Source: Sinomicrobium pectinilyticum
GTDB taxonomy: Bacteria; Bacteroidota; Bacteroidia; Flavobacteriales; Flavobacteriaceae
Length of the DNA stretch: 56,261 nucleotides
NCBI RefSeq assembly: GCF_003725735.1
Contig: NZ_RJTM01000091.1
Location: 1 to 56,261 of the forward strand
Reading direction: 5' to 3'
Shown in pieces: positions 1-56,261 of this stretch. Within the stretch, counting starts at the first letter, position 1, and the number at the start of each line of letters is the position of its first letter. Under the pieces are notes generated by a model that was given only the letters and a program-made list of their open reading frames with translations, searched no databases and was not told where the DNA came from. Made by a program: the position numbers and the translations under genes.

Positions 1-244
1 CTAATCGGTTAGATGTAATTCGCCATTGAACATTTCGTCCCGATAGTCCCGATAGTTATCGGGATCGGGAGGGATCAACCCCAATTGTTATGGCTCATTT
101 CATATAATGTGATTTTTTCCAAAGAAAATGTTAAACGGTTAACTGGAAGTTATTTCAGTAAGAAATTAATGTTAACATCCCATACTGTTCATTTCCGGAT
201 TTATACGACCCACCCCCTGATATGACCGCCTGACAGAATTTACC
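1..244. other. Intergenic region at window start
   Basis: No gene is supported here. The region carries a nested palindrome at 38-70, in which TCCCGATAGTTATCGGGA (47-64) is flanked by TCCCGA and TCGGGA. It ends with the promoter of the first gene. A 76-residue minus-strand frame (172-402) overlaps that gene and looks like a chance ORF. Confidence 0.6.
38..70. repeat. Nested palindrome, copy 1 of a dispersed family
   Basis: The core TCCCGATAGTTATCGGGA at 47-64 differs by one base from a perfect 18-bp palindrome found at 5537-5554 and, as a 16-bp core, at 21677-21692. Here an outer TCCCGA/TCGGGA pair (38-43 and 65-70) extends the fold. No T-run follows, so it need not be a terminator. It looks like a small dispersed palindromic element. 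Confidence 0.6.
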
Positions 245-274
245 TTGCTCCCGCCTTTCGGCGGCATAGATTTG
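245..274 (+). promoter_or_regulatory. Bacteroidota-type promoter of the START-protein operon
   Basis: TTG at 245-247 and TAGATTTG at 267-274 are separated by 19 bp and fit the Bacteroidota housekeeping consensus (TTG, N17-23, TAnnTTTG). The start codon at 293 lies 18 bp downstream of the -7 box, giving a very short leader. Confidence 0.55.
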
Positions 275-292
275 CAGTCAAACAAGCCGCTT

Positions 293-898
293 ATGAAGCT
301 ATCGGTCATTTTCACACTCTTTTGTATACTGCTTTTTTTCAGGAGTGCCGCTTCACAGGAACAGGGTTGGAAAACGGCAAGGAATGAAAAGGGCATTGTC
401 ATCAGCTATCGGTGGGTCCGGGCCCCGGAAGGAAGAAAGGTCCGGGAAATGAAGGCTGTTTTTACCGTAGATTCGGATGTACACGCTCTTATCCGCCAGT
501 TCAAAGATGCCGAAAAGTTCCGGAAATGGTCCGTAACCGTTCATAGCTGTAATTTTCGGCTGAAAACCGAAGAACTGTGGGAAGCCCATATGGAGTTCCG
601 TTTCCCCTGGCCCTTACGGTCCCGGGACCTGGTCACGAGAAACGAACTGATAACTTCCGGAAGCACTGTTCTCCTGAAAATGAACAGTATTCCACAGGCA
701 AGACCCCAACTGCCCGGTATAAAGCGGATAGAATCCTACCAGGCTACCTGGCAATTTTCCGGAATTCCCGGAGGAAGGACGGTAATAACCCATCGCGTCA
801 TCACTTATGATCCCCCCGACTTCCCCAGGATAATTGCAGATCCCGTAATACAGGACAAGCTTATAGAATCCGTAGAGCAACTGCGGCAACAAATTTGA
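293..898 (+). CDS. Secreted START/SRPBCC-like lipid-binding domain protein
   Basis: The 201-residue product starts at ATG 293. The frame is open further up, but a signal peptide (MKLSVIF... to about residue 22, ending AAS-Q) begins exactly here and the promoter -7 box is at 267-274. After the signal, the sequence resembles START-like helix-grip domains: a GWKTARNEKGI opening, a central FKDAEKFRKWS segment, a PWPLRSRDLVTRN stretch and a C-terminal amphipathic helix. Such domains bind hydrophobic ligands; the ligand is unknown. It overlaps or abuts the DUF2062 gene and heads an operon with two SDR enzymes, which suggests lipid or envelope metabolism (inference). The family call is fairly firm, the function is not. 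Confidence 0.75.
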   Translation: MKLSVIFTLFCILLFFRSAASQEQGWKTARNEKGIVISYRWVRAPEGRKVREMKAVFTVDSDVHALIRQFKDAEKFRKWSVTVHSCNFRLKTEELWEAHMEFRFPWPLRSRDLVTRNELITSGSTVLLKMNSIPQARPQLPGIKRIESYQATWQFSGIPGGRTVITHRVITYDPPDFPRIIADPVIQDKLIESVEQLRQQI

Positions 899-912
899 AA
901 AAGTTTTTTTTT

Positions 913-1353
913 ATGCGGGAAGTTTTGATTATCTTAAAGAAAAAGATTTTTGCTCTGAAAGGCAGTCCGGAGCAAATTGCCAGGGGGTTTGCCCTTGGCT
1001 CTTTTATTGGGATGATGCCCATACCCGGACTACAGGTTTTTGTATCCCTTGGTTTGGCAACCTGTATAGGTGTAAACAAGAAAGCCGCATGTCTCGCCGT
1101 TTTTAATACCAACCTCTTCACCGGGGCTTTCATATTTGCATTTAACTACTGGTTGGGTAAGACCATTTTGGGAGTATCTCCCGATTTTGTCTTTCCGGAT
1201 AAGATCGGTACGGATTTCATATATGTCATGGCATCCTCCGGGGAAAATATTTTTTCTTCCCTTTTAACAGGCGGGTGCATCACCGGCATATGTTCTGCAT
1301 GGATAAGCTACCATTTGGTTTTGCTTTGGTTTCAAAAAAAAACATATAGATAA
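913..1353 (+). CDS. DUF2062 membrane protein
   Basis: This is a small protein of about 146 residues with the DUF2062 pattern: a basic N-terminus, then SPEQIARGFALGSFIGMMPIPGLQ leading into hydrophobic helices, and a conserved N-T-N-x-F-T-G stretch (FNTNLFTGAF). At least three membrane segments are visible. The ATG at 913 is chosen; an in-frame TTG at 895 overlaps the previous stop (TTGA) and would add six residues. Its stop overlaps the next ATG (TAATG at 1351-1355), so translation is probably coupled to the SDR gene. DUF2062 proteins often sit beside lipid or glycan enzymes, but their biochemical role is unknown. Confidence 0.75.
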   Translation: MREVLIILKKKIFALKGSPEQIARGFALGSFIGMMPIPGLQVFVSLGLATCIGVNKKAACLAVFNTNLFTGAFIFAFNYWLGKTILGVSPDFVFPDKIGTDFIYVMASSGENIFSSLLTGGCITGICSAWISYHLVLLWFQKKTYR

Positions 1354-2144
1354 TGCGCTATCAAAATACATTTACAGTAATTACAGGGGCCAGCCAGGGA
1401 CTGGGCAAGGCCCTTGCCGGAGTATGCGCCCGACAGGGCCGTAACCTCATCCTCATCTCCCTGCCGGGGGAACATATACACCTTACAGCCAAAGAACTCA
1501 TGCGGCAACATGCCGTTGAAGTTATTTGTCTTGAAACCGACCTCACCCTGGAGGAAAACATATCGGAAATGGTTTCCAGTATTAAAAAATACAATATCAA
1601 TATCCTTATCAATAATGCGGGAATCGGCGGAACAAAAAAGTTTATGGACGCTGACCTCGCTTATATAAACGGTATTCTGCAGCTGAATATGAAATCGCTG
1701 GTAATACTCACGCACCAGTTACTCCCTATCCTCAAAAAACAGAAGCAATCATATATACTCAATATCTCCAGCCTTGCGGCCTTTTCTCCCATGCCCTACA
1801 AAACCGTCTATCCCGCAACAAAGGCTTTCGTCTATTCTTTTTCCAGGGGGCTGAATGCCGAACTCAAAGAGAGCAACATTCACGTAGCCGTCGCCCATCC
1901 GGGCGGAATGCCCACCAACGGGGATACGACCAAAAGGATAAATACGCACAGTAAATTCATTCGCTTTTCCATACTATCGGCCGAAACGACGGCTGCCATC
2001 TGCATGGAAAAACTGCTCCAGGGAGAAAACATCATCATTCCGGGAAAAATGAACAGGTTCAGTTCCATTTTACAGAAATTTATGCCGGTAGATCTCCAGC
2101 TAAGGATTTTCAGCACTAAATTGCAACGCGAATTACAACAGTAG
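1353..2144 (+). CDS. Short-chain dehydrogenase/reductase (classical SDR)
   Basis: The product is 263 residues, normal for classical SDRs. The NAD(P)-binding motif TGASQGLG is at residues 11-18, NNAG at 87-90, the catalytic serine around 139-140 and YPATK (Tyr153, Lys157) completes the active site. The C-terminus carries an amphipathic basic stretch. It catalyses an NAD(P)-dependent oxidation or reduction of an unknown alcohol or ketone, perhaps an acyl or lipid substrate given the START and DUF2062 neighbours (inference). It is coupled upstream by a one-base TAATG overlap and separated from the epimerase gene by 4 bp, so it lies in the middle of the operon. Confidence 0.88.
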   Translation: MRYQNTFTVITGASQGLGKALAGVCARQGRNLILISLPGEHIHLTAKELMRQHAVEVICLETDLTLEENISEMVSSIKKYNINILINNAGIGGTKKFMDADLAYINGILQLNMKSLVILTHQLLPILKKQKQSYILNISSLAAFSPMPYKTVYPATKAFVYSFSRGLNAELKESNIHVAVAHPGGMPTNGDTTKRINTHSKFIRFSILSAETTAAICMEKLLQGENIIIPGKMNRFSSILQKFMPVDLQLRIFSTKLQRELQQ

Positions 2145-2148
2145 TATA

Positions 2149-3135
2149 ATGACAGATACCGTATTGGTAACAGGTGCCAACGGCTTCCTGGGAAATCATA
2201 TCGTAAGGATACTCCTGCAACGGAAATACCGGGTCATTGCCATGGTCCGTCCGGGCAGTGATATCCGTGGCCTGAAAGGAATGGATTGTACCATCCGCAG
2301 AGGTGAATTACACAACCCGGGAGACATCCGCCCGCCGGTCATGGAATCCGATTATGTCATCCATTGCGCTTCCATGACCTCACCGAACAGCACTGACCTC
2401 AACCTCTATAAAAAAGCCAATCTCGCTTCTACCGAATTACTGGTAAAAGCCTGCCGGGAGCACAATATCCGGCGTTTTGTTCTGGTAAGTACGGCAAATT
2501 GCTTCACCAACGGTACCCTCGACAAGCCCGGCAACGAAAACTCCGGCTTTATGCCGTGGCTCCGGTACTCCGGTTACGCTTACAGCAAACATCTTGCCCA
2601 GGAATACGTACTTCAGAAGAGCAGGGAAGAAAATTTTCCGGGAATAGTTGTAGCCCCTACCTTTTTGGTAGGTCCCTACGATATGAAACCGTCCAGTGGT
2701 GCACTGCTGTTATATGCCGTGAAGAACCGCATACTGTTTTGCCCGAAGGGAGGCAAAAGCTTTGTAGATGTCCGTGCCGTGGCCATTGCCACCGCAAATG
2801 CCCTTACCATGGGCAGAACAGGAGAATGTTACCTGCTTTCCGGTGTTAATCTCGACTACAGGACCTATTTCAGGAAGACAGGGCAAATTACCGGACGGCG
2901 CAAACGGATGATCCCCCTGCCGGGACAACTGGAAAACCTCTTTGGTATAGCATGCCGTATTTTTCCTCATCAGAGAATACGTCTTTTGAAAACACATATG
3001 CGGATGTTGTCCCTGGACAATTACTTCAGCAATGCCAAAGCAAAAGAAGAACTTCATATGCCAGATACCGACATAGATGAAGCCATAAAAAATTCCGTAA
3101 GCTGGTTTGCGGGAGAAGGTTATTTAAAAAAATAA
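2149..3135 (+). CDS. NAD-dependent epimerase/dehydratase (extended SDR)
   Basis: This 328-residue extended SDR has the Rossmann motif TGANGFLG at residues 8-15 and a YxxxK catalytic pair (Tyr143, Lys147, in YAYSK). The overall pattern is that of the dihydroflavonol-reductase/3-beta-HSD/HpnA-like branch rather than a classical UDP-sugar epimerase: there is a VAPTFLVGP segment and a variable C-terminal substrate domain. The substrate cannot be read from sequence. It follows the SDR gene by 4 bp and precedes the histidine kinase gene by 32 bp. Confidence 0.85.
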   Translation: MTDTVLVTGANGFLGNHIVRILLQRKYRVIAMVRPGSDIRGLKGMDCTIRRGELHNPGDIRPPVMESDYVIHCASMTSPNSTDLNLYKKANLASTELLVKACREHNIRRFVLVSTANCFTNGTLDKPGNENSGFMPWLRYSGYAYSKHLAQEYVLQKSREENFPGIVVAPTFLVGPYDMKPSSGALLLYAVKNRILFCPKGGKSFVDVRAVAIATANALTMGRTGECYLLSGVNLDYRTYFRKTGQITGRRKRMIPLPGQLENLFGIACRIFPHQRIRLLKTHMRMLSLDNYFSNAKAKEELHMPDTDIDEAIKNSVSWFAGEGYLKK

Positions 3136-3167
3136 GCCCTATTTTAGGATGAGCGTAATATATAACT

Positions 3168-4217
3168 GTGAAAAGTAAGGCCATACATATCTTTCTGGCA
3201 CGTCTGCTCCTTATTTACGGGCTGCATCTTATTATAAAATGGGGAGATGAGACTTTCCATCATTTTTTTGATTTTACCCGTAGAGGAATTTATTTTTCCT
3301 TTTTTGTCATAAGCCTGTGGATGCTATGCCTGTACCTCCTGGACTATATAAAAAAGAAGTGGTTCACCCCCCGGAAAAAGCCTTTTGCCTACCTGCTTTT
3401 CTGCATAGCATACGGTTATGTTTTTGCGCTTATAACCAATGTGGTCTACAGGTATACCGATATCCGTTATTTCGGAACGGATTGGGGCGATATCGGGTAC
3501 TTTAACCCCATGCTTATCCTGGGCATACTGATACTTTTTATTTCCGCCCTGAGTTTTTACGAATATTTTCAGACCGAACTGACCGTAAAGGAAAACCAGT
3601 TGCTCACGGAAAAACTGAAAAAAGAAAACGCCATTGCCCATTACAAATTATTAAAAGCACAGATAGAGCCGCATTTTTTGTTCAACAGTCTCAGCGTGCT
3701 GTCTTCGCTGGTTCACAAAGATGCCGATCTCGCATCCGATTTCATTCTGAAATTATCACGGTTGCTGCGTTTTTCCATAGACCGGAATGAGCAAATGTAT
3801 GTCTTCCTCGATGAAGAAACCGATTTTATGAAGGACTACTTCTTTCTTATCAGGACCCGCTTCGGAAACTCCGTAACCCTGAAAAATGACCTGGACATAC
3901 CGGACAGACGGGATGTTATCCTGCCTCCCGGCACCTTACAGACACTTACGGAAAATGCGGTTAAGCACAATGGCTACGGGCCGGAAAACCCTTTAAATAT
4001 CCGGCTTTATAATGACAAAGAATTTATCTATGTAAGTAATAATATCATTCCGAAAGAAAATCCGTATGAGTCCACCGGGATAGGACTTGTCAATTTATCC
4101 CGAAGGTTTCATTTATTATGCCGGAAGGACCTGGATTTTGGTATTACGGGAGAAAATTTCACAGTTCGTTTACCACTCATCTCCAAAACCACAGACTATG
4201 CGTATCTTGATCATTGA
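3168..4217 (+). CDS. LytS/YpdA-family sensor histidine kinase
   Basis: The 349-residue protein starts at GTG 3168. Four hydrophobic segments lie at about residues 7-24, 40-60, 72-95 and 112-132. A coiled linker (to about 160) leads to the His_kinase domain (PF06580 type): QIEPHFLFNSL with phospho-accepting His169, then an ATPase part with TLTENAVKHN (N box) and GIGLVNLSRR (G box). Short 4-TM kinases of this kind pair with LytTR regulators in Bacteroidota. The last 20 bases overlap the regulator gene, so the two proteins form a coupled two-component system. The signal sensed is unknown. Confidence 0.9.
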   Translation: MKSKAIHIFLARLLLIYGLHLIIKWGDETFHHFFDFTRRGIYFSFFVISLWMLCLYLLDYIKKKWFTPRKKPFAYLLFCIAYGYVFALITNVVYRYTDIRYFGTDWGDIGYFNPMLILGILILFISALSFYEYFQTELTVKENQLLTEKLKKENAIAHYKLLKAQIEPHFLFNSLSVLSSLVHKDADLASDFILKLSRLLRFSIDRNEQMYVFLDEETDFMKDYFFLIRTRFGNSVTLKNDLDIPDRRDVILPPGTLQTLTENAVKHNGYGPENPLNIRLYNDKEFIYVSNNIIPKENPYESTGIGLVNLSRRFHLLCRKDLDFGITGENFTVRLPLISKTTDYAYLDH

Positions 4218-4947
4218 GGACGAAACACATACGGCCGACCGGCTCCGTGACCTGCTGCTCGGATATGATAGAACGATAAAGATCGGAGGCATCCTGGCAT
4301 CGAACAAAGATGCGGTTAAATGGTATCGCAGCAACGGTATGCCTGACCTGGTGTTCCAGGACATAGAATTGGCCGATGGCCATTGCTTCCGGACATTCGA
4401 GCAGGTAGAGGTAACGGCACCCGTTATTTTCACTACGGCATACAGCAACTATGCCCTGAAGTCTTTCCGCATGAACAGTATAGATTATATTGTCAAGCCT
4501 TACGGAAAAGAAGATATTTCGAGGGCACTCCAAAAACTGGACCGGATGAAAAATATATTCCGCCTTCCCGAAAAAGAAATCTTGAGAGAAGTACTAAGCC
4601 CCGATAAACCCAGAAACCGGGTGCTGGTAAAACTGGGCGATTTTTACAAATCGATCCGTACGGGAGATATTGCCTACTTTAAATCGGAAGACGGATTGAC
4701 CTCCGCACATACTTTTTCAGGGGAAAGACATTTTGTAGACCCGCCGGTAAACAAACTGGCGGAAGAACTGGACCCGTTGGTATTCTTCCAGATAAACCGA
4801 AAGTTTATCCTGAATATCTCGGCAATAGCCTCTATCCGGCAATGGTTCGGGAACCGCCTGAAAATAGAGCTCAATGTACCGGGTGAAGAAGATGTTATCG
4901 TAAGCAGGGACCGTGTCCGGTATTTTAAAAGCTGGCTGGACCAGTAG
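4198..4947 (+). CDS. LytTR-family response regulator
   Basis: The product is 249 residues from ATG 4198. The frame is open from 4087, but MRILIIEDE is the canonical receiver start. The receiver domain (1-120) has the acidic pair near residue 8, phospho-acceptor Asp55 (in FQDIELAD), the T-A step near 80 and Lys100 in VKPYG. The LytTR DNA-binding domain occupies about 150-249 and includes FFQINRKFILN-type and RDRVRYFKSWL segments. It is translated from within the kinase gene (20-base overlap). Its targets are unknown; the lipid-like enzymes upstream are candidates. Its stop is only 7 bp from that of the convergent sigZ gene. Confidence 0.92.
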   Translation: MRILIIEDETHTADRLRDLLLGYDRTIKIGGILASNKDAVKWYRSNGMPDLVFQDIELADGHCFRTFEQVEVTAPVIFTTAYSNYALKSFRMNSIDYIVKPYGKEDISRALQKLDRMKNIFRLPEKEILREVLSPDKPRNRVLVKLGDFYKSIRTGDIAYFKSEDGLTSAHTFSGERHFVDPPVNKLAEELDPLVFFQINRKFILNISAIASIRQWFGNRLKIELNVPGEEDVIVSRDRVRYFKSWLDQ

Positions 4948-4954
4948 CGAGGGG

Positions 4955-5506
4955 TTATTCCGGATTACATACCTTGCAGTCATCCTGGTGCTCACCTACC
5001 AGGTACCCCCGTTCGTTCAATTTATAATCACAGCAATCCATATATCCGTATTGCAATAACTTTCGCCCCCTTTGTATGCGCGATTTGGCACCGGAGACGG
5101 AGATTTGCAATATTCCGGCAACTTCCGCCTGCTTTTTCCCCTGTATCTCACTGAGCAGCAAAGCCTCCCTGTATTTTTCCGGCAATTGGTCAATAAGAGG
5201 CAAAAGGCAGTCCCTTTCTGTCATTCCTTTCCCTGTTTCAGGTTCGGCAGATACGACATCTTCCGGAAATAACACTTCGGTCCTGCTTTTCCTGTAATAA
5301 TCAATGATTGCATTACGGGCAATCGCATATAACCACGATTTGAGTTTTGCCTCGTCCTCCAGGTCGCCCAGGCGAAGGTGTACTTTTGCAAAAACCTCCT
5401 GTAACAGGTCTTTCGCCGTTTCCGGATCATTGACCCTGTCACGGATATATGCTTTCATTTCACCGGAAAAGCGTTTCCATATTTCTGCTGTTTCCATAAT
5501 CTTCAA
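4955..5506 (-). CDS. sigZ: SigZ-type RNA polymerase sigma factor
   Basis: This is a 183-residue ECF-like sigma factor. Region 2 covers about 10-75 (DPETAKDLLQEVFAKVHLRL, then SWLYAIARNAIIDYYR). Region 4 covers about 105-152, with a helix-turn-helix (QAEVAGILQISVSGAKSRIQRGRKLL). The C-terminal tail holds C158, C159, H173, C177 and C180 (CC-x17-CxxC), the signature of the SigZ subfamily, which could bind a metal or sense thiols. ATG 5497 is an alternative start and gives the usual METAEIW beginning. A Cys-rich metallothionein-like gene lies 217 bp upstream on the same strand. No cognate anti-sigma factor is adjacent. Confidence 0.88.
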   Translation of the reverse strand: MKIMETAEIWKRFSGEMKAYIRDRVNDPETAKDLLQEVFAKVHLRLGDLEDEAKLKSWLYAIARNAIIDYYRKSRTEVLFPEDVVSAEPETGKGMTERDCLLPLIDQLPEKYREALLLSEIQGKKQAEVAGILQISVSGAKSRIQRGRKLLQYGYMDCCDYKLNERGYLVGEHQDDCKVCNPE

Positions 5507-5536
5507 TATACGAAAAAATTAACTACCTCGGGGCAA

Positions 5537-5554
5537 TCCCGATAATTATCGGGA
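5537..5554. repeat. Perfect 18-bp palindrome, copy 2 of a dispersed family
   Basis: TCCCGATAATTATCGGGA is perfectly self-complementary and sits inside an outer CCTCG/CGAGG pair (5526-5530 and 5557-5561), so it could fold as a cruciform or long hairpin. It lies between the sigZ start and the metallothionein-like gene. Related copies are at 47-64 and 21677-21692. Confidence 0.65.
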
Positions 5555-5579
5555 CGCGAGGCATAAATCGGAAAAACCG

Positions 5580-5606
5580 AAAAAAAGCGTTTCGACGCAA
5601 GCGTCG
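5580..5606 (-). terminator. Possible terminator of the metallothionein-like gene
   Basis: On the minus strand the hairpin CGACGC/GCGTCG (5593-5606) has a very tight loop and is followed by AAACGC and a T-run (5580-5586). It lies about 120 bp downstream of the Cys-rich gene and before sigZ. The loop of two to four bases makes it a weak candidate. Confidence 0.4.
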
Positions 5607-5723
5607 GAGCATTTTAAATCTCACTTAGTGAGTAAAAAAGTCTCAATCATAAATTACCGGGAGTTGCTGGTGGTGACCACTGCAAAAAACTCCCGGCACT
5701 TTCTGTCTTTTGCCTCCTGCCTT

Positions 5724-5828
5724 CTAGCATTCGCAATGCGCACAGGTACAGTTTTCGCAGGTGCATTCCGGACAATGCCCTTCTTTACAGGATGTACACT
5801 GGCATTTACAATCTTGTATTGTTTCCAT
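5724..5828 (-). CDS. Metallothionein-like Cys-rich peptide (34 aa)
   Basis: On the minus strand, ATG at 5828 opens a 34-codon frame ending in TAG at 5724. The peptide begins METIQDCKCQCTSC and continues with CPECTCENCTC to end AHCEC. It has 11 cysteines (positions 7, 9, 11, 14, 19, 22, 24, 27, 29, 32, 34) and two histidines, in CxC and CxxC spacing with no aromatic residues. This is the composition of metallothioneins, small cytoplasmic proteins that bind zinc, copper or cadmium through thiolate clusters. It does not obviously match the known bacterial SmtA type. It sits between sigZ, whose tail is also cysteine-rich, and a divergent sigma factor operon with an HMA-like gene. It is easily missed because longer chance ORFs overlap it on both strands. 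Confidence 0.7.
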   Translation of the reverse strand: METIQDCKCQCTSCKEGHCPECTCENCTCAHCEC

Positions 5829-5914
5829 AGTATAGAATTTTCGATTACATTTATTAAGACGGAACATCCCCAGAAAAGACGCATTTTTTTCTCCTTTTTT
5901 CGGTTGTGGTTCCC

Positions 5915-5958
5915 CGGGAAAGAAAATATCTGAAAAAAAACGGGAAAGGATAAAATAT
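5915..5958. promoter_or_regulatory. Direct-repeat element in a divergent promoter region
   Basis: CGGGAAAGAAAATAT (5915-5929) recurs as CGGGAAAGGATAAAATAT (5941-5958), with only three extra bases inside. Two CCCCGGG cores (5912-5918 and 5961-5967) also face each other. The element lies between the divergent Cys-rich gene and the sigma factor gene at 6004. Neither gene has a TAnnTTTG box, so this may be an alternative sigma-factor promoter or an operator (inference). Confidence 0.35.
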
Positions 5959-6003
5959 TTCCCCGGGTATTCCGACTATATAAGTATAACGCATCTTCAT
6001 TGC

Positions 6004-6567
6004 ATGGATCAACAGGAAAAAAATATTGTCATACAACGGGTAACAATCTCCGAGGAAGGCAAATTGATCCACTTTCTGAAACAATGGATACCTAACAGGG
6101 AAGATGCCAGAGATATAGTACAGGATGTCTTTTACAACCTGGTGCTTGGCTTTGAAGAGATCCGGGACCTCGACAAAATTTCTTCCTGGCTTTACAGTAC
6201 AGCCAGGTTCAAGGCCATCGACTTTTTACGTAAAAAGAGGCCTACACCCGAATCCGACCTGGCGGGGCCTGCGGATACGGATGAGAACGAAACAAGTCTT
6301 TTCGAGTGGTTGCAGGAGCATATTCCGGCACACCAGGAGACTGAGATGTGGCAGGAAGAAGTATACCGGGTCCTGGAATACACCCTGGAGGCCCTTCCGG
6401 AGGAGCAGCGTGATGCCTTTGCCCTCCACGAACTGGAAGGTATCCCTATTGCAGAGATCGCCCGGAAACAGAACGTTTCGGTAAATACCGTCCTGTCCAG
6501 AAAACGATATGCCGTGGTCCGGCTTAAAAAAGAACTGCAACTTTTGTATAACGAATTAAATGATTGA
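6004..6567 (+). CDS. ECF-type sigma-70 family RNA polymerase sigma factor
   Basis: The 187-residue product has sigma region 2 at about 20-80 (WIPNREDARDIVQDVFYNLVLGF, SSWLYSTARFKAIDFLRKKR), an acidic linker (about 85-115) and region 4 at about 125-180 (LEALPEEQRDAFALHELEGIPIAEIARKQNVSVNTVLSRKRYAV). It directs RNA polymerase to alternative promoters. It heads a short operon with a membrane protein and an HMA-like protein, which suggests that one of them, or the membrane protein in particular, could act as its regulator (inference). Its own upstream region lacks a TAnnTTTG box, compatible with autoregulation. Confidence 0.88.
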   Translation: MDQQEKNIVIQRVTISEEGKLIHFLKQWIPNREDARDIVQDVFYNLVLGFEEIRDLDKISSWLYSTARFKAIDFLRKKRPTPESDLAGPADTDENETSLFEWLQEHIPAHQETEMWQEEVYRVLEYTLEALPEEQRDAFALHELEGIPIAEIARKQNVSVNTVLSRKRYAVVRLKKELQLLYNELND

Positions 6568-6672
6568 CCCATGAAACCGATATCATCGGAATGATGATTA
6601 ACACAGAGAGAACGATTATTTCAAATATCAGAAGTTCCGTACGACCGATAAAAAACAATAAAAAATAAACAG

Positions 6673-6978
6673 ATGAAAGTATTAAAGATCATAGGACTCG
6701 TAGTTGTAAAACTGGCCTGCATTGCGCTCTATGTATTTGTGGTAATGCAACTGTGGAACTGGTTAATGCCATACGTATTCGGTATTACCACACTTACCTT
6801 CTGGCAGACCCTGGGTGTTTTGCTGTTGTGCAAACTGTTATTCCTGGGAAGCGGCTGGAACTACAGACGAAGAAAATACGGACCTCCCGGTTATGCCAGA
6901 CGCCAATGGAAATCCGGGTTCCGGCAAAAATGGAAAGAAAAACTGTGCAACCGTCAAGAAAACGACAATGAACAATAG
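6673..6978 (+). CDS. Small membrane protein, conserved in Bacteroidota
   Basis: The 101-residue protein has two hydrophobic helices, residues about 5-30 and 42-60, joined by LWNWLMPYVFGITTLTFWQTLGVLLLCK, a pattern I recognise from small uncharacterised membrane proteins downstream of sigma factors in Flavobacteria. A strongly basic tail (WNYRRRKYG through KWKEKL) follows and is probably cytoplasmic. The last 11 bases overlap the next gene. It may be a membrane partner of the sigma factor, but no known anti-sigma motif is visible. The gene is real on context and composition; its function is unknown. Confidence 0.72.
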   Translation: MKVLKIIGLVVVKLACIALYVFVVMQLWNWLMPYVFGITTLTFWQTLGVLLLCKLLFLGSGWNYRRRKYGPPGYARRQWKSGFRQKWKEKLCNRQENDNEQ

Positions 6979-7201
6979 AACTGCCCCTCTGGAAGTGCTG
7001 GTATTTGCCACCAGTATAAATTCCACCTATGAAGCCAATGCCATACTGGAAGCACTTTTGCTTCACAAAGGCGTAAAACAGGCCAATTTCGACCTGGAAG
7101 ATGTGGATAATATTCTCCGTATCGTCTCCTGCGGGATTACGGAAGAAGAAGTGGAAAGCATCCTTACATACCGGAACACACAATGTAAAGCACTGGTGTA
7201 A
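6968..7201 (+). CDS. HMA-like ferredoxin-fold protein lacking the CxxC motif
   Basis: From ATG 6968, inside the end of the previous gene, the product is 77 residues. The sequence LEVLVFATSINSTYEANAILEALL followed by V-K-Q-A-N-F-D-L-E-D-V-D and a second helix ITEEEVESIL matches the beta-alpha-beta-beta-alpha-beta layout of heavy-metal-associated domains. The metal-binding CxxC loop is replaced by TSINSTY, so classical copper binding is unlikely. Two cysteines remain near residues 52 and 74. The longer frame open from 6815 is rejected because it overlaps the membrane protein gene almost entirely. HMA-like homology is an inference from pattern, not a search result. Confidence 0.65.
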   Translation: MNNRTAPLEVLVFATSINSTYEANAILEALLLHKGVKQANFDLEDVDNILRIVSCGITEEEVESILTYRNTQCKALV

Positions 7202-7218
7202 CCCGCGAAAACAAAGAT

Positions 7219-7266
7219 CCCGGACATTCCCCGAAAGAAAGAGATCACGACTGAGGGAATGCCCGG
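7219..7266. terminator. Hairpin between convergent genes
   Basis: CCGG-a-CATTCCC (7220-7231) pairs with GGGAATG-c-CCGG (7255-7266) over 12 positions with one mismatch, enclosing a 23-base loop. It lies between the convergent HMA-like gene and folD. There is no T-run on either side, so termination is possible but not shown. Confidence 0.35.
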
Positions 7267-7288
7267 AATCCGGTATTGAAAAGTATGA

Positions 7289-8182
7289 CTATTGATCTTC
7301 TTTTCTTATCATATGTCTTTCCCTGGCCAGGAGTGTGTTTTTCAGGAGCATTGCTATGGTCATCGGTCCCACGCCGCCGGGTACCGGGGTAATATAGCTT
7401 GCTTTTTTACTTACATTTTCAAAATCGACATCCCCTACAATACGATATCCCCTCGCAGCCGATTCATCCGGAACCCGGGTTATGCCCACATCGATAATAA
7501 CGGCATCGTCTTTTACCATTTCTGCTTTCAGGTAGTTGGGCTGCCCCAGTGCGGTAATAATAATATCGGCCTGTGAAGTGATCTGGGTGATATTCTTGGT
7601 ATGGCTGTGCGTAAGGGTCACCGTGGAATTTCCCGGGAATCCTCTTCTTCCCATCAGGATGCTCATAGGCCTCCCCACGATATGGCTCCGTCCTATAACT
7701 ACGGTGTGCTTTCCTTTGGTCTCTACATTATAACGTTCCAGCAGTTCCAGTATACCAAAAGGCGTTGCGGGAATGAACGTGGTCATATCCAGCGCCATTT
7801 TACCGAAGTTTACGGGGTGAAACCCGTCTACGTCCTTATCGGGGTCCACGGCCATCAGTACCTTTTGGGTATCTATCTGCTTTGGCAGTGGTAATTGTAC
7901 GATAAAACCGTCTATATCGTCATCTTCATTGAGGTCCTTGATCTTCTTCAGCAACTCCACCTCACTGATGGTACTGGGCAGTTTAACAAGAGTGGACTCA
8001 AAACCAACCCTTTCGCAGGCTTTTACCTTACTTCCCACATAGGTCAGGCTGGCCCCGTCATTTCCTACCAGTACGGCTGCAAGATGCGGTACCTTCTCCC
8101 CTTTTTTCTTCATTTCCGCTACTTCTGCGGCTATTTCATCCTTAATTTGATTGGAAATTTTCTTCCCGTCGAGTAATTCCAT
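7289..8182 (-). CDS. folD: Methylenetetrahydrofolate dehydrogenase/cyclohydrolase
   Basis: The bifunctional cytoplasmic enzyme interconverts 5,10-methylene-THF, 5,10-methenyl-THF and 10-formyl-THF using NADP, feeding purine and formyl-Met synthesis. The 297-residue product starts at MELLDGKK (8182); an open extension upstream is not conserved-looking. The catalytic Y48xxxK52 (YVGSK), QLPLPKQI, the nucleotide-binding GRSHIVGRP at 164-172 and PVPGGVGPMT near 267-276 are all present. It follows ffh by about 100 bp on the same strand, a gap that contains a CTCCCC/GGGGAG hairpin at 8258-8272. Confidence 0.97.
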   Translation of the reverse strand: MELLDGKKISNQIKDEIAAEVAEMKKKGEKVPHLAAVLVGNDGASLTYVGSKVKACERVGFESTLVKLPSTISEVELLKKIKDLNEDDDIDGFIVQLPLPKQIDTQKVLMAVDPDKDVDGFHPVNFGKMALDMTTFIPATPFGILELLERYNVETKGKHTVVIGRSHIVGRPMSILMGRRGFPGNSTVTLTHSHTKNITQITSQADIIITALGQPNYLKAEMVKDDAVIIDVGITRVPDESAARGYRIVGDVDFENVSKKASYITPVPGGVGPMTIAMLLKNTLLARERHMIRKEDQ

Positions 8183-8284
8183 GTTGTGGTTTGTATAGTT
8201 CCTGGTTTGTAGTTTATTGGTTTTGACGCCGGGGAATATTCCCTTTGCCTGCGGCACCTCCCCGAAGGGGAGAGTATAATTTTT

Positions 8285-9622
8285 TTAACGCATTCCCTTC
8301 ATTCCGCTCATCATCTGCATCATTTTACGGCCGCTGCCTCCCTGCATCATTTTCATCATCTTGCTCATCTGGTTGAACTGCTTCAACAACTGGTTAACTT
8401 CCTGCACGGATGTCCCGGAACCTTTGGCTATTCTCTTTTTACGGGAAGCGTTCAGCATGGAAGGAGTGGAGCGCTCTCCCGGGGTCATGGAATGGATAAT
8501 GGCTTCTATATGTTTAAATGCGTCATCGTCTATGTCCACATCTTTAAGTGCCTTACCAGCTCCGGGTATCATGCCCATAAGGTCTTTCATGCTACCCATC
8601 TTTTTGATCTGCTGTATCTGCGAAAGGAAATCATCAAAACCAAACTGGTTCTTGGCTATCTTTTTCTGTAATTTTCTCGCTTCTTCTTCATCGTACTGTT
8701 CCTGCGCCCGTTCCACAAGTGAAACCACATCCCCCATCCCGAGGATACGGTCGGCCATACGCGAAGGGTAGAAGACATCGATGGCATCCATTTTTTCTCC
8801 CGTACCTATAAACTTGATAGGTTTGTTCACTACGGATTTTATGGAAATCGCCGCCCCTCCACGGGTATCCCCGTCGAGTTTGGTAAGGATTACCCCGTCA
8901 AAATCCAGGCGGTCGTTAAATGCCTTGGCGGTATTCACCGCGTCCTGCCCGGTCATGGCATCTACCACAAACAGGGTTTCCTCGGGCGTAACGGCCTTGT
9001 GAATATCGGATATTTCCGCCATCATCTCTTCATCCACCGCAAGACGACCGGCCGTGTCGACGATCACCACATTATGTCCGTTGGCTCTGGCGTGTTGGAT
9101 ACCCGCTTTGGCAATGGCCACAGGATCGTTATTATCCCGGTCGGAATAGACTTCTACCCCTATTTGTTCTCCAACCACATGCAACTGGTCTATCGCCGCG
9201 GGGCGATATACGTCACAGGCTACCAGAAGAGGTTTCTTTGTCTTTTTATTCTTGAGGTAATTGGCAAGTTTTCCGGAAAAGGTTGTTTTACCGGACCCCT
9301 GGAGTCCCGACATGAGGATCACGGAAGGATTTCCGGAGAGGTTTATCCCTTCGGCATCCCCGCCCATTAGCTCGGTGAGCTCGTCTTTGACGAGTTTTAC
9401 CATAAGCTGCCCGGGCTGTAAGGTGGTCAATACATTCTGCCCGAGAGCCTTTTCCTTCACACTATTGGTAAAATCCTTGGCTATCTTGAAATTAACGTCG
9501 GCATCGAGAAGTGCTCTTCTCACCTCCTTCAGGGTCTCCGCTACATTGATCTCCGTAATCTGCCCGTGTCCTTTAAGGACGTGAAGGGCTTTATCCAGCT
9601 TTTCACTTAAATTGTCAAACAT
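8285..9622 (-). CDS. ffh: Signal recognition particle GTPase Ffh
   Basis: This 445-residue protein is the SRP54 homologue that binds signal sequences and 4.5S RNA and docks with FtsY. The N domain covers about 1-90. The GTPase carries GLQGSGKTT at 106-114, DTAGR at 189-193 and TKLDGD around 247. The methionine-rich M domain runs from about 325 to the end, finishing with a Met-dense tail (MSKMMKMMQG, MMQMMSG). All hallmarks are intact and the length is normal. A TTG-N17-TAAATTTG promoter lies upstream at 9674-9701. Confidence 0.98.
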   Translation of the reverse strand: MFDNLSEKLDKALHVLKGHGQITEINVAETLKEVRRALLDADVNFKIAKDFTNSVKEKALGQNVLTTLQPGQLMVKLVKDELTELMGGDAEGINLSGNPSVILMSGLQGSGKTTFSGKLANYLKNKKTKKPLLVACDVYRPAAIDQLHVVGEQIGVEVYSDRDNNDPVAIAKAGIQHARANGHNVVIVDTAGRLAVDEEMMAEISDIHKAVTPEETLFVVDAMTGQDAVNTAKAFNDRLDFDGVILTKLDGDTRGGAAISIKSVVNKPIKFIGTGEKMDAIDVFYPSRMADRILGMGDVVSLVERAQEQYDEEEARKLQKKIAKNQFGFDDFLSQIQQIKKMGSMKDLMGMIPGAGKALKDVDIDDDAFKHIEAIIHSMTPGERSTPSMLNASRKKRIAKGSGTSVQEVNQLLKQFNQMSKMMKMMQGGSGRKMMQMMSGMKGMR

Positions 9623-9673
9623 AATTACCTGCTTCTTTTTTTACAAGACTACCACTTCGTTTCGCGGCAGGTG

Positions 9674-9701
9674 CAAATTTAAGAATTTGTACCGAAGACA
9701 A
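9674..9701 (-). promoter_or_regulatory. Promoter of ffh
   Basis: On the minus strand, TTG (9699-9701) and TAAATTTG (9674-9681) are spaced by 17 bp, within the range of Bacteroidota housekeeping promoters. The start codon lies 52 bp downstream of the -7 box. Confidence 0.5.
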
Positions 9702-9869
9702 CCAGGCTGAAGCCCTAATTTTAAACATTTTCCATTCACAGCCTGACAGGAAACCGGAAAGTTCAGGTCATTTTAACAAAAAATTTTCTTTTTCATAAAT
9801 CTGCCGATACGGTCCGGGTGCTTTCAAAATAGTAACTTACCCTTCTTATAAACCACAAATCAAAAACTT

Positions 9870-11159
9870 ATGAAAAAACCTGACCTGCTTTTGCTAACCG
9901 GAAAGATCCCGGTTTTATTGTTCTTGTGCACCCTGCTGGCCTGTAGTAATCCCGAAACGGAAGATCTAGCCCTCCCCGGAACAGAGGCCATGACCTATGC
10001 TTCCGGAAGCTCCGCCCTCGCCAAACGCTGGGCTCCTGTGCATTACATGGACGTCGATGCTACCGGCACATATTCCGAAGGCGGCAAATCCGATTACATT
10101 ACCGCAATAGATTACGACGGCGACTGGAATGCGGAAAACAACTGGGAAAACCTGCCCGCCTATGGCAATGCCCTGTATGCTCACTGCTATTATTCTGTAG
10201 TGGAAACCACTACCCACTGGTTTATCATCTACGCCTTTTTTCATCCCAGGGACTGGACGGACATTTTTTTCCTTTACGAACTCGACCAGCATGAAAATGA
10301 CCTGGAAGGGGTAATGATGATCGTACAAAAAGACGGCTCCGCTTACGGTTCCCTGCAGGGCGCCGTTACTGTAAGCCATTCGGATTTCTATTCCTACACC
10401 ACAGCCGGCAGTCCCTTATACAGCGGACCGGAAAGTGTGGACGGTGTATTACAGACAGTGGAATACCAGGGAGAACAACACCCGGTGACCGCCCAGGAGG
10501 CCAAAGGTCACGGCCTGAAGGCCTGGCCCCAGTACGACATAAATGGCGACGGTGTCATCTACTATCCTTCCATGACCGACAATGCCCAGGCGCCCGCAGA
10601 CAACTATGATACTCATGTGGAATACAAACTGGTAGACATTTTCGAAGCCGGGGGATTATGGGACCAACGGTCAAACACTCAATTGTTCTTCAATGCCGGG
10701 GGCGGTTTTAAAGGAAATAATTTCGGCACGGGAGGAGCAAATGCCCCGTGGGCGTGGAATGACGGGGACGACGGGCTGGTACAGTCGGGCGAAATGGCTA
10801 CGGACCCGGCCAAACTCACGGATAATTATTTCTACGGATTGGGCAACTTTTCACACGTGTATCTCAACAACCCATACAACAATGCTGCCGGAGGGGTTGC
10901 TACATTCTATGAACACTGCAACTATGAAGGCTATGCCGTATCTCTCCCCCCGGGAGATTACACACTTGCCGATTTGCAGTCCCGCGGTATTTCAAACGAT
11001 GAGATCTCCTCTTTAAAACTGGAAAACGGGTATGGGATCATCCTGTACCGGGACAATAACCTGAACGGCGGTTCCCTGGTAAAAACGGCATCCGACGAAT
11101 GTCTCGGAGACGACGGGTTTAATGATGAAGTCAGCTCTGTAAGGATATCGGCAATATAG
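9870..11159 (+). CDS. Lipoprotein with C-terminal beta/gamma-crystallin domain
   Basis: The 429-residue product has a lipoprotein signal with lipobox LLAC (Cys25). The large central part (about 40-330) is rich in aromatic and acidic residues, with a W-F-I-I-Y-A-F-F-H-P-R-D-W-T-D segment followed by DQHENDLEG. This recalls the H-D-W/E-H-D pattern of NPP1- and Vps62-like proteins, but I cannot assign it. The C-terminus (about 341-429) is a beta/gamma-crystallin Greek-key domain, with two calcium-site motifs NDEISS (376-381) and NDEVSS (418-423). It is probably exported to the envelope or surface and calcium-stabilised. No operon partner is visible. Confidence 0.8.
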   Translation: MKKPDLLLLTGKIPVLLFLCTLLACSNPETEDLALPGTEAMTYASGSSALAKRWAPVHYMDVDATGTYSEGGKSDYITAIDYDGDWNAENNWENLPAYGNALYAHCYYSVVETTTHWFIIYAFFHPRDWTDIFFLYELDQHENDLEGVMMIVQKDGSAYGSLQGAVTVSHSDFYSYTTAGSPLYSGPESVDGVLQTVEYQGEQHPVTAQEAKGHGLKAWPQYDINGDGVIYYPSMTDNAQAPADNYDTHVEYKLVDIFEAGGLWDQRSNTQLFFNAGGGFKGNNFGTGGANAPWAWNDGDDGLVQSGEMATDPAKLTDNYFYGLGNFSHVYLNNPYNNAAGGVATFYEHCNYEGYAVSLPPGDYTLADLQSRGISNDEISSLKLENGYGIILYRDNNLNGGSLVKTASDECLGDDGFNDEVSSVRISAI

Positions 11160-11586
11160 AGTACGGAGTGAAAAAGTCGGGAAGTCCCGGCATTCGGAGT
11201 TGTTTTTGTAATGATCTGGTCCCGTTTTGTTCCGGATAAATATTTAAGGTTCAGTACCAACTAAGTACCTGAGCAATCAGGTAACAACTACAACCTATCA
11301 ACTCCAGAACTAACAACTCCCAAAAGACTAGTATAAAAGAGAAAGAGGCCTCACGGCCTCTTTTCTGGCTGCCAGGCACCCCTACCCGACAGCTCAATCC
11401 AAACAACCTAAATTTAACAGTTGATAATTGTATTGGTAAAAAATATAGACAGATTGTTAAACCAAAATATCAACTGTATATCTGTATATCTTCAAGTTCA
11501 TTACTTTAAATGCGGTAACCGCTTTTTGTCCTTTTTTCCGATGCTGACTTCGTTTTTCACATGTCCGCATCCCACCGTTTTGTCAC
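11160..11586. other. Intergenic region without a supported gene
   Basis: This gap between the crystallin lipoprotein and the next minus-strand lipoprotein holds a hairpin terminator at 11341-11364 and A/C-rich text with repeated AACAACT-like words (11281-11325). The ORFs that cross it (for example 11421-11678 +) run into the next gene antisense and have no protein-like features. Confidence 0.5.
11341..11364 (+). terminator. Rho-independent terminator downstream of the crystallin lipoprotein
   Basis: AAAGAGGCC and GGCCTCTTT pair perfectly around a TCAC loop and are followed by TTC. The hairpin sits about 180 bp after the stop codon, which is far, but no other gene intervenes. Confidence 0.6.
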
Positions 11587-12330
11587 TCATCCTCCGTTGG
11601 AATCACAAATATTTTTGCCTTCCTTTACTACGGAGATCATTTCGCTGTTCGTACTTATTTCCACTTCCTCCCCGGTAATGTATTTTGCTACCAAAGGGTA
11701 ATTTATGCTGGTATGCAGATTACCAATCTGGTCAATGAACTTATAAAAGTCCTCATCATCATCTATGGTAACGCTACCATTGGACTGGTTATTAGCGTTG
11801 TATGTCAGCATTTCCAGCGGATACTGAAAACTGACACAGGTAATCCGGTCTTCCGGAGTACGGGTACACATTTCTTTCAGCATGGCAAACTCTTCTGCGG
11901 AGTTCACTCTTATTTCTGTATATCCCTTTGACAATATCGTCACCGGGAATTGCAGTGTTACCGGTATCTCCAACTCCTCCGTTATCCGTTTCACGATGCT
12001 CAGGTCCCCTTCATTGTTTATCATTCGTACCGCCCCGTTCAGGGATACTGCTACGGGAAACTTTACGGTTCCGCAACTATAACCGTCCAGAAAATCATCA
12101 GCGCTTCCGTTATTGGCGGTAGCTCTCTGTATCCATACGGCCATTTCGGAACCGGATGTAATTACCAGGTCCGGATCTTCCCCTATCATCTCACTCACTT
12201 CGCTCTGGCAGGAAAAAAATAAAAAGAACGTTATCCATACTACCCGAAGGCTTCCCGGAAAACCTCTCTCTATTTTCCCGGCGTATTTCGTCATTAAAAC
12301 AGTTGTAATTCCAAATACCCTACCCTTCAT
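11587..12330 (-). CDS. Putative lipoprotein of unknown function
   Basis: From ATG 12330 the product is 247 residues. An N-terminal basic stretch leads to VVWITFFLFFSC, a likely lipobox with Cys near position 41, although the preceding region is longer than usual for a lipoprotein signal. The mature part is acidic, with FPVAVSLNG and a beta-rich middle (ITEELEIPVTLQFPVTIL), and repeated E/D-E-F-x-x-L/F segments. I do not recognise the family. An upstream ATG (12396) would add 22 basic residues and is not preferred. It is monocistronic, divergent from the ECF sigma gene. Confidence 0.65.
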   Translation of the reverse strand: MKGRVFGITTVLMTKYAGKIERGFPGSLRVVWITFFLFFSCQSEVSEMIGEDPDLVITSGSEMAVWIQRATANNGSADDFLDGYSCGTVKFPVAVSLNGAVRMINNEGDLSIVKRITEELEIPVTLQFPVTILSKGYTEIRVNSAEEFAMLKEMCTRTPEDRITCVSFQYPLEMLTYNANNQSNGSVTIDDDEDFYKFIDQIGNLHTSINYPLVAKYITGEEVEISTNSEMISVVKEGKNICDSNGG

Positions 12331-12548
12331 TTTAATTTTTTTGATTTTTTCCTGAAAAATATCCCTGCGGACATTTGCAGGATACAGATTTAACATTCGT
12401 TATCACCCTATGTGACTGCAATGTACACAGACGGTTTACAGTATACAAGTCCCCGTAGAAGAATAAAAATAAATATTGCTTTTTCCGAATACCTGCATTT
12501 TTCTCAGGTTTAATGTATATCGGGCTTCCCTTCTATTTTCAAAATAAA

Positions 12549-12556
12549 TATCTTTG
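12549..12556 (+). promoter_or_regulatory. -7 box (TATCTTTG) of the ECF sigma/FecR operon
   Basis: TATCTTTG matches TAnnTTTG and lies 22 bp before the ATG at 12579. No clear TTG is found 19 bp upstream, so only the -7 element is supported. Confidence 0.45.
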
Positions 12557-12578
12557 TTGCTAGACAGATGTTAGATCT

Positions 12579-13091
12579 ATGTTACGACAAGACAGCCCGG
12601 TATGCTCGGAAAAGACATATACCTCTCTTTATAATACCTATGCGGAAACGCTGAACAACTTTATTTATTACAAATGCGGGGACAGCAAGGAGGCAGAGGA
12701 CATTGTACAGGAATCCTTTGTCAGACTCTGGAAAAACTGTAGCAAGGTACCCTTTGAAAAAGCCAGATCCTTTTTATTTACGGTAGCCAACAATTTGTTT
12801 CTGAATATCGTGGCCCATAAAAAGGTCGTACTCCATTATGCCAAGGAAAAAACCGGTGATGTAGACAGTGAAAGCCCACAGTTTGTCCTGGAAGAAAAGG
12901 AATATATGGATAAACTGCAGACGGCCATTGCCAATCTCAGCGATGCACAGCGAACGGCCTTCCTTCTGAACCGGATAGACGGTATGAAATATGCTGAAAT
13001 AGCGGATTCTCTCGGCATATCGGTAAAGGCTGTGGAAAAAAGGATCCACAAGGCCCTGATAAGCCTCAGGAGTGAAATAGAGGGGTTTTAG
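12579..13091 (+). CDS. FecI-type ECF RNA polymerase sigma factor
   Basis: This is a 170-residue ECF sigma factor with region 2 (YKCGDSKEAEDIVQESFVRLWKN, then ARSFLFTVANNLFLN) and region 4 (LSDAQRTAFLLNRIDGMKYAEIADSLGISVKAVEKRIHKALISLR). It is followed by a FecR anti-sigma gene and a TonB receptor gene. This order indicates a cell-surface signalling system, in which ligand binding by the receptor releases the sigma factor through FecR. A hairpin lies in the 128-bp gap to fecR. Confidence 0.93.
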   Translation: MLRQDSPVCSEKTYTSLYNTYAETLNNFIYYKCGDSKEAEDIVQESFVRLWKNCSKVPFEKARSFLFTVANNLFLNIVAHKKVVLHYAKEKTGDVDSESPQFVLEEKEYMDKLQTAIANLSDAQRTAFLLNRIDGMKYAEIADSLGISVKAVEKRIHKALISLRSEIEGF

Positions 13092-13123
13092 ACGAAATGT
13101 CCCTGATGATGAAACAACAGAAA

Positions 13124-13150
13124 CCGGAAGGTCCTTACACCTCCTTCCGG
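13124..13150 (+). other. Hairpin between the sigma and FecR genes
   Basis: CCGGAAGG (13124-13131) and CCTTCCGG (13143-13150) form a perfect 8-bp stem with an 11-base loop. No T-run follows, so it could attenuate or protect the transcript rather than end it. Confidence 0.45.
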
Positions 13151-13219
13151 GTTGATAATAACAAACCTGAAAAGGTAGGGTTTTTGCCCTTCAAACTGTT
13201 AAATGATTAAATACCAGAA

Positions 13220-14134
13220 ATGAAGAACGATATCTTGTTAGCAAAATGGTTGAGCGGTGAGATTTCTGAAGAAGAACTGGAAACCCTGAAAAAATCCGGG
13301 GATTTGGCTGCTTACGAGAAGATCGCCACATATGCGAGTAAGTTAAAGGCCCCGCCCTTTGACAAGGATGCCGTTTTGCAAAAAATACAACAGGGCAGAC
13401 AACACGCTTCTTCCGGGGTACGGCAAATCCGTCCGTGGAAACGTTTTGCCCGGGTAGCTGCCGTAATAAGCGTTGTTCTGGTCTCCTATATCTTCCTCCT
13501 TGGGGAGGACACTGTGATCTCCACCGCCAATGCGGAAAAGACGGACCTGGTACTTCCGGATGAATCCCTGGTAATATTGAATGCCGGCTCCGTGCTGACG
13601 TACAACCGTAAAAAATGGGATGAAAGAAGAGAAGTACTACTGGAGGGAGAAGGCTTTTTTAAGGTGGTTAACGGTAGCACTTTCGATGTAAAGACTTATG
13701 CCGGAACGGTTTCTGTTCTGGGAACGGAATTCAATGTGAAAAACCGGGAAGACTATTTTGAGGTAAACTGCTATAAAGGGGCCGTCAGGATCATCCACCG
13801 GAAAGACACCCTAAAACTCCTGCCCGGCGGGACCTTCAGGGCCCTCGGAGGGAAAAAGGCGGAAACAAAAAATACCCCGGACACCGAACCTTCGTGGTTG
13901 CGTGACGAAAGTTCTTTTAAAAGCGTTCCTTACCCATTGGTTTTGAAGGAATTCGAAAGACAATATAACGTTCGTGTTCATCTACGGGCAGAAACGAACC
14001 TCGATTTTACCGGAAGTTTTAGTAATAAGGATATAGAAACCGCCTTAAAAAGTATTACCTTGCCATTCCGTCTAAAGTATAAGTTCACGGATGGCAAAAA
14101 GGACGAGATCACTATATACACCGATAAAGATTAG
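13220..14134 (+). CDS. FecR-family anti-sigma factor
   Basis: The 304-residue protein has a cytoplasmic N-terminal part (LAKWLSGEISEEELETLKKSGD) of the kind that contacts the sigma factor. A single membrane segment lies at about 77-93 (VAAVISVVLVSYIFLLG). The periplasmic FecR domain follows (ADKTDLVLPDESLVILNAGSVLTYN-like opening, GEGFFKVVNGSTFDVKT, VLGTEFNVKNRED), and then a DUF4974-type C-terminal domain (VPYPLVLKEFERQYNVRVH). It should receive the signal from the STN domain of the receptor encoded immediately downstream. The receptor gene starts 44 bases before its stop. Confidence 0.93.
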   Translation: MKNDILLAKWLSGEISEEELETLKKSGDLAAYEKIATYASKLKAPPFDKDAVLQKIQQGRQHASSGVRQIRPWKRFARVAAVISVVLVSYIFLLGEDTVISTANAEKTDLVLPDESLVILNAGSVLTYNRKKWDERREVLLEGEGFFKVVNGSTFDVKTYAGTVSVLGTEFNVKNREDYFEVNCYKGAVRIIHRKDTLKLLPGGTFRALGGKKAETKNTPDTEPSWLRDESSFKSVPYPLVLKEFERQYNVRVHLRAETNLDFTGSFSNKDIETALKSITLPFRLKYKFTDGKKDEITIYTDKD

Positions 14135-16658
14135 ATTGGCAGGGGTTTTATTATCCCTATTTTTCCTTTGTTTTTCTCCTGGTCTTTCTGCCCAGGACAA
14201 GGAATCTCTTGCCCGTGTTTTACCCGCACTGGAAAACCATTTTCATATAAAGTTTTCTTATGCGGACGAAGATATCGCCCCGTACAGGATAGATCCTCCC
14301 GACCTGGAAAAACAGCTTCCGGAGATCCTCTCGGAGATAGAGGTCCAAACTTCACTGAACTTCAAAAAACTGGACAACCGGTACTATACCATTACCCGGA
14401 AAACAACAGACATCTGTATCACGGTAAAAGATGCTCTCAGCGGCGATCCGGTTATAGGTGCTACAGTAGAGGTTACGGGTAGTAACCGTTTTGCCGTGAC
14501 CGATACCCTGGGGGATTTCCGTTTGGCCGGTATTTCGGGGAATGCGGAGCTCCTTATCCGGTCTATGGGATACGGGACTACGAACATCCGTGCAGCGGAA
14601 TGGACAGCCTCCCCCTGTAAGCCCCTGTTGCTCCGGCCCGAATACCAGGAACTGGAAGAAGTTGTGGTTAAACAGTACCTTACAACAGGGCTTCAAAAGA
14701 AAATGGACGGGAGCGTAGGGATAAGCACCGAAAGTTTCGGTATACTTCCCGGGTTGGCAGAACCGGATATACTCCATACCATACAGGCCCTTCCGGGGGT
14801 AAAAAGCGTCAACGAAACCGTGTCTAATATTAATATACGCGGCGGCTCCCACGACCAGAACCTCATCCTTTGGGACGGTATAAAAATGTACCAGTCCGGC
14901 CACTTCTTCGGGTTGATTTCCGCTTTCAACCCTTATCTCACCCGGAACGTATCGGTAATCAAGAACGGGGCAAGTGCCCTTTACGGCGACGGCGTAAGCG
15001 GTACCATAGACATGCGGTCTGCCGACGAGATCGATAATGCCTTTACCGGCGGGGCAGGGTTTAACCTCATCGGGGCAGACGCTTTTGCACGCATACCCCT
15101 GGACAAAAAGCTGGCCGTACATATTTCCGCCAGGCGTTCCGTTACCGATTTTGTTTCCACCCCTACATACAACTCCTATTTCGACCGTGTTTTCCAGGAT
15201 TCCAAAATAACCGACATAGATAACCAGGAAGTCTCCGAAGACATCCGGAGAAATGAAAATTTCTTCTTTTACGACGCCAGCCTGAAAATCCTCTACGACC
15301 CACATGAAAAGCACAAGGTACGGGCAAATGCCATTATATTCAAAAACAGCCTGTTGTACGATGAAAGTACGGCTTCTACATCCGAATCCAAACAGAGTAC
15401 ACTGGACCAGCAGAACCTCGCTTTCGGGGCCAGCGTGGAAAGCGAATGGTCTGCCAGGTTCACCTCTTCCGTAAATGCCTATTACACCAAATACAACCTC
15501 GATGCCATAAATTACACCCTTTTTACGGACCAGCGGCTCATATTGAACAACGAGGTACTGGAAAGCGGCGTAAGGCTGCATACCAATTATAAGATAACCA
15601 ACACCATAAACCTGCTGAACGGGTACCAGTTTTACGAAGTGGGTATTACCAATACGGACGATATCAATACCCCGAGATTTCGGGTAAAAGAAAAGGATGT
15701 CATAAAAAACCACGCTTTTTTCTCGGAAGTCAGCTATCAGTCACCACAGAAAAAGACATATATCAGAGGCGGGCTCCGGGTCAACTACATCGGGAAATTT
15801 GAAAAATACATCTACGAACCCCGGCTGAACATACGCCAAAAACTCAACCGCCGGTTTGCCCTGGAACTACAGGGAGAAATGAGGAGCCAGGTCACGAACC
15901 AGGTCATCGACCTGCAACGCGATTTTCTGGGGGTAGAGAAAAGACGGTGGATATTGTCCAATAATGACGATCTCCCGGTAACCAGGAGCAAACAGGCCTC
16001 TGTCGGGATCAATTACAACAGAAGTAGTTTTTATACGGGCTTGGAAGTTTTTTACAAAACGGTAGACGGTATTACCACATCCGGACAAGAGTTCCAGAAT
16101 GAAGGACAATACCTGAGAACAGCAGGAAGCTATACGACCAAAGGCCTGGAATTCCTCATCAACAAAAAGACGGAGAGATACAGTACATGGCTGAGTTATA
16201 CCTATTCCGTGAACGACTACGAGTTTGAGGCCCTCGATCCGGCCTCTTTTCCGAATAACCTCGACATCCGCCATTCCGTTTCCTTTGCCGGCACCTATAT
16301 TATAAACAAGCTGAAACTGGCCCTCGGACTCAACTGGCACTCCGGCCGGCCTTTTACCATGCCGCAGGAAGGCTATGAGGTCATAGAAAGACAAACGGGC
16401 AATACCATTAACTACAACAGTTCCAATAGCGACAGGCTTCCCGAATTCCTGCGTGCCGACCTGTCCTCCACCTATAATTTCTCCATAAGCGAAAAAGTGA
16501 ATGCCACCGTAGGTATAGCCATATTGAACGTATTCAACAAAAAGAACACCCTGGATATCTATTACCGGCTGGAAGATGACCAGAGTACGGATATACAACG
16601 GGTGGAAAACCTTTCACTGGGTATAACCCCTAATATGACCTTCCGCGTTTTCTTTTAA
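14091..16658 (+). CDS. TonB-dependent receptor with STN signalling domain
   Basis: The 855-residue outer-membrane receptor has a signal peptide of about 34 residues (ending GLSA-Q). An STN/secretin-like domain follows at about 38-105 (LENHFHIKFSYADEDIAPYRI). Then come a carboxypeptidase-regulatory-like beta domain (about 107-185), the plug (PGLAEPDILHTIQALPGVKSVNE, NIRGG) and a 22-strand barrel ending in an aromatic residue (FRVFF). It signals to the adjacent FecR and imports a ligand with TonB. No SusD partner follows. Haem-uptake genes come next on the other strand, so an iron compound is a plausible ligand (inference). The start overlaps fecR by 44 bases. Confidence 0.9.
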   Translation: MAKRTRSLYTPIKIRLAGVLLSLFFLCFSPGLSAQDKESLARVLPALENHFHIKFSYADEDIAPYRIDPPDLEKQLPEILSEIEVQTSLNFKKLDNRYYTITRKTTDICITVKDALSGDPVIGATVEVTGSNRFAVTDTLGDFRLAGISGNAELLIRSMGYGTTNIRAAEWTASPCKPLLLRPEYQELEEVVVKQYLTTGLQKKMDGSVGISTESFGILPGLAEPDILHTIQALPGVKSVNETVSNINIRGGSHDQNLILWDGIKMYQSGHFFGLISAFNPYLTRNVSVIKNGASALYGDGVSGTIDMRSADEIDNAFTGGAGFNLIGADAFARIPLDKKLAVHISARRSVTDFVSTPTYNSYFDRVFQDSKITDIDNQEVSEDIRRNENFFFYDASLKILYDPHEKHKVRANAIIFKNSLLYDESTASTSESKQSTLDQQNLAFGASVESEWSARFTSSVNAYYTKYNLDAINYTLFTDQRLILNNEVLESGVRLHTNYKITNTINLLNGYQFYEVGITNTDDINTPRFRVKEKDVIKNHAFFSEVSYQSPQKKTYIRGGLRVNYIGKFEKYIYEPRLNIRQKLNRRFALELQGEMRSQVTNQVIDLQRDFLGVEKRRWILSNNDDLPVTRSKQASVGINYNRSSFYTGLEVFYKTVDGITTSGQEFQNEGQYLRTAGSYTTKGLEFLINKKTERYSTWLSYTYSVNDYEFEALDPASFPNNLDIRHSVSFAGTYIINKLKLALGLNWHSGRPFTMPQEGYEVIERQTGNTINYNSSNSDRLPEFLRADLSSTYNFSISEKVNATVGIAILNVFNKKNTLDIYYRLEDDQSTDIQRVENLSLGITPNMTFRVFF

Positions 16659-16675
16659 GGAATTCCCTGAATACA

Positions 16676-16706
16676 AAACCCCGGCAACGCACAATTACCG
16701 GGGTTT
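16676..16706. terminator. Bidirectional terminator between convergent genes
   Basis: AAACCCCGG (16676-16684) and CCGGGGTTT (16698-16706) form a 9-bp stem with a 13-base loop, between the TonB receptor stop and the HmuY stop. A-rich and T-rich flanks suit both directions weakly. Confidence 0.65.
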
Positions 16707-16767
16707 CTGCAACTAAAAATAAAAAACTTAAAAACTAACTAACTTCAAAATAATTGATATGAAAACA

Positions 16768-17979
16768 TCATTCTAATAATTCGTATTTAAATTGCGGATA
16801 TCCGCGGTGCCCGAAAGCATTCATAAATGCGGTAAACTGTAATTTGTAATAGTTTCCGGAAGCATCTTTTACGACAAAGTACCTGTCATTCCTTACCTGT
16901 GCTGTTCCACCTCCAAAACCCGGGGTTTGTCTCCAGTCACTGCCAATAACAGCCCTGTCGTTGTATTTCAGTTCGGACTCTTTTACATCTGCCCTGGTAA
17001 ATTCATCGAAAGAAGGTGCTCCGGTCTCAACGGTTTCCCCATCCGTGGTCTCCGCTGTAAATACGGTATATAATCCTACATTACCCAGAGTGTTGTGTAA
17101 AGCATAGTCTGAATAAGCCGCCCCTGCTACCAATCCTCCCATATTCCCGTAATAGGAATACACACTGGTAAAATTGATGTCCCAGTCTTCTTTTGGAGGC
17201 TCTACAGCTACCTCGGCCCCGTTTACTATGCTAAAAGCTTTTATATTATAACTGTCGTCTTTAGTAATAACCACTTCTTCATGGGTAGTAGCATCCAGTT
17301 CTGCATATTGCAGGGTGTAACTACTTCCGTCGGTCAGTATGCGGATCTTGTAGAAACCTCTATGATCTCCTGTAGTTAATATATCTCCGGGATCTGGTGT
17401 CCCCGCAGGGATCTCACTTCCTGCAGAAACGATATATACTTTATTGTTCGACTCCGTTGTAGAAACCTCTGCAATTGTTGTTCCGCTCAACGCTCCTTCT
17501 TTACTATCCGTAAAAATGATCCCGTTGTCCAGGTCCCCGTACATATAATAACTCAAAGGCAGACCTGCTTTCAATTCTTCAACCCCTGCAACGGACACAT
17601 CTGCTAACTGGAACTGTGCATTCAGGCCTTTTAAGGCGAGAGGTGTTTCAAAAACCGTACTGCTGTTCACTTCATCTATATCGGTAAATTCCGAAAGTTC
17701 TGCAGCCGTTACCAGGATGGCGGCATTGAGGAACACCCTGTTTTGCGAACCGGAATAAAAGCCCAGCTCCCAGGTATCTCTTTTTACTACCGTGGTTTCG
17801 GAAGTACTCAGGTCTATGTACACCTGGTTGGGCTGGTTAGGCCCCCCGGACTCCACATCAATAGTCGCGGATTCCACCACAGGTATTTCGGGTGTTGTTC
17901 CCGGACTGTCATCATCGCTGCTACAGCCGGCGATCAATAAACCCGTAACAAGGATTTGTGAAATAAAAAATCGTTTCAT
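16768..17979 (-). CDS. HmuY-family haem-binding lipoprotein
   Basis: The product is 403 residues from MKRFFISQ (17979). The lipobox LIAGC is followed by an acidic/serine linker (SSDDDSPGTTPEIP). The body resembles HmuY: VYIDLSTSETTVVKRDTWELGFYSG, then paired beta-rich halves, with a late DWDINFTSVYSYYGNMGG segment and a closing FFVVKDASGNYYKLQFTAF-like stretch. HmuY lipoproteins capture haem at the cell surface and pass it to a TonB receptor, which is encoded immediately upstream (8-bp gap). The open frame above 17979 overlaps that receptor gene and is not used. Length is longer than the P. gingivalis type, which is usual in Flavobacteria. Confidence 0.85.
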   Translation of the reverse strand: MKRFFISQILVTGLLIAGCSSDDDSPGTTPEIPVVESATIDVESGGPNQPNQVYIDLSTSETTVVKRDTWELGFYSGSQNRVFLNAAILVTAAELSEFTDIDEVNSSTVFETPLALKGLNAQFQLADVSVAGVEELKAGLPLSYYMYGDLDNGIIFTDSKEGALSGTTIAEVSTTESNNKVYIVSAGSEIPAGTPDPGDILTTGDHRGFYKIRILTDGSSYTLQYAELDATTHEEVVITKDDSYNIKAFSIVNGAEVAVEPPKEDWDINFTSVYSYYGNMGGLVAGAAYSDYALHNTLGNVGLYTVFTAETTDGETVETGAPSFDEFTRADVKESELKYNDRAVIGSDWRQTPGFGGGTAQVRNDRYFVVKDASGNYYKLQFTAFMNAFGHRGYPQFKYELLE

Positions 17980-17986
17980 ATTTAGG

Positions 17987-20143
17987 TCAGAATTTAAAAT
18001 TAAACAAAAGTTTGAGGTAAAAAGACCTTCCGTACCCCAGCAGGATATTGCCGGGAGGAGCACCATGTGCGGACCCTGCCATTGCGGTGGTATTTACACT
18101 AACCACATCGAGCAGGTTTCTCGCCCCCGCGGTGAGTTCCAGTTGCTTGTTGAAAAAGTTCCTGCGCACACTGGCGTCCAGCCAGGTAAAGGCATCCTGT
18201 TTTCCCTTGACATATACGGCATCACCGGAGTCGTTTGTTTGCTGCACGTACTGCTGCTCTTTACCGTTGTATTTTAACTGGGCAAAAAACGTAGTCTGTA
18301 TGGAAGGAACCGTATAACTCAGCGATGCATTTGCGGTAAATGTAAACAGGTAATCGTCCTGCGCATTATTCTCCCCTCCCAGTTCCTGAGATACTCCGAT
18401 GTAACTCAGCCCCAGCCCGGCACGCATATTTTTATAATACAACATATTTTCCAGGGAAGCCCCCAAAATCCGGTGCTTGTCCAGATTCATATAGCGGAAA
18501 CTGCCTGCGGAATTATCGCCGCTGACCAATGCCAGGTTTATCTTGTCTTTGATATCATAATAAAATCCTTTAAAACCATTGACAAGCTTAACTTTCTTCA
18601 GATCGGACTTTTTCTCTGCGGAAAGTAATACCGATATACCGTCTTCCGGCTTCAGGTCGGTATTTCCCTGCACATCGTGGTTCGCGTCCACGAAGTAATA
18701 GAACAGCTGACTGAAAGTAGGCGTCTTGTAAGCAGAGCCGAAAACACCCTTCAATTCTATATCGTCCTCTGGTTTGAAAGCTGCGGTAAGTCCCCATATC
18801 CAATGATTGTCGTACATGGAGCTGTTATTGAGGCGGAGCCCGGGATACAGGGAGAACCGGTCTGTGAAATTAAGGTCTGCCGAAGCGAAAACATCGTAAT
18901 TCTCCAGCCTGTTCTCTACGATATCTGCAGAATATCCGCTTGCGGTTACATCATATCCTTTTTGATTGGTAAATTCGTACCCGACAGCCAGGTCGAAAAA
19001 GTCCGATCGGGAAAAAATGCGGCTCAGGGTTCCTTTGGAAAACAGTAAGTCGCTGGATTGATCGGTAATATCAAGGGTTACTTCTTCTTTCCTTTTTTCT
19101 CCTATGTTATAGATGTATGCCATATTATTGCGTTCCTGTTTCTGAAATGAAAGGGAAAGCGTATAATTCATCGATTTCAGTTTCCCGTCTGCGTAAAACT
19201 GGTGTAAAAAACGGGACGAACTGTACCTGGTATCATTGGCAGTAATCCTGTAATTATTGTTTTCTATCCTGGCATTGACGGCGTGGTTGTATATATCCAG
19301 GGTCTCATCGAGATAGCCGAATTTATAATAGAAACTAAAATCCGGGGCCGTATAATTAAGACTTCCCGTAAGATTTATTTGCTCTTTGGGGTTCCATTCG
19401 TGCCCCCTCAGCCCGTCATTGATGACGCTGTTCCCCTGTACTTTAAAGTAGTCTTTACCGCGATAGTCATTAAAAAATCCCTGGAAATCATTCCGGTTAA
19501 ACCCGGCGGTAACATATAGTCTGTTCGTCAGGTTATGCCCGATATTCAGGGTCTGAATGTGCCTCCCCTTGCGGGACCAGTCGTATTCCCCTCCTACCGT
19601 TTCTTCCTGAACAGCGGTTTGTATCTTCCATTTTCCCTCTATTCCCCTTTTGGTGATAATATTAATAACACCCGCTACGGCATTATCCCCGTACAGGACA
19701 CCCATTGCCCCTTCCACGATTTCTATACGTTCCACATCATCCAGGTTGATCTGGGTTATGTCTATGTTGCTTCCGTACCCGTTATCACTTACCAGCGGAA
19801 TATTATCTACCAGTATTTTCACATAATCCCCGCTAAGCCCGAACATCCTCACGGTAGACCTTCCGGACTGCGCATCGGGAATTACATTAATATTCAAGTA
19901 GTAGTGAAGTACATCGGCCAGGTTATTGCCGGCAACCTTGTCTATGGTTTGGCGGTCTATCTGGCTTACGGGGAATAATTTCCCCGGAATGTTCCTTCTC
20001 TTAAACTGGTCTGTTACAATAACCTCTCGGAGTTCGGTCAGCTTTGCGGAAGTAGTATCCGGTTGCGATTGTGCCCGGGCCGAAAACGGTATGGGTATCA
20101 CGAAGAAAAACAGTAATATGTATTGACGTAAATGTGTAATCAT
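17987..20143 (-). CDS. TonB-dependent haem receptor (HmuR-like)
   Basis: This 718-residue outer-membrane receptor has a signal peptide ending near residue 24 (FSARA-Q), a TonB box (LREVIVTDQF, about 36-46), a plug (NNLADVLHYYLNINV, DNIPLVSDNGYG, IVEGAMGVLYGDNAVAGVINIITKRG) and a barrel ending in LLFNFKF. Pairing with the HmuY lipoprotein gene 8 bp downstream points to haem or haemoprotein iron uptake. The DoxX-like gene lies 40 bp upstream in the same operon. Two Fur-like sites lie before that gene. Confidence 0.9.
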   Translation of the reverse strand: MITHLRQYILLFFFVIPIPFSARAQSQPDTTSAKLTELREVIVTDQFKRRNIPGKLFPVSQIDRQTIDKVAGNNLADVLHYYLNINVIPDAQSGRSTVRMFGLSGDYVKILVDNIPLVSDNGYGSNIDITQINLDDVERIEIVEGAMGVLYGDNAVAGVINIITKRGIEGKWKIQTAVQEETVGGEYDWSRKGRHIQTLNIGHNLTNRLYVTAGFNRNDFQGFFNDYRGKDYFKVQGNSVINDGLRGHEWNPKEQINLTGSLNYTAPDFSFYYKFGYLDETLDIYNHAVNARIENNNYRITANDTRYSSSRFLHQFYADGKLKSMNYTLSLSFQKQERNNMAYIYNIGEKRKEEVTLDITDQSSDLLFSKGTLSRIFSRSDFFDLAVGYEFTNQKGYDVTASGYSADIVENRLENYDVFASADLNFTDRFSLYPGLRLNNSSMYDNHWIWGLTAAFKPEDDIELKGVFGSAYKTPTFSQLFYYFVDANHDVQGNTDLKPEDGISVLLSAEKKSDLKKVKLVNGFKGFYYDIKDKINLALVSGDNSAGSFRYMNLDKHRILGASLENMLYYKNMRAGLGLSYIGVSQELGGENNAQDDYLFTFTANASLSYTVPSIQTTFFAQLKYNGKEQQYVQQTNDSGDAVYVKGKQDAFTWLDASVRRNFFNKQLELTAGARNLLDVVSVNTTAMAGSAHGAPPGNILLGYGRSFYLKLLFNFKF

Positions 20144-20182
20144 TATCCTTTTACAGTAAATCCTATTATCCCTTTCTCTTTA

Positions 20183-20629
20183 TCACCATATTTTATCCAT
20201 CACAATTTGTTTCCATTTCGGATAGGCCGCTACGATCAGCCAGATATTTATAGCAAGCAGTCCCAGGGTCTGTAATAGCTCCCGTATTTGATCCGGCTCC
20301 AGGAAAAGGTGAAAAAAGAATATATTGAGGGTCACAGGCAAGGCAATTACAGCCCCCAGAATACCAAATACCTGGCTGAGCAGCAATATCCCGGCGAGAA
20401 ATTCCACCACTCCCAGAAAGGGCCAGAAATACCCGGTTTGTTTCATCCCGAAAATATAATTCCGGATCTTCAGCACCTTAATATCCGAAGTAAGGTCTTC
20501 CCCGTTCCGGACCTGTTCTATCATTTGGGTAGGCTCCGGAACGGGCCTGGAGAACTTTGCTATTCCGCCATATGCCAGCATTCCTCCCAGTATCAACCGA
20601 AGCACAATATGGATGATCTTTACGGCCAT
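20183..20629 (-). CDS. DoxX-like membrane protein in the haem-uptake operon
   Basis: The 148-residue protein has four hydrophobic helices: about 5-22, 66-86, 88-108 and 118-136. The opening (IIHIVLRLILGGMLAYGGIAKF) and the central PFLGVVEFLAGILLLSQVFG match DoxX-type proteins. DoxX-like proteins are membrane proteins of mixed or unknown function. As first gene of the haem operon it may affect uptake or redox state at the membrane (inference). Its start is 11 bp from a Fur-like box. Confidence 0.72.
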   Translation of the reverse strand: MAVKIIHIVLRLILGGMLAYGGIAKFSRPVPEPTQMIEQVRNGEDLTSDIKVLKIRNYIFGMKQTGYFWPFLGVVEFLAGILLLSQVFGILGAVIALPVTLNIFFFHLFLEPDQIRELLQTLGLLAINIWLIVAAYPKWKQIVMDKIW

Positions 20630-20637
20630 TATCTTTT

Positions 20638-20656
20638 ATTTAGAATGATTATCAAT
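20638..20656 (+). promoter_or_regulatory. Fur-like box 1
   Basis: ATTTAGAATGATTATCAAT contains TTAGAATGATTATCA (20640-20654), which matches 12 of 14 fixed positions of the 7-1-7 Fur consensus TGATAATnATTATCA. It lies just downstream of the haem-operon promoter, where a bound repressor would block transcription. Confidence 0.5.
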
Positions 20657-20666
20657 AATTTTGAGG

Positions 20667-20692
20667 CAAATATATAATTTATTTTTATTCAA
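20667..20692 (-). promoter_or_regulatory. Promoter of the DoxX/HmuR/HmuY operon
   Basis: On the minus strand TATATTTG (20667-20674) is a perfect TAnnTTTG box. A TTG lies at 20690-20692, with a short spacer of 15 bp. The two Fur-like boxes flank the -7 element. Confidence 0.5.
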
Positions 20693-20699
20693 TCTAAAT
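20681..20699 (-). promoter_or_regulatory. Fur-like box 2
   Basis: Read on the minus strand, ATTTAGATTGAATAAAAAT matches box 1 at 15 of 19 positions, in the opposite orientation. It overlaps the -33 region of the haem operon and lies about 10 bp before the -7 box of DUF6607. Confidence 0.4.
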
Positions 20700-20707
20700 A
20701 AAATTAC

Positions 20708-20715
20708 TAAATTTG
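20708..20715 (+). promoter_or_regulatory. -7 box (TAAATTTG) of the DUF6607 gene
   Basis: TAAATTTG fits TAnnTTTG and lies 67 bp before the start at 20783, divergent from the haem promoter. No good TTG is seen at the expected distance. Confidence 0.4.
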
Positions 20716-20782
20716 TCCACAGATCACCGGATGATTTCCGGATAACAAGTCATCTGTAATATTTTAAACTAAACCACAAATT

Positions 20783-21697
20783 ATGATGAAAAACGCCGTT
20801 TTGCTTCAGGCACTATTAGCATTCGGAGTCATTATCTCTAGCCATGCACAGACCGCAAAGAAAAAAGATATCCGATCTATCAAAGATATGTGCGGATGCT
20901 ATGAAATAACCTTTAATTTCGCCGAGACTTTTGCCCCGGACAAGGACTACGAATTTCACGATCGTTATAAAGCGGGAGCCCTGGAATGGGTAACCCCGGT
21001 AGAAGAAGACAACAATAAGATTGTTCTGCAGCATCTTCTTATTGTAAATGACACTATGATCATCAAACACTGGCGGCAGGACTGGCTTTATGAAAATACC
21101 GACCTGTATACCTTCTATAAAGACAACCAGTGGAATTATACAAAACTGGACCCTGCCGATGTAAAAGGCCAGTGGACACAGAAAGTATACCAGGTAGATG
21201 ACAGTCCCCGTTACGAAGGTTCGGCAACGTGGGTCCATGTGGACGGTAAGGATTACTGGGAAAATACCACGGATGCGCCCCTGCCCCGGAGGGAACACAC
21301 CAAGAGGAACGATTATAATGTAACCAGGCGGACCAACCGCCAGGAAATTACCGGCTACGGCTGGCTGCACGAACAGGATAACGATAAGGTGATAAGGGAT
21401 GATAACGGCGAAGATACCGTCCTTGCACAGGAAAAAGGTATGAATTACTACAGAAAAGTAGCAGATTCCAAATGCGAACCTGCCCGAAAATGGTGGAAAG
21501 AAAACCAGGATTACTGGGCCAGAGTCCGCGCAGAATGGGATGAGATTTTCGCAAGGAAAACCACTTTAAAACTGCTCCCCAAAGCCAATGACAAAAGATT
21601 ATACGAAGTATTGTTTGACATGGACACCAATGCTTCTGCCCAGGATATTAAAAATGCAATAGTGCCCTTTATTGCCCCCGATAATTATCGGGATTAG
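20783..21697 (+). CDS. DUF6607 family secreted protein
   Basis: The 304-residue product has a signal peptide (AFGVIISSHA-Q, to about 23) and then IKDMCGCYEITFNFAETFAPDKDYEFHDRYKAGALEW, typical of DUF6607, followed by an aromatic-rich body (HWRQDWLYENTDLYTFYKDNQWNY). Start codons at 20783 and 20786 are tandem. The family is often found next to haem/iron uptake genes in Flavobacteria and here is divergent from HmuY/HmuR across a region with Fur-like sites, so a role in haem or iron handling is likely (inference). The last residues, PDNYRD, are encoded by a 16-bp palindrome. Confidence 0.82.
   Translation: MMKNAVLLQALLAFGVIISSHAQTAKKKDIRSIKDMCGCYEITFNFAETFAPDKDYEFHDRYKAGALEWVTPVEEDNNKIVLQHLLIVNDTMIIKHWRQDWLYENTDLYTFYKDNQWNYTKLDPADVKGQWTQKVYQVDDSPRYEGSATWVHVDGKDYWENTTDAPLPRREHTKRNDYNVTRRTNRQEITGYGWLHEQDNDKVIRDDNGEDTVLAQEKGMNYYRKVADSKCEPARKWWKENQDYWARVRAEWDEIFARKTTLKLLPKANDKRLYEVLFDMDTNASAQDIKNAIVPFIAPDNYRD
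21677..21692. repeat. Palindrome copy 3, inside the 3' end of DUF6607
   Basis: CCCGATAATTATCGGG is a perfect 16-bp palindrome identical to the core at 5538-5553. It encodes the residues PDNYR just before the stop codon. The element may have been inserted at the gene end and become coding. Confidence 0.65.
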
Positions 21698-21719
21698 TTT
21701 TCATCTATGGTTAACTATG

Positions 21720-21752
21720 AACCGTCTTGTCCCAAGCAAGGCGGTTTTTTTA
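21720..21752 (+). terminator. Rho-independent terminator of DUF6607
   Basis: AACCGTCTTG (21720-21729) and CAAGGCGGTT (21737-21746) pair over 10 positions with one G-T pair and are followed by a seven-base T-run. It lies 23 bp after the stop. Confidence 0.85.
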
Positions 21753-21872
21753 GTTTGGAGTTGATGAAGGGCTATATAACTCCGGGAATGTCCGAAACTA
21801 AAAAATTAATACCTCCTCAACCAGATACGCTCCACACTTCGCGCTTCATGCTCCGTACTTCCCACTTCATCC

Positions 21873-23654
21873 TCACATCCTTTCCGGCACATCGATACCC
21901 AACATACGCAGACCGGACGCTATCACTTCCCCCACTTTCTTGGAAAGTAAGACCCGGAATGCTTTACGGCTCTCTTCTTCTGCTCCCAGTATGGAAACAT
22001 TCTGATAAAAAGAATTAAATTCCCTCACGAGGTCATAGGTATAATTGGCAATCACCGCCGGGCTGTAATTTCCCGCCGCACTACTAATGATCTCCGGAAA
22101 GGCTTCGAGCAGTTTCAGTAATTCCTTTTCCTTCTCATGCAGTACAATTTCTCCTGTCTCCCGGTTCAGGTCCGTATCTTCCGCCTTTCGTAATATGGAT
22201 TGTATCCTCGCATAGGTATACTGTATGAACGGCCCTGTATTTCCCGCAAAATCCACAGACTCTTCAGGATTGAAAAGTATCCGCTTTTTAGGGTCTACTT
22301 TCAGAATATAGTACTTCAAGGCCCCGAGACCGATTATCCGGTACAATTCCTTTTTTTCTTCTTTCGAATAACCGTCCAGTTTACCAAGCTCCCTGGATAT
22401 TTCTTCGGCGGTATCTGTCATTTCCACAATAAGATCATCGGCATCCACTACCGTCCCTTCCCTGCTCTTCATTTTTCCGCTGGGCAGGTCTACCATGCCA
22501 TAACTCAAATGGTACAGGCGCTGTGCCCAGTCATAGCCAAGTTTCTGCAATATAAGGAAGAGCACCTTAAAGTGATAATCCTGCTCATTTCCCACCGTAT
22601 ATACCATACCACCGATATCCGGGTAATCTTTTACCCGCTGGATTGCCGTACCGATATCCTGGGTCATGTACACAGCGGTACCATCTGCCCGCAATACGAT
22701 CTTCTCGTCCAGGCCTTCATCAGTGAGGTCTATCCATACGCTTCCGTCCTCCTTTCTGTAAAATACACCCCGCGCCAGGCCGTCTTCCACGACATCTTTA
22801 CCTAAAAGGTAGGTATTGCTTTCGTAATAGTAAGAATCAAAATCTACGCCCAGATTCTTATAGGTAATCTCAAATCCGTCATATACCCATTGGTTCATGG
22901 TCTTCCACAAACTGACCACTTCTTCGTCTCCTGCTTCCCACTTCCTGAGCATTTCCTGGGCCTCCAGCAAAAGGGGTGCTTTTTTGGCCGCCTCTTCCCT
23001 GTTCACACCTTCGGAAACAAGGGTTTCTATTTCCTTTTTATATTCCTTATCGAAAATCACATAATAATTTCCCACCAGTTTATCTCCCTTCAGCCCGGTA
23101 GATTCGGGGGTAGCACCATTTCCAAACTTCTTCCAGGCCAGCATGGACTTACAGATATGTATCCCCCTGTCATTGATTATCTGAGTTTTATATACTTTCT
23201 TCCCGGCTGCCTTGAGTATCTCCGCTACCGAATATCCGAGCAGGTTGTTCCGTATATGACCCAGGTGCAGAGGTTTGTTGGTATTGGGAGAAGAATATTC
23301 CACCAAAACGGCTTTCCCTTCCGGATCGGGGGTGACGTACCCGTAATTCTCCCGGTCTTTGATCTCCCGAAAGAAATCCAGGTAGTACCTGTCGCTTATC
23401 ACCAGGTTCAAAAAACCTTTAACCACATTAAAGCGGGCTACTTCTTCTACATTTTCCTCCAGGAATGTCCCGATCTGTTCCCCGATAGCCTGCGGATTCC
23501 CCTTGACCTGGCGGAGCATAGGGAAAACAACTACAGTTATATCTCCTTCAAAATCCTTCCGGGTAGGCTGTAGTTCTACCGTTGTAATTTCGGTATCAAA
23601 TATCTTTTTTACGGCTTCTTTTACTCTGGTAATGATAAGGTCTTGTATATCCAT
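21873..23654 (-). CDS. argS: Arginine--tRNA ligase
   Basis: This 593-residue class I synthetase charges tRNA-Arg. The N-terminal additional domain (about 1-110) precedes the catalytic core with SSPNTNKPLHLGHIRNN, the HIGH-type motif (HLGH). The late GKMKSREGTVVDADDL stretch stands in for the KMSKS loop, as in other Arg enzymes of this type. The C-terminal anticodon-binding DALR domain (about 470-593) includes QYTYARIQSILRKA and ends in GIDVPERM. No truncation is seen. A TATCTTTG box lies upstream at 23684-23691. Confidence 0.97.
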   Translation of the reverse strand: MDIQDLIITRVKEAVKKIFDTEITTVELQPTRKDFEGDITVVVFPMLRQVKGNPQAIGEQIGTFLEENVEEVARFNVVKGFLNLVISDRYYLDFFREIKDRENYGYVTPDPEGKAVLVEYSSPNTNKPLHLGHIRNNLLGYSVAEILKAAGKKVYKTQIINDRGIHICKSMLAWKKFGNGATPESTGLKGDKLVGNYYVIFDKEYKKEIETLVSEGVNREEAAKKAPLLLEAQEMLRKWEAGDEEVVSLWKTMNQWVYDGFEITYKNLGVDFDSYYYESNTYLLGKDVVEDGLARGVFYRKEDGSVWIDLTDEGLDEKIVLRADGTAVYMTQDIGTAIQRVKDYPDIGGMVYTVGNEQDYHFKVLFLILQKLGYDWAQRLYHLSYGMVDLPSGKMKSREGTVVDADDLIVEMTDTAEEISRELGKLDGYSKEEKKELYRIIGLGALKYYILKVDPKKRILFNPEESVDFAGNTGPFIQYTYARIQSILRKAEDTDLNRETGEIVLHEKEKELLKLLEAFPEIISSAAGNYSPAVIANYTYDLVREFNSFYQNVSILGAEEESRKAFRVLLSKKVGEVIASGLRMLGIDVPERM

Positions 23655-23683
23655 CTACATATTTTTTGTCCTGTACAGGCGTG

Positions 23684-23691
23684 CAAAGATA
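23684..23691 (-). promoter_or_regulatory. -7 box (TATCTTTG) of argS
   Basis: The minus-strand TATCTTTG fits TAnnTTTG and lies 29 bp before the argS start. No TTG is seen at the usual distance; instead a run of GTGAGAR heptamers begins about 20 bp upstream. Confidence 0.45.
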
Positions 23692-23710
23692 AAAAGACTT
23701 TGGCTTTTTC

Positions 23711-23755
23711 GGGTGAGAGAGGGTGAGAAAGTGAGAGCGGGTGAGAAGGTGAAAG
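23711..23755. repeat. Degenerate GTGAGAR heptamer repeat upstream of argS
   Basis: GTGAGAG, GTGAGAA, GTGAGAG, GTGAGAA and GTGAAAG occur in close succession on the plus strand (TTCTCAC or CTCTCAC on the argS strand). The units are separated by one to three bases. This resembles the 7-bp tandem repeats upstream of rplC and rpmJ. Confidence 0.55.
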
Positions 23756-23910
23756 AAGATGTGGAACAGGTAATAGGCTCATATGGACCGGGAGATACCT
23801 CTTATACGATGACATTATACCACAACAAATAAAAATCCCGTCTGAATCCCGCCTCTCACCTGTCATCCTCTCATATCCAAAAAAATAGTATCTTTATAAA
23901 AAAAATTCCC

Positions 23911-24339
23911 ATGCTTCTTTACGCTTCTTGTAATGACACCAAAAACAAGAAAAAAATCGAAAAGGCAGTAGGCAAACCCTGTACTATTGCAGACAGAGTA
24001 AAGATCGGGGGAGTCCACTCCCCGAAGATGGATATTGTATCGTCTTCCGTACAACTTCACAACCTGCTTATCTTAAACAAGGCGATCAGCACATCGTGTA
24101 CCATAGAGCTGAGACCAGGGGGAATTATTCTGCGGTTTTACGCTATCCTGGACAAGTACCTCCTCGTGATTCCCTATCACAAGCTTTCCATTCACAAGAT
24201 CAATACCAATATTTACGCTATCCACAAAGATGATTATCATGTAAAAATAGATGTCAGAAGTGAAGAGGGGCGCGATTTTATCAAAAAAATCCTCAAATCC
24301 AAATCGGATAGTTATCCGACTTTTGTCGATGATCTCTAA
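23911..24339 (+). CDS. Conserved hypothetical protein
   Basis: The 142-residue product has no signal peptide or membrane helix. It is basic at the N-terminus (CNDTKNKKKIEKAVGKPC) and mixed alpha/beta later (ILRFYAILDKYLLVIPYHKLSIHK), ending with EEGRDFIKKIL. I recognise it only as a type of uncharacterised flavobacterial protein. A near-consensus box TATCTTTA lies 22 bp before the ATG, and a terminator at 24508-24543 follows. It is flanked by argS (divergent) and cysH (convergent). Confidence 0.65.
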   Translation: MLLYASCNDTKNKKKIEKAVGKPCTIADRVKIGGVHSPKMDIVSSSVQLHNLLILNKAISTSCTIELRPGGIILRFYAILDKYLLVIPYHKLSIHKINTNIYAIHKDDYHVKIDVRSEEGRDFIKKILKSKSDSYPTFVDDL

Positions 24340-24507
24340 GAAACGGAGAGCCTGTTTACCACTCCTGTCATTTTTGTTACTCTTGTTTATCTTCAAACCA
24401 GGCTTTGAAACAACATGCCCGGGGACCTTTCCCGGAAATTAATAACCAGGTATAAATATCCGCTGCGCTATGCCGTATCTTCCGGGAAATTCAAAATCAG
24501 AGGAAAC

Positions 24508-24543
24508 AAAAAGCCCGGGAATACAAGACCCCCGGGCTTTTTT
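24508..24543. terminator. Bidirectional terminator (hypothetical gene / cysH)
   Basis: AAAAGCCCGGG and CCCGGGCTTTT form an 11-bp stem (about 24509-24541) with an 11-base loop, A-rich on the left and T-rich on the right. It suits termination from both converging genes. Confidence 0.8.
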
Positions 24544-24572
24544 ATATTAAGATTAACTTATTATGGCTTCTT

Positions 24573-25208
24573 TTATACCGCCTGCTTTTGTGCGGGTATA
24601 TGCAATCCGCACTCCCTGTTCTCCAGAACTTTGGTAGGGTCATAATACTTGAATTCGTTTTCCAGGTTGTTTTCTTCCAGGTATTCATCCAGTTGCTCGT
24701 CCGACCAGTAAAAGAAAGGGGAAACTTTTATTACCCCGTCATTTCCCAGGGTAACAATGTCCAGCGAATCCCGGAATGCTGTCTGCCCTTTTCTGAGATT
24801 GGTAAACCATACATCCGGCTGGTGCTCTTCCATTGCTCTCCGGAAAGGCTCCAGTTTTACCTGTTCCGTAAACTCTTTATGCAAAGGAGAATCTATATCG
24901 GGTATCCCCATCACCGCATCGCGATGTGCTGCTGTTTGTTTAGGAACAAATAAATGAATCCGCAGGTCCAGTTTTTCTATAAGTCTTTCTGCGTGTTTAT
25001 AAGTCTGCGGAGTATTGTACCCCGTATCGCACCAAATCACGGGGATATCGTTTTTCACTATGGTGGTGGCGTGCAGAATCGCCGCTTCATATGGCCTGAA
25101 ATTAGTGGTTACCACAGGACGGTTTGCAGTTTCCAGCGCCCATTCCACGATCTCTTCGGGAGATTTGTCTTTCAGATATCCGTTTATCTTTTTTAAGTCC
25201 ATGATCAT
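24573..25208 (-). CDS. cysH: Phosphoadenylylsulfate (PAPS-type) reductase
   Basis: This 211-residue cytoplasmic enzyme reduces adenylylated sulfate to sulfite in assimilatory sulfate reduction. The PP-loop-type fold is visible (VVTTNFRPYEAAILH, IPVIWCDTGYNTPQTY), and the C-terminal ECGLH motif carries the catalytic cysteine. The paired cysteines of an iron-sulfur APS reductase are absent, so PAPS is the likelier substrate. The P-loop serine region reads TNFRP, somewhat altered. The ATG at 25208 overlaps the stop of the DUF2061 gene (ATGA); an alternative ATG is at 25202. Confidence 0.92.
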   Translation of the reverse strand: MIMDLKKINGYLKDKSPEEIVEWALETANRPVVTTNFRPYEAAILHATTIVKNDIPVIWCDTGYNTPQTYKHAERLIEKLDLRIHLFVPKQTAAHRDAVMGIPDIDSPLHKEFTEQVKLEPFRRAMEEHQPDVWFTNLRKGQTAFRDSLDIVTLGNDGVIKVSPFFYWSDEQLDEYLEENNLENEFKYYDPTKVLENRECGLHIPAQKQAV

Positions 25209-25444
25209 TTGTTTTTTGTGATTCGCAACCAGGCTCTTTCATGCAAATAATAGAGTACCATTTTGGAAACGACTTCTATACTCCCGATTCCCAGAGCGAT
25301 CTTAATATCTCCGGTAAGGATATAGGAAATAACCATAGTATCTATTGTTCCGACCAGACGCCATGAAACAGCCTTTAAAACAGACACCCTGTGACTGTCC
25401 GATGCCGGTTTTAATTTCTGTGTTTTTAGCAAATCGAGTATCAT
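25205..25444 (-). CDS. DUF2061 membrane protein
   Basis: The product is 79 residues from ATG 25444 (MILDLLKTQ). The family signature is visible in SVLKAVSWRLVGTIDTMVISYILTGDIKIALGIGSIEVVSKMVLYYLHERAW, with two membrane helices. DUF2061 genes often neighbour cysteine and sulfate assimilation genes; here it is translationally coupled to cysH through an ATGA overlap. The longer frame to 25465 is rejected because a promoter -7 box sits at 25463-25470. Confidence 0.85.
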   Translation of the reverse strand: MILDLLKTQKLKPASDSHRVSVLKAVSWRLVGTIDTMVISYILTGDIKIALGIGSIEVVSKMVLYYLHERAWLRITKNK

Positions 25445-25462
25445 AATAACGGTAATAGGATA

Positions 25463-25470
25463 CAAATATA
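25463..25470 (-). promoter_or_regulatory. -7 box (TATATTTG) of the DUF2061-cysH operon
   Basis: The minus-strand TATATTTG fits TAnnTTTG and lies 18 bp before ATG 25444. The AT-rich segment 25470-25495 upstream, with a central ATCGAT, lies next to the Rrf2 gene and is a candidate operator for it, although its symmetry is poor. Confidence 0.5.
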
Positions 25471-25514
25471 CTATTAATCTATCGATTTACTAGAGTTTAA
25501 AAAGATTTTTTTTT

Positions 25515-25931
25515 TCAACTTTCGGCCGAAAGGTCTGCCAGGGTCTTCTTTTCCAACACGCTGAGCATGCTGTCCCTGAGTTCTACCATAACCCGGTTCA
25601 GAGAGCATGCTTCCTCTGTTTTGCAATCACTGCACTTTTCATAGAAATGCAGGCTGACGCATGGCAACGGCGCAATGGGTCCCTCCAGTATACGCATCAG
25701 GGCGGCAATAGTTATCTGTTCGGGATCTTTCAACAGGTAGTACCCTCCGCCCTTCCCTTTTTTGGAACCGAGAAAGCCGGAATTTTTTAATTGTAGTAAT
25801 ATGATTTCCAGGAATTTTTTGGAAATATTTTCACTTTCCGCAATTTCCGATATCAATACCGGTTTGCTATCTTCCCTCCTGGCCATATAAACCAGGGCCT
25901 TCAGCCCGTATTTGGTCTTTTTTGATAACAT
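25515..25931 (-). CDS. Rrf2-family transcriptional regulator
   Basis: This 138-residue winged-helix regulator begins MLSKKTKYGLKALVYMAR and shows the HTH ISEIAESENISKKFLEIILLQLKNSGFLGSKKGKGGGYYL. A cysteine group, PCVSLHFYEKCSDCKTEEAC, lies at about 89-108 and could hold a metal or an iron-sulfur cluster as in IscR or related proteins. It lies directly upstream of the DUF2061-cysH operon on the same strand, so control of sulfur assimilation is the simplest guess (inference). Confidence 0.92.
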   Translation of the reverse strand: MLSKKTKYGLKALVYMARREDSKPVLISEIAESENISKKFLEIILLQLKNSGFLGSKKGKGGGYYLLKDPEQITIAALMRILEGPIAPLPCVSLHFYEKCSDCKTEEACSLNRVMVELRDSMLSVLEKKTLADLSAES

Positions 25932-26000
25932 ATCTTAACTTGCCCTTAACTGTACTTCCGGAAGCGGGTCCCGGAAGTAAGTTCTGCTCTAATATAACAA

Positions 26001-26951
26001 TTATTTTTCGGTCTGTCCTTTTTCCAGGAACACCTCGGCCATCATACATCTCGCGCTCCCACCCCCGCAGGCTTCTATAACATCCAGCGAAGATGACAAT
26101 ATCCTGCAATGCTTTTCTATGGCCGCTTTTTGTCCGGGTGTCAGGCTATTGCGGGCAGCAGTACTCATAACGAGATATTTCGTACCATCCTGTCCCGCTA
26201 CCTGCAGCATATTACCTGCAAAATTATTGACCTGATCTTCCGTGATACTGATAATTTCCTTTCCGTCTTCCTTAAGATGGTTTACTACATTCCTGCGCTC
26301 TTTTTTGTCATCGAGGGAATCCAGGCAAATGACGGCAAAATCCTCGGCAATACACATCATTACGTTAGTGTGATATATTACCCTCCGCTTGCCTTCCACT
26401 GTCTGATAAGCGGTGAAAATGACCGGTGTATATTCGAAATTTTCACAAAATTCGATAAACAGTTCTTCATTTGCACGGGGGGATAATGCACAGTAAGCTT
26501 TACGGTTTACCCGGTCCAGCACCATACTTCCGGTCCCCTCCAGGAAAACCTCATCTTCTTCGGCCTCGGTATAATCGACAATCGTTTCTATACGGAACCC
26601 CTGTTCTTCTACGACATCGAGTACTTCTTCGCGGCGCTCCGCTCTTCGGTTTTCGGCAAACATGGGGTACAGGGCCACAGTAGCCTCGGCATGGAAGGAT
26701 ATCCAGTTATTGGGAAAAATGGAATCCGGCGTGTCCGGTTCGCGGGTATCTTCCACAACGATAACGGAGATCCCTGCCGCCCTAAGTTCTTCCACAAAAG
26801 TATCGAATTCCTGCAAAGCCTTTGCCTGAACCGTTTCCGGAAGCAGGTTATCCAGGACTTTCTGGTAATAATTGTTTACTGCGGTCTGTTCGTTCATCCG
26901 GAAATTCACCGGACGGATCATCAGAATGGTATCGGTTATCTGTCTTTCCAT
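26001..26951 (-). CDS. ctlX: Citrulline utilization hydrolase CtlX / arginine-deiminase-related protein
   Basis: The 316-residue product starts at MERQITD (26951), just 2 bp after the stop of the upstream gene. It has the guanidino-group-modifying fold: the opening ILMIRPVNFRMN, the substrate-binding FPNNWISFHAEA, the HTNVMMCI histidine segment and the C-terminal active-site Cys in ACGGGSARCMMAE. These features match the CtlX/amidinotransferase family. It probably hydrolyses citrulline, arginine or a related compound in the cytoplasm. It forms an operon with a second enzyme of the same superfamily. Confidence 0.85.
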   Translation of the reverse strand: MERQITDTILMIRPVNFRMNEQTAVNNYYQKVLDNLLPETVQAKALQEFDTFVEELRAAGISVIVVEDTREPDTPDSIFPNNWISFHAEATVALYPMFAENRRAERREEVLDVVEEQGFRIETIVDYTEAEEDEVFLEGTGSMVLDRVNRKAYCALSPRANEELFIEFCENFEYTPVIFTAYQTVEGKRRVIYHTNVMMCIAEDFAVICLDSLDDKKERRNVVNHLKEDGKEIISITEDQVNNFAGNMLQVAGQDGTKYLVMSTAARNSLTPGQKAAIEKHCRILSSSLDVIEACGGGSARCMMAEVFLEKGQTEK

Positions 26952-26953
26952 AG

Positions 26954-27868
26954 TTAATCCCTGGTTAATGGCATTGTTGAGCAACGAAATAACCCTTCCT
27001 GTTTGGCTATTTCGGCATAGGCTACTTCTTCCACTACAAATCCGTTCTCCCTGAGCCAGTTGTTCAGACGTGTAAAATTACGTTCGGAAACCACTACATT
27101 GGTATCTATTGAAAATACGTTGGAGAACATATAATACATTTCATCCCTGGTAATGTGAAACAGGTTGTCTTTTCCGAAAAGGCCCAGCAGATATTCATAA
27201 TCTTCCTGCACCCGGAAACCTCCTTTGTAAATGATCCCCCTGTCTTTTCCTACGGGCTGGAAACAACAATCCAGGTGCAGGGCATTATCCCTGGCATCGG
27301 TCTTTGATTTCACCAGGTCAAACTCTTTTACTTTCTTGTTCGGGAACATATCGCGGATAAACCCGACACCATGCATATTGGTCCTTGCCGTTATCTGGTC
27401 AGGATAATCATCGCCCTTATAGGTCCCCACAAAAATATGGTCGTTCCACAGCATAACATCTCCGCCCTCTATATGTGCTTCTTCGGGCGGTGTGATGATC
27501 TTCCCCGGGGGTATCTCATCCATGACATACTGAATGGCTTTCAGTTCCTTTTCCCTGTCGGGCAGGATATTGGATTTTATAAACAGGTCATCGATCACAA
27601 AAGCGATATCCCTGGCAAAAATCTGGTTACAGTCTGTTATAATTTCAGGGCGGAAAACCTGTATATCATATTTGTTCAACACACTGGCAAAGGCTTCTAT
27701 CTCTGTTACCATATCTTCTTCCTTCGGATAGGTCCCGGCCAGAATATGTTCCAGTGATTTAGGATCATAGGCTTCTTCGGGTCCGGGCACGGGGCCGTTA
27801 CTTTTTGCTGTCCCGAGTACCAATGCCCTTAACCTGGAGGTCTCGTCTTTTACATTCAGCTTCAACAT
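26954..27868 (-). CDS. DDAH/arginine-deiminase-family amidinohydrolase
   Basis: The 304-residue protein has FARDIAFVIDD, a GGDV motif (EEAHIEGGDVMLW), the catalytic His in DNALHLDCCF and the catalytic Cys near the end (GLFRCSTMPLTRD). This arrangement is that of dimethylarginine dimethylaminohydrolase, arginine deiminase and glycine amidinotransferase relatives. The precise substrate is not certain. It is the first gene of a two-gene operon with ctlX (2-bp gap) and has its own TATATTTG box just upstream. Confidence 0.87.
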   Translation of the reverse strand: MLKLNVKDETSRLRALVLGTAKSNGPVPGPEEAYDPKSLEHILAGTYPKEEDMVTEIEAFASVLNKYDIQVFRPEIITDCNQIFARDIAFVIDDLFIKSNILPDREKELKAIQYVMDEIPPGKIITPPEEAHIEGGDVMLWNDHIFVGTYKGDDYPDQITARTNMHGVGFIRDMFPNKKVKEFDLVKSKTDARDNALHLDCCFQPVGKDRGIIYKGGFRVQEDYEYLLGLFGKDNLFHITRDEMYYMFSNVFSIDTNVVVSERNFTRLNNWLRENGFVVEEVAYAEIAKQEGLFRCSTMPLTRD

Positions 27869-27886
27869 AAAGGTGATGATTTGTTA

Positions 27887-27894
27887 CAAATATA
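27887..27894 (-). promoter_or_regulatory. -7 box (TATATTTG) of the DDAH-like/ctlX operon
   Basis: TATATTTG on the minus strand lies 18 bp before the ATG at 27868 and immediately after the gltA terminator, whose T-run it abuts. Confidence 0.5.
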
Positions 27895-27928
27895 AAAAAA
27901 GCAGGGATGCACAGCCGTGCGTCCCTGC
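27894..27928 (-). terminator. Rho-independent terminator of citrate synthase
   Basis: On the minus strand a 12-bp stem (27901-27912 with 27917-27928, one G-T pair, four-base loop) is followed by seven Ts (27894-27900). It lies 52 bp after the gltA stop. Confidence 0.88.
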
Positions 27929-27980
27929 CTGTTTTTCCAAAAAAGATCGAGAAAATTTCCGGTCTTTTATGCTTGTTATT

Positions 27981-29264
27981 TTATCTTTTGGCTATATCCT
28001 CGAACGGACGTTGGTTTTCCCCGATATACACTTGTCTCGGTCTTCCGATAGGTTCATTGCGCAGACGCATTTCCCTCCATTGTGCTATCCATCCGGGAAG
28101 TCGTCCCATAGCGAACATTACGGTAAACATTTCCGTAGGGATGCCCAGTGCCCTGTAGATAATTCCGGAGTAGAAATCCACATTCGGATAGAGTTTTCTG
28201 TCGACGAAATACGGATCTTCCAACGCTTCTTTTTCCAGGCCTTTTGCAATATCCAGTACCGGGTCTACAACGCCGAGGTCCCCGAGAACTTCATCTGCCG
28301 CTTTTTTAATAATCCTTGCACGGGGATCGAAATTCTTATATACCCTGTGACCAAATCCCATCAGTCGGAAAGGGTCTTCTTTATCCTTGGCCTTGGCCAT
28401 ATATTTTTTAGTATCTCCTCCGTCGGCCTTGATGCCTTCGAGCATTTCTATAACGGCCTGGTTAGCGCCGCCGTGAAGCGGCCCCCAAAGCGCCGAAATA
28501 CCCGCAGAGATCGAGGCAAACAGACCTGCATGGGAAGATCCTACGATCCGGACCGTAGACGTGGAACAGTTTTGCTCATGATCCGCATGAAGTATCAGCA
28601 ACTTGTCCAGGGCATTGATGACAATCTCATTTCTTTTATATTCCTTGTTAGGTCTTTTGAACATCATTTTGGCGATGTTTTCTACGTATCCGAGGGTATC
28701 ATCCCCGTAGTCCAGCGGAAGTCCTTCTTTTTTGCGCAGTGTCCATGCCACGAGGACCGGAAATTTCGCCATCAGTTTCACTATGGCCTTATACATATCC
28801 TCCTCAGAAGATACGTTGACCGAAGAAGGGTTAAATGCAATAAGAGCACTGGTTAAAGACGCCAGGACTCCCATAGGATGAGCAGATTTCGGAAAGCTGT
28901 CGAGTATTTTCTTCATTTCCTCATCTACCACGGCCTGGTCTTTTATATCATCGTGGAATTTCTCCAGTTGACTTTTTGTAGGCAACTCGCCAAAGATCAA
29001 AAGATATGCAACCTCAAGGAAATCGGCCTTCTCGGCCAGTTCTTCGATAGTATAACCCCGGTAACGGAGAATTCCTTTTTCACCGTCCAGATAGGTAATA
29101 GCACTCTCACAAGATCCGGTATTCTTATACCCGGGATCAAGAGTTATGATCCCGCTTTTTGCCCGGAGCGTCTTGATATCTATCGCTATTTCATCTTCTG
29201 TTCCTATGGTTACAGGAAACTCATATTTCTCACCGTTATACTCTAAGGTAGCAATTTTTGACAT
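27981..29264 (-). CDS. gltA: Citrate synthase
   Basis: The enzyme condenses acetyl-CoA with oxaloacetate to start the TCA cycle. The product is 427 residues from MSKIATLEYNG (29264), the normal length of the Gram-negative type; the frame above has no conserved sequence. Key parts are GILRYRGYTIEELAEK, the catalytic histidine regions DHEQNCSTSTVRIVGSSHAGLFASISAGISALWGPLHGGAN and MGFGHRVYKNFDPRA, and the C-terminal GRLPGWIAQWREM. It has its own terminator. Confidence 0.97.
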   Translation of the reverse strand: MSKIATLEYNGEKYEFPVTIGTEDEIAIDIKTLRAKSGIITLDPGYKNTGSCESAITYLDGEKGILRYRGYTIEELAEKADFLEVAYLLIFGELPTKSQLEKFHDDIKDQAVVDEEMKKILDSFPKSAHPMGVLASLTSALIAFNPSSVNVSSEEDMYKAIVKLMAKFPVLVAWTLRKKEGLPLDYGDDTLGYVENIAKMMFKRPNKEYKRNEIVINALDKLLILHADHEQNCSTSTVRIVGSSHAGLFASISAGISALWGPLHGGANQAVIEMLEGIKADGGDTKKYMAKAKDKEDPFRLMGFGHRVYKNFDPRARIIKKAADEVLGDLGVVDPVLDIAKGLEKEALEDPYFVDRKLYPNVDFYSGIIYRALGIPTEMFTVMFAMGRLPGWIAQWREMRLRNEPIGRPRQVYIGENQRPFEDIAKR

Positions 29265-29634
29265 AATAATTCTATAGATTTTAGATTCACTTATTTCCCC
29301 ATCCCGGTAATCCGGCAGAAGCCCGGACAAGAGATGTGGACGAGAGTTGCGAAAATACAAAATAATGTGTTAATATAAGGTTAATTACCACTATTTTTGC
29401 TTGTTTCACGACACAAAAAAAGGATATTCCGTACCGGTACGGCACGAGCTGTTCGCCTTGAATTATAACGCATTCTCTGTATGCTCCGGGACCGGCTTCT
29501 GCACATTTCAAAAAAACCGCAGGGAACGATGTTTAACCCGAAATCCGAACAAGGGGAAAAGCTTCAAAAGCAAAAACCCCGGGCGTTCTGTTTCCGGGGT
29601 TTTTCTTATCTGTCATACTTCCGGGCGGAAATAC
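29265..29634. other. gltA-eno intergenic region
   Basis: The 370-bp gap has no supported gene. It contains two copies of a GATTTTA-like heptamer (29276-29287) next to the gltA start, a perfect 14-bp palindrome CCGTACCGGTACGG (29429-29442) and the enolase terminator at 29572-29605. The plus-strand ORF from 29401 continues antisense into eno and looks like chance. Confidence 0.5.
29572..29605 (-). terminator. Rho-independent terminator of enolase
   Basis: AAAACCCCGG (29573-29582) and CCGGGGTTTT (29594-29603) form a 10-bp stem with an 11-base loop. On the minus strand it is followed by TTTTTGC and lies about 30 bp after the eno stop. Confidence 0.85.
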
Positions 29635-30936
<1,302 letters not shown>

Positions 30937-30982
30937 TTATATTCTTTTTCTTTTTCGTTTGTTATGGCTGAATATTATTACA

Positions 30983-32101
30983 CTAACTGTTTACTATTGG
31001 CCTTTTGGCGATCATTTCTATGAACTGATCAAAAAGGTAAGAGGCATCGTGAGGTCCGGGACTGGCTTCCGGGTGATATTGAACAGAAAAGCAGTTCTTC
31101 CCTTTGATACGGATACCTGCAACGGTATTGTCGTTCAGATGCAGGTGTGTGATTTCCACTTCCGGATGGTTCTCTACTTCTTCCCGGTTTACCGCAAACC
31201 CGTGGTTCTGCGACGTTATCTCTCCTTTACCGGATATCTCATTTTTTACGGGGTGATTGATCCCTCTGTGCCCATTGTGCATTTTGTATGTGGATATACC
31301 CTGGGACAGGGCTATGATCTGATGCCCGAGGCAAATACCGAAAAGAGGAAGGTCCTCGTCGATTATCCTTTTTGCTACTGCAATGGCACTATCCAGCGGT
31401 TCGGGGTCTCCCGGGCCATTGGACAGGAAATAACCGTCCGGATTCCATGCCTGTAATTCCTCAAAGCCGGTATCGTAAGGAAAAACTTTAACATAAGCAT
31501 CTCTTGCCGCAAGGTTTCTCAGAATGTTCTTTTTGATCCCCAGGTCCAGTGCTGCAATTTTGTATGTAGCATCCGGATTACCGAAGTAGTAAGGTTCTTT
31601 TGTGGACACTTTCGAGGATAATTCCAGTCCCTCCATATCGGGAACCTCTGCCAGCTGTGCTTTCAATTCGTCAATTTTTTCTATCTCCGTGGAAATTACG
31701 GCATTCATGGCGCCATGGTCCCTGATGTAACTCACCAAAGCCCTTGTATCCACATCGGAAATAGCGAACAGGTTATTTTCTTCCAGAAACTCTTTCAGGG
31801 AACCTTTGGCATCCACCCGTGAGTAATCGTAACTGAAGTTCTTGCAAACAAGTCCTGCTATTTTAACCGAATCCGATTCTACCTCTTCCTCGTTAACGCC
31901 ATAGTTACCGATGTGTGCATTTGTGGTTACCATGATCTGACCGAAATAGGAGGGGTCCGTAAAGATCTCCTGATAACCGGTCATCCCGGTATTAAAACAC
32001 ACTTCACCGAAGGCAGTTCCTTCTTTACCTACTGCTTTTCCATAAAAAATGGTCCCATCCGCAAGGATAATGACCGCTTTCTTTCTTGATTGATACTTCA
32101 T
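30983..32101 (-). CDS. carA: Carbamoyl-phosphate synthase small subunit
   Basis: This 372-residue glutaminase subunit supplies ammonia to CarB for carbamoyl phosphate synthesis in the arginine and pyrimidine pathways. The N-terminal domain (about 1-180) starts AVIILADGTIFYGKAVG. The class I amidotransferase domain has FGICLGHQIIALS (nucleophile Cys) and YHPEASPGPHDASYLF (His-Glu). carB is not in this window. It follows the ribosomal block after its terminator. Confidence 0.97.
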   Translation of the reverse strand: MKYQSRKKAVIILADGTIFYGKAVGKEGTAFGEVCFNTGMTGYQEIFTDPSYFGQIMVTTNAHIGNYGVNEEEVESDSVKIAGLVCKNFSYDYSRVDAKGSLKEFLEENNLFAISDVDTRALVSYIRDHGAMNAVISTEIEKIDELKAQLAEVPDMEGLELSSKVSTKEPYYFGNPDATYKIAALDLGIKKNILRNLAARDAYVKVFPYDTGFEELQAWNPDGYFLSNGPGDPEPLDSAIAVAKRIIDEDLPLFGICLGHQIIALSQGISTYKMHNGHRGINHPVKNEISGKGEITSQNHGFAVNREEVENHPEVEITHLHLNDNTVAGIRIKGKNCFSVQYHPEASPGPHDASYLFDQFIEMIAKRPIVNS

Positions 32102-32231
32102 GTACGGATAAGTATTTTTATAAAAATTCTTCCGGAGTCCTTTTGATCTCAGGCCTTACCTGGTATTACAGAATTATTCAGACCATCTGTTCCGGACATT
32201 CCGAAGAACTTTAAAAAGTTTTACAAAATAA

Positions 32232-32270
32232 CATAAAAAAAAGGATAAACTAAAATGTTTATCCTTTTGA
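32232..32270 (-). terminator. Terminator at the end of the ribosomal protein operon
   Basis: AAAAGGATAAAC (32239-32250) and GTTTATCCTTTT (32257-32268) form a perfect 12-bp stem with a six-base loop. On the minus strand it is followed by a T-run. It lies 28 bp after the rplQ stop. Confidence 0.9.
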
Positions 32271-32295
32271 TATGTAATGATTTCGTTATCATTTG

Positions 32296-32868
32296 TTATT
32301 CCTCCGACGAAGGTTTTTTATCTTCTCCTTCCGCGGCTTTATCGGCTTTTTCTGCCTTAGGTTCTTTCTTAGGGGCCTCTGCTTTCTTTTCTTCAGTAGC
32401 TTTTTCTTCCTTTACGGCAGTTTCGGCTTTTGCAGTTTCCTCCTGAGATTTTTTGCTTCGTCCCCTTCTGGTAGACTTCTTCTTGGCTCCTTTACCTGTT
32501 TCGTAAGTTTCGTTGTAATCTACAAGTTCAATAAGGGCCATATCTGCGTTATCACCTAAACGATTACCCAGCTTAATAATCCTGGTGTATCCTCCGGGAC
32601 GATCCGCAACTTTAACAGCCACATCCCTGAAGAGCTCGGTTACGGCATATTTATTTCTCAGCTTGCTGAAAACTACTCTCCGGTTATGGGTAGTATCTTC
32701 TTTGGACTTGGTTACCAAAGGCTCGATAAATTGCTTCAGAGCTTTAGCCTTTGCTACTGTTGTGTTAATACGCTTGTGTTCTATTAAAGAGCACGCCATA
32801 TTTGCCAACATAGCCTTCCGGTGTGCTGATTTCCTCCCTAAGTGGTTTATTTTCTTTCCGTGTCTCAT
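32296..32868 (-). CDS. rplQ: 50S ribosomal protein L17 with long charged tail
   Basis: The L17 core (residues 1 to about 120; [21 protein letters not shown] and [21 protein letters not shown]) is standard. The last 70 residues form a tail made almost only of K, E, A and P (for example [20 protein letters not shown]), so the protein has 190 residues against about 120 to 130 in most bacteria. Extended L17 tails are common in Bacteroidota. It is the last gene of the alpha part of the operon. Confidence 0.97.
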
Positions 32869-32891
32869 CTTAATTCCCTAATTGTTCTTTT

Positions 32892-32927
32892 CCGAAAATG
32901 TACTCCCCTGACGGGGAATACATTCGA
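32892..32927 (-). other. Hairpin in the rpoA-rplQ gap
   Basis: A stem built from CGAA/TTCG, ATGTA/TACAT and TCCCC/GGGGA, with small internal mismatches and a TGAC loop, fills most of this 71-bp gap. No T-run follows directly, so processing or partial attenuation is more likely than full termination. Confidence 0.5.
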
Positions 32928-32939
32928 AAAAGGAAAAGA

Positions 32940-33932
32940 TTAATCTTTATCTAATTTATATTTTGACAAATCCATCCCGAAGCTCAGTCCTTTCACGCTT
33001 ACCAGTTCTTCCAGTTCAGTCAGGGACTTTTTACCGAAGTTTCGGAATTTCATTAAATCGTTCTTGTTAAAGGACACCAGGTCTCCCAGGGTATCCACCT
33101 CTGCGGCTTTCAGACAGTTCAATGCACGTACGGACAGGTCCATGTCCACCAGTTTGGTTTTCAGCAATTGCCTCATGTGCAGGGATTCCTCATCATAAGT
33201 TTCTGTCTGTGCAATCTCATCGGCTTCGAGTGTTATCCTCTCATCGGAGAACAACATAAAGTGATGGATCAGTATTTTGGCCGCTTCGGTAAGGGCATCT
33301 TTAGGATGAATGGAACCGTCGGTGATAATTTCAAAAACCAGTTTTTCATAATCAGTCTTCTGTTCCACACGATAGTTCTCTATACTATATTTTACGTTCT
33401 TTATCGGAGTAAAGATAGAATCCGTAAAAATAGTTCCTATAGGAGCGTTGGGCTTTTTGTTTTCTTCAGCAGGAACATACCCCCTTCCTTTTTCTATGGT
33501 GAGCTCCAGGTTGATGTTAACACTTGGCTCCATATTACAGATTACCAGATCCGGGTTCAGCACCTGAAAACCGGAAATGAATTTCTGAAAGTCTCCTGCT
33601 GTCAACTGCTCCTTACCGGTAACGGAAACAGAAACCGTCTCGTTATCCACATCTTCTATCTGTCTTTTAAAACAAATCTGCTTCAGATTGAGGATGATTT
33701 CCGTAACGTCTTCTACCACACCGGATATAGTGGAAAATTCATGTTCCACACTATCTATTTTTACCGATGTAATAGCAAAACCGTCCAAAGAAGCCAGCAA
33801 GACTCTTCGCAATGCGTTACCAACGGTCAATCCGTATCCGGGTTCCAAAGGACGAAATTCAAATTTCCCTTCGAAATCGGAAGAATCGATCATTATAACT
33901 TTATCGGGCTTTTGAAAATTAAATATTGCCAT
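32940..33932 (-). CDS. rpoA: RNA polymerase alpha subunit
   Basis: The 330-residue product has the dimerising N-terminal domain ([28 protein letters not shown]) and the C-terminal domain from about 250 ([46 protein letters not shown]). The alpha-CTD contacts UP elements and regulators. It sits between rpsD and rplQ as usual. Confidence 0.98.
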
Positions 33933-33953
33933 AATACGACAGCTGTCTGATTA

Positions 33954-34559
33954 TTATTTAGAGTATAACTCGACGATTAATTGTTCTTTGATGTTTTCCG
34001 GAATTTGTATTCTTTCCGGAACGGCTACGAAAGAACCTTCTTTTTTCTCTGTATTCCAGGTAATCCATTCATACACGCTGGAGTTGTTTGCCAGGGAATT
34101 CTCTATAACTTCAAGAGATTTTGACTTTTCACGAACTCCAACAACATCGCCGGGTTTTAAAGTATAAGAAGGAATATTTACGATTTCCCCGTTTACGGTA
34201 ATATGACGGTGTGACACCAATTGTCTTGCCCCCCTTCTGGAAGGTGCAACTCCCATCCTGTAGACCACATTGTCCAGACGGGACTCACATAATTGCAGTA
34301 ATACCTCACCGGTAACCCCTTTGCTTCGGTTAGCCTTTTCAAACAGGTTCCTGAATTGTTTTTCGAGGATTCCGTAAGTATATTTTGCTTTTTGCTTCTC
34401 CATTAACTGGATAGCATATTCTGATTTTTTCCCTCTCCTGCGGTTGTTACCGTGTTGTCCAGGAGGGTAATTTTTCTTTTCAAAAGATTTGTCGTCTCCA
34501 AAGATCGGCTCTCCGAATTTTCTTGCGATCTTCGTTTTTGGACCTGTATATCTTGCCAT
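33954..34559 (-). CDS. rpsD: 30S ribosomal protein S4
   Basis: This 201-residue primary 16S rRNA binding protein has the S4 RNA-binding domain ([33 protein letters not shown]). The N-terminus lacks the zinc-binding cysteine set found in some S4 forms. It may also act in autoregulation of the alpha operon, as in E. coli; no site was identified here. Confidence 0.98.
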
Positions 34560-34648
34560 GTTTTTAAATATTTTTGAGGATGATTATGAATTAAGGCTTA
34601 TCCTTCGATAATCGTTAACTATCCCCGTTGTATAACTGATTAAATTAC

Positions 34649-35041
34649 TTAAACTCTTCTTCTTTTCGGCGGACGACATCCGTTGTGAGGTAACGGAGTA
34701 ACATCAATGATTTCTGTTACTTCTATACCTGCATTGTGAATGGTACGGATAGCTGATTCTCTTCCGTTACCCGGTCCTTTCACATAAACTTTTACCTTCC
34801 TCAGACCGGCTTCCTGCGCTATTTTAGCAGCATCTTCCGCAGCTACCTGGGCGGCATAGGGCGTATTTTTCTTAGATCCCCTAAAACCCATTTTCCCGGC
34901 AGATGACCATGACACCACGTCTCCTTTTTTATTGGTCAGAGATATGATGATATTGTTGAATGATGCAGAAATATGCGCCTCACCTACAGATTCTACAACG
35001 ACCTTGCGTTTTTTAGAAGTTTTTGTATTTGACTTTGCCAT
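34649..35041 (-). CDS. rpsK: 30S ribosomal protein S11
   Basis: The 130-residue protein shows [39 protein letters not shown] and the C-terminal [15 protein letters not shown]. It lies on the 30S platform. A 13-bp gap separates it from rpsM and an 89-bp gap from rpsD. Confidence 0.98.
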
Positions 35042-35054
35042 ATTACCCTACGTA

Positions 35055-35429
35055 TTATTTAGTTGCTTTCTTCTTGTTGGCAACAGTTTTTCGTTTACCT
35101 TTTCTAGTCCTGGAATTATTCTTGGTCCTCTGTCCTCTCAGCGGTAAACCAATCCTGTGACGGATACCTCTGTAACATCCGATATCCATCAATCGCTTGA
35201 TGTGAATCTGCACTTCAGAACGCAACTCTCCTTCAATCTTGAAAGCACCTACGGCTTCACGGATACGGTTAATTTCGTCATCGGTCCATTCAGACACTTT
35301 GGTATCTTCATTTACTTCCGCTTTAGCCAAAATTTCTTTGGCCCTGCTTTTTCCAATACCAAAAATATAGGTTAACGAAATAACCCCTCTTTTGTGTTTT
35401 GGTATATCAACTCCTGCGATTCTTGCCAT
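35055..35429 (-). CDS. rpsM: 30S ribosomal protein S13
   Basis: The 124-residue product opens [26 protein letters not shown] and ends in a basic tail with [22 protein letters not shown]13 sits in the 30S head and touches the P-site tRNA. It follows rpmJ by 2 bp. Confidence 0.98.
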
Positions 35430-35431
35430 AA

Positions 35432-35548
35432 TTACCCTTGTCTTTGTTTAAATCTAGGATTCTTTTTATTAATTACGTACAATTTCCCCTTACGACGCAC
35501 AATCTTGCACTCGGGACTTCTCTTCTTTAATGATGCTCTTACTTTCAT
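35432..35548 (-). CDS. rpmJ: 50S ribosomal protein L36
   Basis: A 38-residue frame on the minus strand (ATG 35546-35548, TAA at 35432) reads [20 protein letters not shown] and ends NPRFKQRQG, unmistakably L36. Only one cysteine (C14) of the usual zinc-binding C-C-C-H set remains, so this is the zinc-free form. Three GTTCAAG-like heptamers lie directly upstream at 35560-35580. Confidence 0.96.
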
Positions 35549-35559
35549 GATAATTCAAT

Positions 35560-35580
35560 GTTCAAGGTTCAAGGTCCAAG
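35560..35580. repeat. Three-unit heptamer repeat upstream of rpmJ
   Basis: GTTCAAG, GTTCAAG and GTCCAAG follow each other without a gap (CTTGAAC or CTTGGAC on the coding strand). They occupy positions 12-32 before the rpmJ start codon. Confidence 0.7.
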
Positions 35581-35603
35581 TTTAACTTTGAGGTCCGAAC
35601 CAT

Positions 35604-35819
35604 TTAATATCTATAAGTGATTCTTGCTTTTGAAAGGTCATAAGGACTCATCTCCAGTTTTACCTTATCGCCAGGCAACAGTTTTATATAATGCATACGC
35701 ATTTTACCGGATATATGAGCAGTAACCACATGACCGTTTTCCAGTTCTACCCGAAACATTGCATTGGACAATGCTTCGATTATCGTTCCGTCTTGCTCTA
35801 TTGCTGCTTGTTTAGCCAT
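35604..35819 (-). CDS. infA: Translation initiation factor IF-1
   Basis: This 71-residue S1-fold protein binds the 30S A site during initiation. It shows [56 protein letters not shown]. Its place between secY and rpmJ is the usual Bacteroidota order without map. Confidence 0.98.
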
Positions 35820-35916
35820 TTATATACTTCTCAATTTTTTGACCTGCCTGTGCGGCAGATAGGTTTATGATTTATGATGTCGTCGATATTCCCAACCCAT
35901 AAAGCCATCGCTATCT

Positions 35917-37260
35917 TTACGCCACTACCTTTCTGTTTTTACCGGTTTTCATCAAACCGTCATAATGCCTGTTCAGCAGATACGAATTTACCTGTTGCAT
36001 CGTATCTATCGCAACTCCAACCATAATAAGCAATGAAGTACCTCCGTAAAACAAGGCCCATCCTTGCTGCATTCCCACGATCTTTACCACAAAAGCGGGC
36101 AAAATAGCTATAATGGCCAGGAATATGGATCCGGGGAAAGTGATCAAAGACATTATTCTGTCCAGATAATCTCCGGTTTCCTTTCCGGGTTTTATACCGG
36201 GTATGAACCCTCCGCTTCTTTTAAGATCGTCTGCCATTTTATTGGTAGGTACCGTAATGGCGGTGTAAAAATACGTAAAAACTATGATCAGCAATGCAAA
36301 GACCAGGTTATACCAGAAACCGAAGATGTCCATAAAAGCCGTTTTCACCGATTGTGCAGCTTCGGAATTGGACAATCCTGCCAGTGCTCCCGGAACGAAC
36401 ATAATGGCCTGTGCAAAAATTATAGGCATTACTCCCGAAGCATTGAGCTTCAAAGGAATGTATTGCCTTGATCCGAATACATTTTTCTCATAACCCCCGG
36501 AAGCTGTTCTCCTGGCATATTGTACCGGTATCTGTCTTGTTGCCATAACCAGCATAATACTGGCCAGAATAACTACAAACCAGATGACAAGTTCAATAAG
36601 GACAAGCATCAGCCCTCCGTTATTCTCAGAGACCCTGGATGCGAATTCCTGGGCGAAAGACTGGGGTAACCGGGCGATAATCCCCACCATAATAAGCAGT
36701 GAGATACCATTACCGATACCTTTATCCGTAATCTTTTCACCGAGCCACATCGCAAATATCGTACCGGTCACCAAAATAATTACCGACGGAATGATAAAGT
36801 CGAGCCCTTTACCCAGCAGGAAAGCGCTGTCGGGCACACCTAATGCTCCGAGTCCGTACAAATATGCCGGTGCCTGAACCACACATATGGCAATGGTAAG
36901 CCAGCGTGTGATCTGGTTAATGGTCTTCCTGCCGCTTTCTCCCTCCTTTTGCAGCTTTTGCAGGTATGGAATAGCGATTCCCATAAGCTGTACCACAATA
37001 GAGGCCGATATATAAGGCATAATACCCAAAGCGAAAACGGAAGCATTGGCAAAGGCCCCTCCCGTAAAAGCATTAAGGATTCCCAATAAACCGGTGTCTG
37101 TTTTGCTCGACAGTTCCGCCAGTTGTACCGAATCAACACCCGGAAGCACAATTTGCGTACCGAAACGGTACACCAGCAGTAACCCCAGGGTTACTACTAT
37201 TCTGCTTTTCAGCTCTTCTATCTTCCAGATGTTGCTAAGTGTCTCTAAAAATTTCTTCAT
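35917..37260 (-). CDS. secY: Protein translocase subunit SecY
   Basis: The 447-residue channel subunit of the SecYEG translocon has ten hydrophobic segments from about residue 20 onward. Conserved stretches are LPGVD, FTGGAFANASVFALGIMPYISASIVVQLMG and the cytoplasmic GGFIPGIKPGKETGDYLDRI. It follows rplO by 13 bp. A 97-bp gap separates it from infA, holding a short CTGCC/GGCAG hairpin. Confidence 0.98.
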   Translation of the reverse strand: MKKFLETLSNIWKIEELKSRIVVTLGLLLVYRFGTQIVLPGVDSVQLAELSSKTDTGLLGILNAFTGGAFANASVFALGIMPYISASIVVQLMGIAIPYLQKLQKEGESGRKTINQITRWLTIAICVVQAPAYLYGLGALGVPDSAFLLGKGLDFIIPSVIILVTGTIFAMWLGEKITDKGIGNGISLLIMVGIIARLPQSFAQEFASRVSENNGGLMLVLIELVIWFVVILASIMLVMATRQIPVQYARRTASGGYEKNVFGSRQYIPLKLNASGVMPIIFAQAIMFVPGALAGLSNSEAAQSVKTAFMDIFGFWYNLVFALLIIVFTYFYTAITVPTNKMADDLKRSGGFIPGIKPGKETGDYLDRIMSLITFPGSIFLAIIAILPAFVVKIVGMQQGWALFYGGTSLLIMVGVAIDTMQQVNSYLLNRHYDGLMKTGKNRKVVA

Positions 37261-37273
37261 GGTCGGTTTTTTC

Positions 37274-37726
37274 TTATAAAGTTACCGCTTCTCCTCCTGC
37301 CCCTTCTATGGCAGCTTTAGCACTTGCAGTAAATTTATGTACAGATATTTTCAGCTTTGCCTTTAGTTCTCCGCCACCCAGTATTTTTACCAGGTCAGAT
37401 CTTTTAACTATTCGGTTGTTTACTAAGATATCCATGTCCACGGTATCGGTGATAACACCTTTATCTACCATGTCCTGTAATTTCCCCAGATTTATCCCAA
37501 CGTACTCTTTACGGTTTATGTTCTTAAACCCGAACTTGGGAACACGTCTCTGAAGTGGCATCTGCCCACCTTCAAAACCGATTTTCTTAGAGTATCCGGA
37601 ACGAGACTTAGCCCCTTTGTGACCTCTTGTGGCGGTACCGCCTTTTCCGGATCCCTCTCCACGGCCAACTCTCTTCCCGTCCTTATGTACTGAACCTTCT
37701 GCAGGTTTTAAGTTACTTAAGTTCAT
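37274..37726 (-). CDS. rplO: 50S ribosomal protein L15
   Basis: The 150-residue protein has the glycine-rich RVGRGEGSGKGGTATRGHKGAKSRSGYSKKIGFEGGQMPLQRR motif that threads through 23S rRNA, and an alpha/beta C-terminal part. It lies between rpmD and secY as in the spc operon. Confidence 0.98.
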   Translation of the reverse strand: MNLSNLKPAEGSVHKDGKRVGRGEGSGKGGTATRGHKGAKSRSGYSKKIGFEGGQMPLQRRVPKFGFKNINRKEYVGINLGKLQDMVDKGVITDTVDMDILVNNRIVKRSDLVKILGGGELKAKLKISVHKFTASAKAAIEGAGGEAVTL

Positions 37727-37740
37727 AACTATATTGTTAA

Positions 37741-37920
37741 TTAAGCCTCTTCTACAGAAACTAAGTGTTTAACTTTATTTACCATACCAAGGATATTAGG
37801 TGTAGCATCGTGCTCTACAACCTGTCCTATCTTTTTCAGGCCAAGAGCTTCTAAGGTTCTCTTTTGATCCTGAGGACGCTTAATGTTGCTCTTTACTTGT
37901 GTAACTCTGATCTTTCCCAT
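37741..37920 (-). CDS. rpmD: 50S ribosomal protein L30
   Basis: A 59-residue frame (ATG 37918-37920, TAA at 37741) reads MGKIRVTQVKSNIKRPQDQK and continues with RTLEALGLKKIGQVVEHD to end VSVEEA. It is a clear short-form L30. It lies 13 bp from rpsE and 14 bp from rplO. Confidence 0.97.
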   Translation of the reverse strand: MGKIRVTQVKSNIKRPQDQKRTLEALGLKKIGQVVEHDATPNILGMVNKVKHLVSVEEA

Positions 37921-37933
37921 TTTTAATCCTTGT

Positions 37934-38458
37934 TTATCCTTTAAAAACTTTCTCCAGAGAAATACCCCGCTGAGCAGCTATGGTACCGGCACCTCTCAAC
38001 TGCAATAAAGCATCGAAAGTAGCTTTCACCACATTGTGAGGGTTGGATGATCCCTGAGACTTAGACAATACATCGTGTACCCCTACGGCCTCCAGTACGG
38101 AACGAACCGCACCTCCGGCTATAACTCCGGTACCGTGAGAAGCAGGCTGAAGATACACCCTTGCTCCGCCGTACTTTCCTTTTTGTTCATGAGGCAGTGT
38201 GCCTTTGTTCAAAGGAATACGGACCATGTTTTTCTTAGCATCTTCCACAGCTTTGGAAATAGCGTCGGCAACTTCTTTGGACTTACCCAATCCGTGACCA
38301 ACAACACCGTTTTCATCTCCGACTACCACAATAGCAGAAAATCCGAATGCTCTACCTCCTTTAGTAACCTTAGTAACTCTCTGTACGCCAACCAGACGGT
38401 CTTTCAGTTCCAGCCCGCCGGGTTTTACCAATTCTGCGCTTTTGTATTTCTGATACAT
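37934..38458 (-). CDS. rpsE: 30S ribosomal protein S5
   Basis: The 174-residue product has the double-stranded-RNA-binding N-terminal part ([44 protein letters not shown]) and the C-terminal [29 protein letters not shown]5 contributes to decoding accuracy at the A site. Confidence 0.98.
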
Positions 38459-38464
38459 AATTTC

Positions 38465-38821
38465 TTAGAATTTTAGTCCTGCTTCCCTAGCTCCTTCTGC
38501 TAATGATTTTACTCTTCCGTGATACAGATAACCACCCCTGTCAAAAGAAACGGTTTCTATCCCGGCTTTCAATGCTTTCTCAGCAATCGCCTTTCCAACC
38601 AAAGCAGATACTTCTGTCTTTGTGCCTTTAGAGTCGGCAATGTCCTTATCCCTGGAAGATGCCGATGCCAAAGTAACTCCCTGTACATCATCTACCAGCT
38701 GTGCATAAATCTCTTTATTGCTTCTAAAAACAGCCAGTCTCGGCTTTTCAGCAGTTCCGCTGATAACCTTTCTGATCCTGTTTTTGATACGTATTCTTCT
38801 TTCCGTCTTTGATAATGCCAT
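38465..38821 (-). CDS. rplR: 50S ribosomal protein L18
   Basis: This 118-residue 5S rRNA-binding protein shows [29 protein letters not shown] and ends with [27 protein letters not shown]. It is at the normal place between rplF and rpsE. Confidence 0.98.
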
Positions 38822-38832
38822 AATGCTAATTA

Positions 38833-39375
38833 TTAAGCTGATTTACCTGCTTTTCTCCTTAATTGCTCACCGACAAATTTAATCCCTTTCCCTTTATAAG
38901 GTTCAGGTTTACGGAACGAACGGATCTTAGCCGCCACCTGGCCGACCAATTGTTTATCGTACGATGTCAGTTTAATAATAGGGTTCTTCCCCTTTTCGGA
39001 AATGGTTTCTACCTTAACTTCAGGCGCCAGTTCCAAAACTATATTGTGAGAAAAACCAAGAGCTAGATCAAGTTTCTGACCCTGGTTGCTGGCTCTGTAT
39101 CCCACACCTACCAGTTCCAATTCCTTGGTAAACCCTTCAGAAACTCCTATCACCATATTGTTGATCAAAGTACGGTAAAGTCCGTGCTTTGCCCTTTGGT
39201 CTTTGCTTTCTTCCTTAGTTTCCAATATAATCTGTCCATCCTCTTGCTTAACAGCAATGTCTTTAACTTCTTGAGTTAATTCGCCTAATTTACCCTTTAC
39301 AACAACATTATCACCGTCTATGGTAACGGTAACTCCGTCAGGTATATTAACTGGACTTTTTCCTATTCTTGACAT
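38833..39375 (-). CDS. rplF: 50S ribosomal protein L6
   Basis: The 180-residue product begins [17 protein letters not shown] and has two related domains ending in the [27 protein letters not shown] signature. L6 lies near the sarcin-ricin loop and factor-binding site. Confidence 0.98.
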
Positions 39376-39393
39376 TTTCTTTGTCTTTATTTG

Positions 39394-39792
39394 TTAGTAA
39401 ACGTAACACAACACTTCACCACCAACATTATCCTGCTTGGCCTGCTTGCTGGTCATTACTCCGTGAGAAGTAGAGACAATAGCTACTCCCAGACCGTTCA
39501 GGACCCTGGGCAGATCGGCAGAACCAACATACTTACGCAACCCGGGTTTACTCACACGTTGTATCTTTTTGATAACGGGTTCCTTCGTAGCTTTGTCATA
39601 TTTCAAAGCTATTTTTATGGTTCCCTGCACAGAGTTATCCTCAAATTTATAACTGAGGATATATCCCTGATCAAACAAGATCTTGGTTATTTCTTTTTTC
39701 AAATTAGAAGCAGGAATTTCCACTACACGGTGTCCCGCACTGTTAGCGTTCCTGATTCTTGTCAAATAATCTGCTATAGGATCTGTATACAT
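39394..39792 (-). CDS. rpsH: 30S ribosomal protein S8
   Basis: The 132-residue protein has [21 protein letters not shown] and the C-terminal signature [28 protein letters not shown]8 binds 16S rRNA helix 21 and in E. coli represses the spc operon; no such site was recognised here. Confidence 0.98.
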
Positions 39793-39851
39793 CTGTATTT
39801 ATTTGCGGTTGCAGTTTTCAGGCAAGGCCCGAACTTACTACCAGTTAAAAT

Positions 39852-40121
39852 CTACCAACTTGCTTTTTTAACGCCCGGAATCAATCCCTGGTTAGCCATT
39901 TCCCGGAAGGTAACCCGGGATATACCAAAAACTCTCATATACCCTCTGGGTCTACCTGTAAGCTTACATCTGTTGTGAAGTCTTACGGGTGAAGCGTTTT
40001 TAGGCAGTTTTTGCAAAGCCTCATAATCTCCGGCTTCTTTAAGAGCCTTGCGCTTCTGAGCATATTTTGCAACCAGCTTTTGTCTCTTCTCCTCGCGGGC
40101 TTTCATGGATTCTTTAGCCAT
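39852..40121 (-). CDS. rpsN: 30S ribosomal protein S14 (zinc-free form)
   Basis: This 89-residue S14 ends with [47 protein letters not shown]. It has a single cysteine in place of the CxxC...CxxC set, so it is the long zinc-independent form. It lies 2 bp after rplE. Confidence 0.98.
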
Positions 40122-40123
40122 AC

Positions 40124-40675
40124 TTAATTCTTTTTAAAAGGTAATCCTAATTCGCTTAACAATGATTTTGCCTCTTTATCAGTCTCGGCAGAGGTTACAA
40201 AAGTGATATCCATACCGGAAATCTTATTTACCTTATCGATATCTATCTCCGGGAATATAATCTGCTCGGTTACCCCCAGGTTATAATTTCCTCTTCCGTC
40301 AAAACCAGTAGCCTTAATACCGTTAAAGTCTCTTACCCTGGGCAATGCACTTGTTACCAATCTGTCCAGGAACTCATACATCCGTTCTCCTCTAAGGGTC
40401 ACTTTGGCCCCGATGGGCATCCCCTTACGAAGTTTAAAAGAAGCAACGTCCTTTTTAGACACGGTAGACACCGCTTTTTGCCCAGTTATCCTTCCCAGCT
40501 CCTCTACGGCATGGTCTATAAGTTTCTTATCGGCAACAGCAGCTCCGACACCACGGCTAACTACGATCTTTTTCAGTTTAGGCACTTGCATTACGTTCTT
40601 GTACCCGAACTCTTCTGTAAGAGCAGCAACTATCCTGTCCTTATACTCTTGTTTCAATCTCGGAATGTAAGCCAT
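40124..40675 (-). CDS. rplE: 50S ribosomal protein L5
   Basis: The 183-residue 5S rRNA-binding protein has [62 protein letters not shown] and [19 protein letters not shown]. The gap to rplX is only 2 bp. Confidence 0.98.
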
Positions 40676-40677
40676 AA

Positions 40678-40992
40678 CTAAATTACTTCATTAGATTTCT
40701 TTGAAACTCTCACTTTCTTACCGTCCTTTACTTCATATCCTACCCTGGTTACTTCTTTCGATTTAGGATCGATCAAAGACAGGTTGGATATATGTATAGG
40801 AGCTTCTTTTTCAACGATTCCTCCCTGAGGGTTGTTAGCACTCGGCTTTTGATGTTTGCGAACCGTGTTCACTCCCTCAACAATCGCTTTATTCTTCTCA
40901 CGATCTACTTTAAGGACTTTACCTTCCGAACCTTTGTGGTCTCCGGCAATAACCTTTACAGTATCTCCTGATTTTATTTTTAGCTTTGTCAT
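40678..40992 (-). CDS. rplX: 50S ribosomal protein L24
   Basis: The 104-residue protein carries a KOW motif at the start ([38 protein letters not shown]) and initiates 50S assembly by binding the 5' part of 23S rRNA. It follows rplN by 11 bp. Confidence 0.98.
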
Positions 40993-41003
40993 TTTGCAAT
41001 CTA

Positions 41004-41372
41004 TTACAGCACCTCAGGCGCTAATGATACGATCTTCATAAACTGCTTGTCGCGAAGTTCTCTGGCAACCGGACCGAAAACACGTGTTCCACGCATTTCA
41101 CCGGCAGCATTCAACAGCACACAAGCATTGTCATCGAAACGAATGTAAGAACCATCAGGTCTTCTTACCTCTTTCTTGGTACGAACAACCACTGCAGTGG
41201 ATACTTGCCCTTTTTTAACGTTTCCGTTAGGAGTGGCCTCTTTTACAGTAACCACAATCTTATCACCTACAGAAGCATATCTTCTTTTTGTACCACCGAG
41301 AACACGAATTGTCAGAACTTCTTTAGCTCCTGTATTATCGGCCACTTTTAATCTGGATTCTTGCTGTACCAT
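41004..41372 (-). CDS. rplN: 50S ribosomal protein L14
   Basis: The 122-residue product begins [27 protein letters not shown] and has the central [34 protein letters not shown]. It forms part of an intersubunit bridge. Confidence 0.98.
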
Positions 41373-41374
41373 AA

Positions 41375-41635
41375 CTACTTAGCTCTTTCAATGATTTCAA
41401 CTAACCTCCAACACTTGGTTCTACTCAACGGACGTGTTTCCATTATCTTCACAGTATCTCCAATATTGCAATCGTTCTTTTCGTCGTGTGCGACATATTT
41501 TTTAGTCTTCAACACGAACTTTCCGTACATAGGGTGCTTTACTCGTTTCACTTCGGAAACAACAATGGATTTCTCCATTTTATTACTGGTAACAACACCT
41601 ATTCTTTCTTTTCTTAATTTTCTTTTTTCTTCCAT
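41375..41635 (-). CDS. rpsQ: 30S ribosomal protein S17
   Basis: This 86-residue OB-fold protein shows [45 protein letters not shown] and [21 protein letters not shown]. It lies 2 bp before rplN. Confidence 0.98.
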
Positions 41636-41652
41636 CTTAAAGCAGCATAGAA

Positions 41653-41844
41653 TTATTGTAATTCTCTTTTAGTGAGCTCAGTGGCCAACCTTGCAACCGT
41701 TCTTCTTGCTTTTCTAAGCTGAAGCGGATTTTCCAGCGGGGTAATAGCGTGAGCCATTTTTAAGTCTGCATAATTCTTTTTGAATTCACCAAGCTTTTCC
41801 TGCAGCTCGGCAACAGATAATTCTTTAATTTCTGACTGTTTCAT
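41653..41844 (-). CDS. rpmC: 50S ribosomal protein L29
   Basis: The 63-residue helical protein begins [35 protein letters not shown]29 lies at the polypeptide exit tunnel and contacts trigger factor and SRP. It is between rplP and rpsQ as expected. Confidence 0.97.
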
Positions 41845-41857
41845 AATTCCTCAAGTA

Positions 41858-42277
41858 TTAAGCTGAATAATCCCTTGCCACAATGAATTTGGTCTTTACC
41901 GGAAGTTTTTGAGCTGCGAGACGCAATGCCTCTTTAGCAACATCTAACGGCACACCTCCGACTTCGAACATAATTCTGCCTGGTTTAACAACTGCAGCCC
42001 AGTATTCCACTGCACCTTTACCTTTACCCATACGTACTTCAAGAGGTTTCTTGGTTATAGGTTTATCCGGAAATATCTTAATCCACAACTGCCCTTCCCT
42101 TTTCATATAACGGGTAGCCGCGATACGCGCAGCTTCGATCTGACGTGCAGTTATAAATGAAGAATCCATAGATTTTATACCAAACATTCCGTTGGAAAGT
42201 TCATGTCCTCTTTGGGAAATCCCTTTCATACGCCCCTTCTGCTGTTTGCGATATTTGGTTCTTTTTGGCTGTAACAT
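41858..42277 (-). CDS. rplP: 50S ribosomal protein L16
   Basis: The 139-residue product shows [19 protein letters not shown], the [24 protein letters not shown] motif and [13 protein letters not shown] at the end. L16 lines the A-site region of the peptidyl transferase centre. Confidence 0.98.
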
Positions 42278-42296
42278 TTTTTCTTACTTTAAAAAA

Positions 42297-43007
42297 TTAC
42301 TTTCTGCGACGAGCTTTTTTCGGACCGCTTTTTCCTCCCTGCTGTTTCTTGGACATCCCAACCAGCGGAGATAATTCTCTCTTCCCGTAAACCTCGCCTT
42401 TCATGATCCACACTTTCACTCCAAGCCTACCATAAGTGGTATGGGCCTCGACAAGCGCATAATCGATATCAGCTCTGAAGGTAGACAAAGGTATCCTTCC
42501 TTCTTTATAGGATTCAGAACGCGCCATTTCCGCTCCGTTCAAACGGCCGGAAATCTGCACTTTAACACCTTCCGCATTCATTCGCATTGCAGCCGCAATA
42601 GCCATTTTAATGGCACGTCTGTAGCTGATCCTGCCCTCTATCTGACGTGCTATACTTGCAGCAACGAGATTAGCGTCCAGTTCCGGCCTTTTAATCTCGA
42701 AAATGTTAATCTGAACTTCCTTATCGGTAATTTTCTTAAGCTCTTCTTTCAGCTTGTCTACCTCCTGACCGCCTTTCCCGATAATTATGCCGGGACGCGC
42801 TGTGGTGATAGTAACGGTTACAAGCTTCAGGGTACGCTCAATAATTACCCTTGAAACACTAGCTTTTGACAAACGAGCATGAACATATTTTCTGATCTTA
42901 TCGTCTTCGGCGATCTTATCACCGTAGTCTTTACCGCCATACCAGTTAGATTCCCATCCTCTGATAATACCAAGGCGATTTCCGATTGGATTTGTCTTTT
43001 GTCCCAT
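42297..43007 (-). CDS. rpsC: 30S ribosomal protein S3
   Basis: The 236-residue protein has the KH domain ([27 protein letters not shown]) and the C-terminal S3 domain ([19 protein letters not shown], then [18 protein letters not shown]), followed by a basic tail. It lies at the mRNA entry channel. Confidence 0.98.
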
Positions 43008-43014
43008 TTATCTC

Positions 43015-43422
43015 CTAGCTTTGTGTGTTATTATTAGCCCCAAGTACCAATGTCACATGGTTGGAACGTTTTCTTATCCTGTGAGCACGGCCCTGAGGCG
43101 CCGGACGAAGTCTTTTCAGCATACTTCCGCCATCCACACGGATCTCTTTTACAAACAGGTCTGCTTCTTCTATGCTTGCATCCTCGTTTTTAGCCTGCCA
43201 GTTAGCTATTGCAGATAACAACAGTTTTTCCAAACGACGGGATGCTTCCTTTTGACTGAATTTCAAAATAGCAAGCGCTTTTTCTACTTTCTGTCCCCTT
43301 ACCAGATCCGCAACAAGACGCATCTTTCTGGGGGAAGTAGGGCAGTTATTCAACTTTGCAAATGCTAATTCTTTCTTAGCTGCTTTTATTTGCTCTGCTC
43401 TTTCTCTTTTGCGAACTCCCAT
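43015..43422 (-). CDS. rplV: 50S ribosomal protein L22
   Basis: This 135-residue protein has [44 protein letters not shown] and a C-terminal hairpin ([24 protein letters not shown]) that lines the exit tunnel. The N-terminus is about 20 residues longer than the minimal form. Confidence 0.98.
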
Positions 43423-43431
43423 AGCTTCCTA

Positions 43432-43710
43432 TTATTTTTTTCCTTTATTTTTCGCACCGGCATGCCCCCGGAAGGACCTTGTCGGTGAAAACTCTCCTAA
43501 CTTATGTCCCACCATGTTTTCTGTAACATAAACAGGAACAAACTGACGACCATTGTGTACGGCTATAGTCTGTCCGACAAAATCCGGCGTGATCATAGAG
43601 GCCCGAGACCAGGTTTTGATAACCGTCTTTTTCCCTGACTCTATATTTTGCTGTACTTTTTTCTCGAGACTATAGTGAACGTAAGGTCCTTTCTTTAACG
43701 AACGTGCCAT
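43432..43710 (-). CDS. rpsS: 30S ribosomal protein S19
   Basis: The 92-residue protein begins [19 protein letters not shown] and ends [22 protein letters not shown]19 pairs with S13 in the 30S head. Confidence 0.98.
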
Positions 43711-43722
43711 CTGTAATTTCTT

Positions 43723-44547
43723 TTATTTCTTTCTACGTTCTACAATATACCTATTACTTGCCTTGGTGCGTGTACGGGTTTTGAATCCTTTGGCAGGAAC
43801 TCCGTTTCTGGACCTCGGATGTCCTCCGGAAGCCCTTCCTTCACCACCACCCATCGGGTGATCTACCGGGTTCATAGCCACAGGCCTTGTTCTCGGCCTT
43901 CTGCCAAGCCATCTGCTTCTACCCGCTTTACCAGACACAATCAACTGATGATCGGAGTTAGACACTACCCCAACGGTAGCAAAACAAGCTCCTAAAATCA
44001 ACCTGGTCTCTCCGGAAGGAAGCTTAACCGTAGCATACTTCCCTTCCCTTGCCATCAATTGAGCAAAGGCACCGGCACTACGAGCCATAACAGCTCCTTG
44101 TCCCGGGCGCAGTTCTATACAAGAAATCACTGTACCCAATGGAAGATCAGACAAAGGCATAGCATTACCGATCTCAGGCGCACTACCCGGACCGGAAACT
44201 ACAGTCTGACCAACTTTTAAACCGTTCTGAGCAATAACATATCGTTTCTCACCATCGCTGTATTTCAGCAAAGCGATAAACGCTGTTCTGTTCGGATCGT
44301 ACTGAATAGACTCCACTGTAGCCTCGACACCAACTTTCTCCCTCTTGAAGTCTATAACACGATACTTTCTTTTATGACCACCACCTCTGTAGCGCATGGT
44401 CATCTTCCCTTGACTGTTTCTCCCCCCGGACTTTTTTAACGGAGCGAGCAAACTCTTCTCCGGCTTATCAGTAGTAATCGCGTCAAATCCGTTTACTACT
44501 CTAAAACGCTGCCCCGGGGTTATCGGTTTTAATTTTCTAACTGACAT
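43723..44547 (-). CDS. rplB: 50S ribosomal protein L2
   Basis: The 274-residue product has [22 protein letters not shown] near the N-terminus and [21 protein letters not shown] near the C-terminus; the latter carries the histidine important for subunit association and peptidyl transfer. The length is normal. Confidence 0.98.
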
Positions 44548-44559
44548 TTTTGTCTTTCC

Positions 44560-44850
44560 TTATATATTACTATAAAAATCAATAGTATCTCCTTCCGCTA
44601 CCTGAACAATGGCTTTTTTATAAGCATTGGTCTTGCCGTATTGTATACCAGCTTTAGTGTAGCGCACACTTCTCTTGGGACCGTAATTCATTGTCCGAAC
44701 TTTCTCCACGGAAACTCCGTAAGCAGCCTCAACGGCATCCTTGATCTCCAGCTTATTGGCGTTACCGTTTACAATGAAACCAAAGCGATTGTTTACCTCG
44801 CTGTCAGCGGTCACTTTTTCCGTAATTATAGGCTTGATTAACACACTCAT
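44560..44850 (-). CDS. rplW: 50S ribosomal protein L23
   Basis: The 96-residue product begins VLIKPIITEKVTADSEVNNRFGFIVNGNANKLEIKDAVEAAYGVSV. L23 forms the docking site for trigger factor and SRP at the exit tunnel. It is 7 bp from rplD. Confidence 0.98.
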   Translation of the reverse strand: MSVLIKPIITEKVTADSEVNNRFGFIVNGNANKLEIKDAVEAAYGVSVEKVRTMNYGPKRSVRYTKAGIQYGKTNAYKKAIVQVAEGDTIDFYSNI

Positions 44851-44857
44851 GGTCCAT

Positions 44858-45487
44858 TTATTTACTTAAATTCGACTCAATTCCTTCCAAAGCACCCTCC
44901 AGAAGCACAACATTGTTAGCGTTGAGTATTTTGTAAGTGCTTAATTCTGAAATACTTACAACCTCAGACGTCTTTAAATTGCGTGACGACAAATATACAT
45001 TTTTATTTGGCTCACCCAATACAAACAACGATTTTTTATTCTCTAACCCTAAGGCTTTCAGGACAGAAGTAAAATCTTTAGTCTTCGGACCATCCAGTTT
45101 GAAATCTTCCAAAACCACGATCGCCTCTTCTTTTGCCTTCATGCTTAAAGCAGATTTACGCGCAAGGCGCTTCAGCCCTTTATTAAGTTTTTGCGTGTAA
45201 TCCTTAGGTCTCGGTCCGAAAATTCGTCCACCTCCGACAAATACAGGAGATTTTATACTACCCGCACGTGCGGTACCGGTACCTTTTTGTTTCTTAATCT
45301 TTCTGGTACTACCGGCAATCTCTCCTCTTTCTTTGGCTTTATGGGTCCCCTGACGCTGATTTGCCAGGTAACGTTTTACATCGAGATAAACAGCATGATT
45401 GTTTGGCTCTATTGCATAAACAGCATCAGAAAGACTAACCTTTCTACCTGTTTCTTTTCCGTTTATATCTAATACTGCTATTTCCAT
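44858..45487 (-). CDS. rplD: 50S ribosomal protein L4
   Basis: The 209-residue protein has the tunnel loop GTHKAKERGEIAGSTRKIKKQKGTGTARAGSIKSPVFVGGGRIFGPRPKDY. Its start overlaps the rplC stop by one base. In E. coli L4 represses its own operon; here a structured gap lies upstream of rplC (see 46105-46363). Confidence 0.98.
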   Translation of the reverse strand: MEIAVLDINGKETGRKVSLSDAVYAIEPNNHAVYLDVKRYLANQRQGTHKAKERGEIAGSTRKIKKQKGTGTARAGSIKSPVFVGGGRIFGPRPKDYTQKLNKGLKRLARKSALSMKAKEEAIVVLEDFKLDGPKTKDFTSVLKALGLENKKSLFVLGEPNKNVYLSSRNLKTSEVVSISELSTYKILNANNVVLLEGALEGIESNLSK

Positions 45488-46104
45488 TACTTCTGAACTA
45501 TTACGTAAGCGTTCTTATGCCCGGGCACACAACCTTTAATCACTATAAGGTTTTTTTCCGGAACCACTTTCAACACTTTCAGGTTTTCAACTGTTACTCT
45601 TTCAGCACCTGTTCTACCGGCCATACGCATTCCTTTGAATACCCTGGCAGGATAAGATGCCGCACCAATGGATCCGGGCGCCCTGAGACGATTATGCTGA
45701 CCGTGAGTAGCTTGACCTACACCGCCAAAGCCATGTCTCTTTACAACACCCTGAAATCCTTTTCCTTTGGATGTACCTGTCACATCGACAAATTCTCCCT
45801 CCCGGAAGTGCTCTACCGTAATGGTATCACCCAATTTAAAATCCCCTTCAAAGCCCTGGAACTCGACGATCTTTTTCTTAGGCGAAACCCCTGCTTTCTT
45901 AAAATGACCTACTTCGGCCTTACTAGCACGTTTTTCTGCCTTGTCATCGAAACCAAGCTGAAGAGCCTCATACCCGTCAACCTCATTGGTTCTGACTTGG
46001 GTAACTACGCAAGGACCTGCTTCAATAACGGTACAGGGAATATTTTTCCCGTTCTCGTCAAAAATGCTGGTCATGCCAATCTTTTTACCAATTAACCCAG
46101 ACAT
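45487..46104 (-). CDS. rplC: 50S ribosomal protein L3
   Basis: The 205-residue product begins [19 protein letters not shown] and contains [22 protein letters not shown] and the [33 protein letters not shown] loop close to the peptidyl transferase centre. It is the first gene after an unusually long, structured gap, and four 7-bp repeats lie directly before its start codon. Confidence 0.98.
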
Positions 46105-46107
46105 ACT

Positions 46108-46135
46108 GATTTTAGATTTTAGATTTTAGATTTTA
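46108..46135. repeat. Four perfect GATTTTA heptamers upstream of rplC
   Basis: The units at 46108-46114, 46115-46121, 46122-46128 and 46129-46135 are identical. On the coding strand they read TAAAATC and fill the ribosome-binding region, ending 3 bp before the rplC start codon. Confidence 0.85.
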
Positions 46136-46185
46136 TACTGACTGCATAAAACCCAAACCCACGTTATTAATTAAATTACTATTCC

Positions 46186-46224
46186 AAAAAATTCAGGGTC
46201 AAAAAACATATTTCAACCCTGAAT
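46186..46224 (-). terminator. Terminator-like hairpin between rpsJ and rplC
   Basis: ATTCAGGGT (46191-46199) and ACCCTGAAT (46216-46224) form a 9-bp stem with a 16-base loop, followed on the minus strand by a T-run. It could end the rpsL-rpsG-fusA-rpsJ transcript or serve as an attenuator for the downstream genes. Confidence 0.7.
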
Positions 46225-46363
46225 ATATTTTTATCTCCGTTTTTCCTTTGCGAAACGCTCCGGACATGTACTTCGGTTCCGCCCGGGAACCGACGATCTG
46301 CTTCAGTTCGGCTTCTCTACTATCGCACAACCCCTTTCCGGGTTGTCGGGCGAAGCCGAATCA

Positions 46364-46669
46364 TCACACTTTGATCTCCACTTCAACTCCACTCGGCAAT
46401 TCGAGTTTCATCAAGGCATCGATAGTCTTTGACGAGGAGCTGTAAATATCGAGCAATCTTTTATAAGAACTCAACTGGAACTGCTCCCTGGACTTCTTAT
46501 TTACGTGAGGCGAACGCAATACCGTAAAGAGTTTTTTATGGGTAGGCAACGGAATAGGTCCGGTTACCACAGCTCCGGTAGTTTTTACCGTTTTTACGAT
46601 TTTCTCTGCAGATTTATCTACCAGGTTATGATCGTATGATTTTAATTTTATTCTTATTTTCTGACTCAT
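46364..46669 (-). CDS. rpsJ: 30S ribosomal protein S10
   Basis: The 101-residue protein shows [53 protein letters not shown] and a normal C-terminus. It also acts as NusE in transcription antitermination. It follows fusA by 11 bp, with no tuf between, and is cut off from rplC by a structured gap. Confidence 0.98.
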
Positions 46670-46680
46670 TTTCGTAAAGT

Positions 46681-48807
<2,127 letters not shown>

Positions 48808-48829
48808 TTCTTATTTATGTTCTTAGCAA

Positions 48830-49306
48830 TTAAAATCTAAAGTGCGAGAATGCTTTGTTAGCTTCAGCCATTTTATGCGTATCCACTCTTTTCTTAACTG
48901 CTGCTCCTTCTTCTTTGGCAGCAGCAAGGATCTCTCCTGCAAGCTTTTGCGCCATAGACTTCTCATTACGCTTACGGGAGAACCCGATAAGCCATTTCAT
49001 AGCCATAGACACTTTTCTATCCGGCCTTATCTGCATAGGTATCTGGAAAGTTGCCCCACCAACACGACGGCTTCTCACCTCTACGTGCGGCATAACATTA
49101 GACAGCGCATCTTTCCAAAGCTCTAGAGCCGTTTTATCTTCGTTTTGCTTTTTTTCCTCGACGATATCAATAGCGTCATAAAATATTTTAAACGCCACTG
49201 ACTTTTTACCGTCCCACATCAGATTATTCACGAAGCGGGTTACCAACTGATCGTTAAATCTCGGGTCCGGTAAAAGAGGCCTTTTTTTCGCCTTTCTTTT
49301 TCTCAT
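48830..49306 (-). CDS. rpsG: 30S ribosomal protein S7
   Basis: The 158-residue protein has [43 protein letters not shown] and [25 protein letters not shown]7 nucleates assembly of the 30S head. In E. coli it also regulates the str operon. Confidence 0.98.
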
Positions 49307-49403
49307 TTCTTTTCTCTAATTGTATTTGACCATTTTTTAATTAAAGACGGAACGCGTCTTCTAAACAGTGAGGTGCCCGGCACCTCACACAACACAAAAA
49401 CGA

Positions 49404-49784
49404 CTATTTCTTATCCTTAGGTCGTTTCGCACCGTATTTAGACCTTCGCTGCGTCCTTCCTTGCACACCGGCAGTATCAAGTGCACCACGCACAATATGA
49501 TACCTTACACCCGGCAGGTCTTTTACCCTTCCGCCTCTTACCAATACTATCGAGTGCTCCTGGAGGTTATGTCCTTCACCGGGGATATATGCGTTCACCT
49601 CATTACCGTTAGTCAAACGCACACGAGCAACTTTACGCATCGCTGAGTTTGGCTTCTTCGGTGTAGTAGTGTAAACACGCGTACAAACCCCTCTTCTTTG
49701 AGGACACGAATCCAAAGCAACCGATTTACTCTTCTTGGTAATTCTGGCTCTTCCTTTTCGTACTAATTGTGAAATTGTTGGCAT
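49404..49784 (-). CDS. rpsL: 30S ribosomal protein S12
   Basis: This 126-residue decoding-centre protein has [22 protein letters not shown] and [20 protein letters not shown]. Lys43 and Lys88 (E. coli numbering), the sites where substitutions give streptomycin resistance, are both the wild-type lysine. It is the first gene of the operon and has a near-perfect promoter. Confidence 0.98.
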
Positions 49785-49820
49785 AATTTACTATACAATA
49801 AATGTTTGAATTAAACAAAG

Positions 49821-49835
49821 CCTCTTTTTAAGAGG
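49821..49835 (-). promoter_or_regulatory. 5'-terminal hairpin of the str operon mRNA
   Basis: CCTCTT (49821-49826) and AAGAGG (49830-49835) form a 6-bp stem with a three-base loop. By distance from the -7 box the transcript should start at about 49833, so the hairpin would be at the very 5' end of the mRNA, where it could stabilise it (inference). Confidence 0.4.
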
Positions 49836-49839
49836 GTGG

Positions 49840-49870
49840 CAAAGGTAGAAATATTTTTCAACAATTCAAA
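49840..49870 (-). promoter_or_regulatory. Promoter of the str/ribosomal operon
   Basis: On the minus strand TTTG (49867-49870), 19 bp, TACCTTTG (49840-49847) fits the Bacteroidota housekeeping consensus at every fixed position. It lies 55 bp before the rpsL start. Confidence 0.75.
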
Positions 49871-50361
49871 CCATAAATAATTAATTTTCTTCAAAGTAGC
49901 TTCATTTTTTATTTTCCCGAACCCAAACACGACAAACACCAACCAAAACAACATCCGACAAGAGCTATCGCGCGGAACTAAAAAAAAATAAAAAACATAA
50001 CGAAATCCTTCTAACCTATACCATGTTACAAAACAGCATCTGCATCATCACAAAATCCAAAACTTTCACAACCCCTTCCTTTTTTACAAAAAATTCACAA
50101 TAACCGATTACTTTTCCTATTAAATAAAGAGAAATTAACACATTAACTAAAACCAGTTATTTTTACATTATTATTCATAAAAAATCAGTTTTTATAAAAA
50201 AAACTCAATTTTAAGAATGAAAAACAAAACTTAATAATTAACTTTAACTTAAAATTCTGACGATAACATTAGAACAGAGTATCTGTATTTCTGTTAATAA
50301 ATTGTTACCGTTAGGTTTTTTCCACATATTTGGGGCACTAATTCAAAATAATTTTCAAAAC
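49871..50361. other. AT-rich intergenic region upstream of SusC
   Basis: About 490 bp between the ribosomal promoter and the SusC start contain no supported gene. The DNA is strongly AT-rich with many A- and T-tracts (for example 50150-50280), which may bend the DNA or serve the nutrient-regulated promoter of the susCD pair. A candidate promoter lies at 50302-50332. Confidence 0.5.
50302..50332 (+). promoter_or_regulatory. Candidate promoter of the SusC/SusD operon
   Basis: TTG (50302-50304), 20 bp, CATATTTG (50325-50332) matches the consensus except for the first base of the -7 box. The ATG at 50362 is 29 bp further on. Confidence 0.4.
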
Positions 50362-53300
50362 ATGAGAACAAAATTTAGCGGAATCTTGACGCTCTTACTA
50401 GCGTTCATGGTGCAAATTGGTCTTGCACAGGAAAAAGCGGTTTCCGGTACGGTTACGGATACGGGAGGTATGCCGTTACCCGGCGCAAATGTTATTATAA
50501 AAGGAACAAGCACCGGAACCCAAACGGATTTTGACGGCAACTTTACCATCAACGTAAGTGAAGGGGAAATATTGCAGATTTCTTATATAGGTATGAAAAC
50601 TGCGGAAGTTACTGTCGGGGCTTCCTCTACGCTCAGTATACAATTAGAGGAAGATGCTCAGAACCTGGAGGAAGTTGTGGTTACGGCCCTCGGTATTAAA
50701 AGGGAAAAGAAATCCCTGGGTTATGCTTCACAGGAAGTGAGTGGAGAAAAACTGGCCCAGGTTCCGGTTGCAAACATGAGTGATGCCTTAACCGGTACTG
50801 TTGCCGGACTGAACATAACACAATCGGGAACTATGGGAGGTTCTACCAACATAGTACTGAGAGGTGTGAGTTCATTAGTAGGTAATAACCAGGCGTTGAT
50901 TGTTATTGACGGAACTCCCATTAATAACGAAACTTTTAACCAAACCAATATTGGTTCAGGAACAGGGGCCTATGACTACGGAAACGGTCTTTCCGATGTT
51001 AACCCCAACGACATTGAGGATGTCAACGTATTGAAAGGTGCTGCGGCCACAGCTTTGTATGGTTCCAGAGGGATGAATGGGGTAATTATGATTACCACTA
51101 AAAGAGGAAAGTCCAGTGAAAAAATCGGAGTTGAGTTTAATAGTGCAATAACAGTAGGAAATGTAAATAAAAAGACATTACCTAAATACCAGAACGAGTA
51201 TGGTGGTGGTTATGACGGTGGTTCTTTTTACAGCGGGGACATCGATGGAGACGGAGTCGTAGAGAACAACATTGTTTATACATATGATGATGCTTCATTC
51301 GGTAATAGATTCGACCCGAACAAACTGGTGTACAACTGGGATTCCCAGTATCCGCAATTACCCGGTTATCTTCAGCCAACTCCTTTTGTCGCTGGAGCTT
51401 CAACTCCAAACGATATTTGGGGAACCTCAACAACTTATGTTAACTCCGTTGCTTTCAACGGTGGTAGTGAAAAGGGTAATTACAGATTAAGCTACACGAA
51501 TTTCTTACAGGAAGGCGCTCTGCGTAATAACAATATTACCAGAAATACTATCGATTTCTCTGCAGATTATAACCTTACTGAAAAATTAAATGTTTTCGGA
51601 AATATTACATATACCAATACCCGAGGTAAAGGAAGGGTATTAACAGGATATGACAGCAGAAACCCTATGCAAGGGTTCAGACAATGGTGGAACATGTCCG
51701 TAGACATGCAGAAGCAAAAAGAAGCCTATGAATTGACAGGTCAAAACGTAACCTGGAACCTCAAAGACTGGATAAACCAAGAAGTCGGTTATACGGACAA
51801 CTACTATTTCAACCGTGATCACAATTACCAGACAGATAGAAGAAATCGTTATTTCGGTAATTTCGGTTTGAACTACGAGATCAATGACTGGATGAGTGTT
51901 TTAGGTCGCTTTACTTTTGATACTTTCAATGAATTAAGAGAAGAAAGAGTAGCCATGGGGTCATCCGCAGGACAAGGAAGAAGTAGCCATGGCGGAGCCG
52001 GTGAGTATTACTTCATGACACACACAGTAAGTGAATACAACTACGATTTAATATTGAACATCGACAAAGATCTCAACGACGATCTGAACTTAAATGCCAA
52101 CGTTGGATGGAACTTAAGAGCCAATAGCAGATATGGGAACGATGCCAGAACAAATGGTGGTTTAAAAATTCCAGGACTATATTCCATAACAAATACAGCC
52201 AATCCATTGACAGAAGAAGATATTAATGATTTCAATATCAGGAAAAAGGTAGATGGATTTTTTGCACAGGCAAATTTAGGTTTCCGACGTATGTTATATG
52301 TAGGCGGGTCAATCAGAACGGACAGGTCATCTGCTCTTCCTTCCGACAATAACAGATATTGGTACCCATCAGGGTCCCTGAGTTTTGTCTTTTCAGAACT
52401 CTTAGACTCAAGAGAGACCATCAATTTTGGTAAATTCAGATTTAACTATGCCCGGGTAGGTAATGACACTGATCCTTACCAACTTATCAATACCTATGTT
52501 TTAAATGCCAAACTTGGTAATTCTTACAATGCAACAGCTCCGGCTACCTCCAACAATCCCAATTTGAAATCGGAGACAATGCAGGAGATTGAAGCAGGGC
52601 TTGAGATGAACTTTTTCAATAATAGGTTGAGTTTTGATGTATCTGTATATAATCGTAAAACTTTTGACCTGATTACCAATACCGATATCTCAGGCTCCAG
52701 TGGCTTTACAGGTCTTTGGGTAAACTCGGGAGATATCGAGAACAAAGGTATTGAAACAAGGGTAACCGTTGTTCCTATTCAAACAGAGGATTTCAGATGG
52801 GAGATGACTGCCAACTGGTCCAAAAACGAAAATAAGGTAACAAAGATTTTCGGAGACAGTGAATACCTCGAAATGGGATCTATGTGGAATGTATCTGTAG
52901 GAGCTAAATTAGGAGAATCAGCTGGTACCATACGCGGAACAGACTTCCAGTATATTAATGGCCAGCGGGTTGTAGGCAGCGATGGTAAATACCTGATCAG
53001 CGAGAGCAGCCAGGAGGTTATCGGAGATGCTAACCCTGACTGGATCGGTGGACTGAACAACTCTTTCACATATAAAAACTTTAACCTGAGCTTCCTCATC
53101 GATATAAAACATGGAGGAGATGTTTACTCTCAGGACATGGCTTTTGGTCTGGCAACAGGTTTATATCCGGAAACAGCAGGGCTTAACGAGTTAGGAATTC
53201 CTAAGAGAGACCCTGTAGCAGATAACGGAGGAGTAATCCTGAAAGGAGTTAAAGAAGACGGTTCAGCAAACGACATAAGGGCAGATTTTTCTACATATGA

Positions 53301-53595
53301 AAACCCTTACGGATACTACGGAGCTCCAGAAGCAATGCATGTTTACGATGCATCTTATATTAAACTGAGAAATCTTTCTTTATCATATCGCATGCCAAAA
53401 GATATATTCGGAGAAGATTCTGTTATTAACAACATGACCCTCTCCTTTATCGGAAGAAACCTATGGATTATTCACAAAAATCTTCCCTACTCAGATCCGG
53501 AAGCAGGAATGTCCGCAGGTAATGTTCAGGGGTTCCAGAACGGAGCACACCCGACGTTTAGAGAAATCGGAGCAAGCGTAAAAATTGAATTCTAA
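50362..53595 (+). CDS. SusC/RagA-family TonB-linked outer membrane protein
   Basis: The 1077-residue receptor starts at ATG 50362 (MRTKFSGI); the signal peptide ends LAQ near residue 22. A CarboxypepD_reg-like domain (AVSGTVTDTGGMPLPGANVIIKGTSTGTQTDFDGNFTI) occupies about 24-105. The TonB box EEVVVTALGI is followed by the SusC signature KSLGYASQEV, the plug (LRGVSSLVGNNQALIVIDGTPI, VLKGAAATALYGSRGMNGVIMITTK) and a barrel ending IKIEF. With its SusD partner 11 bp downstream it takes up a large nutrient, whose nature cannot be read here; no glycosidase or protease gene is adjacent. The frame upstream of 50362 has no signal. Confidence 0.95.
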   Translation: MRTKFSGILTLLLAFMVQIGLAQEKAVSGTVTDTGGMPLPGANVIIKGTSTGTQTDFDGNFTINVSEGEILQISYIGMKTAEVTVGASSTLSIQLEEDAQNLEEVVVTALGIKREKKSLGYASQEVSGEKLAQVPVANMSDALTGTVAGLNITQSGTMGGSTNIVLRGVSSLVGNNQALIVIDGTPINNETFNQTNIGSGTGAYDYGNGLSDVNPNDIEDVNVLKGAAATALYGSRGMNGVIMITTKRGKSSEKIGVEFNSAITVGNVNKKTLPKYQNEYGGGYDGGSFYSGDIDGDGVVENNIVYTYDDASFGNRFDPNKLVYNWDSQYPQLPGYLQPTPFVAGASTPNDIWGTSTTYVNSVAFNGGSEKGNYRLSYTNFLQEGALRNNNITRNTIDFSADYNLTEKLNVFGNITYTNTRGKGRVLTGYDSRNPMQGFRQWWNMSVDMQKQKEAYELTGQNVTWNLKDWINQEVGYTDNYYFNRDHNYQTDRRNRYFGNFGLNYEINDWMSVLGRFTFDTFNELREERVAMGSSAGQGRSSHGGAGEYYFMTHTVSEYNYDLILNIDKDLNDDLNLNANVGWNLRANSRYGNDARTNGGLKIPGLYSITNTANPLTEEDINDFNIRKKVDGFFAQANLGFRRMLYVGGSIRTDRSSALPSDNNRYWYPSGSLSFVFSELLDSRETINFGKFRFNYARVGNDTDPYQLINTYVLNAKLGNSYNATAPATSNNPNLKSETMQEIEAGLEMNFFNNRLSFDVSVYNRKTFDLITNTDISGSSGFTGLWVNSGDIENKGIETRVTVVPIQTEDFRWEMTANWSKNENKVTKIFGDSEYLEMGSMWNVSVGAKLGESAGTIRGTDFQYINGQRVVGSDGKYLISESSQEVIGDANPDWIGGLNNSFTYKNFNLSFLIDIKHGGDVYSQDMAFGLATGLYPETAGLNELGIPKRDPVADNGGVILKGVKEDGSANDIRADFSTYENPYGYYGAPEAMHVYDASYIKLRNLSLSYRMPKDIFGEDSVINNMTLSFIGRNLWIIHKNLPYSDPEAGMSAGNVQGFQNGAHPTFREIGASVKIEF

Positions 53596-53606
53596 AAGAG
53601 CATACA

Positions 53607-55037
53607 ATGAAAAAAATAATATTAATATTATCCTCGGCTCTTGTTTTGTCAGCATGTACGAATGAGGATTACGAGAGGCTGAATGTTGATCCTAAGAATC
53701 CATCATCGGTTCCGGGTAGCTTTCTTTTCACCAATGGTACCAAATCATTATTTGATCAAATGGGATCTACAAGTGTGAACCGAAACGTGTTTCGATTATT
53801 CGCACAACAATGGACTGAATGCCAGTACGTTACTGAAACAAACTATGATATAAGGAACAGGTCCATCCCATCTTTTCACTGGAATGAGGTGTATTCTAAT
53901 GTATTATATGATTTGCAACAGGCGAAAATATCCGTTCAGGAAGATATCAACCTGTTAGATGGTGAAAAGGCAAATCAATCTTCCATCATAACCATTATGG
54001 AAGTATATGCATGGCAACAATTAGTTGACACCTTTGGAGACATCCCCTATACCGAAGCGTTACAGGGACCGGATAATACGGTAGCCGCATATGACGATGC
54101 CGCAACCATATATGAAGACCTGTTAACACGTATTACTGAGGCATACAATAATTTTGATACCGGCTCAGCTGGTTTGGAAAATGATTTTATTTATGACGGA
54201 GATATCACCAAGTGGCAAAAGCTAGCCGCCTCTGTTAAATTCAAACTGGCTATGAGACTTGCAGATGTAAATCCATCACTCTCTCAGCAGCACGCAAACG
54301 AAGCTATAGGTTGGGGATTGATAGGGTCAAACAGTGAAAATCTTACCCTACCTTATGAAACCAATCCTACAAATGCTCATCCCCTATATGCGGATTTAGT
54401 ACAAAGTGGAAGGAATGATTTTGTCCCTGCAAACACTTTTGTCGATTATTTGAATGATTTGGAAGATCCTCGAAGGACAGTATTTTTTGATGACAATAAA
54501 ACTCCTTACATAGGAGGGGTCTATGGTGACTTTAACACTTATACAGAATTTACCCATATTGGAGATGTTTATTACGAACCCGATTTACCAGGAGACTTAA
54601 TGGACTACTCCGAGATATCTTTCTTACTGGCTGAAGCTGCAGAAAGAGGAGGTTATAATGTAAATGCTACAGCAGAGGAATATTACAACCAGGGAATTAC
54701 TGCCAGTATGGAATATTGGGGATTAAGTTCCGGTGACATCTCTGCTTACCTGGCTAAACCGGATGTGAATTATGCTACTGCATCAGGTACCTGGAAAGAA
54801 AAGATCGGTAAGCAATTCTGGATCGCCATGTACAACAGAGGCTTTGAGGCCTGGAACGTTTGGAGAAAATATGATGCTCCCGCTCTCAGATTGCCGGCAT
54901 CTACCGGAAACCCGGTACCGCTAAGGTTTACCTACCCGGTTAGAGAATACAGGCTCAATGAAGCCAACGTTTCTGCCGCCGCTTCTGCCATCGGAGGAGA
55001 CGCACAACAAACTCCTATATTCTGGGATGTAAATTAA
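53607..55037 (+). CDS. SusD/RagB-family nutrient-binding outer membrane lipoprotein
   Basis: The 476-residue surface lipoprotein has lipobox VLSAC (Cys near 17). It belongs to the SusD-like type 2 group: the opening YERLNVDPKNPSSVPGSFLFTNG, the TPR-like helices (AYNNFDTGSAGLENDFIYDGDITKWQKLAASVKFKLAMRLADV), the middle DYSEISFLLAEAAERGGY and the C-terminal RGFEAWNVWRKYDAP...PVREYRLNEANV pattern. It forms the lid of the SusC transporter. A strong terminator follows, so the operon has two genes. Confidence 0.95.
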   Translation: MKKIILILSSALVLSACTNEDYERLNVDPKNPSSVPGSFLFTNGTKSLFDQMGSTSVNRNVFRLFAQQWTECQYVTETNYDIRNRSIPSFHWNEVYSNVLYDLQQAKISVQEDINLLDGEKANQSSIITIMEVYAWQQLVDTFGDIPYTEALQGPDNTVAAYDDAATIYEDLLTRITEAYNNFDTGSAGLENDFIYDGDITKWQKLAASVKFKLAMRLADVNPSLSQQHANEAIGWGLIGSNSENLTLPYETNPTNAHPLYADLVQSGRNDFVPANTFVDYLNDLEDPRRTVFFDDNKTPYIGGVYGDFNTYTEFTHIGDVYYEPDLPGDLMDYSEISFLLAEAAERGGYNVNATAEEYYNQGITASMEYWGLSSGDISAYLAKPDVNYATASGTWKEKIGKQFWIAMYNRGFEAWNVWRKYDAPALRLPASTGNPVPLRFTYPVREYRLNEANVSAAASAIGGDAQQTPIFWDVN

Positions 55038-55056
55038 TCATCTTATTAAATAGCTT

Positions 55057-55092
55057 AAAAACGCTCTTTTGAATATTCAAAAGAGCGTTTTT
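55057..55092 (+). terminator. Rho-independent terminator of the SusC/SusD operon
   Basis: A near-perfect palindrome centred on GAATATTC has an 18-base arm, with ACGCTCTTTTGAA pairing TTCAAAAGAGCGT, and is followed by a T-run. It lies 20 bp after the stop. Confidence 0.9.
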
Positions 55093-55158
55093 TTATTTCC
55101 GGAAATCATCGAAATAATCTAAAGGGAGAATAATCATTATATTTTTCATAAATTTATA

Positions 55159-55193
55159 GAGATTCTTTTGTTGAATAAAAACAAAAGAATCTC
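55159..55193. repeat. Perfect 14-bp inverted repeat upstream of the GG-leader gene
   Basis: GAGATTCTTTTGTT (55159-55172) and AACAAAAGAATCTC (55180-55193) pair completely around a GAATAAA loop. No T-run follows on either strand, so it is not a typical terminator. It lies about 70 bp before the peptide gene start and may be an operator or an mRNA structure. Confidence 0.65.
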
Positions 55194-55263
55194 CCAAGAA
55201 ACCGACACAAGCCCTGAGTGTCTTTAAATGTTCAGGTATTAACATTAATCAAATCCTTTAGCT

Positions 55264-55428
55264 ATGTTAAAAAACATCTTAACCTTAAACGGCGTAAAAA
55301 AATTAAGCCAGAAAGAACAGGAATTAATTAAAGGTGGCTATGCCTGCAAACTAGAGTCCGACGGTACATATTCCTGTCCGAACGGCACCTATTGTGACTG
55401 GGACAGTATGCGCTGCCTGCAACCTTAG
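55264..55428 (+). CDS. Double-glycine leader peptide precursor (bacteriocin/RiPP-like)
   Basis: A 54-codon frame runs from ATG 55264 to TAG 55428. The N-terminal 25 residues, MLKNILTLNGVKKLSQKEQE followed by LIKGG, form a typical Bacteroidota double-glycine leader: hydrophobic residues at the helix positions, a -QKEQELIKGG ending and cleavage expected after GG. The 29-residue core (YACKLESDGTY..., ending RCLQP) holds four cysteines (28, 38, 44, 51), which could form disulfides or be modified. Such peptides are exported and cleaved by C39-peptidase ABC transporters. No transporter or modifying enzyme gene lies in the remaining 830 bp. It could be a bacteriocin, a signal peptide or another natural product; the leader call is the firm part. 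Confidence 0.75.
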   Translation: MLKNILTLNGVKKLSQKEQELIKGGYACKLESDGTYSCPNGTYCDWDSMRCLQP

Positions 55429-55812
55429 AATAATCTTTACATCTGAAACAAAAGATTATTTGTTTTATTTTTTCCATTACCCACGATAGTCCCCGGAATA
55501 AAAGAGAATCATATCATACTTCTGTAACCGAATAAAATTGTCCGTTCACTATGGTGGGTTATTTATTGCCATTATAAAAAGCAGGATTAAAATTTCAAAT
55601 GCTTTTTAAGCATATAAAATCCGGATCAATATCTCTTGGTCATAGAGCACTATTATATTGGCCATATAAAACCATAAGCTCCCCTATTGCAGTCTTAATA
55701 AACCTCCTTTGTAATAACCGTAGTTAGGGCAACAAAATGTGATTGGCAAGCGCCATGTATATTAGCATAGTTTTGTTGTTTTTACAGGTAATTTACAAAA
55801 ATGTCACTCATG
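55429..55812. other. AT-rich region with no supported gene
   Basis: No conserved gene is visible. The best frame on the plus strand is 42 codons from 55599, ending with a hydrophobic stretch, and has no promoter or family resemblance. The region separates the GG-leader gene from the transposase remnant. Confidence 0.45.
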
Positions 55813-56040
55813 CTATAAAACATCATTTTGGAAACCCTGCATAGAAGGTTTTATATATTCGCCTATCATTGACGTACAATAAGCTGCGAAATCAAAGACA
55901 TTCAGAGCCCGGAACATTTCGTTGAGCAAGGTTACCGGGAACGAACCCTTCCATAAACGACTTGAACCTGCCTTAAGTTTAACCAAGGGTGGTGTCTCCC
56001 GGAGGTTTGCTATAGACTCCCTATAATATATGCGTCCGTG
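55813..56040 (-). pseudogene. Decayed IS4-family transposase fragment
   Basis: On the minus strand, a 75-residue open stretch without a start codon reads HGRIYYRESIANLRETP, then KLKAGSSRLWKGS, LLNEMFRALNVFDFAAY and ends with QNDVL. The order G-x4-RES-x-x-x-LR, K-x-x-x-x-R-L, followed by E-x-R-x-x-x-V-F-D-F-A-x-Y, resembles the N-terminal part of Bacteroidota IS4-type transposases (GQLTxRESLRDL, SKxYHLG, NExRxxxIFEDFAYxLI). Stops and frame changes on both sides indicate decay. This is a pattern judgement made by eye. Confidence 0.4.
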
Positions 56041-56231
56041 TTAGGAGATCGCCGACGCTTCCCTGGCAATGACGTTTTTCTTATGGTCCGGGTACTTCCC
56101 GAAATCTTAAACAAATTGCTATGGGTAGCATCTACAGGGCATATCCGTATCCGGAAAGCCTGTCAAAGTCCTCTTTAAAGCCCGAAAAACGGTCATTAAA
56201 GCAATCCCTTTGACACCGGAAGTAGTTGGTT

Positions 56232-56261
56232 TAGCGGCTAACCCATTTACTTTAGCCGCTA
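56232..56261. repeat. Perfect 10-bp inverted repeat at the window edge
   Basis: TAGCGGCTAA (56232-56241) and TTAGCCGCTA (56252-56261) are exact inverted copies around a 10-base loop. The right arm ends at the last base of the window, so the repeat may be longer. Confidence 0.6.

Follow-up and report, generated by a model that had tools for sequence, protein, structure and literature searches.

The window, a stretch of 56,261 nucleotides from Sinomicrobium pectinilyticum, carries on its reverse strand a very short cysteine-rich frame followed by the gene for an extracytoplasmic function (ECF) sigma factor. The frame occupies positions 5724-5828(-), stop codon included, and its translation, METIQDCKCQCTSCKEGHCPECTCENCTCAHCEC and then a stop, comprises 34 residues, of which 11 (32%) are cysteine and two are histidine, with no phenylalanine, tryptophan or tyrosine. 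An initial annotation had given this frame, these coordinates and cysteines at positions 7, 9, 11, 14, 19, 22, 24, 27, 29, 32 and 34, all correctly. Upstream we predict a promoter of SigZ type, with a -35 element, TGCGTCTTTT, at 5874-5883(-) and a -10 element, CGTCTTA, at 5855-5861(-), and 13 bases between TGCGTCTTTT and GTC. Downstream, a hairpin with the stem CCGGGAGTT/AACTCCCGG lies at 5651-5702(-), between the peptide stop and sigZ (4955-5497(-)), which encodes a sigma factor of 180 residues assigned by its match to TIGR02959 and by structure search. We place the sigZ start at ATG 5497; the mechanical ORF begins at TTG 5506. Divergent from these genes, at 6004-6567(+), the window encodes another ECF sigma factor, one of a different type, which is kept at 82% identity in both congeners (L128, L129). 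Further along the window, positions 34582-34613(-) match the S4-Flavobacteria ribosomal protein leader above the Rfam gathering score.

The peptide has the general features of a metallothionein, being short and about one-third cysteine, with CxC and CxxC spacing and few or no aromatic residues. Its composition had been described as far from chance, and in second-order Markov copies of the window the open 34-codon stretches indeed held no more than 8 cysteines, a maximum reached in 3 of 60 copies, against 11 in the peptide; in the window itself, with the peptide locus masked, the maximum was 7. Longer ORFs do overlap the gene as described, one of 76 residues on the same strand and one of 101 residues on the opposite strand, and neither stays open in the two peptide-bearing congeners (L066, L067), where stops interrupt both. 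The expectation that SmtA would not obviously match was borne out, as neither an SmtA-type model nor any other curated metallothionein model recognised the peptide. The window peptide had no match in Pfam (E 10), NCBIfam (E 1) or the sequences of the PDB (E 10), and its relatives had none in NCBIfam (E 10) or the PDB, in searches whose filters could mask very weak matches. A single Pfam match of a relative, to M20_dimer (E 0.49), was rejected as chance.

By BLAST, the peptide or a relative occurs in at least 38 of 299 family genomes, which were drawn evenly from a larger group and include the source genome. The count is a lower bound, because the search overlooked true 11-cysteine loci beside SigZ: when all 52 SigZ places that it had left unpaired were read, three carried the peptide (L075, L077 and L079). 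Within the genus, 3 of 6 genomes have the peptide, the source genome counted; two of the three congeners that do not have it are also devoid of a SigZ match, and the third falls outside the 299-genome draw. Scanned genome contigs contributed 22 loci, including Lacinutrix, Xanthomarina, Flavicella, Gelidibacter, Polaribacter, Tenacibaculum, Kordia, Lutibacter and Aureibaculum, together with one locus from the Saprospiraceae and two assigned just to Bacteroidetes or Bacteroidia. In wider draws at the levels of order, class and phylum, the 11-cysteine class was found in 6 of 296 and 5 of 395 genomes, all of the same family, and throughout this analysis the sigma-coupled peptide was met in Bacteroidota only. 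A plasmid search with one 11-cysteine peptide as query returned no match, under a low-complexity filter that may mask matches.

Relatives were expected to keep the cysteine pattern while other positions vary, and this is what we observed: across 29 aligned peptides (29 of the 30 fetched loci, the window included, with L012 omitted as a near copy of L004), all 11 cysteine columns are invariant, in a set retrieved by a homologue search that is itself biased toward cysteine-keeping sequences. The remaining columns comprise a near-invariant glycine and mostly variable positions. The codons point the same way. Over 55 distinct DNA versions, pairwise differences amount to 0.52 at third codon positions versus 0.24 at both first and second positions, as a constrained protein would predict, and TGT and TGC interchange at cysteine codons; these versions were chosen by their cysteine pattern, and at cysteine synonymous changes alone are informative. 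The metallothionein-like reading thus gains support from a frame and a cysteine spacing kept in relatives and from codon changes that reflect protein constraint. By these comparative criteria, the frame at 5724-5828(-) is a genuine gene.

The product of sigZ scores 172.7 and 172.3 bits against TIGR02959, above the cut-off of 168.65, and 186 bits against the second NCBIfam SigZ model, NF007215, below its cut-off of 212. Across the 299 family genomes, we found 84 SigZ-type places in 75 genomes at E <= 1e-28; because 7 of these 84 exceed the TIGR02959 cut-off and most fall below it, SigZ is used here in the sense of SigZ-like at this threshold. The predicted model of the window protein (mean pLDDT 88.4) has an ordinary ECF fold and agrees best in the PDB with other ECF factors, sigma H, SigW and sigma E among them; its matches also include the SigW/RsiW complex in zinc-binding and in oxidised form. 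The cysteines are Cys97, Cys155-Cys156, Cys174 and Cys177, the last four of which form a CC...CxxC arrangement within the final 26 residues. In the model, Cys97 sits at the start of the first sigma4 helix, where the linker between sigma2 and sigma4 joins sigma4; the CC pair closes the last helix, and the CxxC tail is modelled with low confidence (last block pLDDT 67). Among 97 distinct SigZ proteins, all 64 members of the CC...CxxC class retain Cys97, versus 20 of the 33 others; the class is defined by its four tail cysteines, which by themselves constitute no evidence.

A SigZ-type gene lies directly downstream of the peptide in 32 of the 38 peptide genomes, with the ends of the two matches 25-271 bases apart. 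Pairing follows the tail of the sigma factor. A peptide with 11 or 14 cysteines precedes 48 of 49 SigZ places with the CC...CxxC tail (34 and 14, respectively; the exception is L101) versus 1 of 33 with other tails, in counts that cover 49 and 33 of the 84 places, leave out L018 (contig end) and L092 (stops), and score L094 as having none despite its CC-rich peptide. At L052, another ORF intervenes and SigZ follows 693 bases on. The 6 matches in which SigZ is not directly downstream include four intact lone peptides with all 11 cysteines retained (genomes G221, G139, G062 and G272) and a decayed one, in G088, which has lost 3 of 11 cysteines. The sixth, a partial match of 20 residues in G216, is probably spurious, there being no cysteine-rich frame at that place. 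None of these six genomes, G088 among them, has a SigZ match at E <= 1e-28.

The 14-cysteine peptides, 37-41 residues long, form a second class with a different cysteine spacing and occur at 15 SigZ places, 14 of them with the CC...CxxC tail and the other being L113. A profile search found this class in 16 of the 299 genomes, 15 of them beside SigZ; the lone example, in G223, keeps all 14 cysteines, and that genome has no SigZ match. The two classes were never found together in one of the 299 genomes, and each precedes a separate SigZ clade. In a quick tree computed with the tail omitted, the partners of the 14-cysteine peptides and L101 form one clade (SH-aLRT 100), and the partners of the 11-cysteine peptides, together with L052, lie on the opposite side of a branch with support 93. 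From this tree, the many peptide-SigZ rows reduce to few independent events, and Fisher values computed on such related rows are not strict probabilities. At L092 (genome G188), stops interrupt sigZ and the peptide frame is shifted, with the promoter still recognisable; the two genes may have decayed together, or the assembly may be in error here. In G088, likewise, the lack of a SigZ match goes with a peptide that has lost cysteines. Functional linkage, over mere inheritance, is favoured by how nearly complete the pairing is inside each clade and by the shared decay at L092.

Beyond the family, the 14-cysteine class appeared in 3 of 295 genomes of a wider draw, in two other families, and the loci L218, L219 and L220 hold 14-cysteine-like orphans from two other families of the class with no SigZ match within the fetched 2-3 kb. 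The L220 orphan directly follows an AhpC gene and is also beside a ZIP transporter. A phage search with one 14-cysteine peptide as query gave no match, again under a low-complexity filter that may mask matches. Other cysteine-rich frames were seen before SigZ, namely CC-rich peptides of 59 and 58 residues at L094 and L097 and a frame of 26 residues at L080 that ends in CCGGGGCC; all three are preceded by a SigZ-type promoter and belong with another SigZ clade. At five SigZ loci from other groups (Priestia, Hymenobacter, Rhodococcus, Vibrio and Photobacterium), the 450 bases upstream encode no peptide of this kind, and 4 of these 5 proteins keep a cysteine near position 97, the CC pair and a C-x(1-3)-C tail.

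The promoter motif of the window spans 5855-5883(-) and is the only zero-mismatch site of the search pattern in its own genome. Because the -10 element ends 26 bases before the peptide ATG, an in-frame upstream ATG at 5867 precedes the likely start of transcription. The ECF-type motif TGCATCTTTTT-N11-CGTCTA(TTA) lies upstream of 49 of 54 eleven-cysteine genes by best fixed-register score, and a strict pattern that allows three gap lengths recovers 48 of the 54, all with 13 bases from TGCATCTTTT to GTC; the distance from motif to ATG is mostly 25-30 bases. Its presence follows that of the sigma factor: the motif occurs in 48 of 48 eleven-cysteine loci with SigZ within 500 bases, as well as in L052, and in 0 of the 5 loci whose fetched sequence contains no downstream SigZ (L010, L030, L047, L121 and L122). 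In the 14-cysteine class, boxes of the TGTATCTTTTT-N12-GTCTAC type were found in 15 of 15 loci, 13 of them by the strict pattern. For 10 of the 33 SigZ genes outside the CC...CxxC class, the 330 bases upstream also contain a variant of the motif, placed before sigZ or before another cysteine-rich frame, against 0 of 1650 mononucleotide shuffles; the variant pattern was drawn after some of these upstream stretches had been read, and one of the ten sites, at L095, is far upstream and may be chance. A similar promoter-like stretch was seen by eye at the Hymenobacter plasmid SigZ. An ECF-type promoter placed before the sigma operon and tied to the presence of SigZ is, as predicted from sequence, the pattern of an autoregulated ECF factor.

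A regulon beyond the operon was not detected in the 32 operon-bearing genomes, where the pattern with one mismatch matched 123 sites versus 108 for a reversed control; in 32 genomes where the peptide had no match, the corresponding numbers were 90 and 118. With zero mismatches, the operon-bearing genomes yielded 13 sites, 10 at the operon and 3 elsewhere, and the genomes without a peptide match yielded none, in a census that is incomplete, since several true operon sites escape the pattern or match it imperfectly. One of the three off-operon sites, in G131 (L211 5860-5889), precedes a Cation_efflux gene, itself downstream of efflux genes resembling CusB and AcrB, and lies about 17 bases before the ATG of the Cation_efflux gene, closer than usual. 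The others are in G681, with no clear target, and in G107, with no gene start close behind. A second site common to G053 and G273 was rejected, since it overlaps a gene start on the other strand and reflects conserved coding sequence of a MetRS-like gene (identified by eye). Among the one-mismatch sites, we also observed a recurrent different motif, TGTGACTTTTT...GTGTCTTA, at G000:C21:13984-14012 and in several genomes of the family, which is perhaps the promoter of another ECF factor.

The spacer between peptide and sigZ is structured across the family. Of 62 distinct spacers, one only 4 bases long as cut, 58 fold at z < -2 with a median of -4.5 (100 dinucleotide shuffles each), and the window spacer has z = -3.5 (row L001). 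A long near-perfect stem is present in 51 of the 62, and in 49 of these the 12 bases after it include four or more T; in a shuffled control, the best of 8 shuffles gave such a stem in 8 of 62. The stem sequences vary between distant genera. The spacer of the window is longer, with several inverted repeats and a U run that is not clean. It also holds a perfect 16-base palindrome, CCCGATAATTATCGGG, at 5548-5563, and congener spacers carry other repeats. We read the hairpin as a putative terminator- or attenuator-like element, with partial termination yielding much peptide and little sigma factor; stabilisation of the mRNA is an alternative role. Taken together, the peptide, the promoter motif, the spacer hairpin and SigZ almost certainly constitute, by comparative sequence analysis, one conserved two-gene operon with the peptide gene first, a setting that the initial annotation had not recognised.

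Few families of bacterial metallothioneins are known to us. The SmtA/BmtA proteins, which we take to be those described by Pfam Metallothio_Pro, are about 55 residues long and are controlled by the ArsR-type repressor SmtB. The window peptide resembles them in being small and cysteine-rich, in its CxC and CxxC spacing and as a presumed store of zinc or cadmium, and differs in its length of 34 residues, in the order of its cysteines and in its apparent control by a sigma factor instead of an ArsR-type repressor. Mycobacterial MymT is a small metallothionein in the RicR regulon, under a CsoR-type repressor (PMC10141476); the likeness lies in a small metallothionein gene within a dedicated metal-responsive regulon, as would apply to our peptide, and the difference in the regulator, a CsoR-type repressor there and an ECF factor of the same operon here. 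For the sigma factor, the nearest precedent is CorE of Myxococcus xanthus. CorE has an extension of 38 residues with 6 cysteines that is required for copper-dependent transcription (PMC3107203), a linker CxC described as essential (PMC8999054), and cuoB and copB as its targets (PMC3107203, PMC8999054). SigZ shares with CorE/CorE2 (ECF44/ECF238) the C-terminal cysteines and cysteine between or near sigma2 and sigma4. It differs in having CC...CxxC and one cysteine at the junction of linker and sigma4 instead of a six-cysteine extension and CxC, and its target, as far as visible, is its own operon in place of cuoB and copB. The linker of the window SigZ holds the single Cys97, invariant in the CC...CxxC class, and the CorE-type CxC is absent, so by the linker test SigZ is not CorE-like, although by analogy the arrangement is comparable. 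SigZ of Bacillus subtilis is given just as 'ECF', with no role, in one passage of PMC10141391. Within the open-licence literature, which makes for weak evidence, we found no paper linking SigZ with a metallothionein or a cysteine-rich peptide, and none in that literature on the role of SigZ.

In this operon, a sigma factor that senses through cysteines probably controls a metallothionein-like peptide, and peptide and SigZ together resemble a self-contained system for answering metal or thiol stress. From its cysteine content and spacing, the peptide probably binds metal in the cell. By analogy with CorE, we give somewhat better than even chances to a full circuit in which SigZ is itself the sensor through its own cysteines. 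SigZ would act without a separate anti-sigma factor; Cys97, the CC pair and the CxxC pair would bind a thiophilic metal (zinc, cadmium or copper) or react to thiol stress, and their occupancy or reaction would switch the protein, as the cysteine-rich extension does in CorE. Active SigZ would then transcribe its own operon from TGCATCTTTTT-N11-CGTCTA. The hairpin would stop most transcripts after the peptide gene, leaving the peptide in excess, and a minority of read-through would renew SigZ. Finally, the peptide would fold round metal as a cysteine-thiolate cluster and lower the free metal, returning SigZ to rest.

The nature of the signal is where this circuit has its most serious competitor. 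The hints of metal are the Cation_efflux site of G131 and the 14-cysteine-like orphan beside a ZIP transporter in another family. No conserved metal gene appeared among the largest neighbour clusters of 69 wide loci and the window slice, which reflect lineage synteny only; the commonest neighbours include a methylmalonyl-CoA mutase, an Lrp/AsnC regulator and a protein of 131 residues. (This last protein, which has no significant Pfam match, occurs in 24 of 70 wide stretches, for example, at L200 9038-9433(-), and the Lrp/AsnC regulator is found in the same 24.) Because these links to metal genes are thin, redox stress is a real rival: the operon could answer oxidative or electrophile stress, with SigZ forming disulfides or losing zinc and the peptide serving as a sacrificial store of thiol or zinc. 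CC and CxxC pairs such as those of SigZ are typical of zinc-thiolate redox switches, and the orphan at L220 lies directly after an AhpC gene. Against this stand the regular CxC and CxxC spacing of 11 or 14 cysteines, the composition of a metal-cluster peptide rather than of redox pairs, and the one interpretable extra promoter site, which precedes a cation efflux gene. Neither is decisive, and we regard thiol stress as the unlikely, though still serious, answer.

It is less likely again that the peptide exists to regulate SigZ, as a minimal anti-sigma factor or a donor or acceptor of metal, and not mainly to store metal. Such a role would suit the almost perfect association between peptide and CC...CxxC tail (48 of 49 versus 1 of 33) and the way in which both peptide classes track SigZ clades. 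It sits poorly with intact peptides that have no SigZ (4 of the 6 unpaired matches, the one in G223 and the orphans of two other families) and with SigZ proteins that have no peptide, in other clades and at the five loci from other groups. The lone intact peptides and the orphans suggest a function for the peptide apart from SigZ. In addition, little of the peptide is conserved beyond the cysteines, the near-invariant glycine and some favoured polar residues, which leaves little surface for a specific protein contact. That the frame is merely a compositional accident or a repeat with no coding function might be supposed from its very short length, the longer ORFs that overlap it and the lack of a database family match; we give this negligible weight in view of the conserved frame, the codon-position bias over 55 DNA versions, the 11 cysteines against 8 or fewer in simulation, and the nearly constant distance between promoter and start.

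Returning to the metal-responsive circuit, we consider the broadest form of this interpretation to have roughly even odds. The operon would be an undescribed, self-contained metal homeostat of the Bacteroidota, in which an ECF factor acts as the metal sensor through Cys97 and CC...CxxC. Acting at its own promoter, this factor would control the metallothionein-like peptide whose gene precedes sigZ, and a hairpin resembling a terminator would set the ratio of peptide to sigma factor. The 11- and 14-cysteine peptides would have arisen or diverged in separate SigZ clades, and the whole SigZ family, including its members in Vibrio and Rhodococcus, would be thiol- or metal-sensing. Genes as short as that of the peptide are easily overlooked in routine annotation; here a family of cysteine peptides was recognised by its conservation and tied to an ECF sigma factor. 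The near-minimal circuit of promoter, peptide, hairpin and sigma factor is a potentially useful reporter module, and this one operon raises two testable questions: to what signal SigZ responds, and whether a small cysteine tail can read metal without an anti-sigma factor.
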